Positions 1 to 51,650 of a stretch of 51,650 nucleotides of DNA are shown here, in pieces. Position 1 is the first letter of the stretch. The number at the start of each line of letters is the position of its first letter. Source of the DNA: Candidatus Aminicenantota bacterium (GTDB lineage Bacteria > Acidobacteriota > Aminicenantia > Aminicenantales > UBA4085); assembly GCA_017883285.1 (NCBI GenBank), contig JADGNV010000083.1, positions 1 through 51,650 of the forward strand, written 5' to 3'. The translations under genes and the position numbers were made by a program. The notes beneath the pieces are model-generated. The model ran no database searches. It had not been told where the DNA came from and worked only from the letters and a program-made list of their open reading frames with translations.

Positions 1-741
1 GGACCCCGTGTCAGGCGACCAGTCCAAGGGTTGGACGTAAGAGACTTTCTCACTGTAAAGTGTGCGGAGGCTCGAACCATCCAGGTTTCTAATCCGCAAT
101 GGACAGAGCCAGTCCTTCGCATCCGAAAGGACTTCGGCGTTGTATGCGATTTGTTTTCCGTCGCGTGAGAACGCTTGGTCCTCGAGGTTCCCCTCAGTCT
201 TGCCCCAGGGCCCCCTATTGGTGATTCGGCTCGTCTGTCCGCTGGCAACGTCGAACTGGACGACGTCACCTGTGTCCCAGTCGATACCTCTGATGTACTT
301 GCCATCCGCGGTCAAGACCTCACCGACGCCGGAGGCGTCTGTCAAGACCTTACGCACCTGGAGACCGGTCGGCTTGGGGACGGAAGCAGCCGCCCCCGAG
401 GTCATCAGGGCGAGTTTTTCCTGGGCGATCCTCACCGTTTCGGATTGTTCGGGATAGTTATCGATAACGGATTGAAAGGCTTTCTTGGCTTCCGTCACAC
501 CGGCCTTCTGGTAGCATAGGCCGATATATAGCTGGGATTTCGCGGCGGACTCTCGTTCCTTGGGGAATTTCTGAACGATCTCCCGAAAAAGCTTGATGGC
601 CCCCTCGAGATCCCCGAGACTTTCCATCGTGTACTTGGCCTTTTCGAACAGGGCCTTCGCGTCCGGCGCGTTCTGGGCTCCGAACGCCAGGAGAAAGCTG
701 AAGAAGACCGCCCCCACCCCCATGATTTTTGTTCTCATCAT
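1..741 (-). CDS. Exported TPR/PD40 (TolB-like) repeat protein, C-terminus cut by window edge
   Basis: Reverse-strand reading from ATG at 741: MMRTKIMGVGAVFFSFLLAFGAQNAPDAKALFEKAKYTMESLGDLEGAIKLFREIVQKFPKE..., signal peptide then TPR-like, then DG(K)xI-type PD40 segments; open to the window edge. Confidence 0.7.
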   Translation of the reverse strand, partial: MMRTKIMGVGAVFFSFLLAFGAQNAPDAKALFEKAKYTMESLGDLEGAIKLFREIVQKFPKERESAAKSQLYIGLCYQKAGVTEAKKAFQSVIDNYPEQSETVRIAQEKLALMTSGAAASVPKPTGLQVRKVLTDASGVGEVLTADGKYIRGIDWDTGDVVQFDVASGQTSRITNRGPWGKTEGNLEDQAFSRDGKQIAYNAEVLSDAKDWLCPLRIRNLDGSSLRTLYSEKVSYVQPLDWSPDTGS

Positions 742-814
742 CCGGCTCCTTTCCGACAACATTTCTTTTGCATTCCCAATATAGCCGGTTGATCCGTCGA
801 AGTTGTCAAGGAAG

Positions 815-827
815 TGTAAAAGATTGT
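815..827 (-). promoter_or_regulatory. Second copy of ACAATCTTTTACA box upstream of the PD40 gene
   Basis: Reverse complement reads TGACAATCTTTTACACTTCCTTGACAACTTC. Confidence 0.45.
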
Positions 828-1510
828 CAGACAAGCCGATACCCCTCGCCATAGACGGAGAGGATGTGCTTCGGATGGGCCGGATCCTCTTCGATTTTCT
901 TTCTCAATTTCAGGATATGATTGTCGACCGTCCGGGTCGTCGGGAATTTTTCATATCCCCAGATTTTCTCAAGCAACGCTTCCCGGGTGACGACTTCGCC
1001 CGCGTGCCCGATCAAGTGCTTGAGGATGCTCATTTCCAGGGACGAGATATCCGTCCATTTCCCTTTTCGTTGGACTTTGAACGCGGCGAGATCCACTTCG
1101 CAGCAGCCGATCCGATGGCGGGATCCCGCCGTCCGACCGCCCGCCTTCGACCGCCGCAGCAAGGCCTTGATCCTCGCCTGCAGTTCCCGGAGCCCGAACG
1201 GTTTGATCATGTAATCGTCGGCCCCGATCTCCAATCCGACGACCTTGTCCGTCTCCTCCCCTTTGGCAGTCAACATGAGGATCGGGATTCCGGACCCGGT
1301 CTTCCGGATCTCCCGACAGACCTCAAGTCCGTCCATCTCCGGCATGCGGATGTCGAGGAGGACGAGATCGGGCGCCTCCGTCAAGGCAAGGCGCAGACCC
1401 TCTTTGCCGTTCGCGGCCAGAATGATCTTATAGCCCTCATCCGCCAGGTTGAGCTTGAGACCCTTGGCCAGGTCCTCTTCATCCTCGACGATCAGGATCT
1501 TTTCGTTCAT
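827..1510 (-). CDS. OmpR/PhoB-family response regulator
   Basis: MNEKILIVEDEEDLAKGLKLNLADEGYK..DLVLLDIRMPEMDGLEVCR..LTAKG..GADDYMIKPFGLREL plus winged-helix C-terminus (TVDNHILKLRKKIE..YGEGYRLV); likely start downstream of the ORF-track start. Confidence 0.93.
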   Translation of the reverse strand: MNEKILIVEDEEDLAKGLKLNLADEGYKIILAANGKEGLRLALTEAPDLVLLDIRMPEMDGLEVCREIRKTGSGIPILMLTAKGEETDKVVGLEIGADDYMIKPFGLRELQARIKALLRRSKAGGRTAGSRHRIGCCEVDLAAFKVQRKGKWTDISSLEMSILKHLIGHAGEVVTREALLEKIWGYEKFPTTRTVDNHILKLRKKIEEDPAHPKHILSVYGEGYRLV

Positions 1511-1515
1511 GGCCT

Positions 1516-3615
1516 TCATTCTCCCGGTTCGGTCAGGATCGGCAGGAAGACGGAGAACTCGCTCCCCTTCCCGCATTCGCTTTTCGCCTCGACCCGGCCG
1601 CCATGGGCTTCGACGATGTGCTTGACCAGGGTCAGGCCCAGGCCGCTCCCGCCCACGCCTCCGGACGGATCGTTCCCGCCGCGGTAGAATTTGTCGAAAA
1701 TCCGCGGCAGGTCCGCCGGGGCGATCCCGCTCCCTTTGTCGGCGATCCGGAGAACGGCTTGTCCGTTCTCAAGCGAAAGACGGATGCCGACGTCCTTCTC
1801 GTTCGGCGAGAATTTCATGGCGTTGCTCAATAAATTGACGACGACGCTGGCGATCGCTTCGCGGTCGAACCGCACGGCCGGAAGATCGGCCGCGATGTCC
1901 TCCCGGATCGAGAAACCTTTCTTTTCCAGGTGATAGCGATAGGATTCCACGGTTTCTCTCACTGCGGCAGCCAGGTCTCCGAGCCGAAAATCGAATTCCT
2001 TCCGCCCCATCTCGATCCTCGAAAAATCAAGAACGTTGTTAATCAAATGGGACAACCGTTCGCTCTCCTTGGCGATGATCTTCAAGGCATCCTTCTTTTC
2101 AGGATCGCCCAGGTTCGGTCTCTGTTCCAACGTTTCGGCATACAGCCGAATGAGCGTCAGCGGCGTCTTGAGCTCATGGGAGATCGTATGGACGAATTCC
2201 GTCTTCCGGGTCGTGAGTTGGGCTTCGCGGGAGATATCTCGGATGACAAGACCGGCCCCAACTGCCATGAGGACAACCACGATCAAAATAAGCAGGACAT
2301 AAAAGACATTTTCCCGGGCAGCCGCACGGTTGAAATCGAGCATGGCGGGCTGAGATACGACCAGCTTGAACGGCAGCGGAAACTCCCTGAACGAAAACGG
2401 GATCGCGCCAGGCACGGTCGCGGGAATGCCCGCAGCTCCCCCTTGGCCCTCGACGAGGATATTTTTTCCCGCTGTATCCGTGAAACTCAAAGTCGCGCCC
2501 GAACTTTTTTCCAGGTCTCCCAGGACGGAGGGAATGATCGATCGGATGAGAGATGTCGTTTCCCAACACACTCCGGCGATCACCGGGCCTCCCGCGCCCG
2601 AGGCCGGGACGGGGGCGAAGGAAACGAGATAGGCGCTTCTTTCGCCGGGCAGAAGAAAGCGTCCCGGGCGGTCTCGGGAGATTGAAGGATCGAGGGCGGA
2701 AGCTTCCTTGATCCGGAGCACGATCGAGGTCTGGAGAAGATCGCGAAATCGCAGGTCTTCCTGGAATCCCGTCGCGCGTTCCTTTACAAGATGATAAGTC
2801 TTTTCGAGATCCGGGTAACGATGACCCTTGATTCGCGGCTCGAGGGCGCCCTCGATCTCGGACCGGAAAAATTGATATCCGGCCAGATCGATCGGCCATG
2901 CCCCCTCATCGATTTTTCCCCACAACTCGATCAGGATGAACGATCTCCGCTCCTCGTTTCCCCGGAGGCCTTCGATGTCCGCGATTCGCATCGCGGCGAT
3001 GATCCCAAAGGGATGGCCGGAGGAATCCCTCAGCCGCCCGTATCTGGCGGCCAATTCATCGAAGTCCGCGAGAGCCCCTGAATAATCCTGGAGCGCGATC
3101 CGGCACCGGCCCCGCGCCATCCTGGCCAGGGCCCGGCACCGGTCCGAGGTTGAAGCCTCGGCCGCTTTTCCATACAATTCTGCGGAAAGCCGAAAATCCT
3201 TTTTTTGGAATTCCGCCTTCTCCGCTTCGGCCCAATAGCGTCCGCCCGCTCGACCATCCGCCCTGTCGGAACAGGAGAACGGGGCTTCGTCCTTCTTTGC
3301 GATTTCCGGATTCAGGATCTTATAATCGGCTGAGAGAAAAAATGTCCGGTCCGCGCCCGCTTCCGAGGACGCTTCCTTTCCTCCGGCGAGCCTGTCCCGT
3401 TCGAGGCCGCGGATCCTGTCTTCGATGGATTTCAGGGCCGCTTCGCCGGAAAGATAGAGGCTCATGCCGTAGAGTTTGCGGGCCGCTTCCCGTCGTCTCG
3501 AAATGGAATTGAATCCCAGATAGCCGACAACGAGCGAAGGGAGAATGACGGATATCAAGACAATCAGGACGATTCTGCGTCGTCCGGATATTCCTCGAGC
3601 GACTGAGAGCGCCAC
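1516..3615 (-). CDS. Sensor histidine kinase with large TPR-like extracytoplasmic region
   Basis: Two TM segments, HisKA HTISHELKTPLTLIRLYAETL, HATPase motifs NLLSNAMKFSP / DKGSGIAPADLPRIFDKFYRG / GSGLGLTLVKHIVEAHGG. Confidence 0.93.
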   Translation of the reverse strand: MALSVARGISGRRRIVLIVLISVILPSLVVGYLGFNSISRRREAARKLYGMSLYLSGEAALKSIEDRIRGLERDRLAGGKEASSEAGADRTFFLSADYKILNPEIAKKDEAPFSCSDRADGRAGGRYWAEAEKAEFQKKDFRLSAELYGKAAEASTSDRCRALARMARGRCRIALQDYSGALADFDELAARYGRLRDSSGHPFGIIAAMRIADIEGLRGNEERRSFILIELWGKIDEGAWPIDLAGYQFFRSEIEGALEPRIKGHRYPDLEKTYHLVKERATGFQEDLRFRDLLQTSIVLRIKEASALDPSISRDRPGRFLLPGERSAYLVSFAPVPASGAGGPVIAGVCWETTSLIRSIIPSVLGDLEKSSGATLSFTDTAGKNILVEGQGGAAGIPATVPGAIPFSFREFPLPFKLVVSQPAMLDFNRAAARENVFYVLLILIVVVLMAVGAGLVIRDISREAQLTTRKTEFVHTISHELKTPLTLIRLYAETLEQRPNLGDPEKKDALKIIAKESERLSHLINNVLDFSRIEMGRKEFDFRLGDLAAAVRETVESYRYHLEKKGFSIREDIAADLPAVRFDREAIASVVVNLLSNAMKFSPNEKDVGIRLSLENGQAVLRIADKGSGIAPADLPRIFDKFYRGGNDPSGGVGGSGLGLTLVKHIVEAHGGRVEAKSECGKGSEFSVFLPILTEPGE

Positions 3616-3669
3616 GTCTTGTTCCCTGCTCGAATCTTAGCAAATATCTCTCCCGAAATGTCAAAACAT

Positions 3670-3689
3670 TGTAAAAGATTGTTACGGAC
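3670..3689 (-). promoter_or_regulatory. Putative response-regulator box of the two-component operon (left part of ACAATCTTTTACA-N5-TTGACA)
   Basis: Reverse complement reads GTAACAATCTTTTACAATGTTTTGACATTTC; same 13-mer and spacing found upstream of the 1..741 gene. Confidence 0.45.
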
Positions 3690-3705
3690 CGGATGAAAAA
3701 AGCTA

Positions 3706-3734
3706 TTGAATCGGACCCAACGATTGGATATAAT
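3706..3734 (+). promoter_or_regulatory. Sigma70-like promoter for tRNA-Phe
   Basis: TTGAAT (3706-3711), 17-nt spacer, TATAAT (3729-3734), about 22 nt before tRNA 5' end. Confidence 0.65.
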
Positions 3735-3755
3735 GCGGCCCGTATTGACGAACCA

Positions 3756-3828
3756 GGCGAGGTAGCTCAGTCGGTAGAGCGAGGGACTGAAAATCCCTGC
3801 GTCGGGGGTTCAATTCCCTCCCTCGCCA
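3756..3828 (+). tRNA. tRNA-Phe (anticodon GAA)
   Basis: GGCGAGG/CCTCGCC acceptor stem, GCTC/GAGC D stem, anticodon stem AGGGA-CTGAAAA-TCCCT, T arm GGGGGTTCAATTCCCTC; CCA not encoded. Confidence 0.97.
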
Positions 3829-3870
3829 TTCCCCCCTCCCCTGAACCGTTCCGCAGCATTCGTCCCCGGG

Positions 3871-4179
3871 CTAATACTTCTTCCGGCTTTTCCGGCCGAA
3901 AATGCCGCCGCCCAGGAACAGCCCGGCCCCGAGGACGAATCCGAAATTGTACCAGCCGCCGGCGTTGTGGACTTCATAGAAGCGGATGTCTTTCGAGAAA
4001 AGGGAAATGATGAAGGTGACGGGCGAGATGAGGCCGTGCCAGATTCCCATCCAGAAACCCGCCACGTTTCCGCCGGCGTCCGCCGTTTTTTCCAGGGCAT
4101 TCGGCCCGGGGGCGCAACTCCAGGAAAGGACGGCCATCAGGATAATCAACCCGATCCATAGCGCGCAGCGTCGCCTCAT
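3871..4179 (-). CDS. Small putative membrane lipoprotein
   Basis: Lipobox-like LSWSCAPG after hydrophobic N-terminus and a second hydrophobic segment WYNFGFVLGAGLFLGGGIFG. Confidence 0.7.
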   Translation of the reverse strand: MRRRCALWIGLIILMAVLSWSCAPGPNALEKTADAGGNVAGFWMGIWHGLISPVTFIISLFSKDIRFYEVHNAGGWYNFGFVLGAGLFLGGGIFGRKSRKKY

Positions 4180-4250
4180 CTCTTCACCTCCTCGGAGTTC
4201 TTGATAAGGGCGTCCCCCAACAAATCCGAAAACCGCCCGGCTCAGCCGGT

Positions 4251-5372
4251 CTATCTCCTTCGTCCCCCTCCGGCGCGGGATGTGCCGCCGGAACGGGAAA
4301 CGGAAGAGCCCGAAGATGACCTCCCGCTCGGACGGGCGGAGGAGCGGGGCGAGATGGACCGCGCCGAACCCGATCGGATGGATCCGGACGCCGTCCGGGA
4401 GCCGGAGGGAGCCGATGATGGCCGGATGGCCCGGGTCGGAGTCCTCGACGGATAGATGCCGGCGGTGGTATTCCCCGTGGACGAACCGGGCCGGAGCGCA
4501 CGTGCCGTCCGCCCGTCAAGTCCCTCCGGCCGCCGGATCTGGTCCCTCCCAATCACCCGGCCGATGGGACGGCCGACCCGGTTGTCGCGGCCAACCCGGT
4601 TGTCGCGGAAACCTCGGCCATACGCCCCGGCGTAGAATCCCCCAAAATACGAACCATAGCCGAAGGACCAGGGATTCCCGTACCAAAAAGGATTCCAGCC
4701 GAAGTACCAGGACGGCCAGGAATAATAGGACCACATGAACGGACGCCAAGAGGACCAGTAGGGATAGAACCCCCCATACCAGTCAAATGGCGACCAGGGC
4801 CAGAACGGGGAGAACCCCCCGCCATTGAACCAGGGCGACCGATAGCGCCCGGCCTCCAGTTCGCTCGAGGCCAGCGCCTCGTCGCGGCTCCGGCTCCAGC
4901 CGTCGAAGTCGTCCGCGACGCGGGGGTCTTTGAGGATTTTCGTTTTGTTCTGGTCGATATCGATCCGGACCAGCCCTTTGTCCAGGAAGAGGTGCTCTTC
5001 CTGGGAGCTCCGGATCTTGACGGCTTGGTTTTTCAGATGAAGATAAAGGCTTCCCTCCCACAGGCTCAGCGTGGCGGAGTCCTTTTGGATGTCGGTGAAC
5101 ACGACCCGGGTATTATGGTCGAGCCGGATCCAATTCCCTTCGCCGAGCTCGATCTCGATCCGGCCTTTTTGGGTATTGAGCTCGTCGCCCGGCTTGACGG
5201 CCATATCGGCTTCGGCCTTTTCGAAATTCTGGAAGAAGACCCGTCCTTCCACGTGGGTGATCCAGGCGGCCGCCTCGACGGAGTCGGGAGCGGGCTTTGC
5301 CTGGGCCGCGAGGAAGAGGGGAACTAGGGCCAGCATTGCAAAACACGTGATGAGAGATCGTCTCAGGTTCAT
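4251..5372 (-). CDS. FecR-domain protein with W/Y/F/G-rich segment and Arg/Ser-rich C-terminus (DUF6600-like)
   Basis: Signal peptide; WITHVEGRVFFQ..VKPGDELNTQKGRIEIELGEGNWIRLDHNTRVVF (FecR-like); long aromatic segment. Confidence 0.8.
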   Translation of the reverse strand: MNLRRSLITCFAMLALVPLFLAAQAKPAPDSVEAAAWITHVEGRVFFQNFEKAEADMAVKPGDELNTQKGRIEIELGEGNWIRLDHNTRVVFTDIQKDSATLSLWEGSLYLHLKNQAVKIRSSQEEHLFLDKGLVRIDIDQNKTKILKDPRVADDFDGWSRSRDEALASSELEAGRYRSPWFNGGGFSPFWPWSPFDWYGGFYPYWSSWRPFMWSYYSWPSWYFGWNPFWYGNPWSFGYGSYFGGFYAGAYGRGFRDNRVGRDNRVGRPIGRVIGRDQIRRPEGLDGRTARALRPGSSTGNTTAGIYPSRTPTRAIRPSSAPSGSRTASGSIRSGSARSISPRSSARPSGRSSSGSSVSRSGGTSRAGGGRRR

Positions 5373-5485
5373 GTCATCCTCCTTGCAGGATGTCGGGATA
5401 CCGCGCCCTATGGCTGGTCCGGATTCCCGGCATGATCCTTCTTACTTTATTATTATATCACACGTCCCGGCCCTCCGCGCCGCGC

Positions 5486-6814
5486 TCAATCGAATCTGTA
5501 CGTCACCGAAAGGCTGGGCGCCAGGATCTTCATCCGGTAGACGCCCGGCACGGCATAGGCGTAGGCCGGATCGGTCGCGACCAGAGCGGGGTTGATCGAT
5601 CGCTCGGCGCCGATCAGGTATTCGAGGCCGAAATCGAGAGTGAGGGACCCGAGGTTATAGCCCGCCCCGAGCGTGATCCCCTTGAAGTCGTAATTCGGCA
5701 GGAGGATGTTCATGGTCTTGTCCGGGGCGGCCGACGGGTCGACATAGAATCCGGCCCGGAGGACGAGGTCGGCCGAGGCGCGGTACTCGGCGCCGAAGCG
5801 GAGCTGGAGCGCGTCCTGCCAGGCCATCGGCAGCACGTTCCGGCCGTTGGCCGTCATCAGCGCCTCCCAGGTCGGGTCGAGGTAGCTCGTGGTGATGCTT
5901 TGGATCTTCGACCACTGCGTCCACTGGATGTCGGCCGTCAGCGTCAGGCCGTCCAGGGGGACGACGGCCGCGCCGGCCGCGATCCACATCGGCCAGGTCA
6001 CTTCGCGCCGCATATCGGACTCACCTTTGGCCTGGAGGGCGGCGATATTGGCAATGGTGGCCGACCCGCGGAACTTCACGGTGCTGGCCGTGCGGAGGAC
6101 GGCCCCGAAGCTCAGCGTGGCGCTTGGCCGGAACTGGACGCCGAGCGTCGCGCCCAGCCCCCAGCCCGTCTCGCTTTCCTGGTATTGGCCGAGGTCGAAG
6201 GCCGGGTACGCCAGCCCGAGCGGCGTCAGGTCCGCGGTCCCGGCGTACATGGACGTGTCGAACATCCCGTAGTTGAGGTTCAGGGAGGCGCCGATCGAGA
6301 ACGCGTCGCCGGCCCGGTAGGCCAGCGTCGGCGCGATCGTGACGAGGCCGACCCGGCTCTTCCATTCGATGTCCGTCCGGCCGCCGGAGACGGCGGACAT
6401 CTTGGTGCCGTCCCAGCTGGCCCCCAGCCCGGACGGCGTATAGACGCCGATCGCGGCGACGAGGTCCGGGCTGATCGGATGGACGTAGGCCGCGATCCCG
6501 CCGAGGTAATGCTGGGTCAAGGTTCGCGTGTCGATGATCGTCCCCGTCCCGTAAGGAGGCGGGACGGTTAAGGTGTAGGTCCCGGACGGAATGATGTCCG
6601 ACCCGGAAACGCCGAACGCCGCCGTCCGGATCCGGGCGAGGCCGGCCGGATTCCAGAAGACGGACGTGAAATCGTCGGCCAGGCCGACGAAGGCGCCGCC
6701 CATGCTCAGGGCGCGCGTGCCGAGGCTGTTGAGGTTCAGGCCGTTTCCGAAGACGGGCGGGCCGAACGCAAGAAGCGCCGCGAGGGCGAGAAGCGCCGCG
6801 CAGATTTTTTTCAT
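5486..6814 (-). CDS. FadL/OmpP1/TodX-family outer membrane protein
   Basis: MKKICAALLALAALLAFGPPVFGNGLNLNSLGTRALSMGGAFVGLADDFTSVFWNPAGLARI; beta-barrel C-terminus ending SVTYRFD. ORF track over-extends the start. Confidence 0.88.
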   Translation of the reverse strand: MKKICAALLALAALLAFGPPVFGNGLNLNSLGTRALSMGGAFVGLADDFTSVFWNPAGLARIRTAAFGVSGSDIIPSGTYTLTVPPPYGTGTIIDTRTLTQHYLGGIAAYVHPISPDLVAAIGVYTPSGLGASWDGTKMSAVSGGRTDIEWKSRVGLVTIAPTLAYRAGDAFSIGASLNLNYGMFDTSMYAGTADLTPLGLAYPAFDLGQYQESETGWGLGATLGVQFRPSATLSFGAVLRTASTVKFRGSATIANIAALQAKGESDMRREVTWPMWIAAGAAVVPLDGLTLTADIQWTQWSKIQSITTSYLDPTWEALMTANGRNVLPMAWQDALQLRFGAEYRASADLVLRAGFYVDPSAAPDKTMNILLPNYDFKGITLGAGYNLGSLTLDFGLEYLIGAERSINPALVATDPAYAYAVPGVYRMKILAPSLSVTYRFD

Positions 6815-6924
6815 CCTGGACTCCTGGAGTTCCATCCCTTCCTGATTACAAGAATTCCCGCCGCTTGTCAAATTCACGGCGGAAGCCCCCCCGCGCGTGC
6901 CGCGGGCAAATTCTCCGATCCCCC

Positions 6925-6952
6925 TTGACAAAGAACCAAAAATGGCTATTTT
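6925..6952 (+). promoter_or_regulatory. Sigma70-like promoter overlapping an 8-4-8 inverted repeat
   Basis: TTGACA (6925-6930), N16, TATTTT (6947-6952); CCAAAAAT-GGCT-ATTTTTGG at 6936-6955. Confidence 0.45.
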
Positions 6953-6967
6953 TGGATTTGGGAGAAC

Positions 6968-7309
6968 ATGGAGCTGAGTATGGAAGAGATCGAAATTTCG
7001 AGCTGGGTCACGCTGGATGCGATCAAGAAGAAAGCGGAAGTCGTAGAAACCGTCGGCAACCTCCAGACCAGCCACAGCATGTCCGTCTTCTGCCGGATCG
7101 AGGACGATTTCCTCGAACTCGTCTACAGCGATTCGACGGCCAACACTCTGCGGCGCTATGAGGACAAGGACGAGTTCGAAGCGGCGATCGAAGAGCGCAA
7201 GGAAGAGGAGGGCGGAGCTCCCATCGAAGACGAGGGCGAGTTCGAAGAGGATGACGAAGACGAGGAGGACGGCGAATTCGAGCTCGAGGAGGATTCGGAC
7301 AGCTATTGA
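6968..7309 (+). CDS. Hypothetical protein with strongly acidic C-terminal tail
   Basis: Own promoter-like sequence upstream, GGGAG before ATG; EEDDEDEEDGEFELEEDSDSY tail; overlaps mutS 3' end by 7 bp. Confidence 0.7.
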   Translation: MELSMEEIEISSWVTLDAIKKKAEVVETVGNLQTSHSMSVFCRIEDDFLELVYSDSTANTLRRYEDKDEFEAAIEERKEEEGGAPIEDEGEFEEDDEDEEDGEFELEEDSDSY

Positions 7310-9927
7310 CGCAGCTTCTCGACCAGGCGGGCGAGAAGATTGAGCGCGGCCAGGGGGGCCAGAGCCGCGATATCGCAGTCGGCGAGTTCCTTTTTGATCT
7401 CCCGGAAAATTTCCTGCTCGCGGTCCTCCGCGAAGAGGAGGTTCTGGTTGGGGTCCCGCTTCCTCGACGTCCGGTAGCCGATCCGGGGCTGGCCCGCCTC
7501 GTCGAGCTCCTGCTTCTCCAGGTTGAACAGGATTTCGCGCGCCCGGGCGACCACATCGCGCGGGATGCCGGCGAGCTTCGCCACGTGGATCCCGTAGCTC
7601 TGGTCGGAGGGTCCGGCCACGATCTTCCGCAGGAAGACGATGTCCTCCTTCCATTCCTTGACCGACACGTGGTGGTTCCGGATCCGCTTCAGCGTCAGGG
7701 CGAGCTCGGTCAGTTCGTGGTAGTGCGTGGCGAAGAGGGTCTTGGCCCGGACGGCCTCGTTCTCATGCAGGTATTCGGCCACGGCCCAGGCGATGCTCAG
7801 CCCGTCGAACGTGCTCGTCCCCCGGCCGATCTCGTCGAGGAGGATCAGGCTCCGGGGCGTGGCGTTGTTCAGGATGTTGGCCGTCTCCAGCATCTCGACC
7901 ATGAACGTCGACTGGCCGGCGCTCAGGAAATCGGTGGCGCCGATCCGGGTGAAGATCCGGTCCACGGTCCCGATCGCGCACTCGCGGGCCGGAACGAACG
8001 ATCCCATCTGGGCCAGGATCGTGATCAGCGCGACCTGGCGGAGATCGGTGGACTTCCCGCCCATGTTGGGGCCGGTGATGATCAGGATCTGGGCCTCGTT
8101 CCGGTCGAGGTCCGTGTCGTTGGGGATGAAGACCTCGCTCCGGGTCGCCTCGATAACCGGGTGGCGGCCGTCCCGGATCCGCAGGGTGTCGCCGCCGTTG
8201 ATGCCGGGGCGGGTGTAGGCCCGGCGCGAGGCGAGCTCAGCCAGGCCGGCCAGAACGTCGAGGAGGGCCACGTCGGACGCGATCCGATGCAACCGCGGCG
8301 TCTCCCGGGCGACCGCCTCCCGCACTTCGGCGAACAGCTTGTGCTCGAGCTCGCCGATGCGCTCCTCCGCGTGGAGGACCTTCTCCTCATAATCCTTGAG
8401 CTCGGGCGTGAAGAAGCGCTCCGATCCGACCAGCGTCTGTTTGCGGACGTAATCGGCCGGGACCTGGCCGAGGTTGGCCTTGGTTACCTCGATGTAGTAG
8501 CTGAAGACCTTGTTGTAGCGGACCTTGAGCGAGCCGATGCCGGTCCGCTCCCGCTCGCGCTTCTCGAGCAGGCTGATGAACGACTTCCCGGACCGGCTGA
8601 CCGACCGGAGCTCATCGAGCTCGGGATGGAAGCCGTCCTTGATGATGCCGCCTTCGGTCAGCAGAAACGCGGGCTCGTCGAGGATGGCTTTGTCGATGAG
8701 CGCGGCGATGTCCCGGCCGTCGTCCCAGCGCTCGCGGACGGCCCGGAGCGTCGCCGAGGAAAAGGCCGCGAGGCGCGCCGGGACCTGCGGCAGGGGCTGG
8801 AGCGACTTCTTCAGGGCTCCCAAGTCGCGCGGATGGGCAGCCGCGAGGGAGATCTTTCCGGTCAGCCGCTCGAGGTCCAGGACCCCCTTGAGAGATTCGC
8901 GGAATTCCTCGCGGGCGATCGTGGCCCCGAGCCACTCGCCGACCGCGTCCAGGCGCGCCTCGATCGCCGCGCCGTCGAGAAGGGGCCGGAGCAGCCAGGC
9001 CTTCAGGAGGCGCCCCCCCATGGGCGTCACGGTGTAATCGATGACGTCGAGGAGCGTGTCGTCCGCGCGCCCGTCCCGGAGATTGCGGGTAAGCTCGAGG
9101 TTGCGGATGGTCGGCGTGTCGAGGACCAGGTAATCCGCGTCGTGGAAGAAGGACAGCTTGTGGACGAGCGCCAGCGAGTCTTTGCGGACCTTCTTCAAAT
9201 AATGGAGAAGGCCGCCAGCGGCCGCCACGGCTCGCGGCCGGTCCTCGAGCCCGAACCCGGCCAGGGATTTCACCCCGAAATGGGCGAGGAGGTCGGATGA
9301 GGCCTGGGCGGGGTCGAAGGCCCAGTCCTCGACCGGGCTCCGGACGACGGATTTGAGGTCGCCGCCGCCGAGGAGCTCGGAGATTCCCTCGGCATCGCCT
9401 TCGGCGAAGACAATTTCCTTCGGCGAGGCCTTGAACAGCTCGTCGAGGAGGCCTTTCCGGTTCGGGGCGTCGCGCTCGGTGACGCGCATCTCGCCCGAGG
9501 CGAGGTCGATCAGGGCCAAGCCCCAGCCCTCCGCGCCGGAGTGCACTCCAGCAATGAACACGCTGTCCTTCGCCCCCTCGAGGTCCACCTCGACTGCGGT
9601 CCCGGGCGTGAGGATCTTGATGACCTCCCTTTTGACGACGCCTTTGGCCGTCCGCGGGTCCTCGACCTGATCGCAGACGGCGACTTTGTAGCCCCGACGC
9701 AGGAGCTTGGCTAGGTAGGAGTCGACGGCGTGATGGGGCACGCCGCACATCGGCACCTTCTGCCGCGAGGTGAGGGCGATTTCGAGGACCCGGGAGCCGA
9801 TCTGGGCGTCCTCGAAGAACATCTCGTAGAAATCGCCCAGCCGGAAGAAGAGCAGCGTGTCCCGGTGCTCGTTCTTGATCCGGAAATACTGCTCCATCAT
9901 CGGCGTGAGGGAGGAGGTTTCGGCCAT
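7303..9927 (-). CDS. mutS: DNA mismatch repair protein MutS
   Basis: TPMMEQYFRIKNEHRDTLLFFRLGDFYEMFFEDA; Walker A TGPNMGGKSTDLRQ; LLDEIGRGTSTFDGLSIAWA. Confidence 0.99.
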   Translation of the reverse strand: MAETSSLTPMMEQYFRIKNEHRDTLLFFRLGDFYEMFFEDAQIGSRVLEIALTSRQKVPMCGVPHHAVDSYLAKLLRRGYKVAVCDQVEDPRTAKGVVKREVIKILTPGTAVEVDLEGAKDSVFIAGVHSGAEGWGLALIDLASGEMRVTERDAPNRKGLLDELFKASPKEIVFAEGDAEGISELLGGGDLKSVVRSPVEDWAFDPAQASSDLLAHFGVKSLAGFGLEDRPRAVAAAGGLLHYLKKVRKDSLALVHKLSFFHDADYLVLDTPTIRNLELTRNLRDGRADDTLLDVIDYTVTPMGGRLLKAWLLRPLLDGAAIEARLDAVGEWLGATIAREEFRESLKGVLDLERLTGKISLAAAHPRDLGALKKSLQPLPQVPARLAAFSSATLRAVRERWDDGRDIAALIDKAILDEPAFLLTEGGIIKDGFHPELDELRSVSRSGKSFISLLEKRERERTGIGSLKVRYNKVFSYYIEVTKANLGQVPADYVRKQTLVGSERFFTPELKDYEEKVLHAEERIGELEHKLFAEVREAVARETPRLHRIASDVALLDVLAGLAELASRRAYTRPGINGGDTLRIRDGRHPVIEATRSEVFIPNDTDLDRNEAQILIITGPNMGGKSTDLRQVALITILAQMGSFVPARECAIGTVDRIFTRIGATDFLSAGQSTFMVEMLETANILNNATPRSLILLDEIGRGTSTFDGLSIAWAVAEYLHENEAVRAKTLFATHYHELTELALTLKRIRNHHVSVKEWKEDIVFLRKIVAGPSDQSYGIHVAKLAGIPRDVVARAREILFNLEKQELDEAGQPRIGYRTSRKRDPNQNLLFAEDREQEIFREIKKELADCDIAALAPLAALNLLARLVEKLRQ

Positions 9928-9935
9928 GCCCGTCC

Positions 9936-10508
9936 CTACGCCGCGCCCGGGCCCGTCTTCGTCGCCGCGACGAAGTAGCCCTCGACGATCGTCTCGCCGG
10001 GGAAGCAGTTCCGGACGAACTTCGCGAACCGGCCCTTGACGACCGGCACGATCTCCACATCGAACCCGTCGAGCATGTCCCGCAGCGCGAGCTCGCTGAA
10101 CCGGTAGTATTCGACGCCGTGGCGGGGGTAGCAGAAGGGCACCGTGAAATAGAGCCGCCCGCCGGGCTTGAGGACGCGCCGGATCTCGTCGACGGCCCGG
10201 AACGGCCGCCGGACGTGCTCCAGGACGTCGAGCACGAGGACCGTGTCGAAGCTCGCGTCGCGCAGACCGAGCGGCCCTTCGATGTCGCCGACGACGTCGG
10301 GCCGGAATTCGGGGTCGATGTCGATCCGGAGGGCGGTCCAGCCGAACCGCCGCCAGCCGCAGCCGACGTCGAGCGCCCTACCACGGACGTCGACCCGCTC
10401 CTTCAGGATCTTGTCGCGGCGCTTGCGCCAGAATGTCTGTCCTCGGTATCGCATGGGTCGAACGGAGTCTTCGTCCCGCATTATAGGGGGAATCCGGCCG
10501 GCAGGCAA
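9936..10508 (-). CDS. Class I SAM-dependent methyltransferase
   Basis: RGRALDVGCGWRRFG..DTVLVLDVLEHVRRPFRAVDEIRRVLKPGGRLYFTVPF. Confidence 0.88.
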   Translation of the reverse strand: MPAGRIPPIMRDEDSVRPMRYRGQTFWRKRRDKILKERVDVRGRALDVGCGWRRFGWTALRIDIDPEFRPDVVGDIEGPLGLRDASFDTVLVLDVLEHVRRPFRAVDEIRRVLKPGGRLYFTVPFCYPRHGVEYYRFSELALRDMLDGFDVEIVPVVKGRFAKFVRNCFPGETIVEGYFVAATKTGPGAA

Positions 10509-10524
10509 CTTGGAACGGCGCTCC

Positions 10525-11043
10525 TCAGAACTTCAGGGAGAATCGATAGCGATAGCCCAGGTCCGTCATCGTGAAGCCGAACGACCGGACGACGCTGATT
10601 TCCGGGATGTTCCACTTGGCGATGACGGCGTAGATCTCCTTGTGGCCCTGCGCCCGGGCGTAGTCGATGATCAGTCGATGGAGCGCCTTGGACACGCCCC
10701 GGTTCCGGCAGGGCGGGGAGACGAACGTGATCTGAATGTAGAACTCGGGGGGGGTCCAGCCGGGCGAGACCGGCACGATGTCGAACGTGTTGTCCACTTC
10801 CGGCGCCCCGACCGACGGATAGCCGATCAGGTAGCCGATGAGCCGGCCTTCGGATTCGGCCACGAACGTCTTGTATTTCGTGGCGGGCTTGAGGTAGTGC
10901 TCGGCATATTCGTCGACACCCGTCTGGATCTGCACGTCCTTGAACGTCCGGGCCAATTCGGCCTCGAGCTCGCGGACGAGGTCCAGCATCTGCGGCAGGT
11001 CGGACGGCCGATATTCGCGGGGGCGGAACGCGAAGTCCGGCAT
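10525..11043 (-). CDS. GNAT-family N-acetyltransferase
   Basis: EYRPSDLPQMLDLVRELE..FVSPPCRNRGVSKALHRLIIDYARAQGHKEIYAVI. Confidence 0.8.
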   Translation of the reverse strand: MPDFAFRPREYRPSDLPQMLDLVRELEAELARTFKDVQIQTGVDEYAEHYLKPATKYKTFVAESEGRLIGYLIGYPSVGAPEVDNTFDIVPVSPGWTPPEFYIQITFVSPPCRNRGVSKALHRLIIDYARAQGHKEIYAVIAKWNIPEISVVRSFGFTMTDLGYRYRFSLKF

Positions 11044-11056
11044 GGCGGCCTCTCCC

Positions 11057-13479
11057 CTATTTCTCCGGCCGCATCAGCCGGCAGCCGGCCACCCGTCCGC
11101 CCCGCCGGCCCACGGGAACGGAAAATTTCACCTTGATCGCGGCTTTGCCCTTCACGAGGTCGGCCGGCAGCTTGTAGACAGCGTCGTAGAATTTCCCGGG
11201 CGCATTGGTGTTGATCGTTTCGGAGGCGATCTTGACGTCGTCGATCAGGATGTCGAAGGTCCGGTCCCGGTCGCCGCCCCAATAGGTGCACAGGAGCTCG
11301 AGCGGGCCGTCCGCGGCTTTCAGGTCGAAGGCGAACCAGCCGCCGTCGTTCGCGTCGCGCCATTTCCGGTTCTGCATATCCCCGGCCCGCGACTTGTCGC
11401 TCGCCAGGTTGTGCTCGCGCTCGGGCTGCATCTCGCCGAGCCGCACGGCATCGACCGTCCGGGCTTCGAGGGCCCGCAGCCCCGCCTGTTCGGCTTCGTA
11501 GTCCTTCCGGATCTTCCGCCACTCCTCGTCGCCGCACTTGTTCCAATAGACCGCGTAGCGCTGGAAGTGCATCTTGGAGAACGGGACGAGGGCGATCGAG
11601 GGGGTCGTGACCTTGCCCGGCGTGCGCAGGACGCCGCCCTCCAGGACGAACGTCCCAGGCTCGGCCGCCGGCCGGACGAACGAGCCGAGATCCTCGTCCG
11701 CGGCCACGATGACGGGCGCCGGCGGGGTGGGCACCTGGTCGTAGTCCGTCCGGGTCTTGGTCCAGGGGCTGAGCGATTCGAGGCCGTCCTTCCCCAGGCC
11801 GCCGGCGAGCAGCGTCGGGCCATAGAAGAAGGCGACGACGTTCGGGGCGCCCGGTAGCATCTCGGTCCGGAGCTTCACCGGCAGGCGGAGCCGGACTTCG
11901 TCCCCGGGGCCCCAGGTCCGGTCGACGACCAGGTAATCTCCCGGCGCGCCGGCCGCTTCGACCGGCTTCCCGTTGACCAGAACCTCGACCGCGTCTACGG
12001 CCCATTTCGGACGGCGGAGCTTGAGGGCCAGCTTGACCGGCTTGTCCGTCTGCATCTCGAGGCGCACAGTACCGTCCTCGGGATAGCGGGTTTGCAGGAT
12101 GACGGTCAGGCCCTTCTTCTTGAAATCGAGGACCGAGGGGATATAGAGGTTCACGAACAGGCTCTTGTCGTCGTAAAAATAGATGCTGTCGCCGTACTTG
12201 ACGTGGTTCTCGAGGTTCGAGCCCGTGCAGCACCAGAAGGAGTCGAACGGCGTGCAGTAGACCTTGAAGCCGCCGGGGCGGAGGGGCGTGAAGTAGGTGA
12301 ACATCCCCTGGACGGGGTCCTGCATGCCCAGGATGTGGTTGTAGAGCGCCCGCTCGTAGTAGTCGAACCGCTCGGCCCGAGGATCCTGGGCGAAGAGCTG
12401 CCGGGTCAGCTTGAGCATGTTGTAAGTGTTGCACGATTCGGTCGTATGGCTGGTCAGGTGGCGGGCGAAGTCCTCGGGCGGGAAGAAATACTCCTCGTCC
12501 GTGTTGCCGCCTGTGGCGTAGGTCCGGTCGTTGACGACCCTCTCCCAGAAGAACGCGGCCGCCGTGAAGTACTCGGGCTTGCCGGTCAGCTGATAGAGCC
12601 GGGCCAGGCCGATGAGCTTCGGAAAATTCGTATTGCCGTGGAGGCCGGACAGGATGTCCTTTTTCTGGGAGAGCGGGTCGAGGATGCGCTTGTGATAGAA
12701 CCGCTCGGCCAGCTTCAGGGCCTTCTCGTAACCGGTCAAGGCGTAGATCTCGGCGAAAGCCTCGTTGATGCCGCCGTGCTCGCAGTTCAGCATGCGCTGG
12801 AATTGCTCGTCGTTCAGCCCGCCGACGACGTCCCAGGCCCAGTCCGTGGACCCGGTGAGAATGAACTTGATCCGCTCGTCGCCCGTGGCGTAATAGGCGT
12901 CGATCAGGCCCATGTATAGCTTGTGCTGGACGTACCAGGGCACCCACAGACCGTTCAGGTCGAAGCCCGCGGTCCGGATGTTGCCCGCCTTGATCTCGGC
13001 GAAGACCTCCTTCGACCGGGGGAACCCGCCGACGAAGCCGGTGCCCCAGGCCTTCTGGCAGGCCTGGAGCTCGCCGACGATGTAGACGATGCGGTCCTTC
13101 ACCCGTTCGTCCGAAGTCGCCTCGTAGAGCTTGGCGACCGCCGTGAGATAATGGCCGAGCGTGTGGCCCGAGATCGTCTGGCTCTCCCAGCCGCCGTATT
13201 CGGGCGCCTTGGGCTTGAGCCCGGCGAACTGGCGGAATCGGGACAGCAGCCGGTCCATGTCCAGGGCCATGATGTAGGCGACGTCGAGGTCCATGGCCTT
13301 CTTGAAGGCGCTGTCGAGGAGGCGGACGTCGCGCAGGGTGAAGGCATAGGCCTTCGGCGGAACGCGGTCCTGGATCTTGAGGGGCCGGCCCTGTTCGAGG
13401 ATGTCGGCCCGGCCGAACGGAGCGAAGACCAGGACGGCGACGATCGCCCCCCGAACGAGATTCCCGTAGGCGCCGCTCA

Positions 13480-13480
<1 letters not shown>
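11057..13480 (-). CDS. GH127-type (DUF1680) beta-L-arabinofuranosidase-like glycoside hydrolase, exported
   Basis: FTLRDVRLLDSAFKKAMDLDVAYIMALDMDRLLSRFR..GGWESQTISGHTLGHYLTAVAKLY..TTESCNTYNMLKLTR..SFWCCTGSNLENHVKYGDSIYF; start overlaps upstream stop (TAATG). Confidence 0.9.
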
Positions 13481-15855
<2,375 letters not shown>

Positions 15856-16034
15856 ATGTCCTCCTTGGGAGCGGGGATTCGAAAAGGGCGAAGACAAATA
15901 CATCGTATATCGAATATCTGGGGGAATGTTATTTTTTTCGAATAATAATGTCAACTCGGAGCGTAGGACCGCCGACCGACGGGCGCAGGTCCGGCGCTGG
16001 GGTCGGCCCCAAGGCCCGCATAGCGGAGGGGGAT

Positions 16035-16054
16035 CCCATCGCGAAAGCGATGGG
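16035..16054 (+). repeat. Hairpin CCCATCGC-GAAA-GCGATGGG of a double-hairpin intergenic element
   Basis: Perfect 8-bp stem with GAAA tetraloop. Confidence 0.7.
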
Positions 16055-16070
16055 GGGAACCGAGGGGGGA

Positions 16071-16085
16071 CCGGCGAAACGCCGG
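16071..16085 (+). repeat. Second hairpin CCGGCG-AAA-CGCCGG of the same element
   Basis: Perfect 6-bp stem, 3-nt loop. Confidence 0.65.
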
Positions 16086-16126
16086 CGGGCCGGGGGCCGG
16101 TCCCAGCACCGGATGCGCCGGTTCAA

Positions 16127-16190
16127 TTGACAGGAATTCCTGAAAAATGGTAGATATGATCGAGGAATCCGGAAGATGCGGACATCTTCC
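16127..16190 (+). promoter_or_regulatory. Putative promoter/operator region of the redox operon
   Basis: TTGACA (16127-16132), N18, TAGATA (16151-16156); palindrome AGGAATTCCT (16132-16141) and IR GGAAGATG-CGGA-CATCTTCC (16171-16190). Confidence 0.4.
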
Positions 16191-16209
16191 CCCGAAAAGA
16201 GAAAAACGG

Positions 16210-16770
16210 ATGCGGCAGCGTTCTAACGGCGACGGATGCGTTCCTTCCGCCGCTTGCCGCCACAAGTGGGCGATGGCCAACGTCCGCGGCGGCTACCTGG
16301 TCGTCGAAGGCTGCTTCCACTGCCGCCAGCGCACCTCGTTCTTCTCCGAAGAGCCCGTCCCCCCCATCGACGACTACCGGGAAGGCGATCATTTCTGGAC
16401 GCATCTCGGGGACTTCCAGGCCTCCAAGTTCGACCTGAAGTGCGAAACGTGCGGCCGGGACGTGGCGCTCAAGGACGTCATGGCGGTGATGCTCTGCCTG
16501 CGCTGCGACCCGACCTGCGGCGCCTACAAGGCCGGCTCGGACGCCGGGGAATCCAAGACCTGGGTCTACGTCGCGCTCTGCGCCGACACGTCCCATGTCG
16601 CCGGGACATGCGTCTCCGACGAGGGCCTCCGGGCCCTCAACGAATATTACAACGAAGGCCTTCGGGACCCGGCGAAGAAAATCATCGTGGTCCCCTGCCG
16701 GCTTCGCCGGTCCGTCGACACCTGCCAGGGCGTCGTCCTGGCCGACGTCGGCCTGACGGAGCTGTATTGA
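16210..16770 (+). CDS. Cys-rich (zinc-ribbon-like) protein of unknown function, first gene of redox operon
   Basis: CxxC pairs GCFHCRQ, CETCG, CLRCDPTCG; ORF opens at 16147 but the predicted promoter suggests the start MRQRSNGDG at 16210; 25 nt from next CDS. Confidence 0.65.
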   Translation: MRQRSNGDGCVPSAACRHKWAMANVRGGYLVVEGCFHCRQRTSFFSEEPVPPIDDYREGDHFWTHLGDFQASKFDLKCETCGRDVALKDVMAVMLCLRCDPTCGAYKAGSDAGESKTWVYVALCADTSHVAGTCVSDEGLRALNEYYNEGLRDPAKKIIVVPCRLRRSVDTCQGVVLADVGLTELY

Positions 16771-16795
16771 CTACTCGATCCGAGGAAAGGACATC

Positions 16796-17122
16796 ATGAA
16801 AGTATCCGAGCTTGCGCAAAAGGCGGGTCTCAAGGCGTTCAACCCTATCCCCGACAAGGAGATCCAGGGCGTTTACATCTCCGACATGGTGAGCGATATC
16901 ATCGGCATCCGCGAGGGGAACCTGCTCATCACCCTGCAGACCCACAAGAACCTGATCGCGGCGGCCAACCTGGTCGATGTCGCGGCCATCGTCTTCTCCC
17001 GGGCGAAGTCGCCGGCCGAGGACGTGGTCGCCCTGGCCACCAAGGCCGGAATCGGGCTGCTGGGGTATGAGGGCGACACCTGGACGCTCGCCAAGAAACT
17101 GGTCGAACTCGGAATCAAGTGA
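16796..17122 (+). CDS. DRTGG-domain protein
   Basis: MKVSELAQKAGLKAFNPIPDKEIQGVYISDMVSDIIGIREGNLLITLQTHKNLIAAANLVDVAAIVF; family commonly found beside [FeFe]-hydrogenase genes. Confidence 0.82.
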   Translation: MKVSELAQKAGLKAFNPIPDKEIQGVYISDMVSDIIGIREGNLLITLQTHKNLIAAANLVDVAAIVFSRAKSPAEDVVALATKAGIGLLGYEGDTWTLAKKLVELGIK

Positions 17123-17224
17123 TCACCGGAAAGACACGGCCGCCGTTCAATTCCTCAAGGATGTTCTCCTAACGCCGCAATCATAATTATTTTTGATCCG
17201 GAATTGAACAAAGGAACGCGATCC

Positions 17225-17683
17225 ATGGTGAAGGGCGATCTGTCTGCGATCCTTGGGGACTGCTCCGGCGAACGGGGCGACCTCATCCCAGTCCTGCAGA
17301 AGGCGCAGGACCTGCTCGGGTTCATCCAACCTGACGCCGTCCGGGCCATCTCCCGGCGCCTGAAGATCTCCGAGAACGAAATCTATGGCGTCGCCACCTT
17401 CTACGCCCAATTCCGGTTCCATCCTCCGGGAAAACACCACATCAAGGTCTGCCTGGGGACGGCTTGCCACGTGAAGGGCGGAGAGCAGGTCCTGGCGACC
17501 ACCCGGGAGCGCCTGGGCATCGACACCGGAGAGACCACGGCGGACGGGGCCTACGACTTGGAGCGGGTGGCCTGCCTGGGCTGCTGCGCCCTGGCCCCGG
17601 TCGTTCAGGTGGATGACAAGATCTACAGCCAAGTTTCCGTGATCAAGATACAAGGGATCCTGGATGAACAAAAAAGCGATTGA
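17225..17683 (+). CDS. NuoE/HydC-like [2Fe-2S] thioredoxin-fold subunit
   Basis: ISENEIYGVATFYAQFRFHPPGKHHIKVCLGTACHVKGG..ERVACLGCCALAPVVQVDDKIYSQV; ORF track uses TTG at 17204, ATG at 17225 preferred. Confidence 0.93.
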   Translation: MVKGDLSAILGDCSGERGDLIPVLQKAQDLLGFIQPDAVRAISRRLKISENEIYGVATFYAQFRFHPPGKHHIKVCLGTACHVKGGEQVLATTRERLGIDTGETTADGAYDLERVACLGCCALAPVVQVDDKIYSQVSVIKIQGILDEQKSD

Positions 17684-19535
17684 CCAGCGCCGGCAGCAGG
17701 CCGCGGCCGCCTGGGACGCCCGCGAATCGAGCGCCGTCCCCCAGATCTACATCGGGGCGGGGTCGTGCGGGCTGGCCGCGGGCGCGGCCGAAACCCAGCA
17801 GGCCGCGGTAGACTACCTCAAGGAAAGAAACGCGGAAGCCCGGATCATCCAGGTGGGCTGCATCGGCCCCTGCTATCTGGAGCCGCTCATGGACATCCGG
17901 ATGCCCGGGCGGTCCCGGATCAGCTACTCGAACGTGGGCCCCAAGGACGTGTCCCGGATCCTCGGCGCGTTCCTCGACGGCCGGGAAATCCCCAAGGGCC
18001 ACCTGGCCGGGCATTTCGGCGACGGCGAGCTCGCCGGCGTCCCGCGGTTTTACGATTTGCCGATGCTCAAGCCGCAGGTCCGGATCGTGCTCCGCAACTG
18101 CGGCCTGATCGATCCGGACGACCTCGACCAGTATCTGGCCCGGGACGGCTACAAGGGGTTCGAAAAGGCCCTGGGATTGGGATGGCAGGGCGTCATCGAC
18201 GAGGTCAAACGCTCGGGCTTGCGGGGCCGGGGCGGGGCGGGCTTCCCGACATGGAGGAAATGGACGACCTGCCGGGAACAGGAAAGCGGCCAGCGCTATC
18301 TCATCTGCAACGCCGACGAAGGCGACCCGGGCGCCTTCATGAACCGCTCCCTGATCGAAGGCGATCCCCACGCCGTCCTGGAAGGGATGCTCATCGCCGC
18401 CTTCGCTATCGGGGCCTCCCAAGGCTACGTCTATATCCGGGCGGAATACCCCCTGGCCATCAAGCGGCTGAAGACCGCGATCGCCCGGATGCGCGAGGCG
18501 GGCCTGCTCGGCGACCGGATCCTGGGGTCGGATTTCAGCTTCGACCTCAAAATCAAGGAAGGGGCCGGCGCGTTCGTCTGCGGCGAGGAGACCGCCCTCA
18601 TCGCCTCGATCGAGGGGAAGCGGGGCATGCCCCGTACCCGGCCGCCGTTCCCGGCGATCTCCGGGCTGAAAGGCAAGCCCACCATTATCAACAACGTCGA
18701 GACCCTGGGCACGCTGCCGGCCATCCTCCGCAACGGGGCGGACTGGTACGCCGGCTTCGGGACGGAAAAGAGCAAGGGGACGAAGACCTTCTCCCTCGTG
18801 GGCAAGGTCCGGCGGACGGGGCTGATCGAGGTCCCGCTCGGCACGTCCCTCCGAACCGTGATCTTCGACATCGGCGGCGGGACCCAAAAGCCGTTCAAGG
18901 CCGTCCAGAGCGGCGGCCCGTCGGGGGGCTGCCTGTCCGAGGAGTTCCTGGACCTGCCGATCGACTACGAGCACCTGGCCGAAGCCGGGGCGATCATGGG
19001 CTCGGGCGGGCTGATCGTCGTCGATTCCGATACTTGCATCGTGGACATGGCCAAGTACTTCCTGAGCTTCACCCAGATGGAGTCGTGCGGGAAGTGCGTC
19101 CCCTGCCGCGTCGGGACCCGGCACATGGTCCAGATCCTGGAGAAGATCTGTGACGGCCGGGCCGAGCTCGCCGACCTCGACAAGCTCGAGAAGCTCGGCC
19201 ACGTCGTCAAGAGCGGCTCGCTCTGCGGGCTCGGCTCCACCGCGCCCAATCCGGCCCTCTCGACGATGAAGTACTTCCGCCCGGAGTTCATCGCCCACAT
19301 CAAGGACCATCGCTGCCCGGCCGTGACGTGCAAGAACCTCGTGACGTATCGGATCCTGCCCGGCAAGTGCACGGGCTGCCAGCGCTGTGTCAAGGTCTGC
19401 CCGACCGCGGCCATCTCCGGGCCGCGGTCCGAGCCGCACAACCTGGACGAGTCCAAGTGCATCAAGTGTCGGGCCTGCTACGAGATCTGCCGATTCGACG
19501 CGATCGCCGGCGACGCCATCGTCATCGAATCCTAG
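17664..19535 (+). CDS. NuoF/HydB-like FMN/NAD(P)-binding diaphorase subunit with C-terminal 2x[4Fe-4S]
   Basis: GLRGRGGAGFPTWRKW; CNADEGDPGAFMNRSLIEGDPHAVLEGM; ESCGKCVPCRVGT; C-terminal CTGCQRCVKVCP and CIKCRACYEICR. Confidence 0.95.
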   Translation: MNKKAIDQRRQQAAAAWDARESSAVPQIYIGAGSCGLAAGAAETQQAAVDYLKERNAEARIIQVGCIGPCYLEPLMDIRMPGRSRISYSNVGPKDVSRILGAFLDGREIPKGHLAGHFGDGELAGVPRFYDLPMLKPQVRIVLRNCGLIDPDDLDQYLARDGYKGFEKALGLGWQGVIDEVKRSGLRGRGGAGFPTWRKWTTCREQESGQRYLICNADEGDPGAFMNRSLIEGDPHAVLEGMLIAAFAIGASQGYVYIRAEYPLAIKRLKTAIARMREAGLLGDRILGSDFSFDLKIKEGAGAFVCGEETALIASIEGKRGMPRTRPPFPAISGLKGKPTIINNVETLGTLPAILRNGADWYAGFGTEKSKGTKTFSLVGKVRRTGLIEVPLGTSLRTVIFDIGGGTQKPFKAVQSGGPSGGCLSEEFLDLPIDYEHLAEAGAIMGSGGLIVVDSDTCIVDMAKYFLSFTQMESCGKCVPCRVGTRHMVQILEKICDGRAELADLDKLEKLGHVVKSGSLCGLGSTAPNPALSTMKYFRPEFIAHIKDHRCPAVTCKNLVTYRILPGKCTGCQRCVKVCPTAAISGPRSEPHNLDESKCIKCRACYEICRFDAIAGDAIVIES

Positions 19536-19546
19536 AAGGGACGACC

Positions 19547-22069
19547 ATGGGCCTCAAAGAACCACGAACGCTGACAATGGAGATCAACCACCGGAGTGTG
19601 TCCTTCCCGGAAGACGTCACGGTCCATCGGGCCGCCGAATTGAACGGGATCGACATCCCTTCGCTCTGCTCCCACAAGGACCTCACCCCGTTCGGCGGCT
19701 GCCGCCTGTGCATGGTCGAGATCGAAGGGATGCGCGGCTATCCGCTGTCGTGCAGCACCGCTGCCGCGGAGGGGATGGTCGTCCTGACCGACACCGTCCG
19801 GCTCCGGGAGCTGCGCCAGGAGATCCTGAAGCTCATCCTGAGCGAGCACCCCTCGAGCTGCCTCATCTGCGAGGAGCGGGTCGAATGCCTGGACTACCAG
19901 GGCACGATCCGGAAGGCCGGCGTCACGACCGGCTGCCGCACCTGCCCGAACGACAAGCAGTGCGAGCTCCAGGACCTCGTGGAGAAGATCGGGGTTGCGG
20001 ACATCGACTATCCGATCACCTACCACGGCTACGAGCCCGAGCACGACGACCCCTTCTACGACCGCGACTACAACGTCTGCATCCTCTGCGGCCGCTGCGT
20101 CCGGATGTGCCAGGAGGTGCGGGGCTCGAGCGTCCTGGCCTTCACCCACCGGGGCCCGAAGGTCAAGATCGGCCCGGCCTTCGGCCGGAGCCACATCGAC
20201 GCCGGCTGCGAGTTCTGCGGCGCCTGCGTGGACATCTGCCCGACCGGCGCCCTGGCGGACAAGGCCTCCAAGTGGGACGGCAAGCCCGACGGGCGGCTGG
20301 TCTCCACCTGCCCGTTCTGCGCCATCGGCTGCCAGGTCGAGCTCGAGCACAAGAACGGCCGCCTGTCCAAGGCCCGGGCGAACCTCGACCCGGAGGTCAA
20401 CGACGGCCAGCTGTGCGTCCGGGGCCGGTTCTGCATGCCCGAGGCAACCCATCACTTCGAGCGGGCGAAGAAACCGATGCTTCGGAAGGGCGCCTATTTC
20501 CGGGAAGTATCCTGGGAGGAAGCCCTGGAGAAGGCCGCGGCCGAGCTCCGCGGCTGCGCGCCCGAGGACTTCGCGATGCTCGTCTCCCCCGACCTCACCA
20601 CGGAGAGCCTGTTCGCCGCCCAGAAATTCGTGCGCGACGTCCTCGGCTCGGAGAACATCGACTCCACGGGACGCGAGCAGCTCGCGGGCGGGCCGGGGCT
20701 CTGGTCTCGCCTCTTCTCGCTCCCGATCTCGATCAAGGCCATCGACCGGGCCGACACGATCCTGGCCCTCGGCCTCGACAGCCGGTTCGACTTCTCGGTC
20801 GTGGGGACGAAGGTCCGCAAGGCCCTCGATCGGGGCGCGCATCTCGTGACCGTCGATCCCCGCGAAGGGAACCTGGCCCGCTACGCGAACCGCTGGCTGC
20901 GTCCGCGGCCGGGGCGGGAAGGCCGCCTTCTCCAGTTCTTCGCCGACGCCCTCGCCGGCCGGACGCCCGACGCGGGCGCGGCCGCGAAGGATGCGGCCGT
21001 GGACGCCGCGGAGCTGACCGCGGCCCTCGACCTTCTGGCGGCCAGCCATGATCTGTCCGTGATCGTCGGCTCCCGGATCTTCGCCTACGAAGACAGGCGG
21101 GCGCTCCTCGCCGGACTGCTGGCCCTGTCCGGGCGGCCGGGAACGAATTTTATCCCCTTGTATTTCGGGGCCAACGCGCGCGGCGCCCTGGAGATGGGGG
21201 TCTTCCCGGGAATCGGCCCGGGCGGCGCCGTCCGGCCGGGAGTCTCGCCCGGCGGCGCGCCGGTCGGCCGCTCGGGCCGCCGGCCCCACGTGCTCTACCT
21301 CGCGGGGGATGTCCCCTTCTTCGAGCGGCCGGACTGCGACGTCCTGATCGTCCAGGACATCTATCTCCCGCCCTTCGACGTCGATATCTTCCTGCCCGCC
21401 TCGAGCTTCGCCGAAAGCGGAGGGACCCTCATCAATCTCGAGGGCCGGGTGCAGGACATCGTCCAGGTCGAGGCGCCGCCCGAAGGGGCGGTGACTGGAT
21501 TCATGCGACCCGATTGGCGCATCTTCGCCGAGCTGGCCGGGGCATTGAAGAGCGGGGCGATGCCCTATGGCTCGATCCAGGATGTGAGGGCCGACATCCG
21601 CCGGGCGGTGCCCGACTATCCGCCAGCGCCGGACCGCAAGCCCCGGAAGATGAAACCGATCGAAGGCTGGGACACCGCGCCCGCGGCTCCCGCGGACGGC
21701 GGCGAGGGAAACCACTGGTTGGTCGCGGTCCCGGGCGGCTATCGCCATCGGGGCATCGACCTCGCCTCGAAGGTGGGCGGGCTGAGCGACCTGGGGCTCG
21801 AGGAGGGGTTCCGGATGAACCCGGCCGACCTCGCGGACCTCGGGCTGAAGAGCGGCGACCGGATCGAAATCACCTACGACCGCGGGGCGCCGGCGGTCCT
21901 GGGGACCGTGAAACAGGATGTGGAGTGCCCGGCCGGGGCGGTCTACTTTGCCCGTCCCGTGGCGTTCGGCGGGCTGGCCCACAAGAAGGAGCACGAGCCG
22001 CTCTTTCATCTCGGCGCGAACCCCGTCCGCGTCCGCATCGCGAGGACCAGGGAGGACAGGCATGTATAA
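19547..22069 (+). CDS. NuoG/FDH-alpha-like iron-sulfur molybdopterin-fold subunit, catalytic Cys/Sec absent
   Basis: N-terminal [2Fe-2S] (CSHKDLTPFGGCRLC..C), two CxxCx5C sets, two [4Fe-4S] ferredoxin motifs, CPFCAIGC, molydop-binding C-terminus; aligned active-site region reads NIDSTGREQLAGG. Confidence 0.9.
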   Translation: MGLKEPRTLTMEINHRSVSFPEDVTVHRAAELNGIDIPSLCSHKDLTPFGGCRLCMVEIEGMRGYPLSCSTAAAEGMVVLTDTVRLRELRQEILKLILSEHPSSCLICEERVECLDYQGTIRKAGVTTGCRTCPNDKQCELQDLVEKIGVADIDYPITYHGYEPEHDDPFYDRDYNVCILCGRCVRMCQEVRGSSVLAFTHRGPKVKIGPAFGRSHIDAGCEFCGACVDICPTGALADKASKWDGKPDGRLVSTCPFCAIGCQVELEHKNGRLSKARANLDPEVNDGQLCVRGRFCMPEATHHFERAKKPMLRKGAYFREVSWEEALEKAAAELRGCAPEDFAMLVSPDLTTESLFAAQKFVRDVLGSENIDSTGREQLAGGPGLWSRLFSLPISIKAIDRADTILALGLDSRFDFSVVGTKVRKALDRGAHLVTVDPREGNLARYANRWLRPRPGREGRLLQFFADALAGRTPDAGAAAKDAAVDAAELTAALDLLAASHDLSVIVGSRIFAYEDRRALLAGLLALSGRPGTNFIPLYFGANARGALEMGVFPGIGPGGAVRPGVSPGGAPVGRSGRRPHVLYLAGDVPFFERPDCDVLIVQDIYLPPFDVDIFLPASSFAESGGTLINLEGRVQDIVQVEAPPEGAVTGFMRPDWRIFAELAGALKSGAMPYGSIQDVRADIRRAVPDYPPAPDRKPRKMKPIEGWDTAPAAPADGGEGNHWLVAVPGGYRHRGIDLASKVGGLSDLGLEEGFRMNPADLADLGLKSGDRIEITYDRGAPAVLGTVKQDVECPAGAVYFARPVAFGGLAHKKEHEPLFHLGANPVRVRIARTREDRHV

Positions 22070-22895
22070 AGTCGTGGAGCGGAGGATGATCGTTCCGAAC
22101 ATGCACGAGTTCACCGTCCTTGCGCCGGCGGTGGCCGAATCGGTCAAGCCCGGCAACTTCATCATCGTCCGGCCCGACGCAAGCGGCGAGCGCATTCCCC
22201 TGTCGGTCGCCGACTGGGACCGCGAAGCCGGAACCGTGACCTCGATCTTCATGCAGGTGGGCGCGTCCACGGCCAAGCTGGCCCGCCTCAAGCCGGGCGA
22301 CAGCGTCCCGACGTTCGTCGGACCGCTCGGCAGGGAGACGGTGATCGACAAGTTCGGGACCGTGCTCCTGGTCGGCGGCTGCTACGGCATCGGGTCCATC
22401 TACCCCACCGCCCGGGCGCTCAAGGAGGCCGGCAACAAGGTCGTCACCCTGATCGAGGCCCGCAGCTCGTTCCTCCTCTTCTGGGAGGACAAATTGGCCC
22501 GGGCCTCGGACAAAGTGCTGGTCATCACCCGGGATGGGACCAAGGGCCAGAAAGGGCACGTCAGCCGGATTCCCGAGATGATGCAACGGGCGGGGATCGT
22601 CCCCGACCTGGTCATCGTCAACGGCTGCACCTTCCAGATGATGCAGGTCTCCCGGCTGACGAAGCCGCTCGGCTGGAAGACCATCGTCAACATGAACCCG
22701 ATCATGATCGACGGGACGGGAATGTGCGGCGTCTGCCGGCTCACGGTCGGCGGGAAGACCAAGTTCGCCTGCGTCGACGGGCCCGATTTCGACGGGCACG
22801 AGATCGACTGGGAGGAGTTCCTGGCGCGGCGCAAGACCTACAACCCCGAAGAGGTGGACCCGCTCCGCCGGAGCACTTGCCGGTCCCATTTCTGA
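22062..22895 (+). CDS. NfnA-like (sulfide dehydrogenase beta/ferredoxin-NADP+ reductase) FAD/[2Fe-2S] subunit
   Basis: MYKVVERRMIVPNMHEFTVLAPAVAESVKPGNFIIVRPD..GRIP-type FAD site ERIPLSVAD, C-terminal MCGVCRLTVGGKTKFACVDGPDFDGHEIDW; overlaps previous CDS 8 bp. Confidence 0.92.
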   Translation: MYKVVERRMIVPNMHEFTVLAPAVAESVKPGNFIIVRPDASGERIPLSVADWDREAGTVTSIFMQVGASTAKLARLKPGDSVPTFVGPLGRETVIDKFGTVLLVGGCYGIGSIYPTARALKEAGNKVVTLIEARSSFLLFWEDKLARASDKVLVITRDGTKGQKGHVSRIPEMMQRAGIVPDLVIVNGCTFQMMQVSRLTKPLGWKTIVNMNPIMIDGTGMCGVCRLTVGGKTKFACVDGPDFDGHEIDWEEFLARRKTYNPEEVDPLRRSTCRSHF

Positions 22896-22926
22896 TCCGC
22901 GCCCCCGCGGCCGCGTCAAGGAGGAC

Positions 22927-24351
22927 GTGCGAGTGGTTGAAGAAAAGAAAGACAAGAAAAAGCTGGACCCGCACCGGCGGGCCATGCCCAAACAGCACCC
23001 CTGGGAACGGGTCAAGAACTTCGACGAGGTGGCTCTGGGATATTCGATCCCCACGGCCGTCGAGGAGGCCGAGCGCTGCCTGCAGTGCAAGAAACCCCTC
23101 TGCAACCAGGGCTGTCCCGTCGGGATCGACATCCCCGGCTTCATCAAGTGCATCGTCGAGGGCGATTACGGCGCCGGGGTCAGGAAGATTAAGGAGACCA
23201 ACGCCCTGCCGGCCATCTGCGGCCGGGTCTGTCCCCAGGAAGAGCAGTGCGAAAAGGTCTGCATCGTGGGCAAGAAAGGCGAGCCCGTCTCGATCGGCCG
23301 GCTGGAGCGCTTCCTGGCCGACTGGGAGGCGGCCCAGGGCAAGATCGAGGTCCCGACCCTGGCCCCCAAGACGGGCCGGAAGGTCGCGATCGCCGGGGCC
23401 GGGCCGGCGGGGATCACCGTGGCCAACGACCTGGCCCTCCTCGGCCATGACGTGACCATCTACGAGGCCCTCCATGAGTGCGGCGGGGTGTTGATCTACG
23501 GCATCCCGGAATTCCGCCTCCCGAAGGCGATCGTGAGCCGCGAGGTCGAATACGTCAGGAGCCTCGGGGTCAAGATCTACACCGACTTCGTCGTCGGCAA
23601 GACCAGGACCGTGGACCGGCTCCTCCAGGAATTCGACGCCGTGTTCATCGGCTCGGGCGCCGGCCTGCCCTGGTTCATGGAGATCCCTGGAGAGAACCTA
23701 AACGGCGTCTATTCGGCCAACGAGTACCTGACCCGGGTGAACCTGATGAAGGGCTTCAAGTTCCCCGAATACAACACGCCCGTCAAGCGGCCCGCCCGGG
23801 TGGCCGTCGTCGGCGGCGGCAACGTGGCCATGGACTCCGCCCGGACCGCAGTCCGCCTCGGGGCGAACGAGGTCCACCTCGTCTACCGCCGGAGCAAGGC
23901 GGAGCTGCCGGCCCGGGCCGAGGAAGCGGAGAACGCCGAGGAGGAGGGCGTGATCTTCGACCTCCTCACTCTGCCCGTCCGCCTGATCGGCGACGCGAAC
24001 GGCTGGATCCGGGAGATGGAATGCCTCCGGATGGAGCTTGGCGAGCCCGACGCCTCGGGCCGCCGCAGGCCCGTCGAGGTCAAGGGGTCGAACTTCCGGG
24101 TGCCGTTCGATGCTGTCGTGATCGCCATCGGCAACAGCCCCAACCCGCTCATCCCGATGACGACCCCGGGCCTCGAGATCAGCAAGAAGGGCGGCATCGT
24201 GACCTTGCCCGAGACGGCCCAGACCTCCCGGCCCGACATCTGGGCCGGCGGGGACATCGTCCGCGGGGCCGCGACCGTGATCAGCGCCATGGGCGACGGC
24301 CGGATCGCCGCCGCCTCGATCCACCGATATCTGATGGCCAAGGGCCGCTAG
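22927..24351 (+). CDS. NfnB/GltA-like NADPH-dependent oxidoreductase (glutamate synthase small-subunit family)
   Basis: CLQCKKPLCNQGCPVGIDIPGFI, CGRVCPQEEQCEKVC, FAD GAGPAGITVANDLALLGHDVTIYEA, NADPH VVGGGNVAMDSARTAVRLGA. Confidence 0.94.
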   Translation: MRVVEEKKDKKKLDPHRRAMPKQHPWERVKNFDEVALGYSIPTAVEEAERCLQCKKPLCNQGCPVGIDIPGFIKCIVEGDYGAGVRKIKETNALPAICGRVCPQEEQCEKVCIVGKKGEPVSIGRLERFLADWEAAQGKIEVPTLAPKTGRKVAIAGAGPAGITVANDLALLGHDVTIYEALHECGGVLIYGIPEFRLPKAIVSREVEYVRSLGVKIYTDFVVGKTRTVDRLLQEFDAVFIGSGAGLPWFMEIPGENLNGVYSANEYLTRVNLMKGFKFPEYNTPVKRPARVAVVGGGNVAMDSARTAVRLGANEVHLVYRRSKAELPARAEEAENAEEEGVIFDLLTLPVRLIGDANGWIREMECLRMELGEPDASGRRRPVEVKGSNFRVPFDAVVIAIGNSPNPLIPMTTPGLEISKKGGIVTLPETAQTSRPDIWAGGDIVRGAATVISAMGDGRIAAASIHRYLMAKGR

Positions 24352-24373
24352 CCGGATCGCACCAGGAGACGCC

Positions 24374-24718
24374 ATGACATTAGCCGAAATCCGAGACCTC
24401 CTCGAATGCGACGTCCTCTCCGGGGAAGACGACCTGTCCTTCGACGTCCAGAACGTCGTGGCGTCAGACGGCATGAGCGAAATCCTGGCCTTCGCCAAAT
24501 CCAAGGAGCTCATGATCACCGGCCTGACGAACATCCTCTCGATCCGCACGGCGGACATCGCCGGGGTCGCGGCCGTCCTCTATTGCCGGGGGAAGTCCCC
24601 CGACAAGAAGGTGGTCGAATTCGCCCGCTCGAAAGGCATCCCCGTGCTTGTGACCAAGATGGTGATGTTCGACATCTGCGGGCTGCTCTACAACCGGGGG
24701 CTCAAAGGCGTATCCTGA
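24374..24718 (+). CDS. DRTGG-domain protein (second copy in operon)
   Basis: MTLAEIRDLLECDVLSGEDDLSFDVQNVVASDGMSEILAFAKSKELMITGLTNILSIRTADIAGVAAVLYCRGK. Confidence 0.8.
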   Translation: MTLAEIRDLLECDVLSGEDDLSFDVQNVVASDGMSEILAFAKSKELMITGLTNILSIRTADIAGVAAVLYCRGKSPDKKVVEFARSKGIPVLVTKMVMFDICGLLYNRGLKGVS

Positions 24719-25155
24719 TGGCCGAGGAACTGCTCCGCGAGAAATTCGAGATCCAGGGCCGGAACTTCGACAAGGCCGGCGAGGTCTCGGGAGAGATCAA
24801 GGTCATCCTCCGCGACCTCGGTCTCGACGCGGGCTGCATCCGGCGACTGGTGATCGTGTCTTACGAGGGCGAGATGAACGTGGTCATGTACGCCGACCGG
24901 GGCACGCTGACCCTGATCTTGACCGACGAAGACGTCGGCCTCGAGATCGTCGACGACGGCCCGGGGATTCCCGACATCGACCTGGCCCTCCAGGAAGGCT
25001 ATTCCACCGCCTCCGACGAGATGCGGGAGCTGGGCTTCGGCTTCGGCATGGGCCTGCCGAACATGAGGAAGAACTCGGACGAGTTCCGGATCGAATCCGC
25101 GGTCGGCCGCGGGACCTCGGTCTTCGCCAAAGTGAGGTTGAACCCCCATGGCTGA
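24718..25155 (+). CDS. RsbW-like ATP-binding (HATPase_c) protein
   Basis: LVIVSYEGEMNVVMYADRG..LEIVDDGPGIPDIDLALQEGYSTASDEMRELGFGFGMGLPNMRKNSDEF; start overlaps previous stop (TGATG). Confidence 0.87.
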   Translation: MAEELLREKFEIQGRNFDKAGEVSGEIKVILRDLGLDAGCIRRLVIVSYEGEMNVVMYADRGTLTLILTDEDVGLEIVDDGPGIPDIDLALQEGYSTASDEMRELGFGFGMGLPNMRKNSDEFRIESAVGRGTSVFAKVRLNPHG

Positions 25156-26437
25156 CCTCAAACACGGCTTCAAGATCAACCCCGACAAGTGCCAGGGCCG
25201 GATGCACTGCATGCGGACCTGCCCCACCCGGGCGATCCGGGTGAAGAACGGGAAGGCGCACCTCATCTCGGAGCTCTGCATCGACTGCGGCTCCTGCCTC
25301 CCCGCCTGCCCCACCGGCGCCATTTCGGCCACGACCGTCCCCTTCACCGAGCTCGACCGGTTCAAGTTCAAGGTCGCGGTCGCCTCGCCCGCCCTGTTCG
25401 CCCAGTTCTTGATGAACGTGACGCCCGACCAGGTCGGCCGGGCCCTCCGGGAGCTCGGGTTCGACGCCGTCTGGGAATATTCGATCGACATCGAGCTCGT
25501 CGACCGGGCCATCGCCGACTGCGTCAAGCGGTGGCCGGGCCCGTTCCCCCTGATCTCCAACTCCTGCCCGGTGATCGTCCGCCTGGTCCAGGTCGCCTAT
25601 CCCAGCATGGTCGAGCAGCTCATTCCCGTCGAGGCGCCCCGCGAGATCGCGGGCCGGGAAATCAAGCGCCGCTTCTCCCGAGAGCTCGGGATCAAGCCCG
25701 AGGAGATCGCGGTCATCTACATTACGCCCTGCCAGGCCAAGACGATCTCCATCGTCCAGCCGGCCGAGGACGCCCAGAGCTACCTCGACGGAGCGGTGGG
25801 CATCTCGGAGATCTACAACGCCGTCCTGCACAAGATCCGCAAGCCGGCCAGCGGCGAGCCCAGCCAAAAGAGCGCCCCCGGGCTGGGCGAATTCTTCCAC
25901 TGGGGCGCGCCGGAGGGCGAGTTCCCCAACATGGCCCGCGAGCATTATCTGCCCATCATGGGCCTGACCGACGTCATGAATGTCTTCGACGACCTCGAGA
26001 AGGGCAAGATCCGAAACATCGAGTTCCTGGAGGCCCATGCCTGCCAGGGCGGGTGCATCGGGGGCAACCTGACCGTCGAAAACCTGTACGCCGCCCGGAC
26101 TAAGAGCCTGCAGCTGATCTCCTCTATGTCGAAGCGCTCGCCCCAGTTCGTCAAGGAGGTCGAGCGGCGCTATGCCGTGGAGGACCTGTCTCTCCGGGGG
26201 CCGCTCAAGCCGCGCATCATCGAAGGGGAAGTAATCGACCTCTTCGAGCGCGTCCGGCGGCGGAAGAGGACGGAAGAGCTGATGAAGGCCCTGCCGCTGC
26301 TGAACTGCGGGCTGTGCGGCGCCCCGCGCTGCCGGAACCACGCCGAGGACGTGGCGGGGGGCCGGTCCCAGGTCGGGGATTGCGTTTTCCTCTCGCGGGA
26401 GCGCATCGAGACGCTGCGGAGCATTTACAAGAAGTAG
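25148..26437 (+). CDS. [FeFe]-hydrogenase large-subunit-like protein, probable sensory/non-canonical type
   Basis: Two N-terminal [4Fe-4S]; L1-like SNSCPVIVRL, L2-like TPCQAK, L3-like EAHACQGGCIGGN; C-terminal LNCGLCGAPRCRNHAEDV Fe-S domain. Confidence 0.87.
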   Translation: MADLKHGFKINPDKCQGRMHCMRTCPTRAIRVKNGKAHLISELCIDCGSCLPACPTGAISATTVPFTELDRFKFKVAVASPALFAQFLMNVTPDQVGRALRELGFDAVWEYSIDIELVDRAIADCVKRWPGPFPLISNSCPVIVRLVQVAYPSMVEQLIPVEAPREIAGREIKRRFSRELGIKPEEIAVIYITPCQAKTISIVQPAEDAQSYLDGAVGISEIYNAVLHKIRKPASGEPSQKSAPGLGEFFHWGAPEGEFPNMAREHYLPIMGLTDVMNVFDDLEKGKIRNIEFLEAHACQGGCIGGNLTVENLYAARTKSLQLISSMSKRSPQFVKEVERRYAVEDLSLRGPLKPRIIEGEVIDLFERVRRRKRTEELMKALPLLNCGLCGAPRCRNHAEDVAGGRSQVGDCVFLSRERIETLRSIYKK

Positions 26438-26447
26438 CGGCGGTATC

Positions 26448-26471
26448 GGCGCTAGGGTCGGCCCCGGCGCC
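26448..26471. terminator. GC-rich hairpin between convergent genes, possible terminator
   Basis: GGCGC-TA-GGG-TCGG-CCC-C-GGCGCC followed by GTTTGTCATTTTC; weak U-tract. Confidence 0.35.
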
Positions 26472-26476
26472 GTTTG

Positions 26477-27391
26477 TCATTTTCGGATAGCGCCGCCCAA
26501 ATAAAAGACTACGCCGATGGATCCCTCCACATAGGACGGATTCACCGGCAGCGTGAACGTCTTGCCGCTCCGGGCCAGGTCTGCCGCTTCCGCGGCGCCG
26601 AACGGCTGGCCCTTGATGTCGGTAAAGAAAATCCCGTCGTAGGACCCATAGACGAAATTCCAAGTGAGTGTCTTTGTCGGGCAGTAGAAGCAGCGTGCCT
26701 CGAGCCGGATGGCGAGCCGGTCGTTCACCATAAGGTTCAAGGCGGCCCCCAGGTCGGCCCCGAGGGCGGTCCAGGACGTGGCGGGAATACTGAGGCCGAC
26801 GGGAAGGGCGTCCACATACTGGGTCAGAACCCAATTCGGATCTACGAAGACGGGCTCCGTCTTTGTGGTACCGTAGCCGAAGATGGTATCCGCCCGGAAC
26901 GTGTTCCGGAAGAGCGTCAGCCCTCCCGAAAACGCGCCTTCGACGCGTCCGGTCCCCGTGCGGGCCGCGAGATTGATCGACAGCGGCAGCGTGGTGATAT
27001 GGCCCAGCCGGTCGAAGCCCTGCTCCAGCAATCCGGATTCGCCCGAGTTCCACGTCCAATGGAAATTGAAAACCGAGGTATTCCCGACGCCGGCGCCCAA
27101 AAAGCCGGCCCGGAGCTGGATGCCTATCGTGGGGCTGAAGAAATAGGCCAGGGAGGCGCCGGCCGCGAGGCCGAGGTCGGGATACATGGTGATCACGGTC
27201 TGCTCATTGACGGCGCTCAAGTAATTCGAGCTCCAAGAGGCCGAATAAAGGGTCGATCCGGTGATCCGGGAAAAAGCGACGCTGCCGAAGAGGTGCAGCT
27301 CAAACTTGTTCCGGCCCGCGTTATCCGCGGAAACGGGAAGCAGCCCGGCGGCCAGGGCGAGAGCGAGAACGGCAAGGGCCCTCTGTTTCAC
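26477..27391 (-). CDS. Outer-membrane beta-barrel-like exported protein
   Basis: MKQRALAVLALALAAGLLPVSA signal peptide, alternating amphipathic strands, Gly/aromatic rich. Confidence 0.72.
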   Translation of the reverse strand: MKQRALAVLALALAAGLLPVSADNAGRNKFELHLFGSVAFSRITGSTLYSASWSSNYLSAVNEQTVITMYPDLGLAAGASLAYFFSPTIGIQLRAGFLGAGVGNTSVFNFHWTWNSGESGLLEQGFDRLGHITTLPLSINLAARTGTGRVEGAFSGGLTLFRNTFRADTIFGYGTTKTEPVFVDPNWVLTQYVDALPVGLSIPATSWTALGADLGAALNLMVNDRLAIRLEARCFYCPTKTLTWNFVYGSYDGIFFTDIKGQPFGAAEAADLARSGKTFTLPVNPSYVEGSIGVVFYLGGAIRK

Positions 27392-27404
27392 GTCGATCTC
27401 CTTT

Positions 27405-27452
27405 CAAAAAACAACCCCCCCGCCCCTTCCCCGGGGAAAGAGCGAGGGGGGA
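27405..27452 (-). terminator. Rho-independent terminator-like hairpin after BNR paralogue 2
   Basis: Reverse strand: CCCCCCTCGCTCTTTCCCC/GGGGAAGGGGCGGGGGG then TTGTTTTTTG. Confidence 0.5.
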
Positions 27453-27464
27453 TTTCAAGCGGAC

Positions 27465-29867
27465 TCAGTTGCCGAAGAAGCGGCCCCGCCGCTTGTCCTT
27501 GGCGTTCACCGGATTGGCGTCGAGGGCCCACATTCCCCGGCCGTGGGTGGCGATGACAACGATGTTGTCGCGGGGGTGGACGATCAGGTCGTGAACGTAG
27601 GTCGAAGGCAGGTTGGCTCCGAGGACCTGCCAGGTCTTGGCCCCGTCCGTCGTGACGTAGACGGCTTGGTCCGTGCCGACATACAGGATGTTCTTGTCGA
27701 CCGGGTCCTCGCGGATGACGTTCACCGGCCCGAGCGGGATGCCCTTCGAGATATCCACCCAGGTCTTTCCGTAGTCCTTGGATTTCCAGACGTACGGGGC
27801 GACGTCGTCGTCGCGCTTCCCGTTCTGGGTCATATAGACCGTCCCCAAATCGTACTGCGAGGCGACGAGGCGCGAGACCCACTTCTGATATGGGAGGCCG
27901 GCCGTGATCTCCTGCCAGGCCTTGCCGCCGTCCTTCGTGACCCACACCCGGCCGTCGTCCGTACCGGCGTAGATCAAGCCGTATTTGAGCGGCGATTCGG
28001 AGATGGCGAAGAGCGTGTGATACGGGATATCGCCCATTTCGGCGGCCGTGTTGTAGGTCAGGTCGGGGCTGATCTTTTCCCAGGTGTCCCCCCGGTCGAG
28101 CGTGCGGAAGAGGAACTGCATGCCGTGATAGACGATGTTCGCATTGTGCGGCGAAAGGATGAACGGCGCGAGCCACTGGCCCCGGAGCCGCGGCTCGTTC
28201 TCGAACTGGACCGGGAGCAGGATCTTGCTCAGCGGCCGCCCCGGCGCCGCGCCAGGCTTATCATATTCCGCGCGACTGATGGTGCCGTAGAAGCCGGCCG
28301 AATAGACGATATTGGGGTTGGACGGATCGATAGCCTGGTTCGAGCCCTCGCCCCCCGGCGCGCTTTCGAACCGCTGGGCGGGGATCCGGTCGCGGCCGCG
28401 GCTCAGGTCCACGGGGGCGCGGAAACTGCCGTGGTCCTGCATCGAGCCGTAGACCTTAAAGGGCGTGCCCATGTCGTAGGCGATGTTGAAGAACTGGCAG
28501 ACGGGCAAATTGTCCCGGAACGGCTTCCAAGTCATGCCCTTGTCGTAGGAGACGGCCAGGCCCTGGTCGAAGCCGTTGACCAGGTAATTGGAATTGTCGG
28601 GGTCGATCCAAAGGGCGTGGTGGTCGCCCCCGGAACTCCGGAGCCTACGGAACGTCTTTCCCCCGTCCGTGGACGTGTTCAGGCCGAGCCCCATGGTGTA
28701 GACCGTGTTCTCATCGTTGGGATCGACCCGGATCTGCCCGAACACCCAGCCGTAGGTGCCGGAGAGGTTTTCCATGTAGCTTTTCATCTCGGGCGTCACG
28801 GGACAGACAAGCTTCCAGGTCTCGCCCTTGTCGTCGGACCGGTAGACCGTGGCCCCCTTGATAAAGCCGGCCGAGGGCACACCGTAGGAATCGGCCTTTT
28901 CCTCCTCGGTCGCCTCGTGCGCCTTCTCGTAGTTGTCGACCAGGGCGTAGAGGACGTTGGGCTTGGTCTGGCAGATGTCGAGGCCGATGCGGCCGCGGAA
29001 CTTTGCCTCCGGCAGGCCGGCGTTGACCGGCTTCCAGGTCTTGCCGCCGTCGAGCGACTTGAAGATCCCGTTGTCCTTGGACAGGGGCTCGTTGCGCGGG
29101 TCGTTCCATTTCTTGCGCGTCCGCTGCCACAAGGCGGCATAGAGCGCCTCGTTGTTTTGGGGATCCATCCGCAGCTCGATGGCGCCCGTCCCGTCGTTGA
29201 TATAGAGGATCTTTTCCCAGGTCTTGCCGCCGTCGGTCGTCTTGTAGACGCCTCGATCGCGGTTGGTTGTCCATTCGCAGCCCGAGGCGGCGACGTAGAC
29301 GATGTCCGGGTTCTTGGGATGGACGACGATCCGGGCGATCGTGTTCGTCCCGGCCAGGCCCATATGCGCCCAGGTCTTGCCGCCGTCCACGGACTTGTAA
29401 ACGCCGACGCCGGACTGGGAGCTGCGGAAGATGTTGGCCTCGCCCGTCCCGATCCAGATGATCTTGGGATCGGAAGGCGCCAGGGCCAGGTTGCCGATGG
29501 CGGTCGAGGGCCCGTTCTCGAAAACCGGCTCCCAGGTCGTGCCTTCGTTCTCGGTTTTCCAGACGCCGCCCGAGGCGGTGGCGACGAACATGGTGTAATT
29601 CCGTCCCTTGGGCGCCACCACGGCGATGTCCGTCGACCGGCCGCTGACGTTGACGGGACCGAGGAACTGCCACTTCTCGTCCTTGAACTTGGAGACCTTT
29701 TCCATTTCAACGTGCTGGTCGTACATCTTCAGCCGGAGCTGCGGATCGGTGTTCGTGATCCGGGCCGGCCTGCGGACCTGTTGGGCAGAGATCGCCGCGA
29801 CCAGGGCCAGCACGCAAACGGCCAGGGCGATCGCCTTCGCGGGGAATGATTTCCGGATAGGGGCCAT
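27465..29867 (-). CDS. Exported sortilin/VPS10-like BNR-repeat protein (paralogue 2)
   Basis: Signal peptide; repeated VDGGKTW/TTDGGKTW motifs; same architecture as 13480..15855. Confidence 0.88.
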   Translation of the reverse strand: MAPIRKSFPAKAIALAVCVLALVAAISAQQVRRPARITNTDPQLRLKMYDQHVEMEKVSKFKDEKWQFLGPVNVSGRSTDIAVVAPKGRNYTMFVATASGGVWKTENEGTTWEPVFENGPSTAIGNLALAPSDPKIIWIGTGEANIFRSSQSGVGVYKSVDGGKTWAHMGLAGTNTIARIVVHPKNPDIVYVAASGCEWTTNRDRGVYKTTDGGKTWEKILYINDGTGAIELRMDPQNNEALYAALWQRTRKKWNDPRNEPLSKDNGIFKSLDGGKTWKPVNAGLPEAKFRGRIGLDICQTKPNVLYALVDNYEKAHEATEEEKADSYGVPSAGFIKGATVYRSDDKGETWKLVCPVTPEMKSYMENLSGTYGWVFGQIRVDPNDENTVYTMGLGLNTSTDGGKTFRRLRSSGGDHHALWIDPDNSNYLVNGFDQGLAVSYDKGMTWKPFRDNLPVCQFFNIAYDMGTPFKVYGSMQDHGSFRAPVDLSRGRDRIPAQRFESAPGGEGSNQAIDPSNPNIVYSAGFYGTISRAEYDKPGAAPGRPLSKILLPVQFENEPRLRGQWLAPFILSPHNANIVYHGMQFLFRTLDRGDTWEKISPDLTYNTAAEMGDIPYHTLFAISESPLKYGLIYAGTDDGRVWVTKDGGKAWQEITAGLPYQKWVSRLVASQYDLGTVYMTQNGKRDDDVAPYVWKSKDYGKTWVDISKGIPLGPVNVIREDPVDKNILYVGTDQAVYVTTDGAKTWQVLGANLPSTYVHDLIVHPRDNIVVIATHGRGMWALDANPVNAKDKRRGRFFGN

Positions 29868-30220
29868 GCGCTAACCTCCTTGGGGACGGGGCGACGCGAC
29901 CCGCCGCCCGGCTTGAACCGGCCCCATCTTACCGGCATATTTCGGTGGCAGTCAACTCCATACCGGAATTTCCACTCGATCCATGGCCGGCTTCGGCGAG
30001 CTGGGCACTACCGTCAAAATTCCATATCGCTATCCGGGCCATCCCGCTCGTCCTGTTTGCCGCCCTGGTCCTGTTTGTCGTAGGGATCCTGGCCAGGGAC
30101 AAAATTATCACCGGACTTCACAAACTCCGGCACCCACGGGCTGATAGCATCCGCCGCTGATCGGTTCGCCGGTCTTTTCCAGAAGAACGCGATCATGTTC
30201 ACGACCGGGCGGCCTTCGCC

Positions 30221-30250
30221 TTGACATCCGGCGAAGCCCGGCGCTATAGT
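30221..30250 (+). promoter_or_regulatory. Sigma70-like promoter of ABC exporter operon
   Basis: TTGACA (30221-30226), N18, TATAGT (30245-30250). Confidence 0.55.
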
Positions 30251-30271
30251 TCCGGATCCAGTTCCAAACGC

Positions 30272-32053
30272 ATGAGCCCCCTCTTTACACTCTTTTCATT
30301 TGTCCGCCCGTATCGGAAGAGGGCCGCCGCCGCCCTTCTCGGCCTGGCCCTGCTCGTCGTCATGGACTTGGCCATCCCCCGTCTCATTCAGAGGATCATC
30401 GACCAGGGGATCGCCCTCCACGACCCCGGCGTTGTCGTTCGGACGGCTCTGCTGATGCTCGGCATCTCGGTCCTGAGCGCGGTCATCGCCGTCCTCAACA
30501 ACATCCTGTCCGTGCAGGTCGGAGAGGGGGTGGCCCGTGACCTGCGCCAGGCGCTCTTCCGCAAGATTCAGACCTTTTCCTACGGTGACCTGGACCGGAT
30601 GAAGACGGGCCTTCTCATGGTCCGCCTGACCAGCGACACGTCCGCTCTCCAGCGCCTGACTCAAGTTTCCCTGCGCATCGGAACGCGGGCCCCGCTTTTG
30701 ATGATCGGGAGCCTCATCCTGATGGTCCGGACCAGCCCCAGCCTGGCCCTGACCATGCTGCCGCTTCTGGGTGTGACCTCGGCCATCCTGATCCTCTTCG
30801 TCCTGAAGATGGAGCCCCTGTTCCGATCCGTCCAGCAGAAGCTGGACCGGCTCAACACCGTCCTGCAGGAGAACATCGCCGGCGCCCGCCTAGTCAAGGC
30901 CTTCGTCCGGGCCGATTACGAGGGCGCGCGCTTCGGCGCGGCCAACGAGGAGCTGACCGGCCGTTCGGTCCGGGCCATGCGGTTCATGTCCATCCTCTCG
31001 CCGGCGCTGACGGTTTGCATCAATATTGGCATGGTCCTGGTCATCGGCGTCGGCGGCCGGCAGGCGATCGCCGGCCACATGTCGATCGGCCAGATCGTGG
31101 CCTTCACCAACTACCTGCTGACGACCATGACCCCCCTCATCATGATGGCCATGCTGTCAAACGTCTGGGCCGGAGGGCTGGCCTCGGCCAAGCGAGTCCG
31201 GGAGGTGCTGGCGACCGTCCCAGAAGTGCAGGACGCCCCGGATGCGGCGGACGTGCCCGCGGGCGTTCCGTCCCGCGTGGATTTTGAACATGTCTCATTC
31301 CATTACCGGAACGGCAGCGGGGCCGCGGTTCTTGAGGATGTCGATCTGGCGGTCGCGGCCGGCCGGACCGCGGCCGTCCTGGGCGCGACCGGATCGGGCA
31401 AGTCCAGCCTGGTCCTGCTCGTGCCCCGGCTTTACGACGTCACGGCAGGAAGCGTCCGCATCGACGGCGCGGACGTCCGGGGACTCCGCCAGGCGTCCCT
31501 GCTGGGCTCCATCGGACTCGTTCCCCAAGACACCGTTCTTTTCTCCGGCACCGTCCGCGACAACATCCGCTATGGCCGTCCGGACGCCGCGGAGGCGGAC
31601 GTCGTGGCCGCGGCCAAGACGGCCCAGGCCCACGAATTCATCATGGCCCTGCCCCAGGGTTACGACAGCCGCGTGGAAGCCCGCGGCGCGAATTTTTCGG
31701 GCGGGCAGAAACAACGGCTGGCCATCGCCCGGGCGCTCCTCCTCCGCCCCCGGGTCCTGATCCTCGACGACAGCACCAGCGCGGTCGACATCGAAACGGA
31801 AACGCGCATTCAGGCGGGCCTGGCGACGGACGATCCCCCGCGCATCACGTTTGTCGTGGCCCAACGCATCAGCACCGTCCTCAACGCCGATACGATCGTC
31901 GTCCTGGACAAGGGCCGCGTCGTGGCCCAGGGCGGCCATGGCGATTTAATCCAAACCTGCCCGATCTATCGGGAAATCTACGATTCGCAATTGGGCGATG
32001 AATCGGCCCCGGACGGGCCCGAGGACATCCCCGGCGGGAGGCCTCTGCCGTGA
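30272..32053 (+). CDS. ABC exporter half-transporter, degenerate Walker B (LDDSTS)
   Basis: Walker A GATGSGKSS, signature FSGGQKQRLAIARAL, Walker B VLILDDSTSAVD; ATG at 30272 preferred because the ORF-track start lies in the -35. Confidence 0.93.
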   Translation: MSPLFTLFSFVRPYRKRAAAALLGLALLVVMDLAIPRLIQRIIDQGIALHDPGVVVRTALLMLGISVLSAVIAVLNNILSVQVGEGVARDLRQALFRKIQTFSYGDLDRMKTGLLMVRLTSDTSALQRLTQVSLRIGTRAPLLMIGSLILMVRTSPSLALTMLPLLGVTSAILILFVLKMEPLFRSVQQKLDRLNTVLQENIAGARLVKAFVRADYEGARFGAANEELTGRSVRAMRFMSILSPALTVCINIGMVLVIGVGGRQAIAGHMSIGQIVAFTNYLLTTMTPLIMMAMLSNVWAGGLASAKRVREVLATVPEVQDAPDAADVPAGVPSRVDFEHVSFHYRNGSGAAVLEDVDLAVAAGRTAAVLGATGSGKSSLVLLVPRLYDVTAGSVRIDGADVRGLRQASLLGSIGLVPQDTVLFSGTVRDNIRYGRPDAAEADVVAAAKTAQAHEFIMALPQGYDSRVEARGANFSGGQKQRLAIARALLLRPRVLILDDSTSAVDIETETRIQAGLATDDPPRITFVVAQRISTVLNADTIVVLDKGRVVAQGGHGDLIQTCPIYREIYDSQLGDESAPDGPEDIPGGRPLP

Positions 32054-33882
32054 GCCGCCCGGTCGAGCGTACCGATAGCCGCGGCGTGCGTGCGGTCATG
32101 CAGCCGCCGCGTCATGGCGCCGTCCGCCGGATCGAGAAGGCCCGCCATCCCCGCCGGGCTTTGACCCGGCTGTTCTTCTACCTGGCCCCGTTCAAGGTAG
32201 CCATGGGCTTGGTCCTGGCCTTGGTTCTGGTTTACACCGCCCTGGGCCTGGCCGGGCCTTATCTGATGGGAGTGGCCATCGATCGGTTCCTCGCAGTGAA
32301 GCTGGTGGACGGCCTGACGACGATTGCTCTGGCCATGCTCGCGGCCTATGTCCTGAACAACCTGTTCCAGGCATGGGCCGGCTGGATCATGTCCGGCGTC
32401 TCGCAGAAATCCTTGCGAAACCTTCGCCAAGACCTCTTCCAGCGCCTTCAGGGCCTGCCCCTGGCCTTTTTCGACCGCAACCCGGCGGGCGAGCTGATGA
32501 GCCGCCTGACCAACGACATCGACGCCATCAACCAGGCCGTCTCCCAGAACATCACCTCGCTGGCTGCCAGCGTCCTGTCCATGGGCGGCATCCTGGCGGC
32601 CATGTTCATCCTCAACGCGGGCCTGGCCCTGGCCTCCCTGCTGGTCGTCCCGATCATGGCCTGGTTCGCCCAGTTCGTGGCCCGTTACACCCGCAAGGGG
32701 TTCCGCGAGCTGCAGAAGGTCCTGGGCGAGTTGAACGGCTTGGAGGAGGAGTCGATCAGCGGACTTAAAGTGATCAGCGCCTTCCGCCGCAACGATTCCG
32801 TGATGGCCGAATTCCAGGGGCGGAACCAGGCGGTTTACAAGGCCGGGGTGGCGGCCAATTCCTACGCCCTCCTGCTCATGCCGCTGTCGAACGTGCTGGG
32901 CAATTTCTTTGTCATCGTCCTGGCCGGCCTGGGCGGATGGCTGGCCTTGCGCGGGCTCGTCTCCGTCGGGATCATCGCCACCTTCATCGGCTATGGGCAA
33001 AGCTTCACCAATCCCTTGCGCCAGCTGGCCAACATGTATAATTCCATCCAGGCGGCCCTGGCCGGAGCCGAGCGCGTTTTCGAGATCATCGACACGCCCC
33101 CCGAGCCGGACGCCGCGGCGGGCTCCCCCCCTCCGGCGGCGGTGCGGGGGCATGTCCGCTTCGAGCATGTCGATTTCTCCTACGTACCCGGCCTGCCCGT
33201 CATTAAGGACATGTCCTTGGAGGCCCTCCCGGGGCAGACGATCGCCCTGGTCGGCCCGACCGGCGCCGGCAAGACGACGATCATCAACCTGCTGACCCGA
33301 TTCTACGAAATCGATCGCGGCCGGGTGACCATCGACGGCCGGGACATCCGCGATATGCCCAAGTCCGACTTGCGCCGCCTGTTGGGGCTGGTCCTGCAGG
33401 ACACGTTCCTCTTCGCCGATACCGTCATGGAAAACATCCGCTACGGCCGGCTCGAGGCGACGGACGAGGAGTGCATCAGGGCGGCTAGGACGGCCGAGGC
33501 GGACCACTTCATCCTCCGGCTCCCGCAGGGGTATCAGACCAACCTCTCCGAGCGGGCCGGCAACATCAGCCAGGGCCAGCGCCAGCTCCTGGCCATCGCC
33601 CGGGCCATCCTGGCCGATCCGGCCATCCTGATCCTGGACGAGGCCACGAGCAGCGTCGATACCCGGACGGAATCCCGAATTCAGAAAGCCCTTCTGACCC
33701 TGATGAAAGGACGGACAAGCTTCGTCATCGCCCATCGCCTCAGCACCATCCGCGAGGCGGACCGCGTGGTGGTCATCGACCGGGGGGCCGTCGTCGAGGA
33801 GGGGACGCACCGGGAGCTCCTGGATAAAAAGGGATTCTACGATCATCTCTACCGGAGTCAATTCAAGGGACTGGCGATCTGA
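32050..33882 (+). CDS. ABC exporter half-transporter, canonical Walker B
   Basis: Walker A GPTGAGKTT, signature ISQGQRQLLAIARAI, Walker B ILILDEATSSVD; GTG start overlaps previous stop. Confidence 0.94.
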   Translation: MSRPVERTDSRGVRAVMQPPRHGAVRRIEKARHPRRALTRLFFYLAPFKVAMGLVLALVLVYTALGLAGPYLMGVAIDRFLAVKLVDGLTTIALAMLAAYVLNNLFQAWAGWIMSGVSQKSLRNLRQDLFQRLQGLPLAFFDRNPAGELMSRLTNDIDAINQAVSQNITSLAASVLSMGGILAAMFILNAGLALASLLVVPIMAWFAQFVARYTRKGFRELQKVLGELNGLEEESISGLKVISAFRRNDSVMAEFQGRNQAVYKAGVAANSYALLLMPLSNVLGNFFVIVLAGLGGWLALRGLVSVGIIATFIGYGQSFTNPLRQLANMYNSIQAALAGAERVFEIIDTPPEPDAAAGSPPPAAVRGHVRFEHVDFSYVPGLPVIKDMSLEALPGQTIALVGPTGAGKTTIINLLTRFYEIDRGRVTIDGRDIRDMPKSDLRRLLGLVLQDTFLFADTVMENIRYGRLEATDEECIRAARTAEADHFILRLPQGYQTNLSERAGNISQGQRQLLAIARAILADPAILILDEATSSVDTRTESRIQKALLTLMKGRTSFVIAHRLSTIREADRVVVIDRGAVVEEGTHRELLDKKGFYDHLYRSQFKGLAI

Positions 33883-33900
33883 GGCCAGAATCATTGCGCG

Positions 33901-33929
33901 TTGACAACGCCCTTTTTTCCCGGTATACA
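33901..33929 (+). promoter_or_regulatory. Sigma70-like promoter
   Basis: TTGACA, N17, TATACA upstream of 33953. Confidence 0.55.
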
Positions 33930-33952
33930 TCCGAACGCAGGCCGAACCGAGC

Positions 33953-35467
33953 ATGCCAGCCGATACCCCGTCGATCCGGATCGAATTCCAGGGCAAATAC
34001 GTCTACCTCGGCCTGATATTCCTCCTGGCGGCGGCCCTCCTCTTCTCCAACCTGTGGGTCGGCGACCTCGGATTGGATTCGGCCGCCTACGCCACCATCT
34101 CGCGCGCGGTCCTGAGAACGCACGACTGGGTGGTGCCGCATTATGAGCATTGCGCCCAGTTCCAGGACTGCTGGCTCCATCCGCCGCTCTTCTACTGGAT
34201 GACGGCCGCGAGCTTCAAGATTTTCGGCGTCACCGAATTCGCCGCCCGCTTCGTTTCCGCCCTCCTCGGGCTGGGCACCATTCTGCTCGTCTACCTAATC
34301 GCCTGGGGCGCCGGGAGGTCGCACAAATCCGGCTTCGCGGCGGCCTTCGTCCTGCTGACGACCCAGCCGTTTCTCGAGCTCTGCCGGAAATGCCAGATCG
34401 ACATCCCCCTGACGTTTTTCCTGACTCTCACCGTGTATTTCTTCCGGCTGGCCGTCCAGAAGAGGAAGATCTTCTTCATCCCCACCGGGATCGCCGCCGG
34501 ACTGGCGACCCTGACCAAGGGCCTGCCTGCGCTCGGAATCCTGGGTGTCATCGGCCTCTATTTCCTCTTCAAGCGTGATTTCAAATTCTTCTTCAGCCTC
34601 CGCCTGCTCTCTCTCCTGGCCGCCTTCGTCCTGACCATCGGCCTGTGGCTTGTGCCGCTCCTCCTCGCCGGCCGGTTCGACGAATTCGTTCGTGCCTATT
34701 TCGGCGGGCAGATCTGGGGCGTGCTCACGGGCCCTTCCGCCGCTCGAAAAGGCCTCTTCGCCGGCGGCCTCAAGGACTATCTCTGGTATCTCGGCGCGTT
34801 GGCCCAGAGATACTGGCCCTGGCTGCCCGTTCTCGCCGTCTCCCTCTATCTCGCCCTCAAGAGACGGAAGGAACAGCCGTTCGGAACGGTGGTCCTGCTG
34901 TGGATCCTGGTGTTTCTGGCCTTCTTCAGCGCCGCGACCCTCAAGTTCTTCCGGTATATGGCCCCGCTCTATCCCGCTTTCGCTCTTCTCATCGGATTGA
35001 CTCTGGGCGACCGGCTGAAGGACGCGACGTTCCGGAAGCTGGTCCATGCCTCGCTGGGGCTCCTGGCCGGGCTGCTGTTCGCCGTGTCGCTCTTCCCGCT
35101 TTATTTCGGAAAGATCAACGCCCCCGACAAGAGCGAGATCAAGAAGCTCGCGCCCTACATCCGTCTGCTCGTCGGCGAAAATGAGCCGGTCTCGGTCTAC
35201 CGGCTCAATTATTGGACCACGATGGCCGATTTCGCGTTCTACGTCGACCGCCCCATCCGGAACGTGGGCCGGGAGGAAGAGTTCTTCCGCTCCCTGGTGC
35301 AAGGCGGGCGCTATGGCTATTTGAAAAAGAGCGACTTTGCGAAATGGGCCCCGGAGGACCGGGAGCATTTTCCGCCCCTTATCGCGACCGAAAACTTCGT
35401 CCTGATCACGAACGCCGAAAACCGGAACGCCCAGCTCGCCAAGGTCCTGCCCTTCCCGATCTATTAG
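33953..35467 (+). CDS. GT39/ArnT-like membrane glycosyltransferase
   Basis: Multiple TM segments; GLDSAAYATISRAVLRTHDWVVPHYEHCAQFQDCWLHPPLFYWMTAASFKIFGVTEFAARFVSALLG. Confidence 0.88.
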   Translation: MPADTPSIRIEFQGKYVYLGLIFLLAAALLFSNLWVGDLGLDSAAYATISRAVLRTHDWVVPHYEHCAQFQDCWLHPPLFYWMTAASFKIFGVTEFAARFVSALLGLGTILLVYLIAWGAGRSHKSGFAAAFVLLTTQPFLELCRKCQIDIPLTFFLTLTVYFFRLAVQKRKIFFIPTGIAAGLATLTKGLPALGILGVIGLYFLFKRDFKFFFSLRLLSLLAAFVLTIGLWLVPLLLAGRFDEFVRAYFGGQIWGVLTGPSAARKGLFAGGLKDYLWYLGALAQRYWPWLPVLAVSLYLALKRRKEQPFGTVVLLWILVFLAFFSAATLKFFRYMAPLYPAFALLIGLTLGDRLKDATFRKLVHASLGLLAGLLFAVSLFPLYFGKINAPDKSEIKKLAPYIRLLVGENEPVSVYRLNYWTTMADFAFYVDRPIRNVGREEEFFRSLVQGGRYGYLKKSDFAKWAPEDREHFPPLIATENFVLITNAENRNAQLAKVLPFPIY

Positions 35468-35575
35468 GCCGCGGCGCGGTTGCGGAGGGGCCCCCCTCGA
35501 GGGCGCCGGGCTTCCCAGGATGGACATTGACAGCTCAAGGAGAAATGGGGTATTTCTATCCGCGAGTCATCAAAA

Positions 35576-36757
35576 ATGTTGTTGCCGACGGATCGGAAAA
35601 AAAGCCGCAATCTTTTGATATTTTTGCTGGCGTTGGTTTCCTACGGCATCATCGTCAGCGTTTTTCCCTTCGATTATCACGATTCGGATTCCTCGTGCTA
35701 CAGCCGCATTTCTCAGGAATTGGCCTATGAGCCTCTCTCGGCGTGGTGCGCGCCACAATGGTGGGGGCATGGAGGCAATCAGGGACTCTTCCGAGATCAT
35801 CCGCCGGGGCTATTCTGGCTGCCGGCCCTCCTCGTCCGGGCCGGGGTCAAGGATTCCCGGGCCGCCCTCTGCGCGAACTTCATCTACATTCTTCTCTGCC
35901 TGTATTTTCTCTTCAAGCTCGCCGGCGTCTTGGGAGATTCCGCCCTGGGATGGGCCGCGGTCTTCGGTTTTGTCCTGACGCCCATTTTCATGCAGTACCT
36001 GATCCGGGCCAATCATGAACAGCCGTTGAATCTGGCCGTCGTGGCCGGTCTCTATGGACTGTCCCGCAGTTCTCGGTCTTTCCGCTACAAGGCCCTTTTT
36101 GTCGCGGCGCTCATTTTTGCGGTGTTCATCAAGGGATTCAGCGCGGTCATCCTTTCGATTCTGGCCTTCCTCTTCTGGCTTATCCTTTCGCGAAACAGGA
36201 AAACGGTCTCTCTGATCGTCATCGCCCATCTTATCTTGCTGGCGACCGTCGCCCTTTTTGAATGGTGGTATCGGGGCGTCACTCAATCCAGCTTTTTGTC
36301 CGTCTACGTCGCCTTTCAGGGGGGAAGGACCGTTCAGGCCGCTTTTCTCCCTCTGCACAAAATATACAACTTCTTGTGGTACGCCGCCCGAGTCTTATGG
36401 TTTTCCGCTCCGTGGGTTCATTTCCTATTCTATGGGCTCTACAAATATGGGAAGGAAAAACTCTCCCTTATCAAGGACACGTTCATCCAATTTCTTCTCC
36501 TGGGCTCGCTATCCATCATGGCTTTCATCTCGCTGTCGGACCGCAAGGCGGACCGGTATATCTTTCCCGCCTATCTTTTGTTCTCTTTGGCCGGCGTCTA
36601 TGTCCTCTCCAAGATGAAGCCCAAATTTCTATTATTTTTCCAGCGGCAAGAGAAACGCCTTCCCTGGATATTGGCTCTTGGGCTTGTCGTCTTTTCCTTT
36701 CTCAGCATATTCATCGACAACCATTTTTATAAATTCATCCGCTTTTGGCCAAATTAG
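35576..36757 (+). CDS. GT39-like membrane glycosyltransferase (second, divergent)
   Basis: Multi-TM; FDYHDSDSSCYSRISQELAYEPL..GNQGLFRDHPPGLFWLPALLVRAGV. Confidence 0.8.
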   Translation: MLLPTDRKKSRNLLIFLLALVSYGIIVSVFPFDYHDSDSSCYSRISQELAYEPLSAWCAPQWWGHGGNQGLFRDHPPGLFWLPALLVRAGVKDSRAALCANFIYILLCLYFLFKLAGVLGDSALGWAAVFGFVLTPIFMQYLIRANHEQPLNLAVVAGLYGLSRSSRSFRYKALFVAALIFAVFIKGFSAVILSILAFLFWLILSRNRKTVSLIVIAHLILLATVALFEWWYRGVTQSSFLSVYVAFQGGRTVQAAFLPLHKIYNFLWYAARVLWFSAPWVHFLFYGLYKYGKEKLSLIKDTFIQFLLLGSLSIMAFISLSDRKADRYIFPAYLLFSLAGVYVLSKMKPKFLLFFQRQEKRLPWILALGLVVFSFLSIFIDNHFYKFIRFWPN

Positions 36758-36879
36758 CCGTTCTAAGAATATTGCGTCCCGGTAAAAATCTTAAGCCCTA
36801 GGCCCGGTTCGGAGCCCTTGCCGATCGTTCCCCGTTCATGGATTTGACACCTTTCCCGCCCTTTGATAATCTCCGAACG

Positions 36880-37428
36880 ATGAACGCGCCCAACGTCCTG
36901 ACCTTGCTCCGGATCGCCCTGATCCCCTTCCTGATGGTCACGCTCCTCGCGTCGTTCCGGGGCCACGAGTTCGTCGCGCTCGGGATCTTCCTCCTGGCGT
37001 CCCTCACCGACACCGTGGACGGCTTCTGGGCTCGGCGGACGAACCAGATCACGACCCTCGGCCAGCTCCTCGACCCCATCGCCGACAAGCTCCTGATCAT
37101 GGCCGCCTTCGTCTGCCTTGTCGAGGCCGGCCACGTGCCGTCCTGGATGGCGGTCGTGATCATCGGCCGTGAGATCGCCGTTACGGGCTTCCGGGCCATC
37201 GCCGCCTCCAAGGGGACGGTCATCCCCGCCACCTGGCCGGGAAAGGTCAAGATGGCCCTGGAGACGATCACGATCTCGCTTCTGATTTTGGGGAAAGAGC
37301 TCCTGGGCCCATATTTCGCGGCCGGCAAGATCGGCCTCTGGCTGGTGATCGCCGCGGCCGTCTATTCCGCGGGCGAGATCTTCGTCAAGTACGGCCCGCG
37401 GCTCCTCAAAGAACCCTCAAGCGATTGA
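36880..37428 (+). CDS. pgsA: CDP-diacylglycerol-glycerol-3-phosphate 3-phosphatidyltransferase
   Basis: MNAPNVLTLLRIALIPFLMVTLL..LTDTVDGFWARRTNQITTLGQLLDPIADKLL (CDP-alcohol phosphatidyltransferase motif). Confidence 0.92.
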   Translation: MNAPNVLTLLRIALIPFLMVTLLASFRGHEFVALGIFLLASLTDTVDGFWARRTNQITTLGQLLDPIADKLLIMAAFVCLVEAGHVPSWMAVVIIGREIAVTGFRAIAASKGTVIPATWPGKVKMALETITISLLILGKELLGPYFAAGKIGLWLVIAAAVYSAGEIFVKYGPRLLKEPSSD

Positions 37429-38340
37429 GACGCGCGTCTTGGCGAGAGACTCCATATCCTCGACATTTCCCATCGCGAACGGCTTGGGCCAGCCCTTGCC
37501 GATCCGCTTGATCAATCCGATCAGGACCTTGCCCGGCCCGAGCTCGACGAAGGCGTCGAGCGACTCGCCGGCGAGGAGCTCCATGGATTTGTACCAGAGC
37601 ACGGGGCGGCTCACCTGCCGCTTCAGCGCGTCGCGCGCCTCGGCCCCGGTCCGGATGATCCGGGCGTCGACGTTGGTCACGATGGGGAACTTCGGGTCGC
37701 GGAATTCCGTGGCATCGAGATCGACGGCCAGCCGCTCCTCGGCGCTTTGCATCAGGGCCGAATGGAACGGGGCGCTCACGGGCAGCATGACCGAGCGCGG
37801 CGGCTTGGCGATCGCCAAGGCCTCTTCGACGGCCGCCTTGTGCCCGGCAATGACGATCTGCTCCGGACTGTTCCAGTTGGCGATCTGGACGACGCCCGAG
37901 GTGACCTGGGCGAGGGCCCGGGCCAGGTCCTCGTATGCCGCGCCCAGCACCGCGGCCATGGCCCCTTGGCCCACGGGCACGGCCTCCTGCATGTAACGGC
38001 CGCGCTTGTGGACGAGGCGCAGGGCGTCCTCGAAGCGGATCGCGCCGGCGGATACGAGGGCCGAATACTCGCCGAGGCTGTGGCCCGCGGCGATCACGGG
38101 GTCGCGGCCGTAGAGCGTATACGCCACGGTGCTCACAAGGAGCAGGGCCGGCTGGGTATTTGAGGTCAGCTTGAGCTCGTCCTCGGGGCCTTCGAAGCAC
38201 AGCTTCGAGATTTTGTAGCCGAGGGCTTCGTCCGCGCGGGCGAACATCGCCCGGGCCTCGTCGGAATGGTCGTGGAAGCTCTTGCCCATGCCCACGATCT
38301 GGGACCCCTGGCCGGGAAATAAAAACGCGTTTCGAGTCAT
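37417..38340 (-). CDS. fabD: Malonyl-CoA:ACP transacylase
   Basis: AFLFPGQGSQIVGMGKSF; GHSLGEYSALVSAGAI; converges with pgsA with 12-bp overlap. Confidence 0.96.
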   Translation of the reverse strand: MTRNAFLFPGQGSQIVGMGKSFHDHSDEARAMFARADEALGYKISKLCFEGPEDELKLTSNTQPALLLVSTVAYTLYGRDPVIAAGHSLGEYSALVSAGAIRFEDALRLVHKRGRYMQEAVPVGQGAMAAVLGAAYEDLARALAQVTSGVVQIANWNSPEQIVIAGHKAAVEEALAIAKPPRSVMLPVSAPFHSALMQSAEERLAVDLDATEFRDPKFPIVTNVDARIIRTGAEARDALKRQVSRPVLWYKSMELLAGESLDAFVELGPGKVLIGLIKRIGKGWPKPFAMGNVEDMESLAKTRVSIA

Positions 38341-38349
38341 GTCGTCTCC

Positions 38350-39033
38350 CTACTTCAGGGCGGCGGCCCGGATTTCGATGTCCGCCTGCATCCGGAGATT
38401 CTTGATCCAAAGCGCGGCCTGGTTCTCGTTCTTGGTTGACTGGATCTGGGCCTCGAGGGCGTCCAGGACTTCGATCATCGGCGGCGGCGTGCGGCCGAGC
38501 TTCACCTGCGCCGGCACGTACGTCTCGGCGTAGTAGGCTTCGATCTCGCGGAGCGACACGCCCGCGCCGTGGATGAAGCGGTTGGCGACGATCGTTTCGC
38601 TCAGGATCGCCTCTTCGAGATATGGCCGAAGGTCTTCGGCCTCGAGCCCGAAGGCGTCGAGCCGGGCCTTCGCCTCGTCGCGACCGATCCGGGCCAGGAG
38701 CCGCCCGAGCTCGAGGGCGACCTTCGCCGGATCCACGGGGGACCTCTCCCGGGCGAGATCGATCACGACCTTCCGGTCGATCAGCCGCTCGAGGATGTAG
38801 CGCCGCTTCTCCTCCGGGGCGGCCGACGGTCCCGATTCGACGAGGCCGAACGCCTCGGCGATCCGGACGTCGGCCAGGGTCACCACCAGGCCGTTCACGA
38901 TGGCGGCGACACCGTCCACGACCTCGGTCCGCTGCTGCGCCCGGGCCGCCCCGGACGGCCAGAGTCCGGCCAGCGCCCCCAGGAGGAGGGCCGCGGCCGC
39001 GCCTTGGATTCGGTTTCGCATCTTAGAAGACAT
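38350..39033 (-). CDS. SurA N-terminal-like periplasmic chaperone without obvious PPIase domain
   Basis: Signal peptide; VDGVAAIVNGLVVTLADVRIAEAFGL..LERLIDRKVVIDLA. Confidence 0.72.
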   Translation of the reverse strand: MSSKMRNRIQGAAAALLLGALAGLWPSGAARAQQRTEVVDGVAAIVNGLVVTLADVRIAEAFGLVESGPSAAPEEKRRYILERLIDRKVVIDLARERSPVDPAKVALELGRLLARIGRDEAKARLDAFGLEAEDLRPYLEEAILSETIVANRFIHGAGVSLREIEAYYAETYVPAQVKLGRTPPPMIEVLDALEAQIQSTKNENQAALWIKNLRMQADIEIRAAALK

Positions 39034-41767
39034 TCCCGATCGTTAGGAAGATGATGGGCTGTTTCCGGCCCTCCGGCGGCCGGACGTTCCAACCAAAATC
39101 GATCCGGAGCGGCCCGAGGGGCGTCCGGTAGCGGATGCCCACGCCGAAGGCGTCCTCGAGCTGGGCGAGATCGAAATTCTTCCGGTTGGCGAAAATGTTC
39201 CCCTTGTCGTAGAACACCGCGCCCGACAGGGCGGGCGCCGAGGCGAACAGGGGGAAACGCAGCTCGAAATTGAAGAGCAGCATGGCCTTGCCGCCGACCG
39301 GCATCTCCGAAACCGGGTCCTTCGGCCCCAGCCGGTCGAACGGCTCGCCCCGGAACGAGTTGCTCCCGCCCCCGAAGAACCGCTCGTGGATGGGGATGAG
39401 ACCCATGGCCGCCCCGCCCCGCACCGTCAGGCTGAAGTTCAGGGGTAAGACCGGCATGAAGCGCTGGTACTTGAAAAAGAACTTCAGGAAGTCGGATTCG
39501 GCCTTGAACAGCGGATAGGCCCACTCGGCCACCGCGCTGAAAAACGTCCCGCTCTCGGGATTGAAGGAGTCGTCGCGCCGGTCCCGGATGAGACTTTCGG
39601 AGACCGACGTCACGGAGAACGGAAAGTGCTGCCGGTCCACCTCGTTCTCGGCCACGTCGAGGAAGTAGAGCGTCGTGCTCGTCCAGTGCAGGGTCGTGAG
39701 CGACACCCAGCCGCCGCCGAGGGCCTTGAGCCCGCTCAGGCTGACGCCCCGCTGGTCGAAGCCGTAGCTCACCAGCTCCTCGCGCTCAATCCAGGCGTTG
39801 ACCGTCGTCTGGAGGGGCAGGCCGAGGATATAGCGGTCTCCCCAGGAGGCGACGGCCCGCTTCTCCCGGAGGCTGAACTGGGAGACCAGGCTGAGCTGGG
39901 CCGCCCGGCCGAAGACGTTGCCCATGATGAACTCGGCCGTGGCGCGCGGCCCGATCGCATTGTCCCAGAGGGCGAAACTCTGCGGCTCGGTCTTGGTCTC
40001 GAGCCCCACCCCGGCGCCGACGTAGAACCGCTCGCCCTCGCGGACGTTGACGACCAGATTCTCGGACTCGGCCGTCACCGGGATCTCCTCGATCTTCACC
40101 TCGGAGAAGATCCCAAGCTTTTCGAGCCCGTGCTTCGACTCCAGGATGAGGTCGGACCGGGCCGAGTCCCCTTCCCGCAGCTTGAGCTCCCGGTCGATCG
40201 TACTCCGGGCGGTGGCCTTGGCGCCGGTGACGACGATCTTGGCGATCTTCACCCGCCGCCCTTCGGCGATCGCGAAATCGACGGCGAACAGGCGCTCGCC
40301 GGACGGTTCCACCGATACGGTCACGGTCGTCCCGCGGACTCCCTGGTTGAGATAGAACGCCTCCAGACGCTCGATGTCTTTCCGGAGGCTGGGCTGGTAA
40401 AACGGGCCTTCCGTCCGGCTCGCGATCTGGCCCCGGAGGGTCGCTTCGTCGAACAGCCCGGCCCCGCGGAGGGTCAGGCGGCTGATCGTCTGCTGCGGGC
40501 CCTCCTCCACGGTGAAAATCGCGGTCATGTCCGGCCCAATCCGCCGGAAGCTCAGTTCGACGCGCGTCTCGAGGAACCCCCACGCTTCGTAGACCCGGAC
40601 GATCTGGGCCGGCATCTCGAAGAGCTTGGCCCCGCCGAGGCCGCCGAAAAGCGTCGACGTCTGGCCGAATCCCAGTTCCCGCTTCAGCTCCTCGGCCGTG
40701 AAGTTCCGGAGGCCTTCGAAGACGGCGTTGTAGATCTTGTAGGCCTGGCCGCGGTTCACTTCGTGGACGATGCGGATCTCGTCCGCGGTCTTCTCGATCG
40801 AAGATGTGGCCGTGGCGAAAACGTAGCCCTGACCGCGCAGATACGCCAGGACGCGCGCCTCGGACTGGGCAAGGCCCCACTCCTCGTAGATGCGTTCCTC
40901 CCAGATCGGGCGGACGATGTCCTCCGGCACCTGGGCCCCCCGGATCGTGATCCGGATCCTCTCATGCGGGACGACGATGAGCGAGAGGGCGACCGCCGCG
41001 GCCGTGTCGTCGAACGCCTCCCGCTCCAGACCGATCTCGGCCCGCGGGTAGCCCCGGGCGCCGTAGAAATCTTTGATCCGCCCGATGTCCGCCTCGAGCT
41101 CGGCCGGGACGTACGGCCGGCCTACGCGGGTCACCAGCATCTTCCGGATGTCCGCGGCCCCGACCCCGGGATTGCCGGTGATCTCGAAGCTCGTCACGGC
41201 GTAGCGCCGGCCGGCCGCGACCTCGAAGGCCACGTCCATCAGGGGCTCGTCCGCGACGCGCACGGACCGGGGATCGACCGCGGCCTTGAAGTAGCCGTCC
41301 TTCTTCAGGGCGGCGGCAAGCTCCGCGGCCGCTCGCCGGACCTTCTCCGGCGTATAATCGCCGTCAGGGCGCAGGGCGTAGAGCTCGTCCTTGAGTTTGC
41401 CGGCCGAGATCCCCTTTTCGGTCAGGATCTTGATCTTCCGGACCCGGAGCTTGCGGGCCAGGAGAAACGTCAGCCGGACCTCGGTCTCTCCGTCCTTCAC
41501 GACCTGGATGTCGGAAAAGAGGCCGGTCTGGAACAGCCGTTTGAGGGCGGCGTCCGTCCGCTTGATCGAATAAGGCTCGCCCGGGGCGAGGGTGACGAGG
41601 TTTTGGAAGTCAGGCCCCGCGGGCCCCCCGTCCACCTTGATCACGATCGAGGTTACAATGGCGGGGGTAGCGTGCGCCTCCGCCGCGGCGGAGGCGCACG
41701 CTACCCCCACGCCCACCGCCAGCAGGGCGAGCAGGCCGGCCCTAAAAGCGCTTCCGGACTTTTGCAT
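39023..41767 (-). CDS. BamA/TamA-family outer membrane assembly protein (POTRA repeats plus Omp85 barrel)
   Basis: Repeated POTRA-like units; barrel motifs RGEPFDRLGPKDP, GIRYRTPLGPLRIDFGW, terminal FLTIGNVF. Confidence 0.92.
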   Translation of the reverse strand: MQKSGSAFRAGLLALLAVGVGVACASAAAEAHATPAIVTSIVIKVDGGPAGPDFQNLVTLAPGEPYSIKRTDAALKRLFQTGLFSDIQVVKDGETEVRLTFLLARKLRVRKIKILTEKGISAGKLKDELYALRPDGDYTPEKVRRAAAELAAALKKDGYFKAAVDPRSVRVADEPLMDVAFEVAAGRRYAVTSFEITGNPGVGAADIRKMLVTRVGRPYVPAELEADIGRIKDFYGARGYPRAEIGLEREAFDDTAAAVALSLIVVPHERIRITIRGAQVPEDIVRPIWEERIYEEWGLAQSEARVLAYLRGQGYVFATATSSIEKTADEIRIVHEVNRGQAYKIYNAVFEGLRNFTAEELKRELGFGQTSTLFGGLGGAKLFEMPAQIVRVYEAWGFLETRVELSFRRIGPDMTAIFTVEEGPQQTISRLTLRGAGLFDEATLRGQIASRTEGPFYQPSLRKDIERLEAFYLNQGVRGTTVTVSVEPSGERLFAVDFAIAEGRRVKIAKIVVTGAKATARSTIDRELKLREGDSARSDLILESKHGLEKLGIFSEVKIEEIPVTAESENLVVNVREGERFYVGAGVGLETKTEPQSFALWDNAIGPRATAEFIMGNVFGRAAQLSLVSQFSLREKRAVASWGDRYILGLPLQTTVNAWIEREELVSYGFDQRGVSLSGLKALGGGWVSLTTLHWTSTTLYFLDVAENEVDRQHFPFSVTSVSESLIRDRRDDSFNPESGTFFSAVAEWAYPLFKAESDFLKFFFKYQRFMPVLPLNFSLTVRGGAAMGLIPIHERFFGGGSNSFRGEPFDRLGPKDPVSEMPVGGKAMLLFNFELRFPLFASAPALSGAVFYDKGNIFANRKNFDLAQLEDAFGVGIRYRTPLGPLRIDFGWNVRPPEGRKQPIIFLTIGNVF
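41663..41708. repeat. 46-bp perfect palindrome in signal-peptide region of the tamA-like gene
   Basis: GGGGGTAGCGTGCGCCTCCGCCGCGGCGGAGGCGCACGCTACCCCC, self-complementary with no mismatch. Confidence 0.95.
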
Positions 41768-44700
41768 CGAAGCTGATCCGTCCCCGCTCATCGCGCATGC
41801 CGACGAGCGAGAACATGTCGCTGAATTCCCATTCCAACCGGACGATCTCCTCGCGCTGCGAGGTCAGGTTGGTCGAATAGAGGAGCATGATGTTGCGCGA
41901 GATCTTCTTGCCCACCGTCAGGCGGGCGGTCATTTCGGACGAAGCGCCGAGGACGAAGGGATCGATCCGGAACCGGTCGAGGCTGAACAGCTGCTCGGCG
42001 CGCTTCTTCGCGTCCTCGACGAGCTGGGCCGAGAGAAGCGAGCCGGCGCCGAGCTGGGAGCTGGTGTCGTAGGAGTACGTCCGCTTGAAGGACTCGCCGA
42101 GGGCCAGCAGGGCCAGGACGTCTTCGGGCGGAAGCGGGGGCGAGGAGGTGAATTCCGGCCGCAGCCGGTCCACCAGCCCGGTGAGCGAGAACGTGACGCG
42201 GTAGTCCTTGAGATAGGTCTCGCCCTGGAAATCGAGATACGGATCGATGAATGTCGGGTTGAAGAAGCTCAGCCGCGCCCGGAGGACGCGGAACTTGCGG
42301 TCCTGGAAGGTGACGTCGCCCCGGATCCCCTCGATGTCGCCGAGGAGGACCGGCGCGTTGATTCCGCCGGTGACGGTCAGGTCGAACCGGCCCCGGATCC
42401 GGCCCATGGAGTTCTCGATGACGGCGTTGTCGTCCGCCCGGACGCGGATGTCGAGCGTCAGGTCGTCGAAGATCCCCTTCCCCGTCTTCGGCGCGGCGGG
42501 CGGACCGGAGGAGAGGGAGAACTTGTCCGTGAGCTCGCGCTTCCAGGACAGCGTTTTCACCTGGATGTCGCCGGTGAGGGCGAACCGCGTCTCGTCCTTG
42601 AATAGCCGGAGCGTGCCGTCGACCAAGGCCCGCGTCCGCTCGATCAGAGCGAGGACCAAATTCCGGCCCTCAACCCGGACGTCGATGAGCTCGATCCCGC
42701 CCTTGCCGAACCGGATCTCGCCCGAGCCGGACACATCCCCGCCGCCGAGCTTGGCCTGGAGCGTCCGGATCATAGCCCTGCCGTTCTGAATGCGGACGAG
42801 GCCGCTGAAGTCGTTGAGCGAGTGGGCGAAACCGGGAATCGGAAAGAGGGGGCCCTTGAAGTCGATGACGCCGTTGATGTCGGATGCCGCGCTACCGCCC
42901 TTGATGTCGAGGAGAAAATTGAGCTCGCCCTGCACGCCCTTCCATGGAAGAAGGAGGTTGAAGTTGAGTACGCGGCCCTTAAGTCCGACTTGGAAAGAGC
43001 CGTCTGGCTGGGGATAAGCGAAGGTCGCCTGGAAATCGCCATGACCGGGAGCGAGCGCTCCCTGGATCTTGGCCTCGACCCGGTCGTTCCGGTAGACCAA
43101 CTCCACCGTCCCGTCGGCCGTCGCCTGCTCGAGCGTCGCGAATTTCAAATCGCGGGCCGCGAATGTCCCGGACAACGCGTCCGTGTCCAGGTTGCCTTTT
43201 CCTTTGAGCGTCAGGTTGATCCGTCCGGCGGCCGAGGGCACGAGCGCGGAGAGGTCGACATCCTGAGCCGTCAGATCGAGATCGAAATTCCGGCTCTTGA
43301 ACCCCAGCGACCCCGCGCCCCGGATCCGGCCGCCGTAGAATCCGGCCTGCAGGTCGGGAAAGGCCAGGGTGTTCGCGGCGTCCGACCAGGTCATCATCCC
43401 CCGGACATCGGTCAGGGGCTGGCCGGCCAGCTCGGCCCGGGCGCTCGTGAAGCTCCCCGCCACTTCGATCGCCTTTCCCCTCACGAAGACCGTGAAATCC
43501 CCGGCCGCCCGGCCCTTGAGCGGGACCCGCACGTTGAGGGGCGGCAAGACCCGCTCGAGGCTCGCCTCCTCGGCCTTGATCCGGACCTCGACCTCGTTCG
43601 GCCGGGCGGCGAGGCGGACGTCGCCCCGCATCTCGGGGTCTTGGACCTTAAAAATCCCGGTTACCTCGTTCCGGACGACCTCCCCCGTTCCACCGACCGA
43701 CGCGACGTCGAACCGGTCGAAGCCGCCGGGGGCGACGGTGAAATCGATCTTGATCTGGGGATGAGAGAAGTCTCCGAGGATCTTGACCTCAACCAATCCG
43801 CGGCCGCGGATCTCGGGAAACGTCAGCTTTTCCTTGAGGAGGAGGGAGGTGAACTCGCGCGCCTGCCGGACGTCGCTCACCTCGCCCCGGATGCCGACCT
43901 GCACCCTCCGGTTGATGTCGATCGCGGCCTCGGCCTCGATGACGCCGAACGTCGTTTCCAGCTTCTTCGAGGAGACCGTGACGTTCTCGAATCCGTCCCA
44001 GGTCACATCGACCGGACCCCGCCAGGAGTAGCGGTTTACCAGGGGCGGCGTGAGCTCGTCCCGAAACTCGGCATGGGCCCGGAGGTGCTTGTTCTCAACG
44101 GAGAATTCGCCCCAAGCCGGCGATCGGACGGGATAGGGGATGTTCAGGTAACGGAGGATGGGGTCCAGATGGACCCCGCGCACGACGCCCGCCACTTTGT
44201 CGCCGCCGAACGTGATTTCCACCGATTCGGTCGGCGCCGCTCCCCTGCCGAAGAGAAACTCGACCCGGCCGCCGCCCGCGCCGCCGGCCTCGACTTTCCC
44301 CTCGGTTCGGCCGAGGGGAATGGAATTCAGGACGATGTCGTCGCTCGCGAAATCGGCCCGGACGTCGACTCGGCCGGCATGCCACTGGACCCGGCCTTGA
44401 CCGACCGCTGTTCCGCCCCAGGCGAAGGGGATCCCAAGCAGCCCGGCCACGACCGCCGCCGGAGCGTGGAGCTGGGCCCGGATGTCGATCTCCGGATCGT
44501 CCGGGTTCTTAAGCAGGCCTTCGGCCTTGAGAATGATTCCCCGGCCGTCGACCTCGATCTTCCGAAAAGCGAGCTCGCGGCCCTTGCCTTCCAGGACGGC
44601 CCGGATCCGCCCCGTGAGCGGCGCCTTGAGCGAGGGCGGCTGGAAGGAGCTTTCGGCCGCGTCAAGGAGGAGATGGAACGCCGCCTTATCCTGACGGAAG

Positions 44701-45155
44701 GAGGCCATCACTTTCCGCGCCGAAAATGTGCCCGCCCGCCCCGTATAGAAGACTTCGCCCCCGCGCACGACGCCGCTCTCGATGGAGACCGGAAACGGCA
44801 GGCCGAACTTAAACGGGCCGCCGGCCGCGGGGGCCGCCGCATCCCGAAGCCGGACGACGGGATGGTCGATGACGACCCGGAAGGACTTCTCGCGGCGGAA
44901 CAGGGCCGCGAACGGGACCCGGATCTCCGCCCGGTCGGCCGCGAACGAGGGCGACGTCGACACCGATCGGATGTTCTCGAGGACGAGGGCCGGAGGAAAC
45001 GCGGAGAGCTTGAGCGTGCCGAAATAGAACGAGGATTCGATCGCCGACCGGATCCGGCCGAGGATGAAGCTTCGCAGCCCCAGGCCGGCGCCGGCGAGCA
45101 GGACCAAGAGGACCGCGGAGACGATGAGCGGGTGGCGCCGCCGGTTCCGTTTCAT
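41742..45155 (-). CDS. TamB-like translocation/assembly module protein
   Basis: 1137 aa, N-terminal anchor, AsmA-like repeats, C-terminal GLVDRLRPEFTSSPPLPPEDVLALLALGESFKR..LGAGSLLSAQLVEDAKKRAEQLFSLDRFRIDP. Confidence 0.92.
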   Translation of the reverse strand: MKRNRRRHPLIVSAVLLVLLAGAGLGLRSFILGRIRSAIESSFYFGTLKLSAFPPALVLENIRSVSTSPSFAADRAEIRVPFAALFRREKSFRVVIDHPVVRLRDAAAPAAGGPFKFGLPFPVSIESGVVRGGEVFYTGRAGTFSARKVMASFRQDKAAFHLLLDAAESSFQPPSLKAPLTGRIRAVLEGKGRELAFRKIEVDGRGIILKAEGLLKNPDDPEIDIRAQLHAPAAVVAGLLGIPFAWGGTAVGQGRVQWHAGRVDVRADFASDDIVLNSIPLGRTEGKVEAGGAGGGRVEFLFGRGAAPTESVEITFGGDKVAGVVRGVHLDPILRYLNIPYPVRSPAWGEFSVENKHLRAHAEFRDELTPPLVNRYSWRGPVDVTWDGFENVTVSSKKLETTFGVIEAEAAIDINRRVQVGIRGEVSDVRQAREFTSLLLKEKLTFPEIRGRGLVEVKILGDFSHPQIKIDFTVAPGGFDRFDVASVGGTGEVVRNEVTGIFKVQDPEMRGDVRLAARPNEVEVRIKAEEASLERVLPPLNVRVPLKGRAAGDFTVFVRGKAIEVAGSFTSARAELAGQPLTDVRGMMTWSDAANTLAFPDLQAGFYGGRIRGAGSLGFKSRNFDLDLTAQDVDLSALVPSAAGRINLTLKGKGNLDTDALSGTFAARDLKFATLEQATADGTVELVYRNDRVEAKIQGALAPGHGDFQATFAYPQPDGSFQVGLKGRVLNFNLLLPWKGVQGELNFLLDIKGGSAASDINGVIDFKGPLFPIPGFAHSLNDFSGLVRIQNGRAMIRTLQAKLGGGDVSGSGEIRFGKGGIELIDVRVEGRNLVLALIERTRALVDGTLRLFKDETRFALTGDIQVKTLSWKRELTDKFSLSSGPPAAPKTGKGIFDDLTLDIRVRADDNAVIENSMGRIRGRFDLTVTGGINAPVLLGDIEGIRGDVTFQDRKFRVLRARLSFFNPTFIDPYLDFQGETYLKDYRVTFSLTGLVDRLRPEFTSSPPLPPEDVLALLALGESFKRTYSYDTSSQLGAGSLLSAQLVEDAKKRAEQLFSLDRFRIDPFVLGASSEMTARLTVGKKISRNIMLLYSTNLTSQREEIVRLEWEFSDMFSLVGMRDERGRISFDAKVRKRF

Positions 45156-45183
45156 GCTTCGCGCCCTTCCCTCGGGCCTCCTC

Positions 45184-45828
45184 CTATTTCTTGACCTTGC
45201 CCCAGTCCTTCAGGAACCGCTCGATCCCGAGGTCGGTCAGGGGGTGCCTGACCAGCTTCTCCATGACCGCATAGGGCACGGTGCAGATGTCGGCTCCGAT
45301 CAGGGCCGCGTCGACGATGTGGCGGGGATGGCGGACGCTGGCCACGATGACCTCGGTCGGATACGGGTCATTTTCGAAAATCGAGACGATCTCCTCGATG
45401 AGCCCCATCCCGTCCTGGGAAATGTCGTCCAGACGGCCGATGAACGGGCTGACGAACTTCGCCCCCGCCTTGGCCGCGAGGAGCGCCTGGGTCGAAGAGA
45501 AGATGAGCGTCGTATTGACCATGATCCCCTCGCCCGAGAGGACCTTGATCGCCTTGAGGCCTTCGATCGTGATCGGGATCTTGACCGCGATGTTCGGGGC
45601 GGCCTTGGCCAGCTCCCGTCCCTCCCGGATGATCTCGGGCGCCTTCTCCGAGATGCATTCCACGCTGATCGGGCCGGCCACGATCTCGGCGATGGCCTTG
45701 ATCAGGTCGGGAAAGGGCATGGTCTCCTTGGCCACGAGCGAGGGGTTGGTCGTCACCCCGTCCAGGATCCCCCAACTCGCGACGTCCCGGATCTCGTTGA
45801 GGTTCGCGGTATCGAGAAAGAATTTCAT
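45184..45828 (-). CDS. Fructose-6-phosphate aldolase/transaldolase-like
   Basis: [61 protein letters not shown]. Confidence 0.95.
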
Positions 45829-45900
45829 CGGTCCTCCCTCCCCCCGTCCGGTCCGCCGCTCCTCGGGCGGCCGCGGGGAGATTCCTGCGGATATTTCAAT

Positions 45901-46668
45901 TCATCGGATCTTATGCACGGAATTCGACAGCGTCCCGATCCCTTCGATCTGGACGTCCACCCGGTCGCCCGGCTGCATGGGCCCCACCCCGGCGGGCGTG
46001 CCCGTGGTGATGATGTCGCCCGGCAGGAGGGTCATGATCCGGGAGATGAAGCGGACGAGGAACGGGACGGAGAAAATCAGGTGCCGCGTATTCGACGACT
46101 GGCGCAGCTTGCCGTTGAGGAAGGTCTTGATCTCGAGGCTCGCGGGGTCGAGGTCCGCGGCGATGCACGGCCCGACCGCCGCGAACGTGTCGAACGACTT
46201 GGCCCGGGTGAACTGCTTGTCCTTCTCCTGGAGGTCGCGCGCGGTCACGTCGTTGAGGCAGGTATAGCCCAGGATGCGGTCCGCGGCCTCCGCCTCGTCG
46301 TCCAGCCGGTACGTTTTTCGCTTTATGACCACCGCGAGCTCGCCTTCGAAGTCCACCCGGCTTGACATTTCCGGATAGAGGATGGCGTCGTGGGGGCCGA
46401 TGACGGCCGTCGAGGGCTTGAGGAACAGGAGCGGCTCCACCGGCAGCGGGTTGCCCATCTCGGCGGCATGGTCCTTGTAGTTGCGGCCGACGGCCACGAT
46501 CTTCGACGGTTCCACGGGCGCCAGGAGCTTCACCGCGCCGATCGGGATCGCCGCGCCCTCCGGGGCGAAATCGGTGAAGATCGAGCCCCGCACCGGCAGG
46601 AGGGTCTCGTCCCGCAGGATCCCCCACCGGATGAGGCCTTCGTGTTCGAATCGGTAGATCTTCATCAT
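45901..46668 (-). CDS. Fumarylacetoacetate hydrolase family protein
   Basis: IVAVGRNYKDHAAEMGNPLPVEPLLFLKPSTAVIGPHD..VDFEGELAVVIKR..GYTCLNDVTARDLQ. Confidence 0.95.
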   Translation of the reverse strand: MMKIYRFEHEGLIRWGILRDETLLPVRGSIFTDFAPEGAAIPIGAVKLLAPVEPSKIVAVGRNYKDHAAEMGNPLPVEPLLFLKPSTAVIGPHDAILYPEMSSRVDFEGELAVVIKRKTYRLDDEAEAADRILGYTCLNDVTARDLQEKDKQFTRAKSFDTFAAVGPCIAADLDPASLEIKTFLNGKLRQSSNTRHLIFSVPFLVRFISRIMTLLPGDIITTGTPAGVGPMQPGDRVDVQIEGIGTLSNSVHKIR

Positions 46669-47864
46669 GGCTTCACCGTCCGGACGACGACGGAAACGGC
46701 CGTCGACTTCGGGCTTTCGTTGCCCGTCCGATCCACGGACGTAATAGCATATTCATACGTTGTGTTCTTTTCAATCGCCCGGTCCGTATACGTCGGCTCC
46801 GGGACGGGGACCGCGGTGACGCGGGCATAATTCGCCCCGCCCGCTACCCGCCGCCAGACATGGTAGCCGGCCAAGTCCTTGTCGCCGACGGCATCCCAGA
46901 TGAGGGTCACGAAATCCGGGCCCGCCAAGGCGCTCAGGTCGGCGGGGACGGCGGGCGGGAAGACGTCTTGCGGCCGGACCTCGACCGCGTCCGAGTCCTC
47001 GCTTTCGAGGAACGGCTCGGCCGCCGCGCCCGCGGCGCGGACGAAATAACGGTAGGTCGGGCCGAAGCTGAAATCACGGTCGGCGTAGACGACGTCTGCG
47101 ACCGGGACCGCATTGAGGCGGCGCGGCGGGCCGGCCGCGGCGGGGACGCCCGTCGCGTCCGGGGAGGCGGCCGCTTCGCTCCGGTAGATGATGAAACCCT
47201 TGACCAGCGGAGGCGCGGACCCGTCGAAATTCGTCGACGGGGCGGTCCAGCGGACTTCGATCCGGTCGGCGAACACCGCCGCCCGGACGCCGGCCGGAGG
47301 AGCGGCCAGGGCTTTCGGCTTGAACGCGATCTCGGAGGAAAAATCGGAGAGCCGCCCTTTTTTCGTGTCGCGGACCCGCAGGGCGAAGACGAACGTCCGT
47401 CCCGCCCACCTGGCCGGGTCGAGCCGGTAGACATACGCGGCGTTCGGCGGCGCCTTCGGCGCGGCGGATGAAGACGCGGGCTTTTTGTCTTTCGGAGTTC
47501 GGGCGGATTTGGGGGCCGGCTTCGCCGCGGCCGTTAGGATCGCCACCCGCTTGGCCCGCGCGGCGAAATCGCTTTCTTTCGGCGGGGCCGAAGGCTTGGC
47601 CCCGGGCCCGGGAGCGGGCGGGTCCGGCCTCTCCTCGAGCCAGATTTCGACTTCGGAGATTTCGTCGAGGGCCCGGCCGTCGATGTAGGCGGACGGGTTC
47701 GTCCACTCGAGCAGGACCAACCCACCGCGCTGGGCGGCTTTCAGGGTCTCGATCTTCTGGGGGACGAGCGTCAGCGGCGCCTGGACGCCGCCCTTCTTTC
47801 CGCAGGCGGGAACGACCAGGACGCAGGCGAGGACCGCCGCCGCGAAACGGGCTTTAGTCGTCAT
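46665..47864 (-). CDS. Fibronectin type III domain lipoprotein
   Basis: Lipobox VPACGKKGG; FN3-like units LTWD..DLAGYHVWRR..YTDRAIEKNTTYEYAITSVDRTGNES. Confidence 0.85.
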   Translation of the reverse strand: MTTKARFAAAVLACVLVVPACGKKGGVQAPLTLVPQKIETLKAAQRGGLVLLEWTNPSAYIDGRALDEISEVEIWLEERPDPPAPGPGAKPSAPPKESDFAARAKRVAILTAAAKPAPKSARTPKDKKPASSSAAPKAPPNAAYVYRLDPARWAGRTFVFALRVRDTKKGRLSDFSSEIAFKPKALAAPPAGVRAAVFADRIEVRWTAPSTNFDGSAPPLVKGFIIYRSEAAASPDATGVPAAAGPPRRLNAVPVADVVYADRDFSFGPTYRYFVRAAGAAAEPFLESEDSDAVEVRPQDVFPPAVPADLSALAGPDFVTLIWDAVGDKDLAGYHVWRRVAGGANYARVTAVPVPEPTYTDRAIEKNTTYEYAITSVDRTGNESPKSTAVSVVVRTVKP

Positions 47865-47871
47865 GGGGTCA

Positions 47872-49269
47872 TCAAAGGATGAAGCGCCTCAGGTCCTGGT
47901 CCTTCAGGATGTCCTTGAGCTGGGCCTGGACGTATTTCCGGTCGATGACGAATTGCCGGGGCTTGATGTTCGGCGACTTGAACGAGATCTCCTCCATCAC
48001 CTTCTCGAGGATGGTATGAAGCCGCCGGGCGCCGATGTCCTCCATGTCGCGGTTGACGTCCTCGGTGACCTGGGCGATCTCGTCGATCGCGTCCGGGGCG
48101 AACTCGACCCGGACGTCCTCGGTCGCGAGCAGGGCCGTATATTGCTTGAGGAGGGCGTTCGCGGGCTCGGTCAGGATGCGGACGAAATCCCCTTTATTGA
48201 GCGAGGACAGCTCGACCCGGATGGGGAACCGGCCCTGGAGCTCGGGGATCAGGTCCGAGGGCTTGGCCACGTTGAAGGCGCCGGCCCCGATGAAGAGGAC
48301 GTGGTCGGTCTTGACCAGGCCGTAGCGCGTGTTGACCGTCGTGCCTTCGACGATCGGCAACAGGTCTCGCTGGACGCCCTCGCGGCTGACCTCGGGCCCG
48401 TGGCCCGTCTCACGGCCGGCGATTTTATCGAGCTCGTCGAGGAAGACGATCCCGGAGTGCTCCACCCGCTCTATGGCCAAACGGGCGACCTGGTCCATGT
48501 CGATCAGGCGCTGCTGCTCCTCGGCCACGAGGTGCTCCCGGGCCTCGCGGATCGTGATCTTCCGCTTTTTCGTCTTCCCGCCCATGAGGCCGGGCATGAG
48601 CTCCTGGATCTGGATGCCGATGTCCTCCATGCCGCTGTTCGAGAGGATTTCGAAGGGCGGGGTCGAGCGGTCGCGGACCTCGATCTCGACCATCCGGCCT
48701 TCGAGGAGGCCGCCCCGGAGCTGCTGGCGGAGCTTCTCGCGTGTGTCCTCGAACTTCTGGACGTCCTCGTCGGTCGTGGCCGTCTCGCGGCGGCGCAGGG
48801 GCGGCAGAAGCAGGTCGAGGATCCTCTCCTCGACGTTGAATTCGGCCTTGTCCCGGACCTCCTCGATCTTCTCCTGCCGGACCATGTCGATCGACATGCG
48901 GACGAGGTCCCGGATGATGGACTCGACGTCGCGGCCGACATAGCCAACCTCGGTGAACTTGCTGGCCTCGATCTTGAGGAAGGGCGAGGACGTGAGCTTG
49001 GCCAGGCGGCGGGAGATCTCGGTCTTCCCGACGCCGGTCGGACCGATCATGAGAATGTTCTTCGGGGCGATCTCGTCGGCCAGGTCGGACGGCACGCGGC
49101 GGCGGCGGTAGCGGTTGCGGAGGGCGATGGCCACGGCCTTCTTGGCGGCGTTCTGGCCGATGATGTATTTGTCGAGCTCGGCCACGATCTCCTGGGGCGT
49201 GAGCTCGGCGTCCTTGTCCCGGGTCCGGTCGTCCGACTTGTCGAAGCTGCGGGGAAGGGGGATCGCCAT
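47872..49269 (-). CDS. hslU: ATP-dependent protease ATPase subunit HslU
   Basis: [62 protein letters not shown]. Confidence 0.98.
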
Positions 49270-49797
49270 TTACAGCTCCTCGACAGAGATTTCGGAATTG
49301 GTGTAGACGCAGATGCCGGAGCTGATCTTGAGGGCTTCCACCGCGATCTCCCGGGCGCCGAGATCGGTATGGGTGATGAGCGCCCGGGCGGCGGCCAGGG
49401 CGTACGGCCCTCCCGAACCGATGGCCAGGATGCCGTCGTCGGGTTCGATGACGTCGCCCGTGCCCGAGATCAGGAAGCCGCTTTCCTTGTCGGCCACCAC
49501 CATCATGGCCTGGAGCTGGCGGAGGGCCTTGTCCAGGCGCCAGTCCTTGGCCAGCTCGATGGCCGCCCGGGACAGGTTGCCCTTGTATTCATCGAGCCGG
49601 CCTTCGAACCGGGCGAACAGGGCGAACGCATCCGACGTAGCCCCGGCGAACCCCGCCAGGACCTGGCCTTTATAAAGGCGGCGTATCTTTTTGGCCGTCT
49701 GCTTGAGGATGGTCTGGCCCTGGGTCACCTGGCCGTCGGCGGCGATGGCGATCCCGCCCTTGTGACGGACGCAAATCACGGTTGTGGATCTGATCAT
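49270..49797 (-). CDS. hslV: ATP-dependent protease peptidase subunit HslV
   Basis: [64 protein letters not shown] track over-extends start. Confidence 0.98.
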
Positions 49798-49968
49798 GGG
49801 TTCTCCAAAAAGTCCACCTAATGATAAAGGAAGGGGCCGTTTAAGTAAAGGGAGGCACGGAGGCCGGCTGTCGACGGGGTGGCGTTGAAAACACGCGGCG
49901 GGCCGGCGCGGCTCCCGCCACAATACTTATATGGAGGGGGGCTTCCGGGCGGGGGGCTACGAAAGTAC

Positions 49969-49997
49969 GCCGATTTTCCCCGGCGAGGAAAATCGGC
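49969..49997. repeat. Hairpin GCCGATTTTCC-CCGGCGA-GGAAAATCGGC
   Basis: 11-bp perfect stem, 7-nt loop. Confidence 0.8.
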
Positions 49998-50016
49998 TCG
50001 TTCCCTCGGCTTGCTC

Positions 50017-50043
50017 CCGCGATCCGCCTTCGACGGATCGCGG
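50017..50043. repeat. Hairpin CCGCGATCCG-CCTTCGA-CGGATCGCGG
   Basis: 10-bp perfect stem, 7-nt loop, 19 nt from previous hairpin. Confidence 0.8.
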
Positions 50044-50150
50044 TCCGTGCCCGCTGCGCCTCGGTATGCCTTTCTCCGCCCCACCGCCCTCGCGCCCCCA
50101 ATTCATCTAATACAACGCCTTGGGTTCTTCACGGCAAAGAAGATCTGGCA

Positions 50151-50282
50151 GCGCGGCGCGAGCCCCGGTCGCTCGAAGCGGCGGGGACCCACGGTTTGGG
50201 GGTGAGCCGCAAGAGCGACTGGGGCGGAAGCCGCGCCGAGGCTGATCCCCTATCCCGGCGTTTTTGAGCGGCTGCTTCGAGC
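50151..50282 (+). ncRNA. Candidate structured leader/ncRNA with alternative pairings
   Basis: Nested stems 50151-57/50230-36, 50163-73/50214-24, 50178-82/50206-10; alternative pairing 50171-82 with 50271-82. Confidence 0.4.
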
Positions 50283-50360
50283 CCGTCTCCCTTGCGCGGC
50301 CCTGAAAAAATCCATATGATAATTTCGCTTATTTGAAAGCTCCTATATTAAGGAGGGAAC

Positions 50361-51311
50361 ATGTCCTCGAAACTCGGAAGACGCGAATTCCTGACCCGCA
50401 CGGCCAAGCTCGGCGCCGGCGCCGTCCTGGGCAACAAGATCCTGTCCGGCCTGGCCGACGGGCCGCTGGCCGCCTATGCGGCCGACGCTCCCGGCATCGC
50501 CGTCGTCTCGGGCTCGGACTACGCCGCCATGACGGCCAAGGCCGTCGACCTCGTCGGCGGCATCGCGAAGTTCGTCCCGAAAGGCGCCCGGGTGCTGCTC
50601 ATGCCCAACGTCCAGAGCAAGAACCCCGGCACGTTCACCAAGCCCGAGATCCTGCGGTCGGCCATCCGGATGTGCAAGGGCGCGGGGGCCAAGGAAATCG
50701 CCTGCCTGAGCTATCTCGGCCAGCCGAACTGGGACGGCACGGGCCTGGCCCAGGTCATCCAGGAGGAAGGCGCCGTCCTGAAGCTCGTCCCCCGCGACGA
50801 CGCGAACTTCAAGCCCGTTCCGGTGGCGAACGCCGCGGCCCTCAAAGAGGCCATGATCATGAACGCCTTCTACGATTACGACGTGTTCATCAACATGCCC
50901 GTCACGAAGGACCACGCCGGGAGCAAGTTCACCGGAACGCTGAAGAACCTGATGGGCCTCAATGGGCCGAACTGCAACCGAGTGCAGTTCCACAAGCCCA
51001 ACTGGCAGACCGACCCGGCCGCCATCGAGCACCTGGAGACCTGCATCGTCGACCTGAACACGGTCCTTAAGCCAACGCTCAACATCGTCGACGCCACCGA
51101 GTTCATCCGGACGAACGGGCCGATGGGCCCGGGCGAGCTCATCAAGCCGCTCAAGGTCATCGCCGGTATAGACCGGGTCGCGGTCGACGCGTATTGCGCC
51201 ACCCTCCTCGGCCTGAAGGGCGAGGAGATCCACATGATCCGGAAGGCCTACGAGAGGAAGCTCGGCGAGATCGACCTCAAGAAGGTTAAAATCCAGGAAA
51301 TCAAGATCTAG
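50361..51311 (+). CDS. DUF362-family protein with Tat-type signal
   Basis: GRREFLTRTAKLGAGAVLG twin-Arg signal; VLLMPNVQSKNPGTFTKPEILRSAIRMCKGAGAKEI; NLMGLNGPNCNRVQFH. Confidence 0.85.
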   Translation: MSSKLGRREFLTRTAKLGAGAVLGNKILSGLADGPLAAYAADAPGIAVVSGSDYAAMTAKAVDLVGGIAKFVPKGARVLLMPNVQSKNPGTFTKPEILRSAIRMCKGAGAKEIACLSYLGQPNWDGTGLAQVIQEEGAVLKLVPRDDANFKPVPVANAAALKEAMIMNAFYDYDVFINMPVTKDHAGSKFTGTLKNLMGLNGPNCNRVQFHKPNWQTDPAAIEHLETCIVDLNTVLKPTLNIVDATEFIRTNGPMGPGELIKPLKVIAGIDRVAVDAYCATLLGLKGEEIHMIRKAYERKLGEIDLKKVKIQEIKI

Positions 51312-51321
51312 CGTCGCGGCC

Positions 51322-51650
51322 TTGAGATACTCCGCCCCGCGGCCGCCGGCCGTCCCTCTCTCCGCGCTCACGCTCGCGCTCGCTCTCGCTCTCATCTTAA
51401 ACCTGGGCCTTACGGCCGGTCTCTTTTCGGCCGCCGCCGGGCCTCAGAATCCCGAACAGTCCAAGGACGCGCCGGGTTTCGGGGGACGCGCCACGCTCCT
51501 CGACCTGGCCAAGTTCCTGCCCGGGCGGGCTGAACTCCATGGCTGGGCGCCCAAGGACAAGCCGCAGCTCTACAAGGGCGACGACCTCTTCCTTTATATC
51601 GACGGCGGCGCGGAGATCTTCCACGAATACGGTTTCCGACAGGTCATCAC
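51322..51650 (+). CDS. Exported protein, DUF6599-like, truncated by window edge
   Basis: Open frame LRYSAPRPPAVPLSALTLALALALILNLGLTAGL..LLDLAKFLPGRAELHGWAPKDKPQLYKGDDLFLYIDGGAEIFHEYGFRQVI; start codon uncertain. Confidence 0.6.
   Translation, partial: MRYSAPRPPAVPLSALTLALALALILNLGLTAGLFSAAAGPQNPEQSKDAPGFGGRATLLDLAKFLPGRAELHGWAPKDKPQLYKGDDLFLYIDGGAEIFHEYGFRQVI

Follow-up and report, generated by a model that had tools for sequence, protein, structure and literature searches.

A perfect 46-bp palindrome in the signal-peptide region of a tamA-like gene, probably the footprint of a template-switch mutation

How did a gene for outer-membrane assembly in an uncultured Candidatus Aminicenantota bacterium (Acidobacteriota) come to contain a perfect palindrome of 46 bp? 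The palindrome lies at positions 41663-41708 of the window (the whole 51,650-nt stretch of DNA that was analysed), which is contig C227 of a draft genome of 227 contigs and 3.09 Mb with an estimated contamination of 6.2%. A check of the sequence confirmed that it is its own reverse complement over 46 of 46 bases, free of any spacer, with its centre between 41685 and 41686. An earlier sequence-only reading had picked out this feature and proposed for it an inserted repeat, a regulatory hairpin, a protein-binding site or an assembly artefact. That interpretation is partly supported by the present analysis; its list lacked the explanation that we favour, with a probability of about 0.62, namely that a replication error of the template-switch (quasipalindrome) type recently struck the part of tamA that encodes the signal peptide and left the palindrome as its footprint.

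The assignment of the site to the signal peptide of a tamA-like gene was supported by the domain content of the locus. The gene (39023-41791, minus strand) encodes a product in which Pfam recognises an Omp85 barrel and four stretches of POTRA, and it is adjoined upstream by tamB (41742-45155, minus strand; Pfam TamB), so that the minus-strand order is tamB then tamA with tamB overlapping the tamA start. In four relatives (L040, L041, L042 and L050) an in-frame TGA separates the start of the longest reading frame from a conserved ATG, an interval that corresponds to 41767-41791 here. The true start of tamA is therefore probably the ATG at 41767, 24 nt downstream of 41791. Counted from this ATG, the palindrome occupies nucleotides 60-105 (codons 20-35), beginning 33 nt past the tamB stop, and its sense-strand peptide is GVACASAAAEAHATP. 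Its midpoint separates the first from the second position of a codon, which places third positions opposite third positions (phase 3). It had been remarked that both strands encode the same peptide; this is true, but it follows automatically from the perfect symmetry of the palindrome, which creates a mirror frame. The plus-strand reading frame that runs through the site (41592-42605, 337 aa) is antisense to tamA and tamB and has no Pfam match. It is an unsupported shadow frame of a GC-rich gene, and we do not consider it a gene.

Chance does not account for the palindrome. Within the window the runner-up among spacer-free perfect palindromes measures 16 bp, while the longest found elsewhere in the same genome is 22 bp (a sample of 651,587 bases, taken as stretches) and the longest in a second genome of the genus, G296, is 24 bp (384,923 bases). 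Using a random-codon model based on TamA/TamB codon usage and extrapolated from the decay across arms of 5 to 9 bp, palindromes with arms of at least 23 bp are expected ∼1.6e-6 times per 3.09-Mb genome and 2.7e-8 times per window, bearing out the earlier judgement that such a sequence was unlikely to be fortuitous. The window also contains a perfect 11-bp hairpin with a 7-nt loop at 49969-49997 (GCCGATTTTCC/GGAAAATCGGC). The other long inverted repeats examined in the genome sample lay where genes end or shortly beyond, or ahead of probable gene starts. On contig C12 of this genome (L070:2896-2943), a 21-bp perfect inverted repeat with a 6-nt loop (ATGACATTCAATAGTCCCGAG...), present in one copy in the genome, is situated just beyond the end of a minus-strand gene of 278 aa, and the intergenic sequence nearby resembles a widespread HPERSEES-type repeat.

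The named relatives available in the public collection include metagenome-assembled genomes of Acidobacteriota and Candidatus Aminicenantes, and the comparison within the genus involved one other genome, the congener G296, which is a different species. Among the genomes compared, the palindrome is present in the source genome only. The congener is the nearest genome (79% identity over tamA), and at shared residues the two species agree at only 63% of third positions, yet the 23 positions of the arms are free of mismatches; this suggests a palindrome that is either recent or actively maintained. The conserved VxVDG strand of TamA lies 100 nt past the end of the tamB stop here, 106 nt past it in the congener and 91-109 nt past it in the other measured family members; these orthologues of comparable length lack the palindrome. 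Because this distance is within the orthologue range, existing sequence was rewritten and nothing was inserted. Length is the decisive test: an inserted element of 46-48 bp would stand out, and none is seen.

Template switching at imperfect inverted repeats has been found to perfect them in E. coli reporters (PMC7202029), has been inferred in coding genes of yeast (PMC8604942), and has been proposed as a source of perfect RNA stems and hairpins (PMC8794818). The tamA sequence fits such a product in that the complementarity of its arms is beyond chance and its length is little changed. In the event that we propose, the nascent strand would for a short stretch have used as template either the opposite strand or the segment that it had itself just produced. 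The switch would probably have begun at CCGCGG, a short palindromic core, and ended at a G-run, turning the 5' arm into the reverse complement of its 3' counterpart. The congener retains a G-run and a CCGCGG core in corresponding or nearby places, and these could serve as switch points, although divergence is high; with a tamA only 79% identical in the nearest genome, neither the ancestor nor the points of switching can be reconstructed.

The suggested direction of copying comes from codons and residues. On the sense strand the 3' arm (CGGCGGAGGCGCACGCTACCCCC, 41663-41685, minus strand), probably the source, encodes AAAEAHATPAI where the congener has AAARADAGPAI, and the two proteins align here without a gap (AAEAHATP against AARADAGP). 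The two-residue gap of the protein alignment to G296 falls instead in the 5' arm (GGGGGTAGCGTGCGCCTCCGCCG, 41686-41708, minus strand), probably the derived copy. This arm carries TGC, the sole cysteine codon in TamA/TamB, and GTA, a rare valine codon (5 of 159 valine codons), whereas the codons of the 3' arm are more typical. Ungapped DNA identity did not clearly favour one arm over the other, and the assignment of copy and source is therefore suggestive only.

The reading frame is intact through the palindrome. The product of a template switch here would have been tolerated and close to neutral, with the frame kept and the length nearly kept, and the new residues, which are small and mostly Ala, Gly, Val and Ser, would suit a signal peptide and the spacer that follows it. 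A signal peptide rich in these residues can presumably bear the phase-3 constraint, which would explain why the palindrome survived. Arm length counts against a template switch, since 23 bp is rather long beside the 18 bp of the E. coli reporter (PMC7202029).

The alternative that survives best, though we consider it unlikely, is that a lineage-specific mRNA hairpin was selected at the tamB-tamA junction, where it would set the TamB:TamA ratio through a duplex that is cut by RNase III or that putatively blocks exonucleases or ribosomes. RNase III could plausibly cut a 23-bp duplex, and the palindrome is extremely stable as RNA (-51.4 kcal/mol, z -10.4), with the 201-nt junction folding 4.5 sd better than shuffled sequences. 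Moreover, a different perfect inverted repeat, GCGGGCGCGGG[AGCCGTCTTCCTC]CCCGCGCCCGC, is present in tamA of the congener (L036, sense ∼1576-1610 of the reversed locus). Its arms measure 11 bp and its loop 13 nt, and it lies almost as far from the tamB stop as the palindrome does here; the background of such repeats in that genome is 0.044 per kb. A second inverted repeat at the same place may leave room for selection on a hairpin, and to that extent speaks against template switching as the whole explanation. However, the congener repeat is unrelated in sequence, and the hairpin that it forms surpasses codon shuffles by only 1.7 sd; possibly the repeat marks a mutational hotspot, or arose by coincidence from the GC-rich codons of a signal peptide. 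Most other orthologues are without a hairpin, as their best local structures were ∼0-3.5 sd from codon shuffles at varying positions, with no conserved structure among them, and the palindrome itself lies inside the coding region, well beyond the start codon. The hairpin may still affect tamA mRNA or TamB:TamA levels, with its stability as the sole positive evidence. The regulatory hairpin suggested from the sequence is thus possible, with no conserved counterpart at this place in relatives outside the genus, while the suggested protein-binding site found no support. In a search of Rfam no family reached its gathering score; the sub-threshold chance matches were driven by hairpin shape, and a known RNA family was rejected. 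A combined scenario, in which a functional and recently evolved double-stranded RNA element (e.g. a site for RNase III or for blocking exonucleases) sets the TamB:TamA ratio and the genus repeatedly makes hairpins at this position by template switching, appears quite unlikely.

We also give little credence to a coding palindrome that is kept perfect by repeated conversion between its arms, as has been proposed for hairworm mitochondria (PMC6649704). Perfect arms inside a coding region would be expected from such a process, but the palindrome is absent from the congener, and no second perfect coding palindrome of this size was found in 651 kb of the genome, so that the multiplicity seen in nematomorphs has no parallel here. 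The arms also meet in the strictest coding phase, third positions against third positions, which restricts residues most and is depleted among the long coding repeats of hairworms (PMC6649704).

The draft state of the genome, with its many contigs and estimated contamination, raises the question of an assembly or consensus artefact in the form of a fold-back chimera. A fold-back would return along the same flank, but here the palindrome is bounded by tamB/tamA on the left and by mature TamA on the right. Synteny, reading frame and signal-peptide length run normally through it, in the same order as in relatives. Since both flanks and the frame follow the normal tamB-tamA arrangement, a fold-back does not fit, and the artefact that had been feared is improbable from the topology, with a small risk remaining.

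Searches for further copies of the sequence were uniformly discouraging for a repeat family. Within one mismatch, the 18-bp core of the arm matched only the two arms of this site in the genome, and at two to three mismatches it gave three one-sided matches, fewer than the reversed control. No exact copy of the 38-bp core was present in 84,980 species genomes (one each, the window's own record possibly excluded), the 22-bp arm was absent from viral contigs, and phage and plasmid matches were at chance level. Allowing up to two mismatches in 396 genomes of the phylum, we obtained scattered matches, at most a few per genome and with no multi-copy family, and the reversed control matched about as readily. 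Insertion of a REP, RPE or MITE-like mobile palindrome that was then domesticated within the signal peptide, an idea that the resemblance of a perfect in-frame coding palindrome to the Rickettsia palindromic element invites, is rejected as highly improbable, because it fails both on copy number and on the absence of added length relative to orthologues; the REP/RPE-like insertion put forward in the sequence-only reading is contradicted on the same grounds, and the genome search for the arm that it recommended revealed no second copy.

In summary, the palindrome is real, and probably an incidental mutational footprint. It offers a clean natural case of a long perfect hairpin in a bacterial gene that is free of any mobile element and was probably produced by one mutational step in a region that tolerates change. 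It also illustrates that an in-frame palindrome does not by itself constitute evidence of an inserted repeat, and that the length of orthologues is what separates rewriting from insertion.

Set beside known systems, the tamA palindrome shares GC-richness and the capacity to form a hairpin with REP/BIME palindromes, but it is neither repeated nor intergenic. With Rickettsia palindromic elements it shares an in-frame position in a protein-coding gene, but it exists as a single copy and adds no length relative to orthologues. The coding palindromes of Nematomorpha mitochondria (PMC6649704) are likewise perfect inverted repeats in an open and apparently translated gene, with both arms coding; those palindromes are many, in conserved protein and in phases 1 and 2, whereas the present one is single, bacterial, in a poorly conserved signal peptide and in phase 3. 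The closest likeness is to the quasipalindrome template-switch mutations described at the E. coli thyA hotspot, in lacZ reporters and in coding genes of yeast, where local self-templated copying perfects the arms and where coding sequence can also be struck, altering several adjacent residues at once. The tamA case differs in having arms longer (23 bp) than those of the 18-bp E. coli reporter and in being seen as the end product alone, with no ancestor beside it; it works like a quasipalindrome template-switch product and most likely is one.
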